Assembly (NCBI GenBank): GCA_023480735.1
Contig: JAMCXB010000049.1
Span: 1-60,950 of the forward strand
Source of the DNA: Bacteroidota bacterium
GTDB lineage: Bacteria > Bacteroidota > Ignavibacteria > Kryptoniales > JAKASW01
Length of the DNA: 60,950 nucleotides
Direction of reading: 5' to 3'
The translations under genes were made by a program, and so were the position numbers. Under the pieces are notes generated by a model that had not been told where the DNA came from, ran no database searches, and was given only the letters and a program-made list of their open reading frames with translations. Below, in pieces: positions 1 through 60,950 of this stretch (the stretch's first letter is position 1; each line of letters starts with the position of its first letter).

Positions 1-868
1 CGCCGACGGCTATAATGAGCGATTGACTTCTACTGTCGATGTTCCACATATCGAGAAGGTTCATGGAAATTCCGAGATTGAAAATGAGCGGGAGATCAAA
101 GCTTTCCGACACGTATTTGAGCTGGCGTGAAAAATTCCTCACATCCATTCCGAAGGCCAGACTCTTGAATCCGGTTTTGTAGAGCATTCCAAAATCAAAG
201 GAGACTACGCTCAGCTTTGACCTTGAGGAGACATAGCTACCGTCAGTTTTGATGCTCGTTACGCTCGAACCAAGGTCCTGGAAATCGTAGTTTACGTTGC
301 CACCAACGGCAAATCTATCGCTGATTGCCTTTGCGTAGCCTATCCCAACGGAATAGGCTGTTGGCGAAAACGTCCCGAGATCCAAGTACCCGTTGGCATT
401 GTTTGCTATTATCGTTTTGTCCATCGAGCCGTAGTTGACCAATCTGAAGTTGAAACCGATGGCGCCGTATTCTCCGTGAGCCGGACTGATTGCAATACTT
501 CCGTAATAATGTCTGATGTCTGCAATCCAGCCTATCTGTCCGACGGAAAGCGACACGTCGTTCTGGAGCCTCGCCATGCTGGCGGTGTTGAAGAACATTG
601 CTGCCGAACTCATCTCAAGAGATGTCATCGCCTCTCCCATCGCTGCCGCGCGCGGGTCAGTGGCAACGTTCAGGAAGTCGAAGCCCGATTGCGCCAACTT
701 CTGTTGTGCAAATGAAGTTGCCGCAAAAAGTTGCAACAGAAGAATAGCCAAAACGACCATTCCCCTCGATGTCATTCCGACGGAGTTTATCCCGCGCAAT
801 GCGGGGTCAGAACTCATTCGGTCGAAATGACAACTCTTATTCTTTTTCATTATGTTTCCAGTTTTCAT
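1..868 (-). CDS. PorV/PorQ-family outer membrane protein (3' part beyond the window)
   Basis: About 289 codons are visible and the frame is still open at base 1, so the C-terminus is missing. After a hydrophobic signal segment ending near LFAATSFAQQ, the protein has the opening typical of this family: a GFDFLNVATDPRAAAMG stretch, then AAMFFNTASMARL, then alternating beta-strand sequence as in a barrel. In T9SS organisms PorV is the shuttle that delivers cargo to the PorU sortase, while other members (PorQ and relatives) are accessory barrels; the partial sequence does not tell me which this is. It follows the T9SS-tail protein by 5 bases and is probably co-transcribed with it and the TonB receptor. 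The start is unclear. ATGs at 868 and 850 give a leader containing a translated palindromic repeat (771-832), while a downstream ATG next to VVLAILLLQLF would give a normal signal peptide. Confidence 0.8.
   Translation of the reverse strand, partial: MKTGNIMKKNKSCHFDRMSSDPALRGINSVGMTSRGMVVLAILLLQLFAATSFAQQKLAQSGFDFLNVATDPRAAAMGEAMTSLEMSSAAMFFNTASMARLQNDVSLSVGQIGWIADIRHYYGSIAISPAHGEYGAIGFNFRLVNYGSMDKTIIANNANGYLDLGTFSPTAYSVGIGYAKAISDRFAVGGNVNYDFQDLGSSVTSIKTDGSYVSSRSKLSVVSFDFGMLYKTGFKSLAFGMDVRNFSRQLKYVSESFDLPLIFNLGISMNLLDMWNIDSRSQSLIIAVG
771..832. repeat. REP-like palindromic element inside the 5' end of the PorV/PorQ gene
   Basis: The outer arms GTCATTCCGACGGAGT and (reverse strand) GTCATTTCGACCGAATGAGT are imperfect inverted repeats. 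Between them is a perfect small stem, CCCGC / GCGGG, around GCAAT. It resembles the short GTCATTCCG-type palindromes scattered through many genomes. Here it is translated as part of the leader of a secreted protein, between the first ATGs and the hydrophobic signal core. I saw no second copy in the window. Confidence 0.55.
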
Positions 869-873
869 GTCGC

Positions 874-3480
874 TCACCTGATCACAACGAATTTCTTAAT
901 TGCGGTCTGTCCCTTCGGAGTCTGGAACACTACTATGTACACTCCGCTGACGACGATCTGATTGGAAGACGTCGTGCAATCCCAATATTCGTCGCCGCTT
1001 CCGTTGGTATGCTGCAGCGTTTTTATTAGCTGTCCAAGCTCCGTGTATATCTTGATGGTGCATTCCGGCGGTATGTTCAGAAAAGCGATCTGGTTCGGTT
1101 CCCCCGGATATCGCAAGACATTCTGAGATGCCGAGATGTTGAAGGGGTTGGGGACGATTCTGATGACATCTCCCAGGCTTGCGCCGCTTTTTTGGACGGC
1201 TGAAAAATAGATCGTATCGGGTCCGACTGACTTTGAGACTGTTAGCTCGCCGCCACTCGACGGCTCCCCGGTCCCGTTGCACTTGATCGACCCGGATACG
1301 GTGTAAAAGGTATCAACTTGTCCGTTTGGCAGTTTCCGGATTTTAAGGGTGGGACCTGAGGTCAGATTGAATGACTGGACGGTGAAGATACTCCCGCTAT
1401 TCGTATACACCGAGTAAACCTGGGGAAGAGTGTTTGATTTGCTGTATGAACTGTCAACGGTTAGAGTGACTCTAACGGGTTCTGAAACGCCGGGCCTCAG
1501 CAACTTGGCCGGATCATACGTCTGGGTATAGTACCTTCCGCTTTCAAGGGCGACACCGGCGGGAGTATTGCCTCCCCCGTTGTTGTCCGCGGCGTCTCCG
1601 ACGGACGTAATGTAATAGTAGTAATCAAAACCGCGAATTGCCGACATGTCGTTGTAGCTTGTTACACCCGGCGCCGCATGGTAGAGCAATGTGTAAGCAC
1701 TATCAACCAAACCCTCTGCGCGGTAAATGTTGTATCCCGTGACTGTCGGCCCGCCTTGGGGAGCGGCCCAGGAAAGAGAAATCCTGTCTCCACCGGACGT
1801 GACCGTGAATGTTGATGGTGGCAGGGGAGGCTGCGGTATGTTATAGCCGGAGTGATAGTTTGCGATCGCCCTGCGAAAGGTCTGGAATAATGAGTCCCGG
1901 CCGGTATAGACCGAATCGTCTTTCTGCGAAGCCGTTATCTCTCCCCACTTGAATTTGTGTCCGACTCTTATGCATGCTTCGCGGCTCAGGCCGGCAGCGG
2001 CTTCTGCCATCACAATGTGAAAGCTTTGCCCCGGAGCAAGATTGTACGGGCCATATCCCTGGGCGGCGCTCATGCCGCCGGTCGTGCCGAATGACGGATC
2101 GCCGTAAATCCCGACTTTGTCAGCCATGCGTTGTCCGGCCCAGCTCACAACTCCGTTGATCCAGCCGACGTTCTGACCTAACGACATCATCTGGTATTCT
2201 GTCTGCATTATGGATCCGTTGAATTGGCTGATGCTGTTGCTCTGATTGAAGGCATCATCTGAACTTATGTATGCGGTCGTACTCGGCTGACTGGGGTCGT
2301 CGGTGGTATCGGTTGCGGATTTGTCGGCATGGATTGTACAGATTCCGATGAATTGAGCCGCGCCCAATCTCCCCGTGGTATCATTCGCCGGCGGACCTGG
2401 CTGCGCAGAAGAGTTCAGCCAAATTGGACCTCCAATATTATCGCTCGTCGGTGCGCCACCACCCAGGCCCGGCATCCCCGGTACATTGAAATCGTAGCCG
2501 CTGCTCTTATAGTTGCCATGCCACGAGTATATCGCGCGAACATCGTCGTACTTGTCAACGGGCTCGCTTTTCAGTACCTGCCCGCCAAAGAACGTGTTTG
2601 CCGGGCTTGGCCCATCGACACCGCTAACGCTGTTGTCCTCATTTATCCCCCATCCGGACGAGTTTGTCCCGATAACATAGCGCGTTTCTGCACACACCGC
2701 ATATCTGTATTGGAACAGGATGCGTATGCTGTCGAGCGGCTGGCTGGAAGTGTTGATGAATGTGTAGTCATAGATTACATAGTTGTCATGGAACTGCTGA
2801 CTGAAACCGATCATCTTTCTGACCATTGTCAGCCCGATATAAGTCCGGACACTGTCATTAATAAGACGGTCCATCTTCTGACTCGCGTTCGTATTGTCCA
2901 CATCAGGGGGAATGTTGTACGACGGGTTCCCGTCGACAAGCACCTGCGGAAGTGCGAACCTGTCCGTAGTCGTCATTTCCTGCGGAACGAATTCGGAGGC
3001 GTCGCCATTGGGCCTCGGCCCAAAGTGCACAACCTTATAGGGCCACACCGACTGGTCCTTGGGATCAGTCCAGTTTCTTACTCCGATCCATATCCCCTTC
3101 GCCGCCTCCATATCCTGATTAGCATAAATTGCAGGCCATCGACAACCGTCTTGCTGAACCAGAACCCGCTGTTCTTCGTACTCGGAACCTGCGCTCGAAT
3201 ACCAGCTCTGGAACGAACCTATATCCATCCACTTTATTGCGTACTGAGCGGAGGCAGACCGGGCAAATGATAGGAGTCCCGCGGTCATAACAAGCAGGTA
3301 ACAGAATGACGGAATAATGGAATGCCGGAGTATTGGGGAATTGGAGCGACGGGATCTCCGGTCGTTAAGAGTCGGACCCGTCTTAGTCTCTAAGGCATAC
3401 ATGATTTTCGATAATTTCATTTCTTCCTCATGATTCTTTTCTTGGGAAAGAAAACTTTCTATTTGACGTCTAATATTCAA
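874..3480 (-). CDS. Secreted protein with fibronectin type III domain and T9SS type A sorting tail
   Basis: 868 residues as drawn. The N-terminal 60 residues hold a long basic leader followed by the signal-like core CYLLVMTAGLLSFARSASA. The first ~560 residues match no family I recognise. A fibronectin type III-like domain follows at about residues 575-680 (PPSTFTVTSGGDRISLSWAAP, then GYNIYRAEG). The last ~90 residues form a T9SS sorting domain, with RIVPNPFN, then IKIYTELGQLIKTL, then SGVYIVVFQTPKG and the ending KKFVVIR. It is therefore probably exported by T9SS and anchored or released at the surface. It lies between a TonB receptor gene (39 bases upstream) and a PorV/PorQ gene. The start is doubtful, because part of the leader (SNSPILRHSIIPSF) is the translation of a repeat-like stretch at 3311-3346. 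Confidence 0.8.
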   Translation of the reverse strand: MNIRRQIESFLSQEKNHEEEMKLSKIMYALETKTGPTLNDRRSRRSNSPILRHSIIPSFCYLLVMTAGLLSFARSASAQYAIKWMDIGSFQSWYSSAGSEYEEQRVLVQQDGCRWPAIYANQDMEAAKGIWIGVRNWTDPKDQSVWPYKVVHFGPRPNGDASEFVPQEMTTTDRFALPQVLVDGNPSYNIPPDVDNTNASQKMDRLINDSVRTYIGLTMVRKMIGFSQQFHDNYVIYDYTFINTSSQPLDSIRILFQYRYAVCAETRYVIGTNSSGWGINEDNSVSGVDGPSPANTFFGGQVLKSEPVDKYDDVRAIYSWHGNYKSSGYDFNVPGMPGLGGGAPTSDNIGGPIWLNSSAQPGPPANDTTGRLGAAQFIGICTIHADKSATDTTDDPSQPSTTAYISSDDAFNQSNSISQFNGSIMQTEYQMMSLGQNVGWINGVVSWAGQRMADKVGIYGDPSFGTTGGMSAAQGYGPYNLAPGQSFHIVMAEAAAGLSREACIRVGHKFKWGEITASQKDDSVYTGRDSLFQTFRRAIANYHSGYNIPQPPLPPSTFTVTSGGDRISLSWAAPQGGPTVTGYNIYRAEGLVDSAYTLLYHAAPGVTSYNDMSAIRGFDYYYYITSVGDAADNNGGGNTPAGVALESGRYYTQTYDPAKLLRPGVSEPVRVTLTVDSSYSKSNTLPQVYSVYTNSGSIFTVQSFNLTSGPTLKIRKLPNGQVDTFYTVSGSIKCNGTGEPSSGGELTVSKSVGPDTIYFSAVQKSGASLGDVIRIVPNPFNISASQNVLRYPGEPNQIAFLNIPPECTIKIYTELGQLIKTLQHTNGSGDEYWDCTTSSNQIVVSGVYIVVFQTPKGQTAIKKFVVIR

Positions 3481-3485
3481 TCTCG

Positions 3486-3516
3486 ACTACCTACTTCCTG
3501 CTGCCCACTACCTACC
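3486..3516. repeat. Short near-tandem spacer repeat
   Basis: The gap between the TonB receptor and the T9SS-tail gene is largely made of ACTACCTACTTCC and CCCACTACCTACC, two near-repeats of an ACTACCTAC unit. No promoter or terminator is apparent. Low-complexity spacers of this kind recur in other gaps of the window. Confidence 0.4.
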
Positions 3517-3519
3517 GCT

Positions 3520-6500
3520 CTACGGTATGTCATATGTGATTCTAATTCCGTAGTAGAATGTCCTCGGATTCAGCATAGACAACTGCCATAGCATCGGCAT
3601 GCGGACATATGGCTTGCTTGATGACTGATAATCTCCGGGTCTGTCGTTTCCCGGAGTGTTTATGTAACCGAATTTCGGGGTGTTTGCATCGCCTGCAATC
3701 GAAGCTGGCAGATGAAGAGATTCCATATAATTGTTGAAGTCGTTAGTCCCGCTACCAAGGAATCCGAATTGGTACGACATGTATTTGTAATTGAAGATGT
3801 TATAAATGTCCGCGAACAGCTCCATATCAATGCCATAGAAATGGAAGCCGCGGCTTATTCTCAGATCGAAATCAAGGTAATCCTTCCACTGGGCATTGTT
3901 CCGAATACCCGGGATCGTCTGCCCCCCCGACCATGTGAACCATGGCCCCGCGGACCAATTGCCGAGAAGATTAATATGCCAGTCGGCGAGAGGCTTGATG
4001 TTACTCCAATTTGGACCAAACCAGTTAGGTGTGAAGAAATCCAGGTTGAGTCGTGCGTATGGCTGCGGAAGCGGTTTGGATTGAAAGATGTCGCCCCACT
4101 GGTTGCTCGGCGGATTTGCCATTTCCTGCATTTCGTACGCGCGTTGGTCTGCCGGACTCTGATACAGCCATCTCCAACCAAATCTGCCGTAACTCGATAC
4201 CATGTAAGTGTAATTCACGAAACCGTGCAACCAGTCTCCTCTGTCCTTTGAAAGGGTTATCTCAAAACCTCTTATGTCTTCGTAAAGATTGCTTGTAGAA
4301 AGTCGGTAGTTAACCAGGCTATTGGAGCTCTGGTAATAAGTGGTCGTCGGTTCATCGGAAACATCCTTGTAGTAACCGGCAATGTGTATCAGGTATTGGT
4401 CAAAGAGGCTTTGCTCAAATCCCAATTCGTACGCTATCGTACGGGGAAGAGGAGCATTCGGATTTGCGACAAAGGTGACGTTATCCGTTCCCAAATTCCT
4501 TTGAATCAGGTACAAATCGTCCGGTGTCGGCATTGAGTAGAAATGACCATAGTTGAAATACAGTTTCGAATCGACTGTCACGGGAAAGGATATCCCAAGG
4601 CGGGGTTCAACCACGACCAGCGTTTTGGTGGAAGCGTGGGATACCGTATCAAGCCCGATTGGGTCAATTCCCGAGAAAATGAGCGAATAGGGATCATTAG
4701 TGGTGTACCACTGCCCGCCCGCGCGGGAAGCGTCGACTCTGACTCCCAGGTTCGCTATCATGCCTTCAAACTCGATCTTGTCCTGCAAATAGACGGATGC
4801 GCGAGTAGGGAACGTGTGCCAGTGCGACCAGTTGTTGTTTGAAGTCAGGGCAGAGTCTATCAGCCCGTAATTGACATTGTTGTCGGTATAGTTGAATTCC
4901 AGGCCCGTCTTGATCTGATTGTAGTCATCAATCTGACTTGTCAGGTCGAACTTCACATTATATTCAGCAAGGCTGCTGGTGTCGCGTGAATCGCTCATCC
5001 CCAGACCGTTGTTGCTGAACGTGCTCTGGTATGATTGGTAAGATGGAGCTGCGGGCCAATATCCGAACGGGAAATGGTTCGTAGTATAGTAATTCCCGAA
5101 CCGGACCAACGAAGTATCCCTGGAATAGGGTAGAGGAGTGTCATATCGGCTCCCTGTCTCTCGTATATTTACTTCATAAAATGTCCTGGGATCGATTACA
5201 TGAGAGAACTTTGCGCCAAGCATGTTGAAATCCACCGTGGTGGGGTTCCAATACCAATCAAAGTACATCCTGGAATCAGGGTAGCTTTGCCCCGAGTATA
5301 CCGGAGATAATTGGCCTGCAATCTGAGAACTGGTTTGAAAGATTCCGTATGAACCACTTCGGCTGCTGCTGGTGCCAGATTGCTGTCCCAACATTCCTTC
5401 AAGCACAAGTTCCATCCCAGGCCCCACATCCGAAGTCATCTTCAAAGAACCATTATAGTTCTTGTAACTGTCTGTCGTCAGCGGCACAATGTACATCGAT
5501 TGCTGGGCTGTATACGATGCCCAGAAACGCAGGTTGCCGAGATCCTTGCCCACGAACGGGAAGGGCCCGCCAAAGCTTGCATCAATGCTGTAATTGGGCT
5601 TCTTTATGCTGAAGTCCTTCCGGTGCGTCCACCCCCACAGTTTTTGAGCCGCAACAGGATTCAAGAATTGGGATGAGTCGCCGCTTGCAAGCGATTTCTC
5701 GGCCTCGGCAATCCAGCCGTTGAAGTTCGGGTATCGTGATTGAGTCGATGCGTCCCATCCACCGTTTTTTGTGCCGTAATATGCAACCGCGGGGTCCATG
5801 TAAGGCCTTACAAAGTAGGTGTTCAATCCGTTTATGGGTCCACCGAAGTTCTGTGCCTGTGGAGGAGCCACGCGCGAAAGAACGCTTATCGTATAATGCT
5901 CACGGCTCCCGCTGTTCGTCGTAACGTTTACCACACCCGATCTGATGTTCCCGTACTCCGCATTGAAACCGCCGGTTTGGATCTGTATGTCCTTCACAGA
6001 AGTCATGCTTATCGAATTGTATTGGAGGTTGCTTCTTTGATCACGAAGGGTAAAACCGTCCACCACGAATGCAACCTGGTCTGCGCTATTGACCACGGAA
6101 TTGCTTACACCTCGAATGAGGATCTGGCCCTGACCCGTAAGTTGGACTCCGGCCTGCAATCCGACAACAGTGGCTACCGATACGGCAGGTATTGATGCGA
6201 TTTGGCTGGCGTTCAGGTTCGTGGTGCTGGCGGATACATCCTTCTGAATCACCGGCCTCTGAGCAATCACGGTCACCTCCTGGGTAGTGACCGCTGATTC
6301 GGACAATTTTACGTCGATGGAGGTCGTCTGGTCGATTGCCACCCGCACGTTTTCCACTATCGTCGTGACGTATCCGACCATGGACGCTTTTAGCACGTAG
6401 GTCCCGGGAGTTAGATTAAGAATGACATAACGCCCGTTCAGATCGGTCGAAGCTCCTAGATTCGTTCCCTGTACCATTACAGTGACACCCACCAATTTTT

Positions 6501-6609
6501 CACCCGTCACCGCACTGGAAACGGCACCGGTGATTTTTCCGGTTGTCTGGGCGAAGACTGCGGATGCATTGATCAGAACAAGGCATAGATACACAATAAG
6601 CCTTCTCAT
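3520..6609 (-). CDS. TonB-dependent receptor with carboxypeptidase-regulatory-like N-terminal domain
   Basis: An outer membrane, energy-coupled importer of about 1029 residues; the ligand cannot be told. The ATG at 6609 is chosen because AGGAG lies about 10 bases upstream and it opens directly into the signal peptide MRRLIVYLCLVLINASAVFA; an upstream ATG at 6690 would add 27 unlikely residues. After cleavage comes a CarboxypepD_reg-like domain (residues ~22-110: GKITGAVSSAVTGEKLVGV through GTYVLKASMVGY). The plug domain follows at ~120-240, with ILIRGVSN, VAFVVDGF and GGFNAEYGNIRSGVVNV, and then a long barrel rich in aromatic and Asn residues. The ending GIRITYDIP is not the usual terminal Phe/Trp. 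It is probably the first gene of a unit with the T9SS-tail protein and the PorV/PorQ protein downstream. Confidence 0.9.
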   Translation of the reverse strand: MRRLIVYLCLVLINASAVFAQTTGKITGAVSSAVTGEKLVGVTVMVQGTNLGASTDLNGRYVILNLTPGTYVLKASMVGYVTTIVENVRVAIDQTTSIDVKLSESAVTTQEVTVIAQRPVIQKDVSASTTNLNASQIASIPAVSVATVVGLQAGVQLTGQGQILIRGVSNSVVNSADQVAFVVDGFTLRDQRSNLQYNSISMTSVKDIQIQTGGFNAEYGNIRSGVVNVTTNSGSREHYTISVLSRVAPPQAQNFGGPINGLNTYFVRPYMDPAVAYYGTKNGGWDASTQSRYPNFNGWIAEAEKSLASGDSSQFLNPVAAQKLWGWTHRKDFSIKKPNYSIDASFGGPFPFVGKDLGNLRFWASYTAQQSMYIVPLTTDSYKNYNGSLKMTSDVGPGMELVLEGMLGQQSGTSSSRSGSYGIFQTSSQIAGQLSPVYSGQSYPDSRMYFDWYWNPTTVDFNMLGAKFSHVIDPRTFYEVNIRETGSRYDTPLPYSRDTSLVRFGNYYTTNHFPFGYWPAAPSYQSYQSTFSNNGLGMSDSRDTSSLAEYNVKFDLTSQIDDYNQIKTGLEFNYTDNNVNYGLIDSALTSNNNWSHWHTFPTRASVYLQDKIEFEGMIANLGVRVDASRAGGQWYTTNDPYSLIFSGIDPIGLDTVSHASTKTLVVVEPRLGISFPVTVDSKLYFNYGHFYSMPTPDDLYLIQRNLGTDNVTFVANPNAPLPRTIAYELGFEQSLFDQYLIHIAGYYKDVSDEPTTTYYQSSNSLVNYRLSTSNLYEDIRGFEITLSKDRGDWLHGFVNYTYMVSSYGRFGWRWLYQSPADQRAYEMQEMANPPSNQWGDIFQSKPLPQPYARLNLDFFTPNWFGPNWSNIKPLADWHINLLGNWSAGPWFTWSGGQTIPGIRNNAQWKDYLDFDLRISRGFHFYGIDMELFADIYNIFNYKYMSYQFGFLGSGTNDFNNYMESLHLPASIAGDANTPKFGYINTPGNDRPGDYQSSSKPYVRMPMLWQLSMLNPRTFYYGIRITYDIP

Positions 6610-7030
6610 TTTAGCTGCACTCCTGTCTAGAGTTAAGCAACGCTCTTGAGTTGATATAGTCGTAGGGTTTTCCCCATGGAAGGACATCACCTGTAAACAC
6701 TACTCGATTTTTCCTCCTGACTTGCTTCGTCGATGTATCCCCGAATGGAGCCGGAAGATTCTGGGCAGAAGCAGCTGAGCGCTTCAGCTAACTGGCAAGC
6801 TCAATCTGAATTTCAGTTACTGCCACAAATCGCCGTTCGATTTCTCCTCCTGAGCTCCCTCAAGGAAGTACTAATCGAATACTATTTCTGTTAAATCATA
6901 AGGCAGGAAAAGCACACCCGACCCTTCCGGAGAAAGAACTTGAACGACTCTTCTTTCAACACAGAGGATTTCGGGCCACGACTCGGTCTTTTCCTCCCGA
7001 TCTTTTCTCTAATAGTGCGAAAAGAAGCCG
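6610..7030. other. Gap without recognised gene
   Basis: About 420 bases upstream of the TonB receptor. It presumably holds that gene's promoter, but I could not pick one with confidence. A small stem, CAGCTGA / TTCAGCT around GCGC, lies near 6770-6790. The rest grades into the decayed transposase. Confidence 0.4.
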
Positions 7031-7600
7031 CTACACGTCCCGATTTTGCAGCTTCTTTAGAAGGAATGAAAAGCAACTACACTGTTGAAGAAAGCACGAC
7101 TCTAAGTTTTCCTTCTCCAATAATATTCGAATTAACTTCCTTTTAGTCAAGTACTTCTTCCAAAAATTCTTCCAAAATTTTTCGTACCGTTTACCCAACC
7201 TCGCCGCCCAATTCTCTATTATGGCACACCTGTGCCTGTCCGTCAACAATACGTCTCTCACAGCTTCTATGTCATGCCCGTAACCGTATGCTTCGACAAC
7301 AAGAGCTTTGCCGGAGGCCCCGCGCCCGCGTTTTCCTTCTTCTTTGCCTCCGATATACCTTTCATCGACTTCAACAACACCTTTAAGCTTTGTGCGAAAA
7401 AAAAATTAACAAGTCCCGCTCGGAGCTTCATAAGAAGCATGTACGCAGTTCCATAGGAAAGCCCCATTTGTCGTGCAAATTGTCGGGCGGAAATGCCAGG
7501 AGTAACAGTTGCCATGAGGTACGCGGCTAAAAACCAGTACGTGAGTTCAAGATGCGTTTGCTCCATGACGGTTCTAACGGTAATTGATTGTTGGTATCCA
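7031..7600 (-). pseudogene. IS1595-type (ISXO2-like) transposase remnant
   Basis: Two reading frames together give a partial transposase. The first runs from about 7575 with TVRTVMEQTHLELTYWFLAAYL, then TPGISARQFARQMGLSYGTAYMLLMKLR, the helical region after the zinc ribbon. After a run of nine T on the coding strand (about 7398-7406 on the plus strand) the match moves to another frame, with LKGVVEVDERYIGGKEEGKRGRGASGK, which carries the VEVDExYIGG hallmark of ISXO2-like DDE domains. The N-terminal zinc ribbon and the C-terminal half of the catalytic domain are missing, so it cannot be active. The homopolymer could in principle be a programmed frameshift site, but the missing ends argue for plain decay. 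I could not define terminal repeats. Confidence 0.75.
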
Positions 7601-7631
7601 TCGGGGAAAACCCATAAATTGCAGGTAGAAA

Positions 7632-8011
7632 TGAAACTCGAAGGTTTTGTTTTCCTATCTCGAATATCATATTCGCCGTTTGGAACTCTGCCAGCTATTT
7701 GCATTCAAGGGCAAATGAAAAGCGCAATCGTGCCAGATAGTATTACCGACAGCGATTTCGCTTTCACTGAGGAAGGGCAGCAAAGCATTGGCATGGCCGC
7801 TCCTACGGAGAGCTTGTTTACGTATGTAGGAACGCATTTGACTCCGGACATTATAGAGAGAATTCATAACAAAGCTTTGCGGCTTTTCGTCTTTGGAAGG
7901 ATTGTTTACAAGAGTCCCTACGATGTCGCCATAGCCGATACGACAGAGTTTTCCCAATATTGGGACGGAAGCGGATGGATAGAGGGACAAAGCCATAATG
8001 CAATGAAATAG
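7632..8011 (+). pseudogene. Possible gene relic next to the transposase remnant
   Basis: On the strand opposite the transposase, an open frame reads MKLEGFVFLSRISYSPFG and later LTPDIIERIHNKALRLFVFG followed by RIVYKSPYDVAIADTTEF. The pattern (TPeiI..I..g.lrLfVfGrI.Y.D) resembles a common hypothetical-protein C-terminus in proteobacteria and Bacteroidota. It has no convincing start, and its upstream part overlaps the transposase remnant. I read it as a truncated bystander gene, at low confidence. Functional domains cannot be named. Confidence 0.3.
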
Positions 8012-8288
8012 CGACAAGAGATGTTTGCTGGGTTTGTTCATTCGTACAGCCTCCATCTCGTCGGGCCAGTGAGCAAGCCCGATAAGCATGAATTATTATT
8101 GATACAAACTCCGAGCATCTCCCGAGAGCTTTGCTGATGTGCCGCTGGCTGGGCGTGAACGCGTCAGGTGTCGCAACTGAGTTCAAGATGTCTGTCTCGG
8201 AATTTATGAGTTCGCTTCTGCATGAGGTGGGAGGAATCCAGGTCTACCTTCTGTTCGGAACGTGACCGAATTTCGAGAAGCATAATCA
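8012..8288. other. Gap without recognised gene
   Basis: No gene, promoter or repeat recognised. The composition is ordinary for the window. With the relic before it and the inverted-repeat segment after it, this stretch is probably part of the same decayed island. Confidence 0.35.
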
Positions 8289-8393
8289 CTAGAGACGTGG
8301 ACGAGAACCTCCATTTTCAACATGGAACATGCTTACACAAGTAGAATTTGAAGATGATTTTTGGCCAAACCGACTTTTCGTCCACATCTCTAG
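8289..8393. repeat. 105-bp segment bounded by 19-bp inverted repeats at the end of the DedA gene
   Basis: The left arm (8289-8307, CTAGAGACGTGGACGAGAA) matches the reverse complement of the right arm (8375-8393) at 17 of 19 positions. The right arm supplies the TAG stop codon of the DedA gene. I see no clear flanking target duplication. It may be a small mobile-element remnant or an unusually wide terminator stem. Confidence 0.5.
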
Positions 8394-8998
8394 ACGATAA
8401 TTTTCTTCTTCCTTCTGCCGAAGATTAAGTACAGAATAATAACGACCGTGATTCCCAGCACCGCATAGTCAATCTTCCTGAAGTAAACCTGAATCGCCAC
8501 CCAGTTGTTCCCCAGGAAAAATCCCACATAGGTCAGGAACAAAGACCACAAGAAGGATCCCAGGAAAGTAAGATAGGTGAACTTCAGGGGATTCATCTTG
8601 CCGATCCCCGCGGGAAGAGATATGAAAGTCCTCACCACCGGTACTACTCTTCCGAAGAAGATCGAGTAAGAGCCGTATTTCAGGAACCAGCTGTTTGTCT
8701 TCTCGAGATGTTTGTCAGACAGAATGATTTTCAGCAGTCCGTACCTGTTCCTCATTTTGAGTATCCACTCCGCAAGAAAGTACGAGAGGAGCGATCCCGC
8801 AACATTTCCCAGAGTCCCTACCGATGCCACAGCCCAGAAATTGAAAGTGCCCTGCATAGCCAGGAAGCCTGAGAAAGGCATGATGACCTCCGATGGGATC
8901 GGTATGTTTACGCTCTCGAGTGTCATCAACAGGAAGACTCCGGGATAACCGAGGTATCTGATTATTTCTATGACCGAATTTGAAATGAAATCTGTCAT
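8390..8998 (-). CDS. DedA-family inner membrane protein (VTT/SNARE-associated domain)
   Basis: 202 residues from the ATG at 8998, which overlaps the WYL regulator stop as ATGA; a longer frame to 9097 would add an implausible charged leader. Family hallmarks are LESVNIPIPSEVIMPFSGFLA near the N-terminus, GNVAGSLLSYFLAE, and the FFGRVVPVVRTFISLPAG motif with the conserved Arg and Pro residues. Several hydrophobic segments follow and the end is basic (FGRRKKKIIV). DedA proteins act in the cytoplasmic membrane in lipid carrier and phospholipid turnover and proton-dependent homeostasis; the substrate here is not readable. It is the last gene of a translationally coupled run of MFS transporter, WYL regulator and DedA. 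Its last codons run into an inverted repeat. Confidence 0.9.
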   Translation of the reverse strand: MTDFISNSVIEIIRYLGYPGVFLLMTLESVNIPIPSEVIMPFSGFLAMQGTFNFWAVASVGTLGNVAGSLLSYFLAEWILKMRNRYGLLKIILSDKHLEKTNSWFLKYGSYSIFFGRVVPVVRTFISLPAGIGKMNPLKFTYLTFLGSFLWSLFLTYVGFFLGNNWVAIQVYFRKIDYAVLGITVVIILYLIFGRRKKKIIV

Positions 8999-9921
8999 CT
9001 GCCTTTTTTCTCGCTCATCTGCAGAATCCCCCTTGCCTTCCCGAGCACGTGTTCCCTCAACTCTGCAGGCTTTCTTACGAACACGTTCGAACCCCACGAC
9101 AGAACCCAGTTGCCGACTTCTTCGATCGAATTTACCTTCATTCGGAGAACCACAATTCCGTCCTCCGATTCGATGATTTCCTGGCCTTCGGTCCAGATGC
9201 GGTTTCGTACCAGCGCCGCGACGGACCCATCGAATTCAAGTTCGGCCTCAAATATGGTCCCTCCGCTGAAGAATCCAAAACTGCCTGCGTAGTAGTCATT
9301 CGTCGAAAAGTCCCCGATGCGCTCGAAGTTCTCCCCGGTGCTTACTACTTCCTTTATATTGCCGATAATAAACTGCTTGAATATCTTGCCGGACCTGACA
9401 ATCAGCCGCCAATCGCGGTTGGCAGGAATTATGTCGTACGGCTCGACTTTATATTTCGATGCCGTCTGGTCGTGAAGTCTGACATAACTGATCACGATTC
9501 TCTCGCGCTGCTCGATGGCATGAACGAGTGCGGCAAACACTTCAAGCGTTCTGTCCTGCAGCTGCTTTGCCGTCAACGATACGTTTTTGGGAAAACTTAT
9601 TATTCCGCTGACCGAGGTGAGATAGACCGACAGAAGTTCACGGTAATCATCTTCGGTCAGGGAGGCGAGGAGAGTCAGCTGCTTCTTCGAGCTGTGGATA
9701 TCGTACCCCATGCCCCGGAGTTCGTTCAGGTCCCTGTTGAGTGTGGCGACCTCGACTCCGAAGATTTCGCACAGGTCGGCAATTGAATACGAACCGGGAT
9801 TTTTCTCTACCAGCGAGAGGATTTCTATCTGCCGGGCACTCTTATTGCGGTTCACGTTTCTGCGGGCGCCGCCCGGTTCGGCACCCCCCGCAATCTTTTT
9901 TTTCGGGCCGGATGGGTTCAA
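8995..9921 (-). CDS. WYL-domain transcriptional regulator with N-terminal HTH
   Basis: 308 residues. An N-terminal winged-helix/HTH_11 region (~25-80: RQIEILSLVEKNPGSYSIAD followed by FGVEVATLNRDLNELRGMGYDI) is followed by a WYL-type effector domain (~130-230: IVISYVRLHDQTASKYKVEPYDI, then NRDWRLIVR) and a C-terminal extension typical of WYL regulators. Such proteins bind DNA and sense small ligands or nucleic acid. The start codon is a TTG at 9921 that shares bases with the TGA of the MFS gene (TTGA); a GTG about 60 bases further in is the alternative. Because it lies between a sugar transporter and a DedA gene with overlaps on both sides, it is co-translated with them and may control the unit, but no operator could be identified. 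Confidence 0.85.
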   Translation of the reverse strand: MNPSGPKKKIAGGAEPGGARRNVNRNKSARQIEILSLVEKNPGSYSIADLCEIFGVEVATLNRDLNELRGMGYDIHSSKKQLTLLASLTEDDYRELLSVYLTSVSGIISFPKNVSLTAKQLQDRTLEVFAALVHAIEQRERIVISYVRLHDQTASKYKVEPYDIIPANRDWRLIVRSGKIFKQFIIGNIKEVVSTGENFERIGDFSTNDYYAGSFGFFSGGTIFEAELEFDGSVAALVRNRIWTEGQEIIESEDGIVVLRMKVNSIEEVGNWVLSWGSNVFVRKPAELREHVLGKARGILQMSEKKGR

Positions 9922-11339
9922 GCCGCTTCAGCAGGATGATTGCGACCGATGCGGTGGCCTTTCAGGCCATAGAATCCAACGTATGCGTAGGCGATCAGCG
10001 GCACGATGTAAGAAACCTGCAGACCGGCAACATCCGCTATGTGCCCCTCCAACGGGGGCAAAATCGCTCCGCCGAGGATAGCGGCGACAAGGAGCGACGA
10101 AACCTGACTCTTATATATCCCGGTTCCTTCGAGTGCGAGTGAGAATGTGTTCGACCAGCCGATCGAAGTGAACAATCCTACTCCGACAACGCACCACATG
10201 GAGACTTTTCCTCCGGCAAATATTGTCATTGCCAGAAGCACGACGATAGCAGCCATGAAGATGGCGAGTGAGCGTCCCGCATTCGCTTTGCCGAATTGAA
10301 ACAGCAGCCAGCATGCGGCAAGAAGCGGCAGGTAGTTGACCACGACGTTCCAACCGCTGAGAATGCCAAGTATGATGAATGCGGCTATCGGAATACCCGC
10401 CAGAAGAAGCTGCTTTCCCGTCGATTTCATTTCGCTCAGCTCGACTGCACCCATGAAACGTCCGATGAGCATCCCGCCCCAGAACAACGACACATACTTG
10501 CTCGCCTCTACCGGGGTCAGTCCCGCAATGCCCGGCTGACCGAGAAAGTTGATGATGGAGCTTCCGATCGAAACTTCCCCGCCGACGTACATGAAAATCG
10601 CAACGATGCCGAGAATGACATGGGGAAACTTCAGCGCTCCAGCGCCGCGCTCGATCTTACCCTCTCCGACATGCGGTAAATGGATAAAGAAGAAGACAAT
10701 CGCCAATACCAAAAAAACGATGCAGAACGCGAGGTACGGCACTTTAACCGACTCGGCGCCGTTTGCCCCGGCCCGGTTGAAGTATTCGAATATCAGATAG
10801 CCGCCGATGAGCGGACCGAGCGTCGTTCCTACCGAGTTAAAGCCCTGCGCAAGATTCAGCCGGCTCGAAGCGGTCCGTTCCGGCCCAAGAATCGTTACGT
10901 ATGGATTCGCAGCGATCTGCAGGAGCGCAAATCCGAGCCCCACTATGAACAGCGCTACGAGGAACAATGGATACGAGACTGCGGTCGCGGCCGGCCAGAA
11001 CAATGCGCTCCCGAGAGCCGACATCAGGAGTGCCAGCACAAGACTATTCTTATAGCCTATCTTCGCGATAGGATCCCCCGCCGTCATGGAAATAATAAAA
11101 TAAACGAGAGAGCCGATGAAATAAGCGCCGAAGAAGGCAAACTGCACCAGCATAGCCTGGAAGAAGTCCAGTGTGAAAGCCTCCTTAAAACGGGGGATAA
11201 GTATATCGTTCCACGCGGTCATGAATCCCCACATGAAGAAAAGTGTTGTCATGATTGCAAAGGGGCCACGATACGTGGATGCCTTGCCCGTTTGTTGAGA
11301 GGACGCGACGCCCTCACTCGACACGTTCATAGTAGCCAT
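9918..11339 (-). CDS. FucP/GluP-like sugar:proton symporter (MFS)
   Basis: 473 residues with about 12 hydrophobic segments. The opening FAIMTTLFFMWGFMTAWNDILIPRFKEAF is the fucose/glucose/galactose permease signature, and FALLQIAANPYVTILGPERTASSRLNLAQGFNS is the strongly conserved cytoplasmic loop of the FucP group. It imports a hexose or deoxyhexose with protons across the inner membrane; the exact sugar cannot be told. AGGA stands about 9 bases before the ATG. The gene overlaps the WYL regulator by 4 bases. A transporter with its own regulator is a common arrangement, but no catabolic genes stand next to it. Confidence 0.9.
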   Translation of the reverse strand: MATMNVSSEGVASSQQTGKASTYRGPFAIMTTLFFMWGFMTAWNDILIPRFKEAFTLDFFQAMLVQFAFFGAYFIGSLVYFIISMTAGDPIAKIGYKNSLVLALLMSALGSALFWPAATAVSYPLFLVALFIVGLGFALLQIAANPYVTILGPERTASSRLNLAQGFNSVGTTLGPLIGGYLIFEYFNRAGANGAESVKVPYLAFCIVFLVLAIVFFFIHLPHVGEGKIERGAGALKFPHVILGIVAIFMYVGGEVSIGSSIINFLGQPGIAGLTPVEASKYVSLFWGGMLIGRFMGAVELSEMKSTGKQLLLAGIPIAAFIILGILSGWNVVVNYLPLLAACWLLFQFGKANAGRSLAIFMAAIVVLLAMTIFAGGKVSMWCVVGVGLFTSIGWSNTFSLALEGTGIYKSQVSSLLVAAILGGAILPPLEGHIADVAGLQVSYIVPLIAYAYVGFYGLKGHRIGRNHPAEAA

Positions 11340-11869
11340 TTTATGATTCCTGGAGGATGGTTCTGTTGGGGGATTGACTCGAGACTACTCACTATTTGAT
11401 CACCACGAAGGCATATATCCGAACATTCCCCGCCGCTCTTAATCCCGAATGGATAAGAGCGCGTTCGGGCACAGCGTCTATTAGTACTTCCTGGCTCTGC
11501 ATTTTCATTTTAAGATCAATCCGATTGTCTGAGTTTTAAATTGACAGTGTAATTTGGGGTCCGCATACAGATTACTATTCGTAAACGTACAGTTACCGGC
11601 GTGAGTTTCTTTGCCGGTCACCAATTTGCTCTTCAACCGTTAAGTTAACTGTAAATGCTTATGTTTTCCAACTAAATTGCGTGAGTTTACTCGGGTGTTT
11701 GATTTTCTGGAGCTTCAATCTTATCCCATATAAGTTATCGTTCAAAGAGCCTCCGTGTCTCTTCTTGTGTAATGCTTCGGTGTGCGGGCACGAAAGGCAC
11801 GAAGACACGGAGAAACTCTTTTTTGCGATTTGCACGTTCAGATGATTGTCACTTGCATTGTGCAGCCCC
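11340..11869. other. Gap between the propeller gene and the MFS transporter
   Basis: 530 bases without a convincing gene. It holds a 38-codon frame (minus, 11392-11508) that ends NVRIYAFVVIK, reminiscent of the last residues of a T9SS tail but too short to call, and a wide inverted repeat at 11744-11822. The MFS promoter presumably lies here. Confidence 0.4.
11744..11822. repeat. Wide imperfect inverted repeat (CTCCGTGTCT / AGACACGGAG)
   Basis: The arm AAAGAGCCTCCGTGTCTC with TTCTTGTG and the arm CACGAAAGGCACGAAG with ACACGGAGAAACTCTTT can pair over most of about 30 bases around a ~20-base loop. It resembles the dispersed CTCCGTGTCTTCGTG-type palindromes seen in many environmental genomes. 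It lies 48 bases beyond the stop of the propeller gene and could also serve as a terminator. Confidence 0.5.
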
Positions 11870-13330
11870 CTACGGATTGGAAGAAATCTTTAGAGAGGCC
11901 GTCGGTGTTCCTGTGATTTCCGACACCGGCATAGCGAGAAGCCATCCGTAGATGTTACTCACGTATAGCGTCCCGCCCACAATAACGGGCGACGACGGGC
12001 CGAACGCACCTCCTATATGCCTGTTGCTAAGAAGGGTTCCGTCCGAGACTCTGATAGCGGCGATGTCGCCCGACTTGTATGGCACGTAGAGGACACCGTC
12101 AGCGAGAGCCGCACCTGCTCGGATCTGCGCGCCAAGGTGCACCTTCCATAGCTCGCGACCGCTCTTCAGGCCGAATGCAAAGTAATCTCCGGTCACCGGA
12201 CTTCCCTCGAACACCTTGCCATCCGCAATCATGGGCGTTGCCGTTTTCATAGCCGGTGGTACCGGACCTTTTGGGAATTTCTTCTGCCAGACAATCTTTC
12301 CGGTGTTTGCATCCAGCCCAAGCAGGACGTTTGCAACGGGGTTGCGCGGGTCGCCGGTTTCGACAGTCGCTTCCTGCACCACGATGCTGTGAGCGTACGC
12401 CGGCGTGCAATCGCCCATCCCGGTCGCAACAAGCTTAGGTATCGTGATCCTCCAAGCCACCTTGCCAGTCTTCTTATCGAGCGCATAGAAGTAGTTTGGA
12501 TCGGTGCCGCCGAGGAACACATACTTCCTGTTCAGTACGGGAGAGGACATACTGACAAATGAAACGATGTCGGAGATCCATTTCGGCTTCCCGGTTTGCG
12601 CGTCTATTTTGTACACGTGGCCGTCGCCTGTCCCGATGTATAGGAATCCAGTTTCGTAAGTCGCGGTGGGCATGGCTTCGCCCGCAAAATGGTATGCCCA
12701 AATCTCCTTACCGGTTCTGGCATCGAGTGCATAGAGGGAATTAAGTCCCGGACCGCGCGTCGGCCGCTTACCTTTCACATACAGCATCGTGTTTGCATAG
12801 TTGAAATAGGCGCTGCCCGTTGAGACGAAAACGCGTCCCTCGGCGACCAATGGGTTGCTCATATTCATGTTCCATCCGTAGTGCGCCCAGATCAGTTTGC
12901 CTGTTACGGCGTTGAGCGCATAAGTGTATCCATTATCGCTTCCTATATATGCAATTCCGTTGACCACCGACGCGCCGACCGGCATTCCGATGCCGTAGGC
13001 AGTGGTGAGGATACTGTTGTTCACAGGTGGTCCATCCAGGCTGACCGCCCCCGCTCCAGCAAACTTCCAGTCGACTCCGTTTCGTAGGACTGCGGGAGCG
13101 TTTTGGGGTATGGAGAAAACGGCGTTGCGTCCCTGGCTAGACGCATACGTCGTCCATGTTTTCGGAAAATAACCTGCAAGGGCGGGGTCAGGAAGATTCT
13201 CCGGGTAGTATTGATAAGGGAATTCTGCGGCGACAGGATCCTGGGCCGACTTTTTACTTTGCGCGTGAACCAGCGGTGAAATTTGAATGATAGACAATAC
13301 AGCTAATGCGAGAAACATTCTCTTAAGCAT
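11870..13330 (-). CDS. Exported PQQ-type beta-propeller protein
   Basis: 486 residues with a signal peptide (MLKRMFLALAVLSIIQISPLVHA). The mature part is built of repeated propeller blades of the PQQ/BamB kind: YIGSDNGYTYALNAVTGKLIWAH, SLYALDARTGKEIWAYH, YIGTGDGHVYKIDAQTGKPKW, YFYALDKKTGKVAW and GLDANTGKIVWQK. I see no CxxCH haem motif and no obvious dehydrogenase calcium/PQQ ligand set, so an enzyme function is not supported; it could be a scaffold or binding propeller in the periplasm or outside the cell. It has no T9SS tail. It stands alone, with no close partner on its strand. Confidence 0.75.
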   Translation of the reverse strand: MLKRMFLALAVLSIIQISPLVHAQSKKSAQDPVAAEFPYQYYPENLPDPALAGYFPKTWTTYASSQGRNAVFSIPQNAPAVLRNGVDWKFAGAGAVSLDGPPVNNSILTTAYGIGMPVGASVVNGIAYIGSDNGYTYALNAVTGKLIWAHYGWNMNMSNPLVAEGRVFVSTGSAYFNYANTMLYVKGKRPTRGPGLNSLYALDARTGKEIWAYHFAGEAMPTATYETGFLYIGTGDGHVYKIDAQTGKPKWISDIVSFVSMSSPVLNRKYVFLGGTDPNYFYALDKKTGKVAWRITIPKLVATGMGDCTPAYAHSIVVQEATVETGDPRNPVANVLLGLDANTGKIVWQKKFPKGPVPPAMKTATPMIADGKVFEGSPVTGDYFAFGLKSGRELWKVHLGAQIRAGAALADGVLYVPYKSGDIAAIRVSDGTLLSNRHIGGAFGPSSPVIVGGTLYVSNIYGWLLAMPVSEITGTPTASLKISSNP

Positions 13331-13418
13331 AACATTCTCCTTGAAAAGTTTTGTTCAGACACACTGTATCAATCCGCACAGAATGCGGGATACCAATGTC
13401 AATTAATTCACGAGAAAG

Positions 13419-13772
13419 TTATGCCTGAGGAGGGGCGCGAGTGGAGTAACTGCCTGCTGGCTCGAAGGACTGCAGGATTCGCGGATGGAGAAACAGGAAT
13501 GTGGAACCGTCCGGAACATTAATGCGAGTAGTGACAATTCCCGGACTGGCAACTGGCTGCGCGAAGATCTGCGCCGGACAAATATGGTGAGCGTTAATTA
13601 TGTCCAGAGCGTTAGCAGAGGGTGCTGAACTGGAAACGGAGAGACCAGTTTCCGAAGCAGCGGAATCGAACCGTGATACCTCGAAAGCGGCAATGAGCCC
13701 CAGGTAAATGATTAGAGCCAGTCTTGCGATCTCTCTGCCGTTGCCTGATGGGTTTTGTTTACTCTGACTCAT
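13419..13772 (-). CDS. Small hypothetical protein, doubtful
   Basis: 117 residues with one hydrophobic segment near the N-terminus (IARLALIIYLGLIAAF) and a Ser/Ala-rich middle. I recognise no family. There is no good ribosome binding site before the ATG at 13772. It is flanked by a propeller gene and a decayed beta-helix gene, so it may be a chance frame in degrading sequence. Confidence 0.3.
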   Translation of the reverse strand: MSQSKQNPSGNGREIARLALIIYLGLIAAFEVSRFDSAASETGLSVSSSAPSANALDIINAHHICPAQIFAQPVASPGIVTTRINVPDGSTFLFLHPRILQSFEPAGSYSTRAPPQA

Positions 13773-13828
13773 TACTCATGTTCACAAATTAAGGCACGAT
13801 AAAGTTCCTGAAGAAACTGTTTCATTCC

Positions 13829-14783
13829 TTATTGCAACTGCCAGTAATTAAAGAGCCTGAAGAGAGCCCTTTCTTTCTGGGCTGAAGATATCGTGTCTTG
13901 CAGCAGGAGACGGTACGCGGCAGTGGCTATTCCATATTCACCCTCCTCCCGTGCCTGTCGGGCGAATTGGAAAAGCAAGGCGGGATCATTGCCGGAAGGC
14001 GTTGTGCCGCCGGATACTGTCTGCCCGTTCAAAGTCACCTCCTGGGCAGCGGCGCCGCTGATAGGGCAATTTGCCTGCGAGGTCAGCGCTCCTGTGTAAT
14101 CAATGGTTGAGGAGCTGTTGTCGGTCCAGAACTTCGATGCGTCTGGCGGTGACTGTCCCCACCAGTCATACTCTGCCGTGATCGAGCTCGTGTCTGTTGC
14201 ATAGGCATTGTAGGTGGTATTGCCGTAAATACTGTTACACGTTCCCTGGTACCACCTGCCTGTGTAATCGCCGAAAGAGATCGTGGAATTAGTGCTGGCC
14301 CCGATTCCGTCCGTGTTGTTCGTGATGGTGTTTCCTCCTGCTTCACTCTGCCCGCCGGTAGAGATGACAGAGCCGTCTTCACAGTAAATGCCGACGTTGT
14401 TCCCTGAACTGTTATCGTTGAGGAGATACGCGGCTGAGCCGTAGAAAACTAGCCCGTCGGATCCGTTGTTGTCAGTTGTGTTCGACTCAATATCGGGCAT
14501 GCCGGTACCGTCGTTCCAGCAGGCGATCCCGTGGTAGTAGTTGTTCTTTATGGAAAGGTGCCTGCCTTGATATGAATGGTGCGTTCATACCTTCGCTACG
14601 GTTCACGTTTCCATAGTTCGGATCCGGATAATCCACAAACAATGGATCCATGAAGCTAATCGTACCGCCAGAAACATTGCCTGCGTCGATTACAGAAGTG
14701 GTGATTGTCGCCGCGCCATCCACTGACCAGTACTGAGGGATGAGCGTATCTGTACTGTTGGAAACAAATAGGACGCGGGTTTG
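13829..14783 (-). pseudogene. Broken right-handed beta-helix surface protein gene
   Basis: Two frames carry one coding relic. The upstream part (about 14783-14600) reads FVSNSTDTLIPQYWSVDG through TISFMDPLFVDYPDPNYG. After a frame change near 14560-14600, the downstream part reads NNYYHGIACWNDGTGMPDIE through GGNTITNNTDGIG, EYDWWGQSPPDASKFWTD and QFARQAREEGEYGIATAAYR. This is closely similar to the plus-strand gene at 57751-60180, but here it stops at ALFRLFNYWQLQ and lacks the T9SS sorting tail, so the product could not be exported by that route. It lies just downstream of a lipoprotein gene, as in the second locus. Confidence 0.75.
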
Positions 14784-14913
14784 TCAAGGCATGAAGATGC
14801 CCGACGCAAACCCACTGCAGTGGTGACCGGCCACTGATCTATTGTTTCTTTTTCTGGCGGAGTGCCGAAATCACTCCGCCGAATTATCTTAGTCTGGCTT
14901 TCTCCTTTCTATC

Positions 14914-16269
14914 TTAGTTCCTTTTTCCCACGAGTACCAATCCGGCTCCGCCTATTCCGCCTGAAACCGTTTGACCGACTGCAACAATCGTGTTGCCCTT
15001 AACCGCAACGCCGTATAGCTGGAGACTCGGAGCACTGATTTGGTTCCGGCAATTGAACCACCTTGATCCGTTGAAATGGAGCACAATCCCGGAGCCGACC
15101 GCAAATATGTCGTTTGGGCCTGTGCCCCGAATCGCCTCTAGGTAAACCGAAGGGACGTTCATGATGCGCTCCCATGGCTCATTTAAGTCCATTGACTTGT
15201 AAAGCCCATCTCCACAGACGTACCACTCCCTCCCGTTTGCGCTCCAGACGCCGACGATACTGGTAGCAGGAAGCCCTGCTGTCCGTAACATGGTTGTCTG
15301 TGTTCTAGAGAGCTGCAGAACCGCGACACCATTGTCAGTGAACTGGTCCGAGGCTACTGCCAATACCTGTGATTCACGTGATGTCGAATCAGAGACACCC
15401 CAGACGTCGTGGATGTCGAGGTTGGTTCCACTGGAAAGTATCCGCCAAGAGTAGCCGTCATACACAGCAAGCCCTCCCGCACGTCCAACCGCGAAAACGT
15501 GGCTCGGGTCGACGCCCCACATTCTGTAGATGTCGAAACCAGTTGGTGACTCAGTGCATATAGGCTCGGACTGCAAAGTGCCATTCCAGGGAACTATCTC
15601 ACTATTAGTCGCTATCCAGATATTTCCTGAAGACCAGGGGAGAACAGCCCAGGAGGCAGAGACACTCTCGAGGCTCTGTCCACAAAACACGTAGGAGAAA
15701 ATTTGCTGTAGTTGCCAATCTCCGCCATTCCACCCCACAAGGTTATAAACCGAATATCCGTTTACTGAGGAATCCTTAACGGCAATATCTCCCACCGCCC
15801 AAATGTCACTGTCGTTTATGATTGCGACATCATTTAGCATGGAGCTTCCGGCTGTCCCTCCGAATGTGTATGTCTGCCACGTGAAATTATTGCTTGTCGT
15901 GTCCAGTGTCGTAATTTCTAGCGGTAAGCTCGTGTCAGACACCTCATTGTTTACAAGTCTGTATCCCTTGTACCTGTAAGTCCGCTCAGGCTGTGCCGCC
16001 GTGTCTATCATCACTGTGTCTGTGCCGGAAAATGTTCCGGTCAGAACGGTGTCTCCATCTCTCGTTATCCTAAACTGCGCACCGCTATTAGCTGTCTGTT
16101 GACCGCTGAAGGCTACCTTCAACCATACCTCCGTACATGTCACATAGTCCGCCGTGAGTTGCATGTTTCCAGTGATATGCGGGCCTGTCGGTGAAGAAGT
16201 GCAGCTGAAGGAAAGTGTTGCAAGAGTGGCTAAAAGGAGTGAACGTTGAAGCAAATTGTGCTTATCCAT
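14914..16269 (-). CDS. Propeller-type lipoprotein of the SPTGP family (intact paralogue)
   Basis: 451 residues. The signal peptide ends in a lipobox, LSFSC, followed by TSSPTGP, so it is probably lipidated and membrane anchored. Residues ~65-125 resemble a fibronectin-like domain (FRITRDGDTVLTGTFSGTDT, then YRLVNNEVSDTSLP). The rest has propeller-like repeats around a W-A-V-G core: DIWAVGDIAV, YRMWGVDPSHVFAVGRAG, HDVWGVSDS, DIFAVGSGIVLHFNGSRW and LYGVAVKGNTIVAVGQ. The function is unknown. A paralogue at 56653-57810 shares the signal peptide, the lipobox region and the 5' leader. The gene is preceded by a double palindrome and a sigma-54-like promoter (16424-16537), so it is probably under sigma-54 control. 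Confidence 0.75.
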   Translation of the reverse strand: MDKHNLLQRSLLLATLATLSFSCTSSPTGPHITGNMQLTADYVTCTEVWLKVAFSGQQTANSGAQFRITRDGDTVLTGTFSGTDTVMIDTAAQPERTYRYKGYRLVNNEVSDTSLPLEITTLDTTSNNFTWQTYTFGGTAGSSMLNDVAIINDSDIWAVGDIAVKDSSVNGYSVYNLVGWNGGDWQLQQIFSYVFCGQSLESVSASWAVLPWSSGNIWIATNSEIVPWNGTLQSEPICTESPTGFDIYRMWGVDPSHVFAVGRAGGLAVYDGYSWRILSSGTNLDIHDVWGVSDSTSRESQVLAVASDQFTDNGVAVLQLSRTQTTMLRTAGLPATSIVGVWSANGREWYVCGDGLYKSMDLNEPWERIMNVPSVYLEAIRGTGPNDIFAVGSGIVLHFNGSRWFNCRNQISAPSLQLYGVAVKGNTIVAVGQTVSGGIGGAGLVLVGKRN

Positions 16270-16423
16270 CTCATCCCCGTTTATTATCCTGCGATAATGT
16301 TATTAGCTCAGTGAGAGAAAGTCAACCGTTGAGCGCTTGGATTTCCAATCGATTATGGAACCGGGCGAAAAACCTTTCACTCATCATGCTCTGCCGGCTC
16401 TATTTTTCTCTGCCCAATCATGG

Positions 16424-16537
16424 GACAAACCCTATGCCGGCCCAGTTCCTTCTTATTTTGAACGGAAAGAGGGAAATCGGTTTAGGTTTTCCAGGATTTC
16501 GGGAAGTAGTTCGGTCAGCTTTCCGGTTTTCTGGAAA
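16424..16537 (-). promoter_or_regulatory. Sigma-54-like promoter with double TTTCCAG palindrome
   Basis: Reading the minus strand, two imperfect palindromes occur: 16520-16537 (TTTCCAG AAAA CCGGAAA) and 16488-16505 (TTCCCGAAATCCTGGAAA). Their centres are 32 bp apart. The first G of a -24-like GG (16438) lies 58.5 bp beyond the second centre, in CGGCATAGGGTTTGTC (16424-16439): GG, 10 bases, then GT where GC is the consensus. The palindromes and their spacing recur at 43.9 and 56.3 kb. The target is the lipoprotein gene starting at 16269. Confidence 0.6.
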
Positions 16538-16576
16538 AGCTTGAATTGAAAGTGAAGGCACTGTGGCGGCGGTTCT

Positions 16577-19500
16577 TCACCTCACGACTGCCATCCTCCC
16601 TATCGCTGAGCTCGTGTATTCCCCGTCGATTGTCGTCGCGATTACCTTATACAAATATACTCCGTTTGCAAGCCGGTCTCCATCTTCATCAAGTCCGTTC
16701 CAGTCGATTCTCACGAACGTACCGGTCAACCCGTACGCGTAGATTGCCTTGATCAACCTTCCGCTGATCGTAAATACCTTTATGGTCACATTGACCGGCT
16801 CCCCCGCACCGCCGGCATCGCTTCTCTCGAACGTAAAGGCCGTGCCGTTGCTGAACGGGTCCGGATAGTTGTAAACGTCTGTAATCGACAGCGTAGCGTT
16901 GGATTCCACGTCGAAGGTCGCACTCGACTGCGCCTCATTGTTGAACGCGTCGAAAGCCTGTATCGTTACCGAATGCTCGCCGTACGACAGATCGGTAGTA
17001 ACCGGATATACTACCGTCCCATCCTGATACGAGTTCAGCTTCCCAGTGTAGTACGGCGCAAGGTTTACCGACTGCTGACCGTCAAATGTAGCCTGCAGGC
17101 TGTGCCCTATCGCGGCGTCGGACAAATTCAATCCGTTAGCAGCATGGATATCCACTATCATGGTCGGATTGGCCGATACCACGTCCCCATCCCTGAAATT
17201 CCTCGAGTCGAAATAAATATTGATCACGGGGGCAATGTGGTTGTTCGTTGCCGTTGTGTCGGTTCCTCCGACGATCACATTCCGCGTATACCCGAGACCG
17301 TCGGTACCTCCTCCTCCGAAATACAGTTCTATCTTGCCACGTTCGCCGCTGTAGGATATGTCCTTGGGGATCACCGCCTGTGCCTCGAAGTTCCCGCCTT
17401 GAATCGAAATCTGCCCGCGATACAGAATCGATCCAGGGAAATTGTAGCTGAGATTCCATTGAGGTATCAGCACAGGCTTGTCGGAATCATATATGGTGAC
17501 TATCCCGGTATCGGACAGGTCGTTCCATACCGTTCCGTCTGCGCGCAGAACCGTGCCTTTGATGTCGAGTTTCTCCAACGCTTTTATCTCCTGCAGCTGA
17601 GCCAGCGATTCCCCGTTCAGGCTGTCTATTACAGCCTCATACTTCGGTACTGCCAGGCGCACAGTCGGATCACCGATGTAGTTGTACTTCGCATCGGCGA
17701 GCGAAAAAAGAGCCTGCTTTGTTTCAAAGACCGCGTCGCCAATTCTTGGGGGAACCCGTTGAGCATTCCATACGAGCATGTCGCCAAAAAATGTATCGTC
17801 GAACAACGAATTGTCCGACTCGTAACCAACCCTCGTGGCGCTGAGGCAGCCGATAGCTCCGCCGTTCGGAGAATTCACGAGGAGTTCCGCCCCGCTTTCT
17901 TCCTGGGGATTGTCGTCGAGCCCAAAGTCGCAGGTGGCCGTGACAAACAAAGCTAGCTTGTTAAGGTTTGTCAGTTGAGGTACTGCCACCGGAGCCTCAA
18001 ATATGTGAGCATAGGACCAGAGGTTGAACGCACCGTGACCCACGAAATTCATCATGAGCGTCCCCTGGTTAATCTGGTTTATGATGTCCGAGGCGGCCTC
18101 TGGCTTCCGACGGCCTGAGGTTGAAACGATTGTCGGATAGAGCGCAATGTAAATCTGTTTCAAATCAAATTGGGCCGGGATGTACTGCTCGAGCATCTGG
18201 GTATCGCTGGTGAAACCGGGACTGCCGACATCATTTACTATTCCGGTCGTCACATCGTCGTCTGCAACGAGGGTGATGAGGTTCCGCCAGGTCCCGAAAT
18301 CGGGGTTCGTTTCATATAGCTTTATCTTGTTCACGACAGCATCTGCATCCGCCGCATCATGGGCCGACAGTCTTCCTATGCTCATCGAAATCGGCGTCTG
18401 GGTCAATGGACCGTTGAATTCCACGTAATAGTCATCGCTGCAGTAAGTATTGACCTGGTTAAGCGATTCGTTGGATTCGTAGGGCGGCACAAACTCCGTG
18501 TCCTTGGCGGCGATACCCTTGTAGTCGTAGGTACCCGATCCGAACAATATCACGTAAGATGGGGTCAGTTGGTCGTTCGTATAAGCATATTTCAGAAAAT
18601 CCCTTATTGCCGTCGGATCCGGGATGCCGCACCCGAACTCATTGTAAATCTGTGTCGTCGTGACGACCTGAGTGCTGAGAGCATCGTGGCTCTCCTTCCA
18701 GCTCGCCAGTCCACCGGCCTGTTGTATGAATTGTGGCGCCGAGACTATTATCAGGTCCGCCCCCGATAGCTCGCCGTGTAAATTTGAATTGGGAACGCTC
18801 ACAATAGTTGGTACTGACAAGTACCCGTTATCGCCAACCGCATAAAACTCTTTCCTCGATCCCGAGGATGTCTGTGTCCCGAAGTACGCAGTGCCGTTGG
18901 TCACGGAATCCGTCTGCACCATTTCAACGTTCGAGAAATCGGTTACACCAAACACGCTCACGTTGTTGCTCGAAAAACCGCTTACCGAATAATACACGTT
19001 CGCTGTCGTATCCGGCCCATAGAAATCCAAGACGTCGTCTGCCGACTGAAAATACCTGTGGTATAATATTTCAATCCAGTCGATGTATCCCTGCGCGGGC
19101 GACCAGCTGGAATTATATGCGATCTCCAGTGAGCTCTTGTCGTTCGGAAGGTTGCCGGTTCCGACAAACGTCTGAACAGGAATCTGATAAGCGTAATCCC
19201 CCTGGTCGCTGAACTCGCCGGTGGTCGTAACCGTACCCCCTACGACCGTTCCCAGTTCCGTGCTGGTCGCACTCTCATAAACGTTGAAGTAGTTGTAGCT
19301 TCCGACCGTGCTTCTGGAGATAAGAGCAAGCCTGTAGGTAATATCCTGAGAATGGTCCAAACCGTAAAACGTGTTCTGATACAGATAAGTGGAACTGCCT
19401 CCGCTAGAATTCGGCGGTACAAGCTCCGGACCGTACCAGTCCTGGCCGGAGTTCAAAAGATTGTACATCGACGTGTCCTGGAACACTCCGGACGTGAAAC

Positions 19501-20575
19501 TCTTGGGACGATAGTATGCGGCCGAGTGCACGCTCGGTACAGCCTGCATCCGTTTTCCCGGCTGCCCGCCCCAGGTTATGAAATAGTAGTCGGTGTCTGA
19601 GTAGTTGTTGATGTAATGAGAAAATGTATTCGATGAAGAGTCGTAGCTCCAGCCCTTCGTTCCCCTGCCGTAAAACAGGACATAGTCGTTCGGGCCGAAC
19701 GTACCGCTTCCGTTTGCGTCATAAACATATATTGCGTTCTCCGTAAGATCGCTCGGACGGGGTGCCGTCGGATCCTTGGGCAGTTCGGTTCCGCCGTTGT
19801 TGTATATCTTAATTGTGCTCAGGTCTACGCCATCGACCGGAACGCCGGCGGCCTTGAGCTCCGAATATGTCAGCTTGTATATCCCGCTCCTGTATACCGA
19901 CATCTTGTACCATGTCCCCTGTGCCAAAACGCTTGAGGTCGCCGTCTTGAGTAAACGCAGCGGCTGAGCTATTACGGCGTTCTTCACCTGCGCATAGTTC
20001 ACAAGCGCACCTGACAATAACAAATCGGTTGGCGTATTTTCCGTCCTCACCCCGCTCCCAACCGATGTCACCTGGAAAACGACTTTCGAGAGGAGCTGAT
20101 AAGAGCCCGACGTACTGTCATATGAATATGGGTAAACCCGTATCATCGCCACGAAATGTTTTCGCTGATCATATGGACGATCGAATGAAACGAACTGCGA
20201 AACCATATTCGGCTTGGTCACCGCGGGATATGCAGGACTACGATAAGGTGCCATCATCTGAACGGTCCTGTAGTCGGTCTGCAGAACCTGCACTTGTATC
20301 TCCTTCGAGAAGACTCCTACCAGGACCGGAATAAACTCCCGGATATAATTGCCACCGGAATTGAATTCAGTTACGACGTTTCCATAGATCAGCTTAAGTC
20401 CCTTGATACCGTTGGCCGTTACGGTGTCGGCTCCTATTGAATCGGGAATTACCTGGATTGTGGTTGAGTTTCCACCTTCTGAAAGTAAGGTTACGGATGG
20501 ACCGCTCTGTGCGAACGCTGTACCCGCGAGAAGAAATGTCAGGACTCCCACCAGGTAAGTCTGCCTTACCATCAT
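16577..20575 (-). CDS. porU: T9SS sortase PorU (C25/gingipain-type cysteine peptidase)
   Basis: PorU is the outer-surface sortase of type IX secretion: it removes the sorting tail of cargo proteins and attaches them to the surface. 1332 residues from the ATG at 20575, chosen for its GGAG 7 bases upstream and the immediate signal peptide (MMVRQTYLVGVLTFLLAG); a start at 20641 would add 22 residues. The central C25 domain runs from about residue 605 to 970. It contains LIIVSAPQFIQQAGGLASWK, the catalytic His in MNFVGHGAF (about H847) and the catalytic Cys in TATCDFG (about C882). The end resembles a sorting domain (VYNYPDPFSNGTAFTF and DRLANGVYLYKV). It would act on cargo such as the products at 874-3480 and 33776-35773. 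The leader carries a possible attenuator. Confidence 0.9.
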   Translation of the reverse strand: MMVRQTYLVGVLTFLLAGTAFAQSGPSVTLLSEGGNSTTIQVIPDSIGADTVTANGIKGLKLIYGNVVTEFNSGGNYIREFIPVLVGVFSKEIQVQVLQTDYRTVQMMAPYRSPAYPAVTKPNMVSQFVSFDRPYDQRKHFVAMIRVYPYSYDSTSGSYQLLSKVVFQVTSVGSGVRTENTPTDLLLSGALVNYAQVKNAVIAQPLRLLKTATSSVLAQGTWYKMSVYRSGIYKLTYSELKAAGVPVDGVDLSTIKIYNNGGTELPKDPTAPRPSDLTENAIYVYDANGSGTFGPNDYVLFYGRGTKGWSYDSSSNTFSHYINNYSDTDYYFITWGGQPGKRMQAVPSVHSAAYYRPKSFTSGVFQDTSMYNLLNSGQDWYGPELVPPNSSGGSSTYLYQNTFYGLDHSQDITYRLALISRSTVGSYNYFNVYESATSTELGTVVGGTVTTTGEFSDQGDYAYQIPVQTFVGTGNLPNDKSSLEIAYNSSWSPAQGYIDWIEILYHRYFQSADDVLDFYGPDTTANVYYSVSGFSSNNVSVFGVTDFSNVEMVQTDSVTNGTAYFGTQTSSGSRKEFYAVGDNGYLSVPTIVSVPNSNLHGELSGADLIIVSAPQFIQQAGGLASWKESHDALSTQVVTTTQIYNEFGCGIPDPTAIRDFLKYAYTNDQLTPSYVILFGSGTYDYKGIAAKDTEFVPPYESNESLNQVNTYCSDDYYVEFNGPLTQTPISMSIGRLSAHDAADADAVVNKIKLYETNPDFGTWRNLITLVADDDVTTGIVNDVGSPGFTSDTQMLEQYIPAQFDLKQIYIALYPTIVSTSGRRKPEAASDIINQINQGTLMMNFVGHGAFNLWSYAHIFEAPVAVPQLTNLNKLALFVTATCDFGLDDNPQEESGAELLVNSPNGGAIGCLSATRVGYESDNSLFDDTFFGDMLVWNAQRVPPRIGDAVFETKQALFSLADAKYNYIGDPTVRLAVPKYEAVIDSLNGESLAQLQEIKALEKLDIKGTVLRADGTVWNDLSDTGIVTIYDSDKPVLIPQWNLSYNFPGSILYRGQISIQGGNFEAQAVIPKDISYSGERGKIELYFGGGGTDGLGYTRNVIVGGTDTTATNNHIAPVINIYFDSRNFRDGDVVSANPTMIVDIHAANGLNLSDAAIGHSLQATFDGQQSVNLAPYYTGKLNSYQDGTVVYPVTTDLSYGEHSVTIQAFDAFNNEAQSSATFDVESNATLSITDVYNYPDPFSNGTAFTFERSDAGGAGEPVNVTIKVFTISGRLIKAIYAYGLTGTFVRIDWNGLDEDGDRLANGVYLYKVIATTIDGEYTSSAIGRMAVVR

Positions 20576-20592
20576 TTGCCGTCTCCAAATAA

Positions 20593-20636
20593 GAAAAAAG
20601 CCGAACCCTGCGCGGACCTTTCGCACAAGAATCGGC
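20593..20636 (-). terminator. Terminator-like hairpin in the porU leader (possible attenuator)
   Basis: In the minus-strand transcript, GCCGATTCTTGTGCG (20636-20622) pairs with CGCGCAGGGTTCGGC (20614-20600) at 14 of 15 positions if G-U pairs are allowed. The loop has 7 bases, and TTTTTTC (20599-20593) follows at once. It lies between a plausible sigma-70 promoter and the porU start codon, only 18 bases before the ATG, so it would have to be read through for porU expression. Confidence 0.5.
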
Positions 20637-20715
20637 AACAAAGGCTCTTCAAAGGTCTACAGCAATATAGTCTTTAAACCTTTAACGAAGTTTCTGCTTG
20701 GCTCCATTTTCGAAG

Positions 20716-20745
20716 AATATAGCGCACAAATATTGGGAGTGTCAA
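20716..20745 (-). promoter_or_regulatory. Sigma-70-like promoter for porU
   Basis: On the minus strand, TTGACA (20745-20740) and TATATT (20721-20716) are separated by 18 bases. The predicted start near 20709 gives a leader of about 134 bases to the chosen porU ATG. Bacteroidota primary promoters can differ from this consensus, so the call rests on the box match only. Confidence 0.45.
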
Positions 20746-21123
20746 GGAAAGATGAAATTAAACTCCTTGAACTGCCACTACCCTTTTCTGTTCCACGGAT
20801 TGATATACAACTCAATCGGGACTACCCGCTGCCGAGTATTCTGGGGAGAAGTTTTCTGTCGCTGGCGGGCAAGGTCGCACTCGGTCCGAGGAGCGTCGCC
20901 TGAAGATGTAAATGACCGCTACTTTTTAGTTTATGGTTAAAGGGTTTCGAGGCGAAGGGAACAAGAGGTAGAAATTCTCAGTATCTTTATTAGCTATCTC
21001 AGCAAGTATGAAATTTCTTTTGCTTCTCCGACCGCTGCCTTCCGTGATTCGCGGAAAGAAGACCGTCTTCATCGGGAATAATGAGCTGCGTCCTTGACTC
21101 CCCACACGAACCCTTTGCGATGT
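20746..21123. other. Gap between rfbC and porU
   Basis: About 380 bases. No gene is supported; the open frames here are short and have no ribosome binding sites. A weak stem (CTTCCG / CGGAAAG) near 21040-21060 might end rfbC transcription. Confidence 0.35.
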
Positions 21124-21675
21124 TCAGAAATAATCCGCGTCTTTGTCAAACTTCGGAAGAGCCTTGTCTTTGCTTGAGACGACGGGATTGGAGACTTTCC
21201 AGTCTATCGCGAGCTGGGGGTCGTTATACAGCACGCCGCGTTCATCCTCGCGCGAATAATACTCATCGACCTTATAAACAACTTCAGCCTCTTCCGAAAG
21301 CGTGGAGTAGCCGTGCGCAAATCCCTTCGGGATGTAGAGCGACTTCTTGTTCTCTTCGGAGAGAACCACCCCAAACCACTTGCCGAACGAGTCCGACTTT
21401 CTCCTCAGGTCGACGGCGACATCGAACACCTCTCCTCTTATACATCTCACGAGCTTCGACTGTTCGCTTGGATCTGCCTGAAAATGGAGCCCGCGTATTA
21501 CCCCTTTGGTGGACCTTGAATGGTTGTCCTGTATGAATTCTTCCTTGATACCGACCTTCTCAAATTCGTTCGAGCGGTATGTCTCCATGAAGAACCCGCG
21601 TTCATCGTTGAAGACGTACGGCGTAATTATTATTAATCCCTCGGGGGCTTTGATGTTGGTAAAAGTAAAGGTCAT
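21124..21675 (-). CDS. rfbC: dTDP-4-dehydrorhamnose 3,5-epimerase
   Basis: Converts dTDP-4-keto-6-deoxyglucose to dTDP-4-keto-L-rhamnose in the cytoplasm, for surface polysaccharide. 183 residues, the usual length. Visible family motifs are FNDERGFFMETYRSNEFEKVG, FIQDNHSRSTKGVIRGLHFQ (with the catalytic His in RGLHFQ), VRCIRGEVFDVAVDLR and LYIPKGFAHGYSTLSEEAEV. No other rhamnose genes are in the window, so the pathway is presumably completed elsewhere. The bases upstream are A/T-rich with near-repeats of TTCGAAAT and no clear promoter. Confidence 0.93.
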   Translation of the reverse strand: MTFTFTNIKAPEGLIIITPYVFNDERGFFMETYRSNEFEKVGIKEEFIQDNHSRSTKGVIRGLHFQADPSEQSKLVRCIRGEVFDVAVDLRRKSDSFGKWFGVVLSEENKKSLYIPKGFAHGYSTLSEEAEVVYKVDEYYSREDERGVLYNDPQLAIDWKVSNPVVSSKDKALPKFDKDADYF

Positions 21676-21793
21676 AGTTCCTCATTTTTGATTTCGAATT
21701 TCGGATTTGATGGTTACGTTATGATTAGAATTCTCAAATTGTGCATTCATAATTCCAATTCGAAATCCGAAGTTAGCCATTCGAAATTGCTTT

Positions 21794-22285
21794 TCAGTCC
21801 TTCATGTTTATGAATTGCAGGGGAATTCCCACATTCTGTCCCTTGAGCATCTTTATGACTTCCTGCAGGTCATCTATCTTCTTTCCCGTCACGCGCACTT
21901 GCTCTTCTTGTATAGCCGCCTGGACTTTCAGCTTCTGGTCCTTTATGAGCTTAACGATCTTCTTCGCGGTTTCCGTATCGATACCTTCCTTTATGGATAC
22001 CTCCCGCTTCACATGACCCTGTGAAGTCGGTTCGACAGGCTTCGGCTGGAGGACCTTCGGATCGACCTTCCGCTTTATCATGTGGGTCATGAGCATGTCC
22101 ATGACCGCATCCATCCTCATCTCATGCTCGGCCACGACGCGGATTACTTTTTCCTTCTTGTCCAGGTTTACCTCCGCGGGTGAACCCCGGAAATCGTAAC
22201 GGGTGGCAATCTCTTTCTTAGTGTTGTTGATCGCGTTGTCGACTTCCTGCAAATCGACCCGATTGACAATGTCAAATGACGGCAT
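21794..22285 (-). CDS. yajQ: YajQ-family nucleotide-binding protein
   Basis: 163 residues from MPSFDIVNRVDLQEVDNAIN, the standard family start; an ATG at 22309 would add 8 residues. The conserved pieces IATRYDFRGSPAEV, EHEMRMDAVMDML and DTETAKKIVKLIKDQKLKVQ are all present, and the length is normal. Members have been reported to bind nucleic acid and, in some bacteria, cyclic di-GMP; the role here is not known. It is followed by rfbC and preceded by a toxin-antitoxin pair on the same strand. Confidence 0.9.
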   Translation of the reverse strand: MPSFDIVNRVDLQEVDNAINNTKKEIATRYDFRGSPAEVNLDKKEKVIRVVAEHEMRMDAVMDMLMTHMIKRKVDPKVLQPKPVEPTSQGHVKREVSIKEGIDTETAKKIVKLIKDQKLKVQAAIQEEQVRVTGKKIDDLQEVIKMLKGQNVGIPLQFINMKD

Positions 22286-22374
22286 CCTTACTCCGGCTTT
22301 TTGAGTCAAAAGTCAAAGGGCAAAATTCAAAAGTAGGCTGCACTTTTGACCTTTGACTTTTGAATTTTCACTTT

Positions 22375-22641
22375 TCAGGGGAAATAGCGATAAATCTCTC
22401 TTCGGTGCAGCACCCGGTAGAAGGCAACTGTGTCTCCACGAAGTTCTATGCCTATTCGATATGAACCCATCCGAATGCGATAGAAATTCTTGTACCCTGA
22501 GAGTTTCCTGATATGTTCAACTCCCGCTATAGTTGAAAGGGCGGGTATCACTTCAAAAGCTTCATCATAAACGGCGTCTCGTGCATCGGAGGGCAGGGAT
22601 TCAAGATCCTTGAGAAAGGTCCTTTTGTAGAGAACCCTCAT
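22375..22641 (-). CDS. RelE/ParE-family toxin
   Basis: 88 residues. The fold is recognisable from YKRTFLKDLESLPSDARDAVYD, the hydrophobic strand YKNFYRIRMGSYRIGIEL and the end AFYRVLHRREIYRYFP; the basic Arg/Tyr residues in these strands are typical of RelE-type mRNA interferases. The start ATG overlaps the antitoxin stop by 4 bases (ATGA), as usual for such pairs. The inferred activity is ribosome-dependent mRNA cleavage or gyrase inhibition, blocked by the partner. Confidence 0.85.
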   Translation of the reverse strand: MRVLYKRTFLKDLESLPSDARDAVYDEAFEVIPALSTIAGVEHIRKLSGYKNFYRIRMGSYRIGIELRGDTVAFYRVLHRREIYRYFP

Positions 22642-22853
22642 TTCTCTTTTGAAATATGGCGCGCCAGCCTTTTGGCTTCTTCAATATCCAGTTCCTCATC
22701 ATCAGCTACCTCCTCCATCGCCTTTCCTAACCCGGCGTCCAACAGGAGGTTTTCAACCTTCTTGAATGTCGAATAGTCTATTACAACGGCCTCGGGCTTC
22801 CCGTCTTTATCAACGATGTATGATTTCGCGATATCCATGACTTTTCGTCTCAC
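22638..22853 (-). CDS. Antitoxin of the RelE/ParE pair
   Basis: 71 residues (or 66 from the ATG at 22838, MDIAKSYIVD). The N-terminal half (SYIVDKDGKPEAVVIDYSTFKKVENLL) is typical of Phd/YefM-like antitoxins that bind the operator. The acidic, helical C-terminus (EEVADDEELDIEEAKRLARH) would wrap the toxin. The ATGA overlap with the toxin gene couples their translation. A MITE copy lies 61 bases upstream of the first ATG. Confidence 0.8.
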   Translation of the reverse strand: MRRKVMDIAKSYIVDKDGKPEAVVIDYSTFKKVENLLLDAGLGKAMEEVADDEELDIEEAKRLARHISKEK

Positions 22854-22913
22854 TCCTCACTGATATGATAATCAAGCGAAGGACCAATTTCAACCACGCA
22901 AGGCTTCGCGTCG

Positions 22914-23036
22914 TAACCCCTCACTTATGGTTTCTCGCCAAGCCGCATACGAGCTCGCAAAGCGAACCGCTCGTCAACATTTCTTTGCGTTCTTGGCGCC
23001 TTTGCGAGAGAAATAACCCTTTCAGTGAGGCATTAC
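22914..23036 (+). mobile_element. MITE-like element, copy A (123 bp)
   Basis: Begins TAACCCCTCAC and ends GTGAGGCATTAC (imperfect terminal inverted repeats). It is flanked by TTCGCGTCG (22905-22913) and TTCGCGTCA (23037-23045), 8 of 9 identical. It has the longest interior of the three copies; B lacks 8 bases of it and C lacks 20. It lies between valS and the antitoxin gene, so it did not break a gene. No coding capacity. Confidence 0.85.
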
Positions 23037-23140
23037 TTCGCGTCAAATTCCAGATTCCTCCTCCGAACGCACTTAAGTATCCGGCTGCAAATCCCGCTTC
23101 GCGGCTGCGCCCCGGAGCGGTTTCGCGCATTGGGGCTTCG

Positions 23141-25810
23141 TCATTTTATTGAAACGTAATTCTCTTCCAGTTTTGCCAGGCTCAGCCTCATTGAATCGAG
23201 TTTCGTTTTCTCTTTTTCGATAACCTGTGCCGGTGCACGTTGTATGAATTGTTCGTTGCCGAGTTTCGATTCGATGCCGGCGATGGAACCTTTTAATCTG
23301 GTTATCTCTTTCTCGAGCCGATTCTTTTCCGCATCGACGTTTATCAAGCCTTCGAGCGACACGAAAATCTCTGTCCCCCGCACGACGGCGCTGGCCGAAG
23401 TCGACGGTTTATGAAGATTATAGCCGATGCTGAGGGACTCTACCTTTGCCAGACGCCTGATGTAGGACTGATTCGTGGAAATCACTTCGAGTGTCTCTTC
23501 ATCCTTCGGTTTCATGATGACTTCCACCTGGACATTCACAGGCACGTTCGCTTCTTTCCGCATCGCGCGAATGGAAGTTACTAGCTCCTGCACCAGCTCC
23601 ATCTCCGCTTCGACTTTCTCATTGATGAAGCGAATCTCCGGTTCGGGAAAATCGGCGACCATTACGCTGCCGCGATGCACCGGGTCTATGAGGCTGTACA
23701 TCTCCTCGGTGATAAACGGCATAAAGGGATGCAGCAGTTCAATTGCAGTCTCAAATGTAGAGACTGCATTGGCGAGTATTATGGCGCGCGTTAACTCCGC
23801 ATCCTCTCCGGAAGCTGTAATCGGCTGGGTCAACCGGTCCTTTATCATTTCGACGTACCAGTCACAGTAGTCATGCCAGATGAAATCATATATGATCTTC
23901 GTGGCATCGTTGACACGGAAATTATTGAGCGCTACATTCAAATCGCGGATGGTGTGATGAAGCCTGCTTACGATCCATTTGTCGGCGAAGTCGAATACCG
24001 AACTGTCGGGCGCCGAAGTCACGCCCAGTTTATCCCGGTTCATCAGTAGGAATCGTCCTGCATTCCAAATCTTGTTCGCGAAGTTCCTTCCCATCTCACA
24101 TTTGGTGCTTTCGAACAGGACATCCTGGCCGAGAGGAGCGAGGTAGAGGATGGTGAACCGCAGGGCGTCCGCGCCGTAATCTCTAATCACGTCCAGCGGA
24201 TCCGGCGAATTCCCGAGCGATTTGGACATTTTCCGCCCCTGCATGTCTCTGATCACGCTCGTGAAGTAGACGTGTTCAAACGGAACTTCCTTCCTGAATT
24301 CGAGACCCGACATAACCATCCTTGCGACCCAGAAGAAGATGATATCCGGCGCGGTGACAAGCGTATCGGTCGGATAGAAAAACTTCAGATCGGCAGTTTC
24401 TTCCGGCCATCCGAATACGGAGAACGGCCAGAGCCAGGACGAGAACCACGTGTCGAGGACGTCTTCATCCTGGCGGTATGAATTGCCGCCGCAATTCTTG
24501 CACGGCTTCGACGGCTGGGTCGTGGTGACTTCAAGTTCGCCGCAGCCGTTACAATACCAAACGGGAATCCTGTGTCCCCACCACAATTGCCGGCTGATGC
24601 ACCAGTCCCGGATGTTCTCCATCCAGTGTTCATAGGTCTTCACCCAGCGTTCCGGGTAGAATTTTATCTTCCCTTCGCGGACGGCTTTCAATGCCGGTTC
24701 GGCAAGCGGTTTCATCTTCACAAACCACTGGTCGGAGAGGTACGGCTCAATTATTGTGTGGCACCTGTAGCACTCGCCGACGCTCAGCTTGTAGTCGCTG
24801 ATCTTCTCGACCAAACCTAGAGCCTGAAGATCCTCAATGACCTGCTTCCGCGCCTTGTATCGATCGAGGCCGCGGTACTTCTCCGGAGCATTCTCGTTGA
24901 TTCTCGCCGAGACGTCCAGCACGATTATTTTTTCGAGGTCGTGGCGGCCGGCTACAACAAAGTCGTTCGGATCATGGGCTGGCGTTATCTTCACCGCTCC
25001 GGTGCCAAACTCCTTGTCGACGTACTCGTCGGCAATGATCTTCATCTTCCTCCCGACAAGCGGAAGGACCAGATTCTTTCCGACCATATGCTTGTAACGT
25101 TCGTCGGAAGGATTGACGGCCACTGCCACGTCGCCGAGCATCGTTTCTGGCCTTGTCGTGGCAACGACTATATGTCCGCTGCCGTCTTCCAGGGGATACC
25201 TGAGGTAATACAGCTTACCGTCCCGCTCCTGGTATTCGACCTCATCGTCGCTAATCGCCGTATGATCCTTCGGGCACCAGTTGACGATATATTTCCCGCG
25301 ATAGATCAAGCCCTTCTCGTAAAGGCGGACAAACACTTCCTGCACGGCGTGTGACAGACCTTCGTCCATAGTAAATCTCTCGCGCGTCCAGTCGCAAGAT
25401 ACTCCGAGCTTCTTCAGCTGCCTGATTATCGTGCCACCATATTCTTCCCGCCACTTCCAGACCAGCTCCAGGAACTTCTCTCTACCAAGCGCATGCCGGT
25501 CTTTTCCTTCCTTGATCAGACTCTTCTCGACTACGTTCTGAGTGGCTATCCCTGCGTGGTCGGTCCCGGGCACCCAGCATGCCTCATAACCTTTCATCCT
25601 CTTCCAACGGACAAGAACATCCTGTATCGAATTGTTCAGGACATGTCCCATGGTCAATATGCCGGTGATATTCGGCGGCGGGATTACAACGGTGAAAGGT
25701 TTCTTTTCCTTGTTTGGTTTAGATTCAAACAGTTTATTGTCGAGCCAGAACTTATACCATTTCTCCTCGACTTCGGATGGTGAATACGCCTTGGGGATTT
25801 CTCTATTCAT
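23141..25810 (-). CDS. valS: Valyl-tRNA synthetase
   Basis: Charges tRNA-Val in the cytoplasm. 889 residues, normal length. The class I signatures are present: [18 protein letters not shown] (HIGH-type motif) near residue 45 and [14 protein letters not shown] (KMSKS) near residue 530. The editing domain has [17 protein letters not shown]. The C-terminus is the usual coiled coil ([19 protein letters not shown]). The ATG at 25810 overlaps the stop of the M23 peptidase gene (ATGA), so the two are translationally coupled. Confidence 0.97.
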
Positions 25811-27567
25811 CGAACTTTCACTTTCGAATCCACGATTCGTTCATTGCCAGCGTTGTCCGCCACGACGACCGTTATTCTCTTCTGCCGCCGCAACAAGCCG
25901 GCATCGACCTTACACACTGCCGCATGTTTGTCGACATCATATTCGCAGAAGTAGTTTTTCTTGCCAACCTTCAACAAGATGTCGTCCGCACTTATTCCTG
26001 ACAACCTGTCTGCTACCTTAAAATATACAAAAACTCTGTTAAACTCATTCGGCGCAACGGATCGGTAGAATGGATTTCTTCTCGAAACTCTGATCCTATC
26101 GACGATCGGGGGTACATTATCCCGCAAGAGCGTGAAGTCACCGGTTCGATAACCTACATCGGCTGTTAATATCTTTCCGTCGTTCCTGCAAGGAACGTAG
26201 CTCCAACCGTGCCTCAGCTTCCTGTAGAGCCGGAGTCTTGCATCATCTACCTTCCACAACACTCTGAGTTTCTTTCTCAATGGCTCGTCTGTCGGTTCAA
26301 TTTGGAATGAGTCGGGAAATTGCTGCCGGACAGCGACATCGATCTGTTTCGTGAAGCAATTGGCCGGGAATTCAATTGTGAGAGAGGATGAGGGCCTGAT
26401 AGTCCTTTGCTCAAACGGCAAAGGCACTGGCGGGTCACTTTCAAGCGAACCTTTCGCGATCATCTGTGACTTTGGAATATTCAGCACAAACTCGCCTGAG
26501 ACTGCCGCTTCGTTGCCGTCTTCATCTTTAACTGTGATCTGGTATGTGTGAACGCCGTTTGCAAACCTCTGATCGACAAGCCCGCTAAGCGGCGAACTCG
26601 GCGTGAAGACCGAAAAAGGAATAGCCCTGTTGACGCAAAGCATGTAGTAGGTCTTGTAGCCGCGCGAGAGCTGAAGATCTACGAGAGAAGCGACATCGAG
26701 ATAATCGTCGGCGTCGATGCGTGTCAGATTGAGTGAGATGAAACTCTTCCCGTCAATTTTGAGAGCAATGTGCTTCGGCGGTCTTTTGAAATTGTCGCGT
26801 CCATAGGAATCGGCTGCGTGGACAATAAAATAAAACGGTTCGTTAATATCAAAATTTTCCTTCGCACGATATTCGCCGCCCGCTTTCGATACACTGCTGA
26901 CTTCGACTTTTCCGGAATTGAACTCTCTTACGGCTACGTTGAATATCCTGGGCGTTCTGTAACCGATTACATCCAGGGATTTATGAATAAGCGGGTCTAC
27001 ATACGAGTAGTTCTTGCCGTGAATCTCAAAATGGAGATGCGGCCCGCCGACGCCCGTGGCACCGGTACGTGCTATGATTTCGCCGCGGCGAAATCTGATC
27101 TCACCCGGTTGAAACCGGAGCCGAACCCCGTACTTACCTTCACTTTTCTGTGCCGCTTCGACCTTCTCCTGTATTTTCTTCGAGAATTGAGAAAGATGCC
27201 CATAAAGGGTGAATGTGGAATCGTCATGCCTGAGCAGAATCATCCTGCCGTATCCGTATGGAGAAACTGAGACACGGTACACAAATCCGGATTTTGCCGC
27301 ATAGACTGGATAGCCGATTTTCCCGTTAGTGGAAATGTCTATGCCGCCGTGGAAGTGCGTCTCGCGGTAGTCGGCAAAGCCGGAGTTTATCTGGTGTGAA
27401 GCATCCGTCGGGAAACGGTATGACTCATTTGCCGGATTTTGTAAGAGTGTCCCGAAAGTCCCCGCATAACAAAAACTGGACGCGAGAAGAAAGAAAGCGG
27501 TAAGCCTGACCGCTGCGCTAGCCCGCCCCAAACCGGCGAACCGGATGACAACCGAGATGCGCCGCAT
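25807..27567 (-). CDS. M23-family metallopeptidase (LytM-like), exported
   Basis: 586 residues with a basic, hydrophobic signal region ([17 protein letters not shown]). The zinc peptidase core sits early: [10 protein letters not shown] (first metal ligands) and [14 protein letters not shown] (the HxH motif), with [20 protein letters not shown] and the [11 protein letters not shown] strand between them. The ~400 residues after it are beta-rich and resemble carbohydrate- or wall-binding modules, but I cannot name them. The expected activity is cleavage of peptide cross-links in peptidoglycan in the periplasm. It starts 2 bases after the FAH-family hydrolase stop and overlaps valS. Confidence 0.88.
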
Positions 27568-27569
27568 CC

Positions 27570-28253
27570 TCAGCTGATCACGACATCGAGCGAAGCGTGG
27601 CCGATGAGTTCGGCATGCAGCTTATCTCCGTGATTCAGCTTCGCAACTCCTTCCGGTGTCCCCGTAAAAATGAGGTCACCACGTTCGAGTGTAAACAGCT
27701 GCGATATGAAGGCAATGACCTCTTCGATCTTGAAGATCGTGTTCTTGTAGCTCCCTTGCTGACGCAGTTTGCCATTGACTGTCAGACTCAGTTCCAGCGA
27801 ATTGAAATCGACTCCATCGACCGGAACCGCGTTCGAAATGGGCGCCGAGCCGTCAAACCCTTTGGAAATCAACCACGGATTCCCGGCATTCTTCAGTTCC
27901 GTCTGCAAATCGCGAAGCGTTAGGTCAAGTCCGATTCCCATCGCGGCTATATATGAGCGCGCGTCTTCCTTGCGAATCTCTTTCCCCTCTTTTCCGATGA
28001 CAAAATAGACTTCGGTCTCGTGATGCAGGTCAGCCGTCATCGCGGGAATACTCACCTTCGCACCGTCATGCACGATCGCGCTCGATGGCTTCATGAAAAC
28101 CACCGGCCTCTGCGGCACATCGGATTTCATTTCCGCGGCATGCTTCGCGTAGTTCTTGCCTATACAAAATATCTTCGGTACAACGATATCTTCTCCGCCG
28201 GAGGCGGACCCGCCTTTGCTGGAGCTGGTTTTGGTAAGATGCACAGTTTTCAT
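27570..28253 (-). CDS. Fumarylacetoacetate hydrolase family protein
   Basis: 227 residues from the ATG at 28253; a frame to 28334 would add a leader that reads through a hairpin and is unlikely. Family marks are IFCIGKNYAKHAAEM, RPVVFMKPSSAIV, HHETEVYFVIGKEG (metal-binding Glu residues) and FTGTPEGVAKLNHGD. Members hydrolyse or decarboxylate 2-oxo acids such as acylpyruvates with Mg2+. The substrate is not readable from sequence or neighbours. It is probably transcribed with the M23 peptidase and valS genes. Confidence 0.9.
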   Translation of the reverse strand: MKTVHLTKTSSSKGGSASGGEDIVVPKIFCIGKNYAKHAAEMKSDVPQRPVVFMKPSSAIVHDGAKVSIPAMTADLHHETEVYFVIGKEGKEIRKEDARSYIAAMGIGLDLTLRDLQTELKNAGNPWLISKGFDGSAPISNAVPVDGVDFNSLELSLTVNGKLRQQGSYKNTIFKIEEVIAFISQLFTLERGDLIFTGTPEGVAKLNHGDKLHAELIGHASLDVVIS

Positions 28254-28306
28254 GTGATGAATATAAAAGAGGGTGGCGTTTCGTTCAAGAATGCCCGAGA
28301 GCCAGA

Positions 28307-28335
28307 GTTGCGGGGGAACTGAGCTCCCCCGCAAC
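28307..28335. terminator. Perfect 11-bp hairpin after the OPT transporter gene
   Basis: GTTGCGGGGGA and TCCCCCGCAAC pair perfectly around ACTGAGC. It lies 16 bases past the OPT stop on the minus strand and 54 bases before the FAH-hydrolase ATG. There is no T run on either side, so it may stabilise an RNA end or mark a processing site rather than terminate by itself. Confidence 0.5.
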
Positions 28336-28350
28336 CCCGGGATTTCTTTC

Positions 28351-30366
28351 CTACTCCTTTGCCCTCATCGAATCCCACAACGCGTAGCCGCAGAGCAGAA
28401 TAAACATAACGAGTCCGACCAATTCGCCGTTCGTGGATTCAGCCCAATGTACATTAAACCAGCCGCTGTATCCGAACGGCCACTGCATGTCGATGAATTT
28501 CAGGAATGCGTTGAAGACTCCGAGCAGCGCGCCTCCCGCAATGAAACCGGAAGCTATCAGGGTTCCACGATGCAGCCTCGCGTTGTTCAACTTCTCGTTC
28601 TTACTTCTGGTCGAGACAAACCACGCAATCGCACCGCCGACAAGCAAAGGCGTGTTCAGTTCCTGCGGGATGTACATGCCCAGTGCAAACGCAAGCGGTG
28701 GAATCTTGAGTATCGCGAGCAACAGCGCGATTACACCACCGACGATGTAAAGCATCCAGGGCGTTTGCGCATTCGACATAAGCGGCTTGATAACCGCCGC
28801 CATGGCATTCGCCTGCGGTGCCACGAGACCCTGCTCGCCCGTGAAACCGTAGGCCTTGTTCAGCACGAGTATGACTCCACCGACGGTCGCCGCGGATACA
28901 AGCACGCCGAGGAATTTCCAGGCTTCCTGTTTCTTCGGCGTCGAGCCGAGCCAGTAACCTATCTTGAGATCCGTGATGAACGACCCAGCAACAGCGAGCG
29001 CCGTGCAGACTACGCCTCCTATTATCATCGCGCTCAACATTCCCGACTTTCCCGTCAGTCCGATCTTGACAAGGACTACAGACGACAGGATCAAGGTCAT
29101 AAGTGTCATGCCGGAGACGGGGTTCGTCCCTACAATGGCTATTGCGTTGGCCGCAACTGTCGTAAAGAGAAACGATATAATGATAACAACCAGCAGTGCA
29201 ACAACCGCCTGAAACACTGAAGGAACGACTCCGATGACGAAGAATGCGAAGATTGCAATCGCCGCGAGTAGAATCAGCGTGACGATCCACAGCATTTTTA
29301 TGTCTGTCTGTGTCCGGACCGCATCTTCATCCCCGGCAGATTTCCGATGGGCTATTTCATTGTAGGCAAGTTTGAATGCGCCGGCGATAATCTTCGATGA
29401 ACGTACGATTCCGATAATTCCCGCCATTGCGATTCCGCCGATGCCGATCTGCCTGACGTAATTCTGGAAAATGTCTCCCGGGCCCATCTGGGAGATTAAC
29501 ATGGTAACGCCGGTCCCAAGCGGCGTCGTGAGATGTCTGCCGATCTCGTAAACAAGCGGAACTAGTACGAACCATGACAGGAACGAACCCGCGGCAATGA
29601 TGGCAGAGTACTTCAAGCCTATGATGTATCCAAGACCAAGTATCATGGCAGAGACATCTAGTCTGAAAACCATCTTGAGCTTGTCGGAAAGTATTTGTCC
29701 CCACGAGAATATGCGGGTCGTGACGACCTCAGACCACAGGCCGAAGGCGCTGAATGTAAAATCGAATGCACCACCGATCATTCCGCTCAATACCAGTACC
29801 AGCGCTTCCTTACCCCCTTTTTCGCCGGTGACTAGAATCTCGGTGGTCGCTGTCCCTTCCGGAAAAGGAAGTTTTCCGTGCATGTCCTTGACGAAATATT
29901 TCCTGAACGGAATCAGGAAGAGTATGCCGATGAAACCGCCTAGAGCCGACGCGATAAACATATGGAAGTAACTCGCAGGCAAGGCAAGTATGTACAGTGC
30001 CGGTATCGTAAAGATTGCACCTGCTACGACGCTTCCGGAAGCGGAGCCGATAGATTGGATAATGACATTCTGACCGAGCCCGTTCGGCTTCCTGGCAAGC
30101 CCGGTGACGCCGACGGCCAGTATCGCAATCGGTATCGCGGCTTCAAACACTTGCCCGATCTTCAAACCAGAATATGCCGCAGCTGCAGAAAACAGCACAG
30201 CCATCGCAAGCCCCCATGTCACCGACCACACCGTAACTTCAGGATAGACCTTCCCCGGCGACATTACCGGCTGGTATTCTTCTCCTTCTTTCAGTTCTGT
30301 GAATGCGTTTTCAGGAAGAGTCTTGGCTTCTTGTCCCGCCGGGCGGATTTCTTCAGACTGGTCCAT
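28351..30366 (-). CDS. OPT-family oligopeptide transporter
   Basis: 671 residues with about 15 hydrophobic segments. Recognisable OPT pieces are VTWGLAMAVLFSAAAAYSGLKIGQVFEAAIPIAILAVG near the N-terminus, KLPFPEGTATTEILVTGEKGGKEA and GPGDIFQNYVRQIGIGGIAMAGIIG. Proteins of this subgroup import oligopeptides (or metal chelates) across the inner membrane with protons. pepT, an aminotripeptidase, lies directly upstream on the same strand, which fits peptide uptake followed by digestion. Confidence 0.92.
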   Translation of the reverse strand: MDQSEEIRPAGQEAKTLPENAFTELKEGEEYQPVMSPGKVYPEVTVWSVTWGLAMAVLFSAAAAYSGLKIGQVFEAAIPIAILAVGVTGLARKPNGLGQNVIIQSIGSASGSVVAGAIFTIPALYILALPASYFHMFIASALGGFIGILFLIPFRKYFVKDMHGKLPFPEGTATTEILVTGEKGGKEALVLVLSGMIGGAFDFTFSAFGLWSEVVTTRIFSWGQILSDKLKMVFRLDVSAMILGLGYIIGLKYSAIIAAGSFLSWFVLVPLVYEIGRHLTTPLGTGVTMLISQMGPGDIFQNYVRQIGIGGIAMAGIIGIVRSSKIIAGAFKLAYNEIAHRKSAGDEDAVRTQTDIKMLWIVTLILLAAIAIFAFFVIGVVPSVFQAVVALLVVIIISFLFTTVAANAIAIVGTNPVSGMTLMTLILSSVVLVKIGLTGKSGMLSAMIIGGVVCTALAVAGSFITDLKIGYWLGSTPKKQEAWKFLGVLVSAATVGGVILVLNKAYGFTGEQGLVAPQANAMAAVIKPLMSNAQTPWMLYIVGGVIALLLAILKIPPLAFALGMYIPQELNTPLLVGGAIAWFVSTRSKNEKLNNARLHRGTLIASGFIAGGALLGVFNAFLKFIDMQWPFGYSGWFNVHWAESTNGELVGLVMFILLCGYALWDSMRAKE

Positions 30367-30547
30367 TGCAACTCCTTTTAAGTGGTGAAATTGCGATTAG
30401 TAATCGACATCTATGTGTTTATGGAAATCAGTTCAGTCCCCAACAAACCTGCACATCTGCCTATCAGTATTCACAAATTCTCCTGATCAGCATACTTGTA
30501 TCCCTTTTCGTCCCTTTTCGCCTTCTCAACTTCTCATCGTCTTCTGT

Positions 30548-31786
30548 TTAGCTGCTCTTCTCCGCCCAAATTTGAATAGTTTGAAGAGCCGTCCCGACGG
30601 CCTTTTCCATTCCCCAAACGTTTACCCATTCCATCCGTCCGTGAAAGTTCGCGCCGCCGGTGAAAATGTTTGGAGTTGGAAGTCCCGCTTCTGTAAGTTT
30701 CGATCCGTCTGTACCGCCACGAATCGGCTTCCATTCCGGCTCCAACCCAGCTCGCTTCGCACCTTCGAACAAATAGTCCGCCACGCGAGTATCCTTTTCC
30801 ACTCCCTCGCGCATATTCCGGTATTGCTCGTTAACCTTTACAGTGATGTTGGCCTTCGGAAACATCGGCTGCACTTCTGCTACGACTCCGTCGACAATTT
30901 TCTTCAGCCTATCGAGTCCCTCTGTCCTGAAATCACGGAAAAGGATCTTCACCGAAGATTTACCGACTCCGCCTTCCAGCACGTATGGGTGTATATAAGG
31001 ATCGTAACCGTCCGTCATTTCGGGTGAAATATCTTTCGGCAGGCGTGCGATGATTTCGGATATAACTCGTACGGAGTTCACCATGACATTCTTCGCCGTT
31101 CCGGGGTGGATATCGCGGCCTTCAACAGTGATCACACAGGAGTTGGCGCTGAACGTTTCCTTATTGAGTTCGCCAGGCGTATCACCGTCAACGGTGTAAG
31201 CGAACTCCGCTCCGAACTTCTTTATATCGAAATACTTGGTCCCCGCGCCCACTTCCTCGTCCGGTGTAAATCCTATCTTGATTTCGCCGTGCGGAATCTT
31301 CGTGTTATTCATCAGTTCCTGCACAACGGTCATCACGGCAGCGACTCCCGCTTTGTCATCTGCGCCGAGCAAAGTGGTCCCGTCGGCCGTCACGATTGGC
31401 TTTCCGACCGCGAGTTTCAATGAGGGGTTCTCCGATTCCTTGATGACGATATTCGTGTCACCCGGCAACACGATGTCACCGCCCTTGTATTCCTTGATTA
31501 CCTGCGGTTTCACATTCGCACCCGTCACTTCCGGCGAGGTATCGACATGTGCAATCAGCCCAATGACCGGCACGTGCGTCTGGACATTCGAAGGAATCGT
31601 CGCCATCACGTAACCATACTTGTCGATATCGACCCGTGGGACGCCAAGATCCTTTAGTTCCTTCACGAGAAGGTTCAACAGATCCAGCTGCTTCAGCGTG
31701 CTCGGATAAGTGTCGGAGTCTTCCTTTGACTGCGTATCGATAACGACGTAGCGGAGAAATCTGTCAAGAACAGTCTCGGTTGGCAT
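30548..31786 (-). CDS. pepT: Peptidase T (tripeptide aminopeptidase)
   Basis: 412 residues, normal length, M20B family. The two-zinc centre is visible: GLIAHVDTSPEVTG, LLGADDKAGVAAVM, GFTPDEEVGAGTKYFD, TVDGDTPGELNKETFSA and RGGTDGSKLTEAGLPTPNIFTGG with NFHGRMEW near the end. It removes the N-terminal residue of tripeptides in the cytoplasm. The gene precedes the OPT transporter on the same strand with 181 bases between, so the pair may work together in peptide use. Confidence 0.95.
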   Translation of the reverse strand: MPTETVLDRFLRYVVIDTQSKEDSDTYPSTLKQLDLLNLLVKELKDLGVPRVDIDKYGYVMATIPSNVQTHVPVIGLIAHVDTSPEVTGANVKPQVIKEYKGGDIVLPGDTNIVIKESENPSLKLAVGKPIVTADGTTLLGADDKAGVAAVMTVVQELMNNTKIPHGEIKIGFTPDEEVGAGTKYFDIKKFGAEFAYTVDGDTPGELNKETFSANSCVITVEGRDIHPGTAKNVMVNSVRVISEIIARLPKDISPEMTDGYDPYIHPYVLEGGVGKSSVKILFRDFRTEGLDRLKKIVDGVVAEVQPMFPKANITVKVNEQYRNMREGVEKDTRVADYLFEGAKRAGLEPEWKPIRGGTDGSKLTEAGLPTPNIFTGGANFHGRMEWVNVWGMEKAVGTALQTIQIWAEKSS

Positions 31787-31960
31787 GCTAACCTCTCGAT
31801 GTAAGTTATTGAATCTGAGCAGCGGATTGTTTGACCTTTATCCGCCATCAAATAGGCATTGTGATTTCGAGTTCCGGACACGACTGCTGCCCTGTCTCTT
31901 TTATTGCCGAAAAGTTACCGTACCCCAGCAAGAAATTCAACATGCACACATCCCGAGAAT

Positions 31961-32075
31961 GTAATGCCTCACTGAAAGGGTTATTTCTCTCGCAAAGGCG
32001 CCAAGAAGGCAAAGAAATGTTGACGAGCGGTTCGCTTTGCGAGCGGCTTGGCGAGAAACCATAAGTGTGGGGTTA
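31961..32075 (-). mobile_element. MITE-like element, copy B (115 bp, inverted)
   Basis: Opposite in orientation to copies A and C. Read on the minus strand it begins TAACCCCACACTTATGG and ends CAGTGAGGCATTAC. It is flanked by perfect 9-bp direct repeats, CCCGAGAAT, at 31952-31960 and 32076-32084. It lacks 8 bases of the interior of copy A. It lies between pepT and the DipZ-like gene. Confidence 0.9.
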
Positions 32076-32141
32076 CCCGAGAATCCAGGATTCAAAGCCT
32101 GCCTCTCAAGGAAGGTTCCGTCTCGAACCCTGATCATTACT

Positions 32142-33188
32142 TCATCCGAATGTAAATGCAAACGCCTCTACTCCCGGTGTCTCGAACTGCAATCGCAGGA
32201 CGTGGCTCTCCTTCCTTCCTTTGAGGTTGATAAGACTATAGAGTCGCGCCGAGTCTATCATGATGACCCCGTCTTTGACATCCGAGCCGGCATCGGCGCT
32301 GTTGACAGGCTTTCCATCAAGAAGCACTTTCACTTTGGCGCCGATGCCTGCGCTTCCCGGGCGCAGCACAAGAAAGACCTTATCGGCGTAGAAATGATAT
32401 TCGAGAGTTGCATTCTTGCCTGCGACGGCTTCGTGTTGTCTTATCACCCACTGACCGCCCAGGCTGAATGAGCTCACGGCTGGTTTACTGGCGAGGACGA
32501 ATTCCCGCTGCCCGGTCGCGAGAGTTCCTGTCGGGTAAAAGTATTCCATATTGGTGTATATCGCCACCGCAGTGAGCAGCATTACCAATCCGAACCCCTG
32601 TTGTATTTTACCGAGATGAGCAGAGAGAAACCTGGTTCTGGTTATAACACGTTGTCCGCCATAGGCGAAAATGAACAGAGGTATTCCTACGCCCGCAACA
32701 TAAGCCGCTGTAATCATAATGACCGCAAACGTCACTTTGCCGGTGGCTGCAAGTGTCACGATAGCGGCAAGTATCGGTCCCGCGCATGGCGACCAGACAA
32801 TTCCCAGCGAAAGACCCGTCAGGAAACCCGCTCCGAATCCGCTTCCCTGTTTCGATCTCTGTCCAAAGAGGCTGCTGGGCCAGCTTATGGAGCCTTCAAT
32901 GATTCTTGAGAGAGCCGGGATAACCATCGTTAACCCCAGGATTCCGATGACGAACACGGCTACAACACGAAGTGCGTCGGGATTGAAATGGAATATCTTT
33001 ACAAGGTAAGATATTGCCAAAGTGAAAAAGCCGAAGCCGAGCATGACACCGAGAGTAATGCCAAGCGGCCTCTTGCGCCCTTTGCCGGCAACAGATGAGG
33101 AAAGGATAATCGGCAGGATCGGCCAGATACACGGAGCGAGAATTGTCACCAGACCGGCCAGAAATGCGAATATGATCAGCGTTATCAT
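32142..33188 (-). CDS. DipZ-like protein: CcdA membrane domain joined directly to the DipZ C-terminal domain
   Basis: 348 residues. The first ~215 form a six-helix CcdA/DsbD-type electron carrier with its two cysteines in LAPCIWPILPIIL (C20) and VWSPCAGPILAAIV (about C138); this part moves reducing power from cytoplasmic thioredoxin across the inner membrane. The last ~110 residues (FSLGGQWVIRQHEAV through VKVLLDGKPVNSADAGSDV and ending FETPGVEAFAFTFG) match my knowledge of the carbohydrate-binding-like end of DipZ. In usual DipZ proteins a thioredoxin/redoxin domain sits between these two; here only a ~25-residue linker is present and no CxxC occurs. It must hand electrons to a separate partner, or has another role. 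Confidence 0.8.
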   Translation of the reverse strand: MITLIIFAFLAGLVTILAPCIWPILPIILSSSVAGKGRKRPLGITLGVMLGFGFFTLAISYLVKIFHFNPDALRVVAVFVIGILGLTMVIPALSRIIEGSISWPSSLFGQRSKQGSGFGAGFLTGLSLGIVWSPCAGPILAAIVTLAATGKVTFAVIMITAAYVAGVGIPLFIFAYGGQRVITRTRFLSAHLGKIQQGFGLVMLLTAVAIYTNMEYFYPTGTLATGQREFVLASKPAVSSFSLGGQWVIRQHEAVAGKNATLEYHFYADKVFLVLRPGSAGIGAKVKVLLDGKPVNSADAGSDVKDGVIMIDSARLYSLINLKGRKESHVLRLQFETPGVEAFAFTFG

Positions 33189-33775
33189 GACATACTCTCT
33201 GTATTATATCTACTAATTCCATAAACCAGGAGCGAGAGACGAAGTTCCGTTTTGTTTTGTTCAATGAGGCCTGCAATCAACAATGTTTACGGAAAACCCG
33301 CAGTTGATTTCCGAGACTGTATTCTGCGGTTAGCAATTAGGACGGAGAGTTGGGGTCTCACTTAGCCCAACATTAGTTCCCCAAAAATCCCGAGGAACGC
33401 GAGAGATGGCTCCTTTTTGCCATTTACTCGAGGGATAAACTGGCTCGCAGAAAAAGGCTCTCGGGATGAAACGCAACAACTGTCTTCTGTGTTGTCTTCT
33501 TGTTGGCATGCTGAGCATGATGAGTCGGGGAGTCAACGATGTGGTCAAGGCTGAGATGAGACACGGTTTAACACACCGGGAAGTCGAAAGGCAATTCCCG
33601 TTAAGAGAATATGAGACAGAAGTGCCTGTTTGTATTATCTCCGTTCTGACGGACACTATACCGAGGAGTCCAGACGGGAGCGCCTAGCCGGAGAGATTTT
33701 GTATGCCGGTAAAATCAATATACGAGACTGCATAAGGAGTATTATGGCTCCTCTGAGAAACGAGAGTGACGAGAG
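33189..33775. other. Gap between the DipZ-like and GH5-like genes
   Basis: 587 bases. Small frames exist on both strands (for example 33466-33687 plus and 33330-33656 minus), but neither has a usable ribosome binding site or a recognisable product. I saw no double palindrome, sigma-54 motif or MITE here. Confidence 0.4.
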
Positions 33776-35773
33776 ATGAAGACGATCTATGCCAGGATTA
33801 TGAAACGCACTAAAATCCTGATGGCTGCATTATTGATTTCTATCCCATTCATTCAAACACCTGCCGTTACCCAATCGCGAATTCCTTTTTCGAACAAAAA
33901 TGTTTTTCTTAGCGGCGCGAACGTCGCGTGGGTCAGCTTTGCCGGTGACCTCGGGCCGCGAAGTGCGAGTTCTCCCAACAATGTAAACTTCTCACGCTTC
34001 CAGACCATATTTCAGACGGTCCATCAAAATGGCGGAAACGTGATGCGGCTTTGGCTATTCACAAACGGAGTCAACACTCCGGCCTTTGGCTCAAACGGGT
34101 ACGTGACCGGCTCCGGACCGTATACAATTCAGGATCTCAGGAAGATTCTCATTTTGGCTCAACAGAATAATATCGGGTTGATACTCTGTCTTTGGTCGTT
34201 CGACATGCTGAGCGAGCCGCCGTCGGAGAACATGACGTCCACTCAGCTCAGCAACAATTATAATTTGCTTACCGACACATCGTATACAATGGCGTTTATT
34301 CGAAATGCACTTGTGCCAATGGTGGACTCGGTCAAGGATAATCCCGCAGTTGTCGCCTGGGAGATATTCAATGAACCGGAAGGACTGGCACCCCCGATCG
34401 CCTGGGGAGGATACCAGCATGTTCAAATGTCAGATATTCAACGATGCGTTAATCTCATGGCTGGAGCAATCCATAGGGCAGATCCCAGCGCCCTCGTCAC
34501 GAACGGAGCCGTGGGTTTCTTCAGCATAACCGACGTTAATCCCCCGCTGTCAGCCAGGAAGTCCTCGTTGAAAACATTGAACAGTATCTCTCCGGATGAG
34601 CTGAAAAGTATCACGGACAATTTTAACCAGACGCACAGAACAGATTTTACTGTGCCCGAGATGCAGGCATTCATGGATAAGATAGCGTCCTTAACGGATT
34701 ACAACTACTATAGAGACGACCGCCTGATAGCGGCGGGCGGAGATCCACTCGGGACGCTTGACTTCTACTCCGTTCATTATTACACATGGGAGGGCGCCGC
34801 AGTCGCCCCATTTCTCGTTCCATGCTCAACATGGAATTTGACAAAACCCCTTGTGATTGCAGAATTCATGTTCTCAAATCTTCTCGGAAGCAATCTTTTC
34901 ACTAACCTGGCGTGGTCGTCTATTTATCCGAGCATTTACTCTAACGGTTATGCCGGTGCGCTCGAGTGGTCGTACGGCAGCGCCGGCTCATCCGAGAAAT
35001 CGGAGACGATGCAGTCGTTGAGTTCTATGCACGACGATCATCCTGCAGATGTTGGCATAAACATCGTCAATCAGGCGCTGGATGCTTCTGTGACGGCTTC
35101 CTCAAACGACACAACCTCCGATCCGGCGAGCAGCCCTCTAAACATTACTGACGGCAATATATCGACCCGTTGGCAGGCAAGTTCATCGTCGTCGCAATGG
35201 GTGCAAATTGACCTGGGAAAGGTGGACTCCATCGGAAGGATAGTCATCTATTGGGCGAAACAGACCTACGCCGAACAGATTTCAGTGGAGATTTCAAGTG
35301 ATCTCAAGAACTGGTCATTGCTCAAGTCGGCATCTCAGAACTCCAGCGGTTCGGACGATGTCGAGACTTTTGAGTATCTCCACGGAGCTGCAAGATACAT
35401 CCAGTTTCAATTTACTCAGCCGAGAAACGGCCCGTATTCCATTTCTGAGATCCAGGTTTACGGCGACAGCGCCTCCGTCGATTCGATAGTGCCGATTCAT
35501 ACTGTACCGACGGCTTTTGCCCTAAGCCAGAACTACCCCAATCCGTTCAATCCTACGACTACAATTAGCTATCAGTTGCCGTCAAACGCCTTCGTGACAC
35601 TGAAGGTTTATGACATACTGGGAAGAGAAGTGGCCACACTAGTTGACGCGGAACAGACGGCCGGGAGCCATGAAGTATCCTTCAATGGGGGTACGGTGGC
35701 AAGCGGCGTGTACATATATAGAATAACAGCGGGAAACCACACTGCCACCCGGAAGATGGTCCTCTTAAAATAA
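33776..35773 (+). CDS. Secreted GH5-like glycoside hydrolase with CBM32-like module and T9SS tail
   Basis: 665 residues. A signal peptide (ILMAALLISIPFIQTPAVTQ) is followed by a cellulase-like TIM barrel at ~35-420. The catalytic acid lies in VAWEIFNEPEG (E200), the YSVHYYTWEG stretch is typical, and the likely nucleophile is in LVIAEFMF (E363). Next, ~440-570 resembles an F5/8 type C (CBM32) module: NITDGNISTRWQASSSSSQW, then VQIDLGKVDSIGRIVIYW. The last ~85 residues form a T9SS type A tail (FALSQNYPNPFNPTTTISYQ through KVYDILGREVATLVD to RKMVLLK). It is expected to cleave beta-mannan or a related polysaccharide at the cell surface; the substrate is not certain. Starts at 33776 or 33800 are both possible. 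Confidence 0.85.
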   Translation: MKTIYARIMKRTKILMAALLISIPFIQTPAVTQSRIPFSNKNVFLSGANVAWVSFAGDLGPRSASSPNNVNFSRFQTIFQTVHQNGGNVMRLWLFTNGVNTPAFGSNGYVTGSGPYTIQDLRKILILAQQNNIGLILCLWSFDMLSEPPSENMTSTQLSNNYNLLTDTSYTMAFIRNALVPMVDSVKDNPAVVAWEIFNEPEGLAPPIAWGGYQHVQMSDIQRCVNLMAGAIHRADPSALVTNGAVGFFSITDVNPPLSARKSSLKTLNSISPDELKSITDNFNQTHRTDFTVPEMQAFMDKIASLTDYNYYRDDRLIAAGGDPLGTLDFYSVHYYTWEGAAVAPFLVPCSTWNLTKPLVIAEFMFSNLLGSNLFTNLAWSSIYPSIYSNGYAGALEWSYGSAGSSEKSETMQSLSSMHDDHPADVGINIVNQALDASVTASSNDTTSDPASSPLNITDGNISTRWQASSSSSQWVQIDLGKVDSIGRIVIYWAKQTYAEQISVEISSDLKNWSLLKSASQNSSGSDDVETFEYLHGAARYIQFQFTQPRNGPYSISEIQVYGDSASVDSIVPIHTVPTAFALSQNYPNPFNPTTTISYQLPSNAFVTLKVYDILGREVATLVDAEQTAGSHEVSFNGGTVASGVYIYRITAGNHTATRKMVLLK

Positions 35774-36346
35774 TTCCGAATTATGCCTGAGCGTCCCGGC
35801 GCCGGTCATTTCACGGTGGAGCGGCTCGTATCCGGCTTCAAGAACAAATCGGCCAATTTTGTTTGCGCGCTCAGTATGATGTTACCCATGATTCTCCAGA
35901 GAGAACGATGAGATAAGATATTCCTCCGAAACTATCGGGGTTCGGAGGAAAAGCGAATACCTGCGGCAGCATCTCCTTGACAGGTAGAGGCGATTTGGCG
36001 GCTGTTGTTTTAGTATAGCTCATAGGCAGAACGCATAATCATCATGATTATCGGGTTTGCCCGCGCGACGCGACTTATTTCACAGGTGATGAGCATGACC
36101 TTGAGTAGCTTGACAGTCTCTTTGCAGAAGTCACCATTCAATGAATTCTCGGCAAGCCATCACCAGAATTAACAGTTAATTCCTTTCACCGGTTTCAGAT
36201 CCTTCCGGCAATCGCAGACTAGCTCCCACATGTGCAGACATGCATGAGCAGACTTTAGTGAGTTGCGGACAGGATAGGCGGGTCGATAACCAGACCGCCT
36301 TCATTAACAATGGATCTTTTGTGGTTCCCCCAGAGAGAGATGTCGA
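35774..36346. other. Gap between the GH5-like gene and the histidine kinase
   Basis: 573 bases without a supported gene. It holds an 8-bp stem, CCTCCGAA / TTCGGAGG (35923-35948), with no T run, which may end one of the two convergent transcripts. Nothing else recognised. Confidence 0.4.
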
Positions 36347-37702
36347 TCAAAAGACTATCGTAAGCACTGTTTTTTCATCGGGTTGAGACCATACGCTGAT
36401 CAAGGCATGGTGCAAATGCAGTATCTGGCGGGAGAGACTTAACCCGATTCCGGAACCATTCTCTCTCGTAGTAAAGAACGGGATGAAAATCTTCTCCTGC
36501 ACGTCTTTGGGAATCCCTGATCCGTTGTCCTCTACGCGTATACTTATCTTTCCCTTTTCTTCAAGTTGAGCCGACAGGTTAATCTGTCCGCCTGTCTTAC
36601 CATCCAGAGCCTGGATGGAATTCATGAGAAGGTTGAGAAGTACCTGCTCCAGCAAGTCCGGATCTGCCGTTAGCTCGAGCGACTGAGGATTAACGTTGGT
36701 TGTGAGGCTTATGCCATTTTCGTTTACAGCCGACCTGACGAGCTGTTCCACGCGAGAAAACAACATCCAGATTGGGAAAATCCTAAACTTCGGATTCGGG
36801 ATATGCGTAAGAGTCCTGTAAGAATTGACGAAACGAAGCAGCCCCTCACTTCTGGCCTCTATAGTCCGCACTGCAGTTTGAACGTCTTCAAAAGCCGGTG
36901 GGACAGACTCTCCGTTCTCCCGGGATTGCGAGTGCGTGTCGGACAGAAGCTTGTTCGCGGTCGAAGCCAGCGACGCTATCGGAGCGATTGAGTTTACAAT
37001 TTCATGCGTCAATACCCGAATCAAATTCTGCCAGGCGTCGAGTTCTATCTCTTCCAGTTCACCTCGCATGTCCTGTAACGACGCAAGTGTATAGCTCACT
37101 TCTCTCATTCTGAATCCGGATATCTGTATGGCAAGCCGCACCGAGACGTTGCTGCTCTCTATACGCACAAGATTCCTCTTTCGTGGGTTCGTACTCGCGA
37201 GCGCCTCGAACAGATCGTTGCTTATCGGCCTGAGCTCTCTCACGTTCTTGAGCTGCGCCACTCCGAGTAACCGTTTGGCAGCCCGGTTTATCATATCGAT
37301 CTTTCCATCCTGCCGGAAGACAATCAGACCGACGGTGAGTTGTTCGACGACAAACTGGAAATATTGAAATTGATCTTCGGTTTCAACTTTCATCTCCTCG
37401 AATCTCTGAGCTATTCTGTTGAGGGTCCTGTTCAGTTCATCGAATGCTTTGCTCTGCCTGGTCATGCTGAAAGTCTGCGTGAAATCAGCCGCCTCGACGG
37501 CTTCCAGAAATCTGGCCAGGTTCCGGTTTTTCTTCTCGATCCATCGTATGAAGGAGAAAACCTGGTACAACGCCAGAATGCCCATGAGTGCGGCCATCTC
37601 GTACAAACTAGAATGGAAAAGGAGGTAGGTAAATAACGAAATAGTCACGGTCATCAACAATGTGCGCGACGCTGTGGCCAGCCGGAAACGGTCGAGGGTC
37701 AT
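36347..37702 (-). CDS. Membrane sensor histidine kinase (NtrY/AtoS-like), partner of the next regulator
   Basis: 451 residues. Two hydrophobic segments near the N-terminus ([17 protein letters not shown] and [16 protein letters not shown]) leave almost no periplasmic loop. A linker and a PAS-like domain (~120-190: [20 protein letters not shown], then [11 protein letters not shown]) are followed by the phosphoacceptor box [18 protein letters not shown]. The HATPase domain has [40 protein letters not shown] and [18 protein letters not shown]. It lies 81 bases after the stop of the sigma-54 response regulator gene on the same strand, so the two form a two-component pair. The lack of an external sensor domain suggests it senses the membrane or a partner such as the divergent ABC transporter. 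Confidence 0.92.
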
Positions 37703-37783
37703 CAGGGAGCTCTTCGGTTAGCTCTTGATCCTAGCGAGAGGGTGGATTGAACCACCGTCATTTCGTATTGTGCGACAAACCAT

Positions 37784-39169
37784 TCATATTCCGTACTTCT
37801 TGATTCTTCTGTAAAGAGCAGTCCTGGTCATACCGAGTTCCTTTGCCGTTTCGGTAACGTTTCCGTTATGCTTATTTATTGTCATTTCAATGTGCTTTTT
37901 CTCGACTTCGTCAAGCGAATGATCGGGGAGCACTCTATCCACATGCGATGTTATAGTCGACCTGAGAATCATTTCCTCGGGCCGTAGAGTATCGGAATCG
38001 CTTAATATCACGGCTCGTTCTATGACATGCTGCAGCTCTCTGACGTTTCCCGGCCAATGGTATCCGCCTAACGCTCTCATACTCTCCGAAGACACCCGGA
38101 TGCCGGGCTTTTGGTACTTCCTGCCGTAGAGATGTACGAAATGTTCAACCAACAAAGGGATGTCGTCCACCCGGTCGCGCAGAGGAGGCAGGTTTATCTC
38201 CACCGTGTTTGTCCTGTAGAGGAGATCTTCTCTGAATCTCTTCTGTACCACCATTTCATGGATCGGCATATTCGTAGCTGTGATAAGTCTAATGTCGATC
38301 GGACGTGATCTGTCGGAGCCCACTCTCGTAATCTCGCGCCTCTCGACTACAGCGAGCAGCTTGACCTGGAGGGAAAGTGAGAGGTTTCCTATCTCATCAA
38401 GGAAGAGCGTACCTTTGGACGCGATCTCAAATCTGCCCATTCGTTCGTTCCTTGCACCCGTGAAGGCTCCTTTCTCATGCCCGAAGAGCTCGCTTTCAAA
38501 GAGGGTTTCGCTTATGGCGCCCATGTCGACAGCGATAAAGGAATTGTCGGCTCTGCTTGAGAAGCGATGTATGGCACGGGCCACCAGCTCTTTGCCGGTA
38601 CCATTTTCACCCAGAATCAGTATATTCGTTTCCGTTCCCGCTACTTTCCGTATCGTTTCAAATATATGCAGCATCGCGGTTGACTTGCCGATTATGTCGT
38701 GAAAAGGCTGATCGAGGTCGGCGCTGAGTACTTTCTCCCGGTTGCGGGACGCGGCGAGTTCCACCTGAGACTCCCTCAGCTTCAGGGCGGATGAGAGAGT
38801 CGCGAGGATCTTCTCGTTTTGCCACGGCTTAACGACGAAATCTGTTGCACCTTCCTTGATAGCTCGTACCGCCGTTTCAATGTCGCCGTAGGCCGTTATC
38901 AATATTACGATGGCATTGGGATCGATCTTAAGAATCCTGTTGAGCCATATGAATCCTTCTTCGCCCGTCGTCGACCCCTTTGCAAAGTTCATATCCAGGA
39001 ATATCACATCGTACGATATTGTTTTAAGTCGTTTTTCTATATTATGTGGATCTCTTTCGGTTTCCACCAGCCTAAGATGCGACTTGAGGAGGAGGCTAAA
39101 CGCCGTAAGGATGGCAGCATCGTCGTCGACAACCAGAGCACTGCCGTGTTTTTCAGAATTCGGAATCAT
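37784..39169 (-). CDS. NtrC-type sigma-54 response regulator
   Basis: 461 residues from the ATG at 39169 (MIPNSEKHGSALVVDDD); a longer frame to 39235 looks artificial. Domains: receiver ~8-125, with the phosphoacceptor Asp in DVIFLDMNFAKG; AAA+ ~150-390, with Walker A GENGTGKELVARAIH, the sigma-54 contact loop HEKGAFTGARNERMG and Walker B TLFLDEIGNL; Fis-type HTH at the end (NVTETAKELGMTRTALYRRI). It is phosphorylated by the adjacent kinase and activates sigma-54 promoters. The likely target is the divergent ABC operon, whose upstream region has two identical-pattern GTGT-N11-ACAC sites and a -24/-12-like promoter. Confidence 0.93.
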   Translation of the reverse strand: MIPNSEKHGSALVVDDDAAILTAFSLLLKSHLRLVETERDPHNIEKRLKTISYDVIFLDMNFAKGSTTGEEGFIWLNRILKIDPNAIVILITAYGDIETAVRAIKEGATDFVVKPWQNEKILATLSSALKLRESQVELAASRNREKVLSADLDQPFHDIIGKSTAMLHIFETIRKVAGTETNILILGENGTGKELVARAIHRFSSRADNSFIAVDMGAISETLFESELFGHEKGAFTGARNERMGRFEIASKGTLFLDEIGNLSLSLQVKLLAVVERREITRVGSDRSRPIDIRLITATNMPIHEMVVQKRFREDLLYRTNTVEINLPPLRDRVDDIPLLVEHFVHLYGRKYQKPGIRVSSESMRALGGYHWPGNVRELQHVIERAVILSDSDTLRPEEMILRSTITSHVDRVLPDHSLDEVEKKHIEMTINKHNGNVTETAKELGMTRTALYRRIKKYGI

Positions 39170-39273
39170 GCATAAATCTAACAATCCCTCCCTGATAATG
39201 CGAACCCCAGAAACCACGCGAAACCTTCTCTCCAAACGTACACGCCGCTCTCACTTCCGGCATCTGTTCGGTC

Positions 39274-39377
39274 GTGTATCAAAACCGCACACTCTGTGTA
39301 TCGAAAGCGAACACAGTGATACACCACACGTGTCTGATGACGAAATCTTTGGTAGAAAACGAGGCACAATCTTTGAA
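39274..39377 (+). promoter_or_regulatory. Paired NtrC-type sites and sigma-54-like promoter of the ABC operon
   Basis: Two sites of the form GTGT-N11-ACAC lie at 39274-39292 (GTGTATCAAAACCGCACAC) and 39296-39314 (GTGTATCGAAAGCGAACAC), with centres 22 bp apart, about two helical turns. A further GATACAC and ACACGTGT follow. AGGCACAATCTTTGAA at 39362-39377 fits a sigma-54 promoter (GG, 10 bases, GA where GC is the consensus). Its GG starts 58 bp from the centre of the second site. The ATG of the ABC ATPase is 40 bases downstream. Confidence 0.6.
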
Positions 39378-39416
39378 GCTTCATAAACGGCCAAGTAGTC
39401 AAGAAGGACCCGGAAT

Positions 39417-40121
39417 ATGATTCGAATCAGTAATCTCAAGAAAATTTATAGGACCGATGAGGTCGAAACGGTTGCAGTTGCCAGTGCAAACTTACGTATC
39501 GACTCCGGTGAATTTGTCGCAATTATGGGACCATCAGGATCCGGCAAGACGACGCTGCTCACAATACTCGGGCTCCTCGATAGTCCCACAGAGGGGGAAT
39601 ACTATTTCCTTGGACATGAGGTATCGAGATATTCCGAGAAGCAGCGTACTGTTCTTCGAAGAAAGAACATCGGATTTGTCTTTCAGAATTTCAACCTGAT
39701 AAATGAACTGACAGTCTACGAAAATATTGAGCTCCCGCTTATATACATGGGGTTGGCATCCTCCGAGCGGAAAAACATGGTAATGGAAATCATGGAGAAG
39801 ATGCGGCTTACCCCGAGGCGGAACCACTTTCCTAAACAGTTGTCGGGAGGGCAGCAGCAACGAGCTGCCGTCGCCAGAGCCATCGTCGGAAAACAAAAGC
39901 TGATACTGGCCGATGAACCCACGGGGAATCTTGACTCCAGAAACGGCGATGAAGTGATGAATCTCCTTGCTCAATTGAATGAGGGCGGAGCTACTGTTGT
40001 CATGGTGACACACTCGACCGAGTACGCCAGCTGGGCCAATCGGATAGTGCAGCTGTTCGACGGTCATGTGGCCAATGAGAATATTACGGAAGGGACACGG
40101 AGTGTTTTGGAGCTACGTTAA
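39417..40121 (+). CDS. ABC transporter ATP-binding protein (LolD/MacB type)
   Basis: 234 residues with a complete nucleotide-binding domain: Walker A GPSGSGKTTLLTILG, Q-loop region FVFQNFNLINELTVYENIELP, signature LSGGQQQRAAVARAI, Walker B KLILADEPTGNLD and H-loop VMVTHSTEYA. The LolD/MacB group powers mechanotransmission-type transport or extraction across the envelope, using an FtsX-like permease rather than a channel. It is the first gene of an operon with the permease (overlapping) and a sigma-54 activator, downstream of a sigma-54-like promoter. Confidence 0.95.
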   Translation: MIRISNLKKIYRTDEVETVAVASANLRIDSGEFVAIMGPSGSGKTTLLTILGLLDSPTEGEYYFLGHEVSRYSEKQRTVLRRKNIGFVFQNFNLINELTVYENIELPLIYMGLASSERKNMVMEIMEKMRLTPRRNHFPKQLSGGQQQRAAVARAIVGKQKLILADEPTGNLDSRNGDEVMNLLAQLNEGGATVVMVTHSTEYASWANRIVQLFDGHVANENITEGTRSVLELR

Positions 40122-42486
40122 GACCATCTTTAGAAGTATCTCGAGCTCCAAGGTTTACTTCTTCATCAATATTGCCGGTCTGACAATAGGGTTCACGGTT
40201 TTCACACTTATAATGCTGTTTGTTTTGAATGAGTTTAATTACGACACGTTCAACAAAAGGGCCGACCGGATATATCGCGTTGTAGAGATTCAGAACCCTC
40301 CGGGCGCGCGGGTGCAGCAGGTTGCCATCACGATGCCGGAACTCGCTCCGGCTTTGAAGAGAGAGTTTCCGGAGATAGAGGACGCCGCCAGATTCATCCC
40401 ATGGTCTACAGCGCTTTGTCACAACGGCGGAAAGCGATTCTATGAAGAGGGACTGTTCTTTGCCGATTCGAGTATCTTTAAGATTTTCACGTTCCATTTC
40501 GTCGAAGGCAGTGCATCCGCGGCATTCGACGGGCCTTACAGTGTCGTAATCGATCAGTCGACCGCCAGGAAGTATTTCGGCAATGCCAACCCAATCGGCA
40601 AATTCATAAATATCGATGCGGACCTTGCTCAGAGCGCGTTTCAAGTCACCGGAGTGATCCAGGACTTCCCCCAAAACTCTCATCTACACTTCAACATGAT
40701 TGCATCACTTGGTGCACTTGAAAGACATTCGGAACTATTTAGAGGATGGACGAGCAATGACGTGGTTACTTATGTTCTTCTGAAGAACGGTCGGTCTTCC
40801 GACGTGGTTCAGAGGGAGCTCCCAAGGTTTCTCAAAGCCAACCTCCCACAAAACATCTGGAGCGGCTTAAAAATGTACCTGCAGCCTCTCGGAAGCATTC
40901 ACCTATACTCCGGCCATATACTTTACCAGGTCAATTACGACAAGGGCAACATCGAGCACGTCAGGTTGTTCATCATGATAGCGTTGTTCGTGATTATCCT
41001 TGCATGTATAAACTTCATCAATCTGACGACTGCCCGCTCTGCTATCAGGACGAGAGAAGTGGGAATCCGCAAACTCCTCGGATCGTTTCATTCACACCTT
41101 ATCTATCAATTCATTGGAGAATCGATTCTACTCTCCTTAATCGGCCTCCTTATTTCCCTTCCGATAGTCGAGGCGCTGCTCCCCACCTTTAACTCCATGA
41201 TGGACGGCCGGATAATTGTCTCTTACAACAATCAGTGGCCGTTTCTCCTCATGCTTGCTCTAATCGCGGTCACCGTGGGCTTCATCGCGGGAGTCTATCC
41301 CGCTTTTTACCTGTCTTCGTTTCGACCGGTGGACTTACTGAGGGGAAGGTTTTCATCGAGCAAGAAGGGGATCCTACTGAGGAAAGCGCTGATCACATTG
41401 CAGTTCAGCATAGCCATCGGACTCGTGACAGGAACGGGCATCGTAGTCGACCAGATGAATTACATCTACAACAAACCCTTAGGTTTCAACCAGAAGAATC
41501 TGATGTACATTCCCTTGCGGGACACTGAGTCCAGAAGCAAGATTCCACTGATTAGCGAGCGGCTTCTTACGGATCCAAGGATACTTTCAGTCTCAGCAGG
41601 GGAACTGACCGGATCAGGCGGAACACAGAGGGCAGTAATAATTCCCGAGACAAACGGTCAATCTCGTTTGATTGTAAGAGAATCTTATGTTGACTACGGC
41701 TATGTCAGGACAATGGGTATGAAGATGGCTGAGGGCAGGGACTTTTCCAGAGAGTTCCCATCCGACTCGTCATCTGTAATTATCAACGAGACGATGAGGA
41801 AGACTCTTGGCTGGAGGAATCCAGTTGGGAAACAGATTCAAATGGGCAACGGAGAGATTTTTTCGGTGATTGGTGTAGTAAAGGACTTTAACTACTTCTC
41901 CCTGCAAAACAAGATCGATCCTCTTGTTATGTGGCTGAGACCAAACAAGTGCCAGTACTTAGTCGTTAGAGTCGCTCCGCAAGATATGGGATCTACTACT
42001 GACTTTATTGCGAAGACATGGAATTATCTGATGCCGCATCAGCCATTTGACTATGGCTTCCTGAGTAACTATCTGGATAGTCAGTATGGTAATGAGGTCA
42101 AGAACGAACACCTTCTTGCACTCTTCTCTTCGGTGGCGCTCCTTGTCGCTTGCTTAGGCCTCTTTGGACTCACGCTTTACACGAGCGAACAGCGGACCAA
42201 GGAAATCGGCGTGCGAAAAGTCCTTGGCGCTTCAGTCTTCAGTATAGTTCTGATGTTGTCCAAAGAATCGATCAAGCTCGTCATGATTGCCGGCGCCGTA
42301 GCATGGCCGACGGCTTACTTTTTCATGACCAAGTGGCTTCAGAATTTCGAATACAAGATTACTATCAACGCATGGGTGTTCATCATTTCGGGATTGATTG
42401 TCTTCCTGACTGCCATGCTCACATTGAGCTTTCAGGCAATTAAGGCAGGTCTTTCAAACCCTGTGAATGCCCTAAGATATGAATGA
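40102..42486 (+). CDS. FtsX/MacB-family ABC permease
   Basis: 794 residues from a GTG at 40102 with GGAAGG 8 bases upstream; this overlaps the ATPase gene by 20 bases. An ATG at 40066 would add 12 unlikely residues. The first half has a TM helix (YFFINIAGLTIGFTVFTLIMLFVL), a large periplasmic MacB_PCD-like domain (to ~residue 250) and three TM helices with the FtsX motif TARSAIRTREVGIRKLLGS. The second half repeats the pattern, ending TSEQRTKEIGVRKVLGAS plus hydrophobic segments. This double-unit permease is common in Bacteroidota and is often called a peptide or macrolide exporter by homology. Position next to a peptide-maturation cassette makes peptide export an attractive idea, but no fusion protein or outer membrane channel is present. 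Confidence 0.9.
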   Translation: MFWSYVKTIFRSISSSKVYFFINIAGLTIGFTVFTLIMLFVLNEFNYDTFNKRADRIYRVVEIQNPPGARVQQVAITMPELAPALKREFPEIEDAARFIPWSTALCHNGGKRFYEEGLFFADSSIFKIFTFHFVEGSASAAFDGPYSVVIDQSTARKYFGNANPIGKFINIDADLAQSAFQVTGVIQDFPQNSHLHFNMIASLGALERHSELFRGWTSNDVVTYVLLKNGRSSDVVQRELPRFLKANLPQNIWSGLKMYLQPLGSIHLYSGHILYQVNYDKGNIEHVRLFIMIALFVIILACINFINLTTARSAIRTREVGIRKLLGSFHSHLIYQFIGESILLSLIGLLISLPIVEALLPTFNSMMDGRIIVSYNNQWPFLLMLALIAVTVGFIAGVYPAFYLSSFRPVDLLRGRFSSSKKGILLRKALITLQFSIAIGLVTGTGIVVDQMNYIYNKPLGFNQKNLMYIPLRDTESRSKIPLISERLLTDPRILSVSAGELTGSGGTQRAVIIPETNGQSRLIVRESYVDYGYVRTMGMKMAEGRDFSREFPSDSSSVIINETMRKTLGWRNPVGKQIQMGNGEIFSVIGVVKDFNYFSLQNKIDPLVMWLRPNKCQYLVVRVAPQDMGSTTDFIAKTWNYLMPHQPFDYGFLSNYLDSQYGNEVKNEHLLALFSSVALLVACLGLFGLTLYTSEQRTKEIGVRKVLGASVFSIVLMLSKESIKLVMIAGAVAWPTAYFFMTKWLQNFEYKITINAWVFIISGLIVFLTAMLTLSFQAIKAGLSNPVNALRYE

Positions 42487-43601
42487 AAAGGAACATCATG
42501 GATACGTCAGCTTTAACCATCGTTTTCGCCTCGACGGCGAGCGTCCTGTCCGGCACTTTCTGCAACGCAGCGATTCATTTAATTCCCGGCTTCGCCCACG
42601 CCTCACATTGGCTTGCGTCGAATTTGGCTGTCATCGGCCTCGCTTTCCCCGTGGTGCGAAATGGCGCTGTGCAAAGAATCTATGAGCGAGCCCGAAAGCT
42701 CTCCAAATCCGATTTGCCTATGCTGATTACAGGCGAAACGGGAAGTGGGAAGGAGATCCTGGCAAGGTATGTACATGAGAATTCCCAGAGAAGCTCAAGC
42801 GGAGGCTTCGTCGCCATAAACTGTGCTGCAATCCCGGATAACCTGTTGGAGAGCGAGCTCTTCGGATATGTAAAAGGAGCTTTCACCGATGCACGCAGCG
42901 ATAAGACCGGCCTCTTTGCGATCGCAGACGGCGGTACCCTCTTCCTGGACGAAGTGGCAGAGATGAGCCTGTCAGTACAGAAGAAATTGCTGAGAGCACT
43001 GGAATATCAGGAGTTCTATCCCGTCGGTTCCGTTGCCCCGAAGAAAGTCAAATTCAGATTGGTATGTGCGACGAGTGAAAACCTCGATCAAATGGTCAAG
43101 ACCAAAGCCTTCAGGGTAGATCTGTACCACAGAATCCACGCTTGTGAGTTAACCATCCCACCCCTGCGGGAACGGATAGACGAAATTTCGGCCCTCGTCA
43201 ACCATTTCCTTGGTATTAACGGCCGAGGAGATATCGTCGTATCTCCAGAAGTGATGGAGATATTTTCATGTTACGGTTGGCCCGGTAACATAAGGGAACT
43301 GAGAAATGTCGTTGAATATGCTTTGGCTGTGCTTGATGAGAAAGAAAATCTGATAGAGGTCGGTCATTTACCCGAAGGAAAGTTTGATACATTAAATTGC
43401 AGAATGCTTCGCGGTGAAAGTCTCAATCTCAGGGAAAAAGAAAGATGTTTCAAGGAAAATCTTGTGGAAGCTGCGATGACCGTATGTTCAGGTGACTACA
43501 AGTCCGTGGCGAAATCATTGGGAACCTCAAAGAGTACAGTTTACGAATTGGTCGCGGGGAAATTGTCGAAGCAGAATGTATCGGCGACTGTTGAAGAGTA
43601 G
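42483..43601 (+). CDS. Sigma-54 activator without receiver domain (orphan enhancer-binding protein)
   Basis: 372 residues (367 from the ATG at 42498, which has AAGGA upstream). The first ~60 residues are short, partly hydrophobic, and match no sensory domain. The AAA+ domain has Walker A ITGETGSGKEILARYVH, the loop GYVKGAFTDARSDKTG (GAFTDA instead of the usual GAFTGA), Walker B GGTLFLDEVAEM and WPGNIRELRNVVEYAL. A Fis-like HTH closes it (YKSVAKSLGTSKSTVYELV). Its ATG overlaps the permease stop (ATGA), so it is made together with the transporter. With no receiver it is probably active whenever produced, or controlled by a partner. It is my best candidate for the protein binding the TTTCCAG palindromes downstream. 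Confidence 0.9.
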   Translation: MKRNIMDTSALTIVFASTASVLSGTFCNAAIHLIPGFAHASHWLASNLAVIGLAFPVVRNGAVQRIYERARKLSKSDLPMLITGETGSGKEILARYVHENSQRSSSGGFVAINCAAIPDNLLESELFGYVKGAFTDARSDKTGLFAIADGGTLFLDEVAEMSLSVQKKLLRALEYQEFYPVGSVAPKKVKFRLVCATSENLDQMVKTKAFRVDLYHRIHACELTIPPLRERIDEISALVNHFLGINGRGDIVVSPEVMEIFSCYGWPGNIRELRNVVEYALAVLDEKENLIEVGHLPEGKFDTLNCRMLRGESLNLREKERCFKENLVEAAMTVCSGDYKSVAKSLGTSKSTVYELVAGKLSKQNVSATVEE

Positions 43602-43764
43602 TCTCTCCTTTCCGAAATAATCCGGGCATGCCGCGAGTCGCCGGTCTCGCTGCGTGCTGTCAGCGGTCTCTCACCCGGAAGCAAGAAGAGGATACGCCCA
43701 TCCCAAGCTCTTATCTCAATCTAAAGGCGTTGGAGGAACCCGAAATCCTATCTTTTCACATTAG

Positions 43765-43783
43765 ATATCGTTGATAACGATAT
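43765..43783. promoter_or_regulatory. Perfect palindrome ATATCGTT-GAT-AACGATAT
   Basis: An 8-bp perfect inverted repeat around GAT in the gap after the sigma-54 activator gene. It looks like an operator for a small dimeric regulator, or a weak stem. It lies about 100 bases upstream of the first TTTCCAG palindrome, so it may add a second control on the maturase promoter. Function unknown. Confidence 0.35.
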
Positions 43784-43875
43784 AACTCCGCCTATGATCC
43801 GATTCTCGGTCATGGTATGGATTTTCCTTCTGTCGGATACCGGCCCTTAGCAAACTAATCCAATTCACTAAATCA

Positions 43876-43989
43876 TTTTCCAGAAAACTGGAAAGCTCAG
43901 GAGTGTATTTTCCAGAATTCTGGAAAATCTACACCCGAATCGCCCAAACCATGAAGTAAAAGCACTTTTTTATTGGCATGAAATTGGCA
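43876..43989 (+). promoter_or_regulatory. Sigma-54-like promoter with double TTTCCAG palindrome (RiPP cassette)
   Basis: Palindrome 1 is at 43877-43894 (TTTCCAG AAAA CTGGAAA). Palindrome 2 is a perfect 22-bp one at 43907-43928 with half-site ATTTTCCAGAA. Centres are 32 bp apart. TGGCATGAAATTGGCA at 43974-43989 has the sigma-54 spacing (GG, 10 bases, GC), with the GG starting 57.5 bp from the second centre. The predicted start lies near 44000, about 25 bases before the maturase ATG. The same arrangement recurs at 16.5 and 56.3 kb. Confidence 0.7.
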
Positions 43990-44024
43990 CTATTAAGAAT
44001 GACTAACAAGCTTGGAGTGTGACC

Positions 44025-45356
44025 ATGAATTACAAAAAGAGCCGTTACAATGTAACGGTCAAGACTGAAGACGGCGCACGTCTCTTCAACGCAAGAACCG
44101 GCGCAATTGTCGAGCTATCCAATTCGGATCCGTTGTTCCCCGGATTCGAGGAAGCCTGGAGACATGAGACATTCCAACTCAGTGATCATGAATGGTTCCC
44201 GGTGTTGAAAGATGCAAGGTTCATAATTCCGGAAGACATAAACGAGATTCCCGACTATATCGCCTCGTTCAATGCCAGGCAGAAGAGCACCGACAGGATC
44301 AGCCTGATAGTGATGCCAACCGAGGAGTGCAATTTCCGGTGCGTGTACTGCTATGAGAGCTTTCAGAAGCCGAAGATGAGCGAAGAAATCCAGAACGCGT
44401 TAAAGGATTACATCTCCAATAATATGGGACGGGTTCAGGGATTCTCGATTGAATGGTTTGGCGGTGAGCCGCTTCTTGGGATGGACGTTATCAGGAACAT
44501 CTCCACACACGCAGTCAGAGCGGCAAATCAATGTAACGCTGCCTTTAGTGCAACGATTACGACAAACGGCTATCTCCTGACACCCGATGTCTTCGAAGAA
44601 GCGGTCAGTGATTGGCGAATACTCCGCTACCAGATTACGATCGACGGTCCGAGAGAATTTCATAATCGGCGCCGAGTCCTCGAATCTGGAGGGCCGACTT
44701 TCGATAAGGTTATCTCAAATCTGCAGCACATCGCAAAATCTGACCATCCGGAAGTCATGTACGTCGTTAGAATGAATGTCGACAGGGATAATCTGAAAAC
44801 CGTACCGGAGTTTGCCCGTATCGTCAAGGATATCGTGGGTGACGACAAGCGGGCTCGATTTTATGTCAGACCTACCTGGGGAAAGAGCCAGTTCGAATTG
44901 CTTACCAACTTCGAAAGCAGAAGCCTCAGAAAGCAGATAGTGGACATATGCGGTGAAGTGGGCTTGTACTTATATGACAGCGATCTCTTTTTAAACCCCG
45001 CGCTGGGGATGTGCTATGCTGCAGATCCGCATTCCCTCGTCATCGGACCGGACGGTTCGGCATATAAATGTACATCTGCCTTTGACCTCCCAGAGAATTT
45101 AGTAGGCCGGCTGACGACCGAAGGGACAATTCAACTTGATGTAAAGAACTTCAGCCTCTGGGTGGAGTCCAGCATCGAAAAATATCCGCAGTGCCGCCGA
45201 TGTGCGGTGCTGCCAATATGTAATTCCGCTCATTGCCCTAAAACAGAGGTTTTAAGGCTAAAGGCAAACGGAGCGGCCAGCCATCCAGTGTGTCCTCCTT
45301 ACAAAGAGGACATCAAGATGTTTGTAGAAAACGCACTTCAAGAGGAATTAGGCTAG
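44025..45356 (+). CDS. Radical SAM/SPASM peptide maturase
   Basis: 443 residues from the ATG at 44025, which has GGAG 7 bases upstream; a GTG at 44019 is possible. The N-terminal ~85 residues (SRYNVTVKTEDGARLFNART, then GAIVELSN) are of the kind seen in front of many peptide-modifying radical SAM enzymes. The SAM cluster motif is CNFRCVYC (C102, C106, C109), followed by EWFGGEPLLG. The C-terminal SPASM region offers further cluster ligands: LGMCYAADP, GSAYKCTSAF, YPQCRRCAVLPICNSAHCPK and HPVCPPYKED. Such enzymes install thioether or carbon-carbon links in ribosomally made peptides. Its likely substrate is the 35-residue Cys-rich peptide encoded 75 bases downstream. Expression is probably from the sigma-54-like promoter at 43974. 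Confidence 0.9.
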   Translation: MNYKKSRYNVTVKTEDGARLFNARTGAIVELSNSDPLFPGFEEAWRHETFQLSDHEWFPVLKDARFIIPEDINEIPDYIASFNARQKSTDRISLIVMPTEECNFRCVYCYESFQKPKMSEEIQNALKDYISNNMGRVQGFSIEWFGGEPLLGMDVIRNISTHAVRAANQCNAAFSATITTNGYLLTPDVFEEAVSDWRILRYQITIDGPREFHNRRRVLESGGPTFDKVISNLQHIAKSDHPEVMYVVRMNVDRDNLKTVPEFARIVKDIVGDDKRARFYVRPTWGKSQFELLTNFESRSLRKQIVDICGEVGLYLYDSDLFLNPALGMCYAADPHSLVIGPDGSAYKCTSAFDLPENLVGRLTTEGTIQLDVKNFSLWVESSIEKYPQCRRCAVLPICNSAHCPKTEVLRLKANGAASHPVCPPYKEDIKMFVENALQEELG

Positions 45357-45430
45357 AATCTCTCTTGAAGATGCTTTGAGATGTCGATTTGATGCTAGAT
45401 CATAAAACAAGAAGAAGGGAGGTGAACCGA

Positions 45431-45538
45431 ATGAAAGTAGTAGTTGCCCCTAAGGTGCAGGTACAGCAACCCGATGCCGAACAGCAACCAGGTACAAACT
45501 GCCTCGGCTGCAACGCATTAATTTGTGTACCCGACTGA
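45431..45538 (+). CDS. Putative precursor peptide of the radical SAM maturase (RiPP-type)
   Basis: A 35-codon frame with an excellent ribosome binding site (GGGAGGTGA, 45418-45426, about 5 bases before the ATG). The N-terminal ~19 residues start MKVVVAPK and are rich in Val, Gln and acidic residues, as a leader could be, with no Cys. The C-terminal part is PGTNCLGCNALICVPD, with three Cys (24, 27, 32) in a C-x2-C-x4-C spacing. It lies 75 bases after the maturase stop and is followed 7 bases later by a strong hairpin. No signal peptide is present. I know no described family with this sequence. The call rests on size, position, the Cys-rich core and the ribosome binding site. Cys thioether or similar cross-links are inference. 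Confidence 0.75.
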   Translation: MKVVVAPKVQVQQPDAEQQPGTNCLGCNALICVPD

Positions 45539-45545
45539 AACGCCG

Positions 45546-45578
45546 GTGCACACAACCGGCAATGACGGTTGTGTGCAC
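45546..45578 (+). terminator. Perfect 13-bp hairpin directly after the precursor gene
   Basis: GTGCACACAACCG pairs perfectly with CGGTTGTGTGCAC around the loop GCAATGA. It starts 7 bases past the precursor stop. There is no T run, so it is probably an RNA-stabilising or partial-termination stem that raises precursor mRNA over what follows, as in other RiPP operons. Confidence 0.65.
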
Positions 45579-45706
45579 GAACTTGTTGGTTTACAAAAAC
45601 GCGAGCCAGAGACTGTCCCGGCGAGTGCAGGCACCCTTAGTGTTCCGGGAAATATGAATTTGCATTTGGGCGAGCTTGTTTTTTCTCGCACGCCGGCTTG
45701 GACCGA

Positions 45707-45744
45707 CGGCCGAGACAGCTCTGGCAGAGCGGGGGCCGGTTTTT
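45707..45744 (+). terminator. Intrinsic terminator of the maturase-precursor unit
   Basis: CGGCC / GGCCG outer arms enclose an inner stem GCTCT-GGC-AGAGC, and GTTTTT follows. It lies about 170 bases beyond the precursor stop and before the next genes on the same strand. Confidence 0.55.
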
Positions 45745-45847
45745 GTGACACCTACACTGGAAAGGCAGCATGATTGAAAGGAGAGTAATTTGTGCTGCGC
45801 GCGAAATCCATCGTAGACTTAATAGCCAAGTGAATAGGAGAGACCAA

Positions 45848-46120
45848 ATGTACTCTATACTGAGATGCTTTGAAGAACGGAAATGGGAAGAAAAGACACG
45901 GCAACAAAGTTGTGTTTCGCCTGTGACCGACCCCAACCAAGTTTGGGAAGATCCGATGGATTTTCTGCAATCGAGCATTCGATTCGGGAATCCTTATTGC
46001 ATGTACAATGATGCCATAATAGGGCACATAGAGCTTTCGATTAAACGAAGTAACAATGCACCAATTAGACATAGCACCTTGTCTGCCGTGTCCAATTTCG
46101 TTTTTCGCCCGGCAAATTAA
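45848..46120 (+). CDS. Unknown 90-residue protein between the peptide cassette and the hybrid kinase
   Basis: Chosen start ATG at 45848, with AGGAGA 6 bases upstream; the frame also extends to an ATG at 45770. The product opens MYSILRCFEERKWEEK, contains three Cys (RCF, QSCVSP and NPYCMY) and is charged and soluble, with no signal peptide or membrane segment. I recognise no family. It follows the terminator of the precursor unit and precedes the hybrid kinase, so it might belong to the kinase unit. Confidence 0.4.
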   Translation: MYSILRCFEERKWEEKTRQQSCVSPVTDPNQVWEDPMDFLQSSIRFGNPYCMYNDAIIGHIELSIKRSNNAPIRHSTLSAVSNFVFRPAN

Positions 46121-46184
46121 TTGTTGTCAGATTCATCGCTTCATCAACAAGAGGAAGCGACTGAAAAAACAGAAGGCAGAATGT

Positions 46185-47468
46185 ATGTGTCATGAAGGAA
46201 AGAAGATATATGTGAAAGAAAATCCGGTCGGGAAGTTCGATCACCCTGATCATCCCCCCTCTGAAGGCAGACCCATGGCGGATGAGACCGGTCAGCGGCA
46301 CTGGGAGGACCAACTCCTCCAGTCACAGAGGCTAGAGGCGTTGGGAACGCTTGTCGGTGGGATCGCTCACGACTTCAACAACATCCTGAACGTTATCACC
46401 GGACATGTATCACTCATGGAAAGATGGCGTGAGAACCCGGAACGGTTCGCGAAGAGTTTCGACGCCGTCAAGAAGGCGACTGACCGCGGCGCCCAAACGG
46501 CCAGACAGCTTCTCACATTTTCGCGGAAAGCTGAAGTCGTAACCGAACATGTCAAAATAGGCGATGTCATAGAAGAACTCACGGACCTTCTCAGGGAAAT
46601 CTTTCCCGAGAAGATCCACTTCAGCATAAAGATCGAGCCGGATATCCCGATAATCCTGGCCGACTCGAACCGGATACATCAAGCCTTGCTCAACCTTTGC
46701 ATGAACGCCCGCGATGCTATGCCGCTCTCCGGGACAATTGCCATCTCTGCAAAGGGTATCGGGCGTGCGGCCCTGAACGGGCGCTTTCGAGGGGCAGAGG
46801 CGGACAGGTACGTACAAGTTGAAGTGTCGGATTCAGGTTCAGGAATAAAGAAGGAAGAGCTAGGTCACATTTTTGAGCCGTTCTTCACTACGAAGAGGAA
46901 CGGGCGAGGCACCGGTTTGGGGCTATCGGTCGTCGATTGGATTATGAAGGCCCACAATGGATTTGTGGACGTTGAAAGCAGAGTCGGTACGGGTACAGTA
47001 TTTTCTCTTTATTTCCCGGTCCTTCCTCAAACGGCAGGGGTGCTGTCGGGAGAAAAGGATAGGGTCGAGTCGCCAAAGGGTGGCGGCGAAGTGATTCTTG
47101 CCATTGAGGATGAGGAACCCCTTCGAGATTTCCTGAAGACAATTCTCGAGGAAAGCGGGTACAGGGTCCTCTTGGCGTCGGATGGAACAGAAGGCCTCCA
47201 GACCTACATGGAACACCTGAACGACATCGCTCTTGTACTTCTTGACATGGGGCTTCCCGAGATGAGCGGCGCGGAGGTTCTTGCGAAACTTGTGTTGTTG
47301 AATCCCCAAGTGAGGGTGATTTCAGCAAGCGGCTATGTTCAACCGGAGGTGAAAGCCGATGCCTTCGAGACCGGAGCGTTGGATTTTCTGCCGAAACCGT
47401 ACCTGGTGGACGAGCTGCTTATGAGGGTTCACCGTGCGCTGCGGGCAGATGCGGAGACAACGACATAA
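46185..47468 (+). CDS. Soluble hybrid histidine kinase with C-terminal receiver
   Basis: 427 residues from the ATG at 46185 (GAAGG upstream); ATGs at 46056 and 46275 are alternatives. Only ~45 residues precede the kinase core, so no sensor domain is visible. HisKA has QSQRLEALGTLVGGIAHDFNNILNV, with the phosphoacceptor His. HATPase has NRIHQALLNLCMNARDAM, VEVSDSGSGIKKEELGHIFE and FFTTKRNGRGTGLGLSVVD. The receiver (~305-425) has EVILAIEDEEPLRDF and the phosphoacceptor Asp in LVLLDMGLPEMSG. Kinases of this build usually have PAS domains in front; here they are missing. It may relay signals linked to the neighbouring sigma-54 circuit, but the orphan activator there has no receiver to accept phosphate. 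Confidence 0.88.
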   Translation: MCHEGKKIYVKENPVGKFDHPDHPPSEGRPMADETGQRHWEDQLLQSQRLEALGTLVGGIAHDFNNILNVITGHVSLMERWRENPERFAKSFDAVKKATDRGAQTARQLLTFSRKAEVVTEHVKIGDVIEELTDLLREIFPEKIHFSIKIEPDIPIILADSNRIHQALLNLCMNARDAMPLSGTIAISAKGIGRAALNGRFRGAEADRYVQVEVSDSGSGIKKEELGHIFEPFFTTKRNGRGTGLGLSVVDWIMKAHNGFVDVESRVGTGTVFSLYFPVLPQTAGVLSGEKDRVESPKGGGEVILAIEDEEPLRDFLKTILEESGYRVLLASDGTEGLQTYMEHLNDIALVLLDMGLPEMSGAEVLAKLVLLNPQVRVISASGYVQPEVKADAFETGALDFLPKPYLVDELLMRVHRALRADAETTT

Positions 47469-47799
47469 TATAAGTAGACAATAAAGACAGTCGCCTCTGA
47501 GCGAACGACGGTTCCAGGCATAAGCTTGTCCGCCTAGGTCCAGAACGTTATTTACTCTTTGAGAGTATTCACCGTCAGTGAGATTCCTTCCGGCTTGCAC
47601 GGGATGGATACGCCATGGTTACGGCTGAAACGCCCCGAGGGATTCCCCCTGGAACATTTCCACGTGATAAGCCCCTCCCTAACCAGTATAGAAAACTTAC
47701 CAGCCGTTATGTTAGTGCAGCCCGTAAATGAAAGTGGGCCGCAAGGCCCACTTTCATTTGATTCGATCTCTACCGAATCTCTATCTTAAAGTGTTACGC
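47469..47799. other. Gap between convergent kinase and BON genes
   Basis: 331 bases without a supported gene, ending in the strong hairpin at 47726-47759. Short frames here lack ribosome binding sites. Confidence 0.4.
47726..47759. terminator. Bidirectional terminator, perfect 15-bp stem with GCAA loop
   Basis: AAATGAAAGTGGGCC and GGCCCACTTTCATTT pair perfectly around a GCAA tetraloop. It lies between the convergent hybrid kinase and BON genes, with A/T-rich stem ends that suit both directions. Confidence 0.75.
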
Positions 47800-48561
47800 T
47801 TAGTCAGGTGACACTTGCAGGTTGTCGACTACCATCGGAGCATCAGTGCGGAACCTCATGAGATCCGCGAGGTATCCTCTCTCGCCGGAAGTATTGACTT
47901 TCCCCTCAAGAATCAAACTGGCGCCGTTTACGATAACGTGAATCGGCGGGTTCATTTCTAACGCGTAATCCTGGTAGAATGGATCACTATAAATAAGCTG
48001 GTAGGCTCTGTATTTCAGGAAATCCGAACCGATTGCCGTCTTCAGATCGTTTACAACCTTCCGGACCCCTATCACCCGCTCTGCCTGGGCCTGATATTGA
48101 CGGACATACCATGGAGCATTAACCCAGCCGCGAAGCGTGACCACGCCATTTTTCGCGTGAGCGGTAACCCAGTCGAAGACTGTATAGAAATCGTGCGTCT
48201 CGATTCTGTGCATCACATCTCTGACTATTACACTATCGGATCTCTGAGACACTAAAGCAGTCAACTCGTTTACTATTGTATAATTGTTTTCTACGTTCTT
48301 CGCGTCCTTCCCGGCCAACGTTACGTCATAGAGAGTTGAAACCGTGCCGGTCAGGGTTATCTTCGCGTTCGAGACCGCAACATGTATGTTATGGTCCGTC
48401 ATGAGACCGTCTTTTGTCAGCTTATACTCTACGTAAATCTTAACCGTGTGATCGGACTTCTTCGGGCTCTGTGCAAAGGCGGGTAATGAGCAGCTCATCA
48501 ATATGATCGCGCCTAGCGTTGAAAGGGCAATCATCAGGGATTTTAATCGGATGGTATTCAT
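47800..48561 (-). CDS. Exported protein with three BON domains
   Basis: 253 residues from the ATG at 48561 (AGGAG 7 bases upstream). The signal segment is LMIALSTLGAIILMSCSLPAFAQ. The MSC tract inside it could be read as a lipobox, but the AFAQ cleavage site fits better. Three BON-like repeats follow: ~40-110 (GLMTDHNIHVAVSNAKITLTG), ~125-185 (DWVTAHAKNGVVTLRGWVNA, then VIGVRKVVNDL) and ~190-253 (NPPIHVIVNGASLILEGKVN). BON domains bind phospholipid or act as periplasmic scaffold modules and are frequent in envelope stress proteins. No operon partner. Confidence 0.85.
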   Translation of the reverse strand: MNTIRLKSLMIALSTLGAIILMSCSLPAFAQSPKKSDHTVKIYVEYKLTKDGLMTDHNIHVAVSNAKITLTGTVSTLYDVTLAGKDAKNVENNYTIVNELTALVSQRSDSVIVRDVMHRIETHDFYTVFDWVTAHAKNGVVTLRGWVNAPWYVRQYQAQAERVIGVRKVVNDLKTAIGSDFLKYRAYQLIYSDPFYQDYALEMNPPIHVIVNGASLILEGKVNTSGERGYLADLMRFRTDAPMVVDNLQVSPD

Positions 48562-48752
48562 GGCATTTCTCCTTTTTTGTCGCCGCCACAATCGCATTGG
48601 TTGTCAACTCCTCCGCTCTCCCTCAGTGGTGCGACTATATATGTAGACACAAAGAGAGTCGAATAAGTTTACTCCCGATTTTTGGGCATCCCTCCGTTTC
48701 GCGCAAATATGAGGAAAATTGATTCCATGAAAAAGATTTAATGATAATCATA

Positions 48753-51700
48753 TTAGAAGAAGGCCCTTACTTCCGCGGTCATCGTATTGATGGGAGAACC
48801 ACCTGCCTGACTCCGTCCGCTGTAATTTGCATTCGCCTGTATAAAAGAATTTATCCGGTAATCAAAACCGACCTGCCAAATGTAAGTCTGCCCGGGCAAG
48901 AATCCCTGTGTCAACTCAAACGGCAGATAGACATCCGGCTTCTCGTTAGTAATCAGTATCTCGTCCCGTTCAAGCTGAAGTGTCAAACGACCTCTCGTCA
49001 GGATCGAATAAGCAACTCTCAGCACCTCCATGTTCATCGAATTGGTAAGGCCGGACCGGGAAGCATCCACCGCTTTCGAGATTTCTATCTTGAACGAAGA
49101 CTCCACGTTCATGTTGGGGCGGTAAGAGAGCTCCGATGCGACGCTGTTTCCGCTGATCTGGTGTGCACGGTCGGTATATGTCGTGAAGACATCGTTATCG
49201 TTCAATGAAAAATCGAGCTCCTCATAGAAGACATCTGAGAGTTTAGCCCTGAGCCTCATGCTCTGCTCGCGCGTATAACCCCGCTCCGTTGCTATCGAAT
49301 ACTGGTTCAGCGATTTGTTCTGCAGATACCTCAACCTGAGAGAAAAGTCACGGTTGTTCTGCAGGACATAGAAGTCCTGCTGGAACACCTGGTTACCGCT
49401 TATGGTCAGGCTGTCATTAAGAAATTTTGATAGATGAAGGAGATATATGTCGCTGACATTGGTTGTCTGGTTGTTCTCGGCGATTTGCCAGAAGGTGACA
49501 GACGAAAGTGAGCGCAGGATTGTATTTACAATGGCCCCGTTTTTCTCCATGAATTTCTCTGGAGTGACTGCAATCCTGAAGTTTGTCTTCAGGTCGATGA
49601 CGGGATAGAGTGTCGTAGTCGGCCTGGTCAGCAGGATGTAGTCGCCATTGAAATTGACCTGCTGGAAGTCGAGCGGATTCGTAATGTCGACCTGTCCGTT
49701 GTGGTTTCCATCGATCCAGACGTATTGACCCTGTCCCGGCTGCACCTTCCAGAAAATTTGTTCGAGCCTGGCGGCGCGCTCGGTATTGACCTGATAGAAC
49801 AAGTTTGCCTGCAGTCCGCGATTCAGAGGAGTGTAGTTGGCCTCCCACTTGGATAGAAACGATTCGTTGTCCGAATTGCCGAGCAACTTGAAACTGTCGG
49901 TGTAAGACTTCTTCCTGTACGTTAATGTTAAATTGGAAGAGAAGTTGCTCATCTGGTTCAGCCTCATCGTGAGCTGTTCCGTCAAAGAATTGGACGATGG
50001 CAGAAGTTCGCCGTTGATAATACCGCTTTCATTCCTGACATAAACCTGTGCCGAAACATCCACGTTGTAGATTTCCGCAAGCGCGATGGTCGGTCCGTAT
50101 TCGAGGTAACGATATGAATTCGCCCAAAGAGAATCCGTCCCCGTCGTTGCCAAACGACGGTCCTCCGATTCCAATCGAAACCCGGGCATGAGCTTCCAGA
50201 CCGTGAATTGGATCGTACCGCTCTGTCTGAACCAGCTGCCGGCGTTTGAAAACTCGTTGTCCCTGCTGTCTACGAGAGTCGCCTGGTAGCTCAGAGAAGG
50301 GATCCAGCCGGGTTGACCCTGCACACCCGGATTGCCTCCAAACGAGATAGCCCCTGAGTATCTTCCGGAGCTGAAGCCGGAACCGCGGGTGATTCTTCCG
50401 ACATCTCCGCCAATCGTCAGGCGGGCCCGCTTAATTGCCGGCGTAAAATCCAAATGCGCCTGGTTCAGAAGTTCATCCGCCGCAATCAGAGTGTCTATCC
50501 CCCATTCCCTGTTAAACTCAACGTCATTGATCCTGTCCATGGGATCAAAATTGGCGTTCTCGTAGCGGGTCATCTCTGTAAACTTCAGCGCACCGATATC
50601 CATGTCACCGACCTTCAGGTTTTTCGGAGAGAAGTCAAATCCGAACTTGGCCGCGTAGCCGCTCGATGAGACGCCGGGAAGCGAAGAGAGTGTGTTAGCA
50701 TTGAAACTGCTTGCGGCATATTCGAGAGTCGCCGAGCCGTCGCGGCTGAACTGGTATTTTGTGTTCACATCCGCAAGCTGGTGAAACTGCGGCATCGGGA
50801 GTATCACGATCGGTGCATAGTCCCCCTGATTTATCCCGACGAAATTATACTGACCGAATCCAACGGACTGGTAGTCACCCTTTCCGCTGCCGACTTCGGA
50901 GAAGGCGACATTGTAGACGGCATTCACCAGATTCGTTGTGTCCGTCGGCTGCACAAACCTGTATATGTAATACGGTTTCCCGTTGACCATCAGGGAGTCG
51001 AGCCGGTATTGCCCCTTGCCGATTCCCGTGATTGAATCGCGTCCGACATACGTCACGCCGCTCCTTGAAGCCGCGAGCCTGTTATTCCCTGCTCTTGCCA
51101 GAAGAGCTTTGTCAGAGTCGGCCAACGTGACACCGAGTGAGCTGTTCGGATCGTCGCCGGTCTGGAAATAAGAGACGCCCACTTCAATTTTGTTGTTTGC
51201 CAGTTTTGTCTTCGCCGCGCCCCCGGCAAACGTTCGCTGGAATTGTCCGTCGGAGTACTCGAAGTCGACGAAGATCCTGCTCAGGTTCGTGATCAGGTGT
51301 TTAGGAGTGAATGTGATTTGAGCGTTTGAATAGTCGATAACATAGTCGTTCGTTTCGCCGCGAACCATCTTCACGCCGTCTAAGTACACGTGCTCGGTGC
51401 CGGCAACGACAATGATGTTCGGGCTCCCGTCGTCTCCGACAAGCTGGTAAGGTCCTTGGCTGCCGTCGATGGGCGTGATCTGCTGGGTTCGAAATTTTCC
51501 CCTGCTCACGGCGCCGCTAATCATAACCGAAGTCCGGCCGTAGTTTGCCGTTCCCATCCCTCCCTGAAGTCTTCGGTTTACGACTCCGAATTCGGTCCCC
51601 GTTTCGGTTAGGTCGAAATCTCCGAGAGTGCCGACGATATGCGGAGATTTTATGGTGACAAACACTTTGTCAAATTCCTGGAGGGTCCTCGTGTTTCCTT

Positions 51701-52331
51701 CAGGTTGAATCGGGCTCGACTCGTCGGTCAGCGCCGCGGTTACCTCGACGTCATTCGTCAATTTCCCCGAGAGTTGCATGCGAAAACCGGAATTCAGTGT
51801 AAGGTCCTGATTCGATCCGATAGTAAATCCGCGCACTATGCTTCCGCTCTTCTGGATATTGCTGCCGAATAGTTCGGCCGGGGTGAGCGGGGCACTCTGC
51901 TCGATCATCACAACTTTCTTCTTGAACGAAGTATCATACTTCGCTATGACGATATGGTTCGTGAATTCAGTCTGCATGGTAAAGGGGAACCTCGCATAGC
52001 TCACCATGATGATATAGACCGAATCTTTCCTGCTTTCGAAGAACGCTCCCCCCGGTTCGAACTTCACGGTCCCTCTCGTATAATTGATCTCGTAATCCAC
52101 GCCGCGTTTCAACACGACGGAATCACATACTGCATGTTCGGAGTTTTGAACTATGAAATTATTGGGAAGCTGGACCAATGTGTCCGCCGATACGATGCGA
52201 ACGACGATTGAATCTACTGCGCGGAACCGCTCTGAGGATGTCGCCTGCCCGAAACACCGGGCAGGCGACAAAATTTCACTTGACGCGGCGATGAGTATTG
52301 AAATGGATAGGAGACACTTCGCATAAGACAT
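48753..52331 (-). CDS. Large SprA-like outer membrane/surface protein
   Basis: 1192 residues with a signal peptide near the start (CLLSISILIAASSEI). The sequence is rich in alternating hydrophobic strands, Asn, Gly and aromatic residues, as in a big barrel. ALTDESSPIQPEGNTRTLQEFDKVF and the following VFVTIKSPHIVGTLGDFDL recall the SprA family, the T9SS translocation channel, but SprA is usually twice as long. I therefore treat this as a SprA-related protein of uncertain role, not as the channel itself. No sorting tail is seen. tpiA lies immediately upstream on the same strand. Confidence 0.6.
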   Translation of the reverse strand: MSYAKCLLSISILIAASSEILSPARCFGQATSSERFRAVDSIVVRIVSADTLVQLPNNFIVQNSEHAVCDSVVLKRGVDYEINYTRGTVKFEPGGAFFESRKDSVYIIMVSYARFPFTMQTEFTNHIVIAKYDTSFKKKVVMIEQSAPLTPAELFGSNIQKSGSIVRGFTIGSNQDLTLNSGFRMQLSGKLTNDVEVTAALTDESSPIQPEGNTRTLQEFDKVFVTIKSPHIVGTLGDFDLTETGTEFGVVNRRLQGGMGTANYGRTSVMISGAVSRGKFRTQQITPIDGSQGPYQLVGDDGSPNIIVVAGTEHVYLDGVKMVRGETNDYVIDYSNAQITFTPKHLITNLSRIFVDFEYSDGQFQRTFAGGAAKTKLANNKIEVGVSYFQTGDDPNSSLGVTLADSDKALLARAGNNRLAASRSGVTYVGRDSITGIGKGQYRLDSLMVNGKPYYIYRFVQPTDTTNLVNAVYNVAFSEVGSGKGDYQSVGFGQYNFVGINQGDYAPIVILPMPQFHQLADVNTKYQFSRDGSATLEYAASSFNANTLSSLPGVSSSGYAAKFGFDFSPKNLKVGDMDIGALKFTEMTRYENANFDPMDRINDVEFNREWGIDTLIAADELLNQAHLDFTPAIKRARLTIGGDVGRITRGSGFSSGRYSGAISFGGNPGVQGQPGWIPSLSYQATLVDSRDNEFSNAGSWFRQSGTIQFTVWKLMPGFRLESEDRRLATTGTDSLWANSYRYLEYGPTIALAEIYNVDVSAQVYVRNESGIINGELLPSSNSLTEQLTMRLNQMSNFSSNLTLTYRKKSYTDSFKLLGNSDNESFLSKWEANYTPLNRGLQANLFYQVNTERAARLEQIFWKVQPGQGQYVWIDGNHNGQVDITNPLDFQQVNFNGDYILLTRPTTTLYPVIDLKTNFRIAVTPEKFMEKNGAIVNTILRSLSSVTFWQIAENNQTTNVSDIYLLHLSKFLNDSLTISGNQVFQQDFYVLQNNRDFSLRLRYLQNKSLNQYSIATERGYTREQSMRLRAKLSDVFYEELDFSLNDNDVFTTYTDRAHQISGNSVASELSYRPNMNVESSFKIEISKAVDASRSGLTNSMNMEVLRVAYSILTRGRLTLQLERDEILITNEKPDVYLPFELTQGFLPGQTYIWQVGFDYRINSFIQANANYSGRSQAGGSPINTMTAEVRAFF

Positions 52332-52355
52332 TGTGGCAAAGGTGCAGCCGTCACC

Positions 52356-53129
52356 TCATGCTGTTTTGCCAAATGGGCAGCTCTTCACGATCTTCGCGAA
52401 CGAGTCCGCAAGGAGGCTCGCCCCGCCGACAAGGGCACCGTCGACATCAGGCTGCGAGAGAAGCTGTGATGCATTGTCCGGCTTCACACTTCCCCCGTAT
52501 TGAATTGTCAATGCCGATGCAACGTCCTTGTTGAACAGTTTGGCCACAACGGACCTGATGAATGCATGTGCGTCCTCGGCCTGCTGGGGAGTTGCGTTCC
52601 TGCCCGTACCGATTGCCCATATTGGCTCGTAGGCTATGACAAGCGTCGCCATCTGCTGTTCGGTCAAGCCATCGAGGGCGGCCCTCACCTGACGATCAAG
52701 GACCTTCTCAGTAACTCCACCGTCACGCTCATTCAGGCTCTCGCCGACGCACAGGATTACCTTCAAATCGGAACTCAGCGCCTTCTTCACCTTCTTCGCG
52801 ACAATCTCATCTGTCTCGCCGAAAAACTGTCTGCGTTCGGAGTGTCCGACTATGACGTAGTGGACACCGAGTGATTTCAGCATTCTTGCCGATATTTCAC
52901 CCGTGTAAGCCCCGTCGTTCTCGTAGTGCAAGTTCTGCGCGCCTAGCTCTATCGGGCTCCCCTGCAAAAGCCTCGCTGCGGTCTGTAGCGAAATGAATGG
53001 CGGACAAATAACCACTTCCGCTGGACAGTCGTAACTCTGCATTTCTTTTTGAAACGATGTAATGAATTCGGAAGCTTCATTTACATCCTTGTTCATCTTC
53101 CAGTTTGCAGCGATAATTTTCTTTCTCAT
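52356..53129 (-). CDS. tpiA: Triosephosphate isomerase
   Basis: Interconverts dihydroxyacetone phosphate and glyceraldehyde 3-phosphate in glycolysis. 257 residues, normal length. Active-site pieces are AANWKMNK (Lys), YVIVGHSERRQFFGE (His), VIAYEPIWAIGTGRNATPQQ (Glu and the flexible loop) and IQYGGSVKPDNASQLLSQPD with GALVGGASL (phosphate binding). The gene stands between the SprA-like gene and gatB. Confidence 0.97.
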   Translation of the reverse strand: MRKKIIAANWKMNKDVNEASEFITSFQKEMQSYDCPAEVVICPPFISLQTAARLLQGSPIELGAQNLHYENDGAYTGEISARMLKSLGVHYVIVGHSERRQFFGETDEIVAKKVKKALSSDLKVILCVGESLNERDGGVTEKVLDRQVRAALDGLTEQQMATLVIAYEPIWAIGTGRNATPQQAEDAHAFIRSVVAKLFNKDVASALTIQYGGSVKPDNASQLLSQPDVDGALVGGASLLADSFAKIVKSCPFGKTA

Positions 53130-53418
53130 ATGCCCTCACGTTTAGGAGAATATTCTCGGTTTTCAAGTGGAAACCCACTCAAGTGAAGATTATACTCTAA
53201 ATTCTAAACACGAAACTCCAAACAAATTCCAATTTTCTAAATCCCTGGGTGGTTCTGCGGATTAATTTTGGAAATTCAAGCAAGTATGTAAGACCGAAAT
53301 CTTGCTTTCGTAGATTTTCATGATTTATGCTTGTCTAGAATTTCGCATTTAGAGTTTAGAATTTGTCCCGCGTTGAATCCCGACACCTTTAAGTTACAAC
53401 TGTACAAGCCGGACAACA

Positions 53419-54882
53419 TTAGTTTCTCAGTCTCTCCAACTTCTGTTTCAGCAGGTCGTTCAGCATTTTCGGGTTTGCTTTTCCCCGGGTCTTCTTCATG
53501 ACTTCGCCTACAAAGAAACCGAAAAGCTTGTCCTTCCCTCCGATGTAACGCTGAACTTCGCCAGGATTCGACTGCAGGACTTCTTCGACGACTTTTTCGA
53601 TGGCAGATTCATCGGAAACCTGACGAAGGCCTTTCTTCTCCACGATTGCATCGGGATTCTGTCCCGACTGCAGCATCTCTTCGAAGACTTCCTTCGCAAT
53701 CTTCGTCGAGATCGTTCCTTCATTTATAAGATCGATCATCCTCGAAAGGTTCTGTGGCGAAATTGAAAAGTCCTTTATCTTGATAGATTTGTCGTTAACA
53801 ACGCGAAGCACGTCGGTCATAACGTAGTTGCTCGCCTGTTTGTACGCATCTTTCGACTTCTGCTTCAGGTTCGTCACCACATTTTCGTAATAGTCCGCGA
53901 CTTCCTTCTCGCCGGTCAGTATCTCCGAATCATACTTCGGAAGCGAGAACTCCTGCATGTACCTGTCGCGTCGCTCCCTGGGAAGTTCAGGCAAGGCCGA
54001 CTTGATCTTATCGATCCACGGCTCATCCACGATTACCGGAACGAGATCGGGATCCGGGAAATACCTGTAATCATTTGCCTCTTCCTTGGACCGCATCGAC
54101 TTGACGGTATTTGTGTCCGCATTGTAGAGAAGAGTTTCCTGAGGGATGCTCCCGCCGTGTTCAAGTATTGCGTATTGCCTCTCGATCTCGACGTTGAGCG
54201 CACGCTCGACGTTGCGGAACGAGTTGAGGTTCTTGATCTCGGCTTTCGTACCGAGTTTCTCTGCGCCGCGGAGTCTCAGGGAGACGTTGGCGTCGCATCG
54301 AAGCGAGCCCTCTTCCATGTTGCCGTCGCAGATTCCGAGATAAGTAACGGTCTGCTTGATTTGCTGAAGATAGAGATAGGCTTCCTCGGCAGTACGAATA
54401 TCAGGCTTGCTCACGATCTCGAGAAGCGGAACACCGCACCTGTTCAGATCCACCAGCGTGTCGACGTCCTGGTCGTGTATCGACTTCCCGGCGTCTTCCT
54501 CCATGTGGATTCTGACAAGACCGATCCTGGTTTTCGTGCCGTCGGATTCTTCAATCTCAACGTAGCCTTCCGAACAGATCGGTTCCTCGAACTGCGAAAT
54601 CTGGTATCCCTTGGGAAGATCGGGATAGAAATAATTCTTGCGGGCAAAGATGGAGTACGGCGCTATGTTGCAGTGAGTGGCAAGTCCCATCTTGATTGCA
54701 AACTCGACAAGCCGTCCGTTAAGCACCGGGAGTACGCCGGGCATTCCGAGGCAAACGGGACAAACATTCGAGTTGGGAGGATTTCCAAACTTCGTCGAAC
54801 ACCCGCAAAACGTCTTAGTCTCAGTCAGCATCTGGGCATGAACTTCAAGACCGATTACAGCTTCGTATTTATTCCAATCCAT
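53419..54882 (-). CDS. gatB: Aspartyl/glutamyl-tRNA(Asn/Gln) amidotransferase subunit B
   Basis: Part of the GatCAB complex, which converts misacylated Glu-tRNA(Gln) and Asp-tRNA(Asn) to the amide form. 487 residues, normal length. Family marks are [41 protein letters not shown] (zinc cysteines), [18 protein letters not shown], and the tail domain ending [14 protein letters not shown]. gatA and gatC are not in the window. Confidence 0.97.
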
Positions 54883-54885
54883 AGG

Positions 54886-54940
54886 AGCTACCAGCCATCA
54901 GCAATTAGCTGACAGCCAAGCGCTGACCGCTGATTGCTGC
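54886..54940. repeat. Low-complexity spacer repeat between sucC and gatB
   Basis: The gap is built from short permutations such as AGCTACCAGCC, CAGCAATTAGCTGAC, AGCCAAGCGCTGACC and GCTGATTGCTGC. Repeats of this kind are widespread in intergenic DNA of related environmental genomes. No function apparent. Confidence 0.4.
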
Positions 54941-54953
54941 ATTCTTTCTTAGT

Positions 54954-56117
54954 TTAATTCCTTAGTGCCGCTACTACTTTCTCCGCAGCGTCTTTCAAAC
55001 CATTTGCGACTGCGAAGTCGAGACCGGATTGCCGCAGGAGTTCCGCACCTTCCTTTGCGTTCGTCCCTTCGAGCCTGACGACGACGGGCAGGTTAACGGA
55101 GACGCGCTTGGCCGCTTCGATAACACCCTGCGCAACGCGGTCACAACGAACGATTCCGCCAAATATGTTAATGAGTATTGCCCTCACGTTCGGGTCAGAC
55201 AAAATAATCTTGAAGCCGCTGGATACCGTATCGACATTGGCGCCGCCGCCGACATCGAGGAAATTCGCAGGCTCGCCGCCCGTCAGCTTGATGATGTCCA
55301 TCGTCGCCATCGCAAGACCTGCGCCGTTGACCATGCAGCCGACATTGCCGTCAAGCTTGATATAATTCAAGTGCGATTTCGACGCCTCGACTTCCAGAGG
55401 GGATTCTTCGTCCAGGTCTCTCAGCTCGACAATTTCCGGATGTCGGTAAAGCGAATTGTCGTCAAAATTCATCTTGGCATCGAGAGCCATCACGGCGCCT
55501 TCCTTCGTCAGAACGAGAGGATTGATCTCGGCGAGACTCGCGTCCGATGCTTCGTATGCCTTATAGAGTGCCGTCAGAAACTTCACGCCGTTTTTGAATG
55601 CATCTCCCTCTAGTCCAAGGCCGAAGGCAAGCTCCTTTGCCTGGAAAGGCATCAGACCAAGACCCGGATCGACTGTCACTTTCAATATCTTCTCGGGTGA
55701 TTCCGCCGCAACTTTCTCTATTTCAACTCCGCCTTCTGTAGACACCATGAAGACGTTCTTCGACGCCGACCTGTCGAGGACTATACCTGCGTAAAGCTCT
55801 TTCGCAATATTAATTCCCTGCTCGATCAAAAGACGCTTCACCGCTTTCCCTTCGGGATCGGTCTGATGAGTAACAAGTGTCATCCCAAGCATCTGTGACG
55901 CGAGCCGCCTGACTTCATCGATGCTTTTTGCGAGCTTTACACCGCCGCCCTTTCCGCGACCGCCCGCATGAATCTGTGCTTTTACCACCCATCCGTCTCC
56001 GCCTATTTCCGTTGCTGCGTTTACAGCCTCATCGACGCTGAACGCGACCTTCCCGTTTGGCGTGGCTACATTGAATTTCCTTAGAATCTCTTTGGCTTGA
56101 TATTCGTGAATTTTCAT
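54954..56117 (-). CDS. sucC: Succinyl-CoA ligase (ADP-forming) beta subunit
   Basis: 387 residues from [17 protein letters not shown], the standard start; the frame stays open to 56411 but the extra residues are translated from regulatory DNA of the divergent locus. Family marks are [21 protein letters not shown] (ATP grasp), [56 protein letters not shown] and [17 protein letters not shown]. It works in the citric acid cycle with sucD, which is not in the window. Confidence 0.96.
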
Positions 56118-56274
56118 CTCGGCAACCTTAGAATGAGTTAGTAAAATCTTTTGCAATATATGAAACCGTGGTTTGTAACTCAAGAAATGGGAAAGAAGAA
56201 GGGCTTGAATAGCTAGCCTCAATTCGAATCTCCGCACATCGCAAAGCATTAAGCTCCTTGAAATAAGGATCGCT

Positions 56275-56387
56275 TTTCCAGAAAACCGGAAAGCTGAAAG
56301 GGCCAGTTTCCAGAATCCTGGAAAATCTGCACCCATCTTCCCCTTTTCAAGCCGAAATAAGGGACTCGCCATGGCATGATCTTTGGA
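56275..56387 (+). promoter_or_regulatory. Sigma-54-like promoter with double TTTCCAG palindrome (second lipoprotein locus)
   Basis: Palindromes at 56275-56292 (TTTCCAG AAAA CCGGAAA) and 56307-56324 (TTTCCAGAATCCTGGAAA) have centres 32 bp apart. TGGCATGATCTTTGGA (56372-56387) has GG, 10 bases, GG, with the first GG starting 57.5 bp from the second centre, the same as at 43.9 kb. The target is the lipoprotein gene at 56653; a MITE now lies between them. Confidence 0.65.
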
Positions 56388-56474
56388 GAACGTTAAGTCA
56401 GCAACGACCAACGTCTGTGGAGCACGGTCATGAAAAGGTAATGCACCGATTCATTGGCAAATTGGTGATTGAGG

Positions 56475-56577
56475 TAACCCCACACTTATGGTTTCTCGCC
56501 AAGCGAACCGCTCGTCAACATTTCTTTGCGTTCTTGGCGCCTTTGAGAGAGAAATAACCCTTTCAGTGAGGCATTAC
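56475..56577 (+). mobile_element. MITE-like element, copy C (103 bp)
   Basis: Begins TAACCCCACACTTATGG, ends CAGTGAGGCATTAC, and is flanked by perfect 9-bp direct repeats TGATTGAGG at 56466-56474 and 56578-56586. Its interior lacks 20 bases relative to copy A. It sits in the 5' leader between the sigma-54-like promoter and the lipoprotein start, and is absent from the equivalent leader at 16.3 kb. Confidence 0.92.
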
Positions 56578-56652
56578 TGATTGAGGCTGTCAACAGTTGA
56601 CTTTCTGTCACAGAGCCAATAACGTTACTTCAGAATAACAAACGGGGATGAG

Positions 56653-57810
56653 ATGGATAAGCACAAATTGCTCCAGCGTTCACTCCTTCTGGTAATCTCT
56701 GCAACGGTTTCATTCAGCTGCAGGACTTCACCCACAGGGCCGCAGCCGGCAAACAGCGGCAGCGAGTTCAAGATAACCAGAGACGGTGAAACGGTTTTGA
56801 CGGGTAGCCTAGCCGGCACGGACACGGTGGTCATGGACACAACGGCACAGCCGGAGACAGATTACACATACAAAGCATACAGACTTGTAAACGGCCAGGT
56901 TTCCGATACGAGCTTACCGCTTCAAGTGACTACACTAGATACGACCACGCATGATTGGACTTTCCAGTCGTGGACATTCGGTGATGGAAACGGCAGCATG
57001 TTTGACGACGCTTCCATCATTGATGACACGCTTGCGTATGTGGTTGGCGCAGTATACCTGAAGGACTCGACCGGGCAACTTGACCTTCAGCCGTACAACG
57101 TCGCAGTGTGGGACAGGAAGGACTGGAGACTGGAGAAGGTACCCTTTTATTATGAAGGACAAGCGCTATACAATCCGATATATTCACTCCTAGTGTTCAA
57201 CTCCGCTAATGTCTGGTTCGGCACGGCCAGCGTGATTCACTGGGATGGACGCGCTTTTATTCCACAAGATAACTCAGGAGTGTGGGGTCCACACAGAATC
57301 TTCAAGATGTGGGGAACAGGCAGCTCTAACTTTTACATTGTTGGTGACAGCGGTTCAATTGCACGGTACGATGGATACACGTGGAGCAGGGTCACAAGCG
57401 GTGTCTCTTCTACCGTTAACGACATCTGGGGAGTGCCAGACGGGGCGAACGGCGCACCTACTGTGTTTGCAAGCACCTTAACGCAGGGTATCCTCTCATT
57501 GACACCCACCGGTGCAACAAGCGCACTGGATTGGCCCGGTGGAGACATAGGGAGCATTTGGTTTGCCGACACAAACCAGGCGTTCGTTGGCGCGGGCAAC
57601 GGTGTTTACGTCAGGGACATGAGAGGATGGCGACGTGCTTACTATATCCCTCAGTTTGTAAATGGGCTAAGGGGAAGCAACGTCAACAACATATTTGCCG
57701 TAGGCTGGCGGGCGTTTGCTCATTTCAACGGGAGCACGTGGCAAGAATATATGGAATTGATTCCACCACTCTGGATGGCATCCACGATACTTACTACAGC
57801 GTCGTTGTGA
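56653..57810 (+). CDS. Truncated SPTGP-family propeller lipoprotein (damaged paralogue)
   Basis: 385 codons. The signal peptide and lipobox (TVSFSC, then RTSPTGP) and the fibronectin-like region (FKITRDGETVLTGSLAGTDT) match the intact paralogue at 14914-16269, as does the stretch upstream of the ATG. Compared with that protein it lacks a ~30-residue piece right after the lipobox. It loses its own C-terminus after AHFNGSTWQEY, where the reading runs into DNA of the following beta-helix gene in the wrong frame (MELIPPLWMAS to the stop). The propeller repeats up to there look intact (FKMWGTGSSNFYIVGDSG, then VNDIWGVPDG). It may still make a shortened lipoprotein. Confidence 0.6.
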   Translation: MDKHKLLQRSLLLVISATVSFSCRTSPTGPQPANSGSEFKITRDGETVLTGSLAGTDTVVMDTTAQPETDYTYKAYRLVNGQVSDTSLPLQVTTLDTTTHDWTFQSWTFGDGNGSMFDDASIIDDTLAYVVGAVYLKDSTGQLDLQPYNVAVWDRKDWRLEKVPFYYEGQALYNPIYSLLVFNSANVWFGTASVIHWDGRAFIPQDNSGVWGPHRIFKMWGTGSSNFYIVGDSGSIARYDGYTWSRVTSGVSSTVNDIWGVPDGANGAPTVFASTLTQGILSLTPTGATSALDWPGGDIGSIWFADTNQAFVGAGNGVYVRDMRGWRRAYYIPQFVNGLRGSNVNNIFAVGWRAFAHFNGSTWQEYMELIPPLWMASTILTTASL

Positions 57811-60180
57811 CCGTCTCGGATACCCCGACTTTCTCCTTTACGGCTCAGTCCGAAGCACTGGTTGTTGGGAAAGCCGGGATACCGACAAAGGTATACTTCA
57901 GTGCCGAGGATCAAAGCGGCAGTTATATTCTAAATCAGGCAAGTATTGAGGACTATCTGGGCCCGAACTGGAGAGATACGCTAATCACGAATGACAATTC
58001 AACATGGTGGTATCTTGCTGGCGGGTCGACAGCACCAGATGAAGTCGTGAAAATCCACCCCAACTATCTAACTTCTCTGAACGACCGGTTCAACAACTGG
58101 ACACCTCCTTACTATCGCGTGCGGGCCCAAGCTGTCAGGATAATCGGGGGTTACACTGCGTTTTTTTCTGGATGGAACGTGAGCAGCGCAAACATTCGTG
58201 ACGATAGAATAAGCTCCGACGGCTATGATTACGCCGATGTAGAGTTTACGTCTTCAAATGCAGTAGTAACCGCCCAGTACAAATATTACACCGTCACCTA
58301 CAGTACTACCATTCCCTCAGGCTCCTGGCCTATGGCAGGCAGTGTTACCATTCCGTCGGGGGTAACTTTGACTGGAAGCTCCGGTGCGACACTCAGCTTC
58401 CCATCAGGATCAAGCCTGACGGTAAATGGTGCACTCAGTGGCGGCGGGATGGATTTAACCCCAAGCTCCGGTACATGGACAGGGGTGGTCGTCAATACGA
58501 GCGGTGCGTCAGTGGCTAACTGCACAATATCCGAAGCAACCTTGCCTCTGAACATAAGCGGCGTATCGAGTGCGACTATTTCCGGAGTGACGATCAACAA
58601 TTCGAACTTCTCGAGTGGCGAGGCCGTTTCCGTCAGCGGCTCCTCTCCAACAATCTCCGACCTGACAATTGACGGTCAATCCGGCTCGGCTAATGGCGTA
58701 GCCTATACGAACACGAGCGGAGGAACACTTTCGAACTCCACAATTGAAAGTCTCGGCGCGGGACAGGGGATTACAATACAGGGAAATTCCAGTCCTACGA
58801 TCTCCGGCAACACTATTGAGCACAATTATTACCACGGCATAGCATGTTGGAGCGATGGTACAGGAATACCGGATATTGAATCGAATACAATTGAATACAA
58901 CGGCTTAGACGGGTTAATGCTCGATCAGTCCGCCGCGTACTTGCTTAACGACCAATCCTCAGATAACAACGTAGGCATATATTGCGAAAATGGCTCTGTC
59001 ATATCCACCGGCGGCCAGAGTCAAGCAGGCGGGAACACTATCACGAACAACACTGATGGGATCGGTGCCACTACTAATTCAACGGTCTCTTTCGGTGATT
59101 ATACGGGCCGTTGGTACGACGGTACCTGCAACAGCATCTACGGCAATACCACGTATAACGCATACGCAAGCAACACGAGCTCGATTACGGCAGGATACGA
59201 TTGGTGGGGACAATCACCTCCCGATGCCTCCAAGTTCTGGACTGACAACAGTTCCTCAACAATTGACTATACCGAAGCTCTGTCTTCACAGGCAAATTGC
59301 CCTATAAGTGGTTCGGCTGCCCAAGAAGTAACCCTGAGTGGCAAGACGATATCCGGGGGCACAACGCCTTCCGGAAATGATCCCGCCTCGCTATTTCAAT
59401 TTGCCCGACAGGCGCGGGAAGAGGGTGAATATGGGATAGCCACAGCGGCGTATCGTATCCTTTTGCAGGACTCTATATCTTCCCCACAAAAAGAAAGGGC
59501 CCTCTTCAGGCTCTTCAATGTGTTTCAGCTTTCCTGCGACAGCACCATTCATCGGCGACCTGGATACTTATTCGAAATCCCCTGGTGAACTTGGTGAGAC
59601 AAGTCAGGAACTCCTTGGATATGCATACGAAGCTACAAAGCAAACACCCAAAGCCGAGTCTATCCTGAACGACATTGTCACCGCTCATCCGGGTACGGAG
59701 TTCGAGAAGGATGCCCTTATACTCCTGGCATCGATGCGGGACTTTGATACAAGCGCGGCAGAAGTGTCATCAAACGCGCTAAACCAGCTGGTTCTGAAGT
59801 ACGGGTCTTCAGTGGATAAGGGATTACTTCTATCTTTGGGTGCGAAAGTAACTCCACAGCCCCAAGCTTCCGCTTCATCACAAGCTGTGGCAGCCAATGT
59901 CGACTCAACATCGGTGCTATCCGGGACTGCACTTGAAAATTACCCGAACCCGTTTAATCCGACTACAACAATAGAGTTCGAAGTTCCAAGTTCGGGGTTG
60001 GTCAGCCTGAAAGTGTATGATGTACTTGGGAGAGAGGTGGCCACGCTCGTCAACAGTTACGAGTCGGCAGGTGCTCATTCGGTCCGATTCAATGGCGATG
60101 ATCTTGCAAGCGGCATATATTTCTACCGCCTGACAACTCCGGGTGTGAACCTCGTCAGAAAAATGATCCTGATGAAGTAA
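57751..60180 (+). pseudogene. Frameshifted beta-helix surface protein with T9SS sorting tail
   Basis: Two frames give one product. The first part, from about 57760 to 59550, starts inside a domain (TLDGIHDTYYSVVVTVSDTP) with no start codon of its own. It then shows many short beta-helix turns rich in Ser, Thr, Gly and Asn (NGALSGGGMDLTPSSGTWTG through SSPTISGNTIEHNYYHGIAC) and the stretch QFARQAREEGEYGIATAAYR. Near 59535-59560 a 1-base shift moves to the second frame (FIGDLDTYSKSPGELGETSQ), which ends in a complete T9SS tail (ENYPNPFNPTTTIEFEVPSS to VRKMILMK). The 5' end is lost in the fusion with the lipoprotein gene. A sequencing error could explain the second shift, but not the lost 5' end. 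Confidence 0.7.
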
Positions 60181-60203
60181 CGACTCGATCCGTTGTTCTT
60201 GAA

Positions 60204-60227
60204 AAGCCCTGCGCCACCGCAGGGCTT
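60204..60227. terminator. Hairpin terminator between convergent genes
   Basis: AAGCCCTGCG and CGCAGGGCTT pair perfectly around CCAC, with GAAA before and GCTCTTTC after. It lies 24 bases past the beta-helix gene and about 85 bases from the nth stop on the other strand. Confidence 0.7.
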
Positions 60228-60312
60228 GCTCTTTCATTACAGAGATTGCAACCGTGGGCAACAAGTACTTTACATATATTCGGAAGAGCTTTTTATCCCC
60301 GGCAGGTCAAGT

Positions 60313-60950
60313 TTAGTTTGCTACTTTTGTCCCTTTGCCGCTTTGCGCCTTCTTGTAATATTCACAAACCGTGTTGACCACGCATTCCGGGCACCTCGGA
60401 TTCTTTGGCCTGCAGATTTCTCTTCCGAGGAAAGTCATTCCCATTCCGGCGGCCCGCCAGTATTTTTGCGGAACGGCTTCCATTATTTCCTTCTCGATCT
60501 CGTCCGGCGCGTCCGATTTAGCTATCCCGAGTCTCGGCGCGACTCGTGCGACATGCAGATCGACGATCACTCCTTCCGCCTTGCCGCCCGACTCACTGAT
60601 AATAACATTCGCCGATTTCCTTCCTATACCGGGAAGCTTGGTCAACTCGTCCATCGTAGTCGGGATATGATCGTCGTCTCTTACGATCTTCGCTATCGAG
60701 ACAAGCCATTCCGATTTATGCCTGAAGTTCGTCACGCCATGCACGTAAGGAAAGAGGTCTTCCGCTTTGGCCTTAGCCAGCTCCTTCATGGATGGGAAAG
60801 CACGAAAAAGCTCCGGCGCGAGCTTGTTTATGAGCACGTCAGTGCTGCGCGAGGATAGTATTACCATAGCGATGAGCTGGTACCTGTTCTTGTAATCGAG
60901 AGGATGCTTCCGCTTGCCGTACGCCCGAAAGAGCGGCGCCAGCGATTTAA
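60313..60950 (-). CDS. nth: Endonuclease III (5' part beyond the window)
   Basis: A base-excision repair glycosylase/AP lyase for oxidised pyrimidines. The frame is open to base 60950, so the N-terminus is missing; about 211 residues are seen. The helix-hairpin-helix LPGIGRKSANVI carries the catalytic Lys, and VIVDLHVARVAPRLG carries the catalytic Asp. The iron-sulfur ligands are C-x6-C-x2-C-x5-C in CRPKNPRCPECVVNTVC. SSRSTDVLINKLAPELF replaces the usual SAQATDxxVN start of the core, a normal variant. Confidence 0.93.
   Translation of the reverse strand, partial: KSLAPLFRAYGKRKHPLDYKNRYQLIAMVILSSRSTDVLINKLAPELFRAFPSMKELAKAKAEDLFPYVHGVTNFRHKSEWLVSIAKIVRDDDHIPTTMDELTKLPGIGRKSANVIISESGGKAEGVIVDLHVARVAPRLGIAKSDAPDEIEKEIMEAVPQKYWRAAGMGMTFLGREICRPKNPRCPECVVNTVCEYYKKAQSGKGTKVAN

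Follow-up and report, generated by a model that had tools for sequence, protein, structure and literature searches.

Genes and features of the locus

The window, by which we mean the whole 60,950-nt stretch of DNA analyzed here, contains a radical SAM/SPASM maturase gene followed by a 35-codon peptide gene and preceded by a sigma-54-type promoter and two palindromes (Table 1). The sequence-only reading had described a compact RiPP cassette. Its promoter, maturase and peptide stood up, but the conserved block is larger and also includes an ABC ATPase, a permease, a sigma-54 activator and two-component genes. For comparison we used nine loci with the maturase, eight of which (window included) have 3' flank; the ninth contig stops inside the maturase gene.

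Table 1. Features at the maturase locus (positions in the window).
Feature	Positions	Strand	Basis
Sensor histidine kinase (NtrB/ZraS-like)	36347..37702	-	NCBIfam AtoS/ZraS-like, below cut-off
Sigma-54 response regulator (NtrC type), divergent from ABC genes	37784..39235	-	NCBIfam PEP_resp_reg/AtoC/NtrC, below cut-off
MacB/DarD-like ABC ATPase	39417..40121	+	Pfam ABC_tran; NCBIfam below cut-off
MacB-type permease, MacB_PCD and FtsX stretches duplicated	40066..42486	+	Pfam MacB_PCD and FtsX, two stretches each
Sigma-54 activator (AAA+ domain)	42483..43601	+	Pfam Sigma54_activat, 212.9 bits
Two enhancer-like palindromes TTTTCC-N8-GGAAAA, 32 bases apart	43876..43927	+	9/9 loci
-24/-12 sigma-54-type promoter TGGCATGAAATTGGCA	43974..43989	+	Element of same type at 9/9 loci
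Radical SAM/SPASM peptide maturase, 443 aa, N-terminal domain RRE-like	44025..45356	+	Pfam, NCBIfam, model, PDB fold match
Strong ribosome binding site GGAGGTGA of peptide gene	45418..45425	+	Present in 8/8 orthologous loci
Precursor peptide gene MKVVVAPKVQVQQPDAEQQPGTNCLGCNALICVPD, 35 codons	45431..45538	+	Profile match, alignment, pN/pS, shuffle control
Perfect 13-bp hairpin, 7 bases past peptide stop	45546..45578	+	Fold analysis; not conserved
Large stem-loop region before kinase gene	45601..45745	+	Fold z -3.7 for 45536-45770
Small conserved frame, 90 aa, MYSILRCFEERKW...	45848..46120	+	Homologues at same place
Hybrid histidine kinase/receiver protein	46185..47468	+	Pfam HisKA, HATPase_c, Response_reg

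The maturase

The open frame of the maturase extends from 44019 to 45356, and the start kept in relatives is the ATG at 44025. Pfam Radical_SAM matched at 49.8 bits, above its cut-off. The CNFRCVYC motif and full SPASM tail that had been read from the letters were borne out. All ten Cys columns were invariant in 36 homologues (window included), three of them in the radical SAM motif (C102, C106 and C109) and seven in the SPASM domain (C330, C349, C390, C393, C399, C404 and C423). The CX3CX2C motif plus SPASM cysteines place the protein among radical SAM/SPASM RiPP enzymes.

The protein fell below the cut-off of every NCBIfam model among the 25 matches listed, and the closest of these models were RiPP maturases. 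TIGR04463 (rSAM_vs_C_rich) matched best; the alignment covered 371 of 438 model positions and reached 202.6 bits, where the cut-off is 525. Clo7bot (TIGR04334) came second with 169.2 of 600 bits and the Cys-every-fifth maturase CefB third with 152.8 of 600. PapB (NF047865; 113.5 of 340) and the SCIFF maturase model (TIGR03974; 83.4 of 425) also stayed under their cut-offs.

The solved structure closest by both profile and fold was that of CteB, which acts on the SCIFF ranthipeptide CteA. A PDB profile search gave 5wgg as best match (E 1.2e-22). An AlphaFold2 model built from the 36 homologues reached a pLDDT of 87.6; an earlier prediction from 8 close orthologues (pLDDT 56.9) was not used. In a fold search with the model, 5why and 5wgg led, with 5why best (E 4.8e-19). 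The rmsd to 5why was large (8.8 A; 456 alignment columns, chain of 421), so the domain arrangement of the maturase differs or is uncertain. CteB has an RRE, a radical SAM and a SPASM domain. For residues 1-87 of our maturase the model has strands and then helices (block pLDDT 87-94), and this N-terminal part may correspond to a leader-binding RRE.

The precursor peptide gene

The peptide frame starts 74 bases past the maturase stop and is preceded by GGGAGGTGAACCGA. The 35-codon frame with a ribosome binding site noticed in the window has counterparts in relatives: frames of 32 or 35 codons lie 31-77 bases 3' of the maturase gene at 8/8 genus loci reaching beyond it (window included). The ribosome binding site is likewise present at 8/8, a count to be read with the fact that the frames were located by that string. 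The sequence-only reading had set as its test in advance that relatives with the maturase keep a short Cys-containing frame, and all eight loci with 3' flank did so.

All eight frames end in C-x3-N-x3-C-x2-[D/E]-stop. We searched with the slightly wider pattern C-x(3-5)-N-x3-C-x2-[D/E]-stop in frames of 25-60 aa; it was chosen once the family had been seen, and the aligned first spacing is x3 in all eight. The pattern occurred downstream of 8/8 maturases and in 0/4000 mononucleotide shuffles of the downstream regions. It also occurred in 4 of 519 250-bp tiles from the loci of seven relatives, and all four tiles overlap the locus's own peptide gene.

The aligned precursors share M1, K2, P7, K8, V9, C24, N28 and C32 (8/8). 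A nine-residue N-terminal motif, MK-x4-PKV, and a Cys core are constrained, and the linker between them drifts. Pooled pN/pS was 0.19 for the leader, 0.86 for the linker and 0.42 for the core, with gap columns skipped and synonymous sites near saturation for distant pairs. By these ratios leader and core are under purifying selection, the absence of which would have counted against the sequence-only reading. The precursor had no match in Pfam (E 0.1) or NCBIfam (E 10).

The same data bear on whether the frame is translated at all. Structured RNA follows it, and its conservation might reflect an RNA or a regulatory site. This is highly improbable: synonymous changes are over-represented among the differences in both leader and core, two relatives differ in length by three whole codons, and the ribosome binding site is present at 8/8 loci. 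Judged from the sequences compared, the maturase and the 35-residue peptide form a real gene pair under selection, which supports the RiPP interpretation proposed for the window.

Proposed chemistry of the core

Cys24, Cys27 and Cys32 had been proposed as likely cross-link donors. Cys24 and Cys32 were kept in 8/8 precursors and Cys27 in 7/8, as was the CxxC motif. Among possible acceptors, N28 and [D/E]35 were present in all eight and N23 in seven. Cys27 and Asn23 are absent together from one relative's two-Cys precursor, that of L017, a hint of Cys-Asn pairing. Core positions 22, 25, 26, 29 and 33 are variable.

The best reading is a new precursor/maturase family of Cys-crosslinked radical SAM RiPPs, ranthipeptide-like, in which the maturase probably ties the peptide into rings. 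We infer the acceptors, Asn and Asp/Glu, from conservation in eight sequences of one genus. Thioethers from Cys to Asn and to Asp/Glu have precedents from other radical SAM enzymes in passages of PMC11002830, PMC8326336 and PMC9413430. In NxxcA/NxxcB of Streptococcus orisratti, Cys23 is joined to the beta-carbon of Asn20, according to sections of PMC8326336 and PMC11002830. That system is a precedent for the Asn/Cys pattern and is set apart by pattern only, with Asn-x2-Cys there and Asn-x3-Cys plus Cys-x3-Asn here. PapA/PapB (freyrasin) forms Cys to Asp/Glu links with tolerance of spacing, as portions of PMC9413430 describe. PapA has six Cys-x3-Asp links, whereas our precursor has three Cys and another leader; the SCIFF precursor likewise has six Cys.

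The Cys sulfurs could instead be joined to alpha-carbons of other core residues, which would make the product a sactipeptide. Radical SAM/SPASM maturases make both kinds of link, as stated in part of PMC8326336, and positions 30-31 are mostly hydrophobic in the eight aligned precursors. We consider a sactipeptide unlikely, since residues 25, 26 and 29-31 vary while the Asn and Asp/Glu positions are kept, and the nearest solved structure is of a maturase that parts of the literature group with gamma-thioether makers.

Modification may also proceed without thioethers, by a C-C or C-N crosslink, epimerisation or a backbone change, leaving the Cys free or metal-binding. Radical SAM enzymes catalyze many such reactions, as passages of PMC9062424 set out. 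The retention of CxxC and a Cys24 without paired loss would also fit. Known C-C linkers use residues such as Trp, Tyr, His or Lys, and none of these is conserved in core residues 20-35 of the eight aligned precursors, which makes this explanation quite improbable. A free metal-binding microprotein is not favoured either.

Distribution

The maturase is present in 9/13 genus genomes. Eight of the 13 each had a single strong match to the precursor profile (E 1.4e-16 or better), and the four genomes without the maturase had none (best E 0.22, in G085). The eight named close counterparts in the lineage are all metagenome-assembled genomes. The family adds to RiPP precursors one that Pfam and NCBIfam models do not match. 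Among 391 genomes of the class, the peptide profile matched the eight known genomes and, weakly, G155 (E 3.3e-4); we rejected the latter because it has an internal stop and lies within an apparent regulator gene. The maturase profile matched 33 of 395 genomes of the phylum, and all except its own matches were distant (best other E 9.5e-55). Inspection by eye of the flanks of 29 loci from these matches revealed no frame with the same core.

Promoter and palindromes

The sigma-54-like promoter claimed for the window recurs in relatives: an element of this type lies 50-51 bases 5' of the maturase start codon at 9/9 loci. The search pattern demanded the GG and the first G of GC; the C of the GC at -12 is present at 6/9. 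In the window, YGGCAYNNNATTGGCA had a single exact match and, with 2 mismatches allowed, 7 matches against 4.0 expected. All nine loci carry the palindrome pair, one copy lying 115-117 and the other 147-149 bases before the maturase start, with 0-3 mismatches each. Across the window TTTTCC-N8-GGAAAA was matched 10 times, at 5 places, where 0.24 matches would be expected. The GG/GC spacing, the paired upstream sites and the activator gene in the window together correspond to a predicted sigma-54 promoter with enhancers. From control of this kind, with phased enhancers, one would expect the product to be regulated and possibly to act as a signal.

Genus-wide, the palindrome (up to 2 mismatches) was also found in G028, a genome without the maturase; the reversed palindrome, used as a control, gave single matches in 3/13 genomes. 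A full-text literature search combining sigma-54, RiPP and radical SAM yielded one paper, an Aneurinibacillus genome survey.

Palindrome copies also lie upstream of a gene for a secreted lipoprotein. Among 30 homologue loci, four (L128, L130, L142 and L143) have at least one palindrome with up to 1 mismatch, and three of the four have the pair 32 bases apart. The palindrome is absent at the other 26, a few of which have little upstream sequence. The association is seen in 3 genomes only.

Transporter, activator and two-component genes

The best NCBIfam match of the ABC ATPase was DarD (NF038007; 267.3 bits, cut-off 375), and the bacteriocin export model TIGR03608 scored 219.9 bits (cut-off 254.85). 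The permease scored 105.3 of 700 bits against DarB. A MacB-type exporter adjoining a radical SAM/SPASM maturase recalls darobactin (DarA-E), in which passages of PMC9055067 describe a Trp-Trp ether and a Lys-Trp link. A permease orthologue with at least 65% identity occurs in the same 9/13 genus genomes as the maturase, and the best identity in the other four is at most 42%; in G105 the orthologue is a 263-aa fragment at a contig end. The permease family has 4-12 matches in 12/13 genus genomes (E 1e-100). The case for this permease acting on the peptide is therefore one of coinheritance, among genomes that are not independent of each other.

Orthologues of the sigma-54 activator (65-81%) were found in 6/8 other maturase genomes, and none at E 1e-90 in G105 or G112, both fragmented assemblies. 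In G105 the activator and transporter genes are not adjacent to the maturase. We found no receiver domain in the activator. Eight loci, counting the window, have upstream sequence, and in seven of them, the same for both genes, the sensor histidine kinase and the response regulator adjoin the locus; at L017 other genes take their place. The hybrid kinase/receiver gene lies downstream at 8/8 loci with flank (window included); its start was set from relatives, and its open frame begins at 46056. Pfam, NCBIfam and synteny revealed no leader peptidase, outer-membrane or adaptor protein, and no oxidoreductase, in the conserved block.

Such a block could also serve an intracellular redox or metal-binding cofactor comparable to PQQ or mycofactocin, with the ABC transporter as an independent stress pump that is coinherited by chance. 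One strong precursor copy per genome with a conserved core would agree with this, as would the size of the permease family. A cofactor is nevertheless improbable, given its restriction to 9/13 genus genomes, the five variable core positions and the lack of a recognised oxidoreductase in the conserved block.

Proposed function

We favour, with a probability of roughly 0.7, a cassette that makes a Cys-crosslinked RiPP which is switched on through sigma-54, modified by the maturase, exported, and active outside the cell. An activator, most likely the product of 42483-43601, would bind the two palindromes and switch on sigma-54 RNA polymerase, which would cotranscribe the maturase and peptide genes. 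The RRE-like domain of the maturase may bind the nine-residue motif of the precursor as an added strand. Hydrogen would then be abstracted by the radical SAM centre from side-chain carbons of the conserved Asn and Asp/Glu acceptors. With the help of a SPASM auxiliary cluster these carbons would be bonded to the Cys sulfurs, yielding roughly one thioether for each Cys and, with each, a 2-Da loss. Cleavage would release the core that follows the drifting linker, and the core would be exported, probably via the coinherited MacB-type ABC transporter. Export and tight regulation of the peptide are probable. Outside the cell, it may act as a signal or as an antagonist, and the neighbouring two-component genes may serve to sense it.

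A more specific version, which we regard as doubtful, is a new ranthipeptide family with a stapled Asn/Cys ladder core and a palindrome-switched peptide/lipoprotein regulon, together forming a peptide-signalling circuit. In such a ladder, two units of five residues, N-x3-C/N-x3-C (residues 23-32), would interlock with Cys24-x3-Asn28 and Cys32-x2-Asp/Glu35. Every Cys would be paired with a single acceptor, carboxamide or carboxylate, and the same dozen residues would be shared by neighbouring rings. In the regulon, a sigma-54 activator would act from two enhancers spaced by 32 bases, or about three helical turns, and place the peptide and the secreted lipoprotein under one control. To our knowledge, based on a non-exhaustive search, no such circuit is known from a Bacteroidota-type organism. 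A 35-residue precursor and a single maturase are small enough for a simple co-expression test, and the natural two-Cys orthologue without Asn23 and Cys27 makes the residue pairing directly testable.

Region downstream of the peptide gene

The perfect 13-bp hairpin noticed after the peptide stop is present in the window but falls outside the conserved cassette. When the 60 bases after the stop were folded and compared with shuffles, z was -4.5 in the window, -2.4 at L014 and between -1.5 and +1.2 at the other 6/8 loci. With a signal that is clear in the window, weaker at L014 and lost elsewhere, we rejected the hairpin as a part of the cassette. The T-tailed terminator, a 5-pair stem with a T tail (45719-45734, + strand), is present but weak as scored, with 4 terminator-like elements in 43600-46100 against 2.4 expected.

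The large stem-loop region before the kinase gene is possibly a terminator or an mRNA-stabilizing structure. Similar DNA was found in 2/12 other genus genomes, in one over 30 bases only, and in other relatives the region takes other shapes. Rfam gave no match in 43600-46250 (E up to 1). The 90-aa frame that follows has homologues at 3/7 other loci (L016, L019 and L020), and a further homologue, with a GTG start, was read by eye at L015.

Conserved short frame behind the maturase

In how it would work, the cassette resembles those of radical SAM/SPASM RiPPs: the features of that kind open to testing are present, the RRE is a candidate, the product is a prediction, and the cassette scores below the cut-offs of all named subfamilies tested. 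The sequence-only reading had described a maturase, a 35-codon frame with a strong ribosome binding site ahead, a perfect 13-bp hairpin 3' of the precursor stop and an upstream sigma-54-like element, and all of these were found in the window. The own genome contained a single maturase match (limit, E 0.001). When 294 genomes of the class were searched, 10 matched at E 1e-30, namely, the own genome, eight of the same genus (orthologues of 65-92% identity) and the distant G054 (27%). By profile search, 9 of the 13 genus genomes had an orthologue, and G007, G018, G028 and G085 did not. Among GTDB contigs, the counterparts were eight metagenome-assembled records named 'Bacteroidetes bacterium' or 'Candidatus Kryptoniota bacterium'; the remaining 12 of 20 loci were distant homologues (27-37%), nine of them Actinomycetota by name.

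A short frame had been expected 3' of the maturase in relatives, and one was detected in all eight loci reaching past the maturase (the window and L014-L020; a ninth contig, L021 of G057, stops within the maturase and is outside this count). The frames have 32 or 35 codons and lie 31-77 bases after the maturase. GGAGGTGA, itself used to locate the frames in relatives, precedes the start codon (ATG in six, TTG in two) in 8/8 loci. A precursor profile matched the eight known precursors in the 13 genus genomes at E 1.4e-16 or better, and all further matches reached only E 0.22 or worse. The Shine-Dalgarno sequence ahead of the precursor is near-perfect and the same in 8/8 loci. Such sequences are mostly dispensed with in Bacteroidota.

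Coordinates of the cassette and related features in the window
Feature	Coordinates	Strand	Remark
Permease, MacB-type	40066-42486	+	
Sigma-54 activator	42483-43601	+	
Palindromes beside maturase			2 of the 5 window places
Maturase	44025-45356	+	443 aa, start conserved in relatives; frame 44019-45356
Shine-Dalgarno sequence	45418-45425		
Precursor	45431-45538	+	35 residues
Folded stretch	45536-45770		
Small frame	45848-46120	+	MYSILRCFEERKW...PYCMYNDAIIGHIEL
Hybrid kinase	46185-47468 (start inferred from relatives)	+	
Lipoprotein-like gene	56653-57810	+	palindromes ahead (56275-56390), 2 of the 5 window places
Lipoprotein-like paralogue	14914-16269	-	palindrome ahead (16488-16537), 1 window place plus a weaker one 32 bases on

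Precursor anatomy and putative links

Eight positions (M1, K2, P7, K8, V9, C24, N28 and C32) are invariant in the eight precursors. Purifying selection, implied by the earlier claim of a genuine peptide, was seen in leader and core: pooled pN/pS was 0.19 for residues 2-9, 0.86 for residues 10-19 and 0.42 for residues 20-35, as simple counts over all pairs with gap columns skipped and synonymous sites near saturation in distant pairs. These segments are the leader, linker and core. Every precursor (8/8) ends in C-x3-N-x3-C-x2-[D/E]-stop. When the downstream regions were shuffled by mononucleotide, 0 of 4000 shuffles contained a frame of this kind; the search pattern was slightly looser than the motif and was picked after the family was seen.

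The L017 precursor has Leu for Asn23 and Ser for Cys27 and keeps Cys24, Asn28, Cys32 and Asp35. The joint absence of Asn23 and Cys27 suggests that they may be partners, a hint and no proof because it comes from a single sequence. The conserved residues allow two pairing schemes. One joins N23-C27 and N28-C32 and leaves C24 for another use; the other consists of C24-N28, C32-D/E35 and C27-N23.

Related thioether systems are described in passages of published work: a Cys23 link to the Asn20 beta-carbon in NxxcA and six Cys-Asp links in freyrasin (PMC8326336), a gamma Cys-Thr link made by CteB (PMC11002830), and PapB tolerance of Asp or Glu and of varied spacing (PMC9413430). The acceptor-like residues conserved in the precursor are Asn and an Asp/Glu at the end, so our first choice for the putative product is a Cys-Asn/Asp ranthipeptide.

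Maturase family and fold

The best NCBIfam models of the maturase are RiPP maturases (TIGR04463, 202.6 bits; Clo7bot, 169.2; CefB, 152.8; FlmE/OhkG, 139.7; geopeptide, 132.3; PapB, 113.5). No cut-off was reached among the best 25 of 64 matches. Ten Cys columns are invariant across 36 homologues, and the orthologues have C399-x4-C404, whereas the consensus with distant homologues has CGGGC. An AlphaFold2 model from 36 sequences (pLDDT 87.6, pTM 0.87) places strands and then helices in residues 1-87, which we take to be the layout of an RRE. Its best fold matches in the PDB were 5why/5wgg (E 4.8e-19 to 5.8e-18; TM 0.65-0.69; rmsd 8.4-8.8 A), and the sequence profile also matched 5wgg best (E 1.2e-22). 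A paper bearing the title of the matched structure is cited for CteB in a passage of PMC10352776.

Promoter and palindromes

The element [T/C]GGCA[T/C]-N7-G-x-A lies 50-51 bases ahead of the maturase start codon in 9/9 loci, with the C of the -12 GC kept in six. Two palindromes TTTTCC-N8-GGAAAA (0-3 mismatches each), located near -117 and -149 with a spacing of 32 bases, are likewise present in 9/9; their inner eight bases vary among relatives (AGAATTCT, CAAATCTG, GAAATCCC and others). With two mismatches, the sigma-54-type pattern occurs 7 times in the window versus 4.0 expected; this match alone is weak, and the case for a promoter rests on the palindromes and on the fact that the element keeps its position. 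With at most one mismatch, the palindrome occurs at six places in the own genome (2.81 Mb), five of them inside the window; a reversed control gave none in that genome. To our knowledge, sigma-54-type control of a radical SAM/SPASM RiPP cassette is unusual; a full-text search for literature joining sigma-54, RiPP and radical SAM returned a single paper, which is no proof of absence.

Palindrome copies also precede two paralogous lipoprotein-like genes (MDKHxLLQRSLLL...), and a sigma-54-like element follows site 56275. Elsewhere, a pair precedes a lipoprotein homologue in G124 and one palindrome does so in G112; in total, 4 of the 30 homologue loci examined have such a site. From sequence, these copies hint at a small regulon. 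A palindrome pair was also seen near a receiver-like gene (..DENEIV.., by eye) at G112:C255:2049 (L093) and G124:C4:119910 (L096), perhaps another target of the activator.

Gene neighbourhood

In seven of the eight loci with upstream sequence, including the window, the maturase is preceded by the divergent kinase and NtrC-type regulator and then, in this order, by the ABC ATPase, the permease and the sigma-54 activator; different genes occupy this space in L017 (G105), and L016 starts at the maturase. The hybrid kinase follows in 8/8 loci with 3' flank. Of the 13 genomes, the 9 with the maturase are also the ones with a permease orthologue of at least 65% identity; as the genomes are related, these are not 13 independent tests. 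In G105 and G112 the permease orthologue is on another contig than the maturase, the G105 copy being a 263-aa fragment; the four maturase-free genomes have paralogues of 42% at best. Seven of nine maturase genomes (own included) have an activator orthologue, which was not found at E 1e-90 in G105 and G112. G085, which is without the maturase, has a 51% activator relative flanked by two permeases of the same family (G085:C60:69257-75098); thus, activator and permease may be an older module. Our best guess is that the putative product is an exported signal or antagonist.

The stretch after the precursor folds strongly (z -3.7) and matched no Rfam family. DNA similarity to 45585-45760 occurs in 2 of 12 other genus genomes, and different large stem-loops occupy the same place in other relatives. 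We read the stretch after the precursor as a terminator or as a structure with a stabilising role. The small frame between precursor and kinase had no NCBIfam match at E 10; its homologues occupy the corresponding position in L016, L019, L020 and, by eye, L015.

Short frames also follow distant maturases. The paralogue L048 (G118:C102:59960-61174; best model Clo7bot, 219.7 of 600 bits) has MKLIAKPKDEKKILASVSKKASKKKILKEIEAKSECCVNHLCGCSK 72 bases downstream, with a start resembling the window precursors (MK-x-I-x-x-PK). Downstream of the 32-35% maturases of Catenulispora, Actinoplanes and Streptomyces (L030, L032 and L033; MTWI[AN]K..., 22-24 residues) and Halobacillus (L031; 42 residues) lie very short frames that have a ribosome binding site and end in YGC, CGIC or NNCNC.
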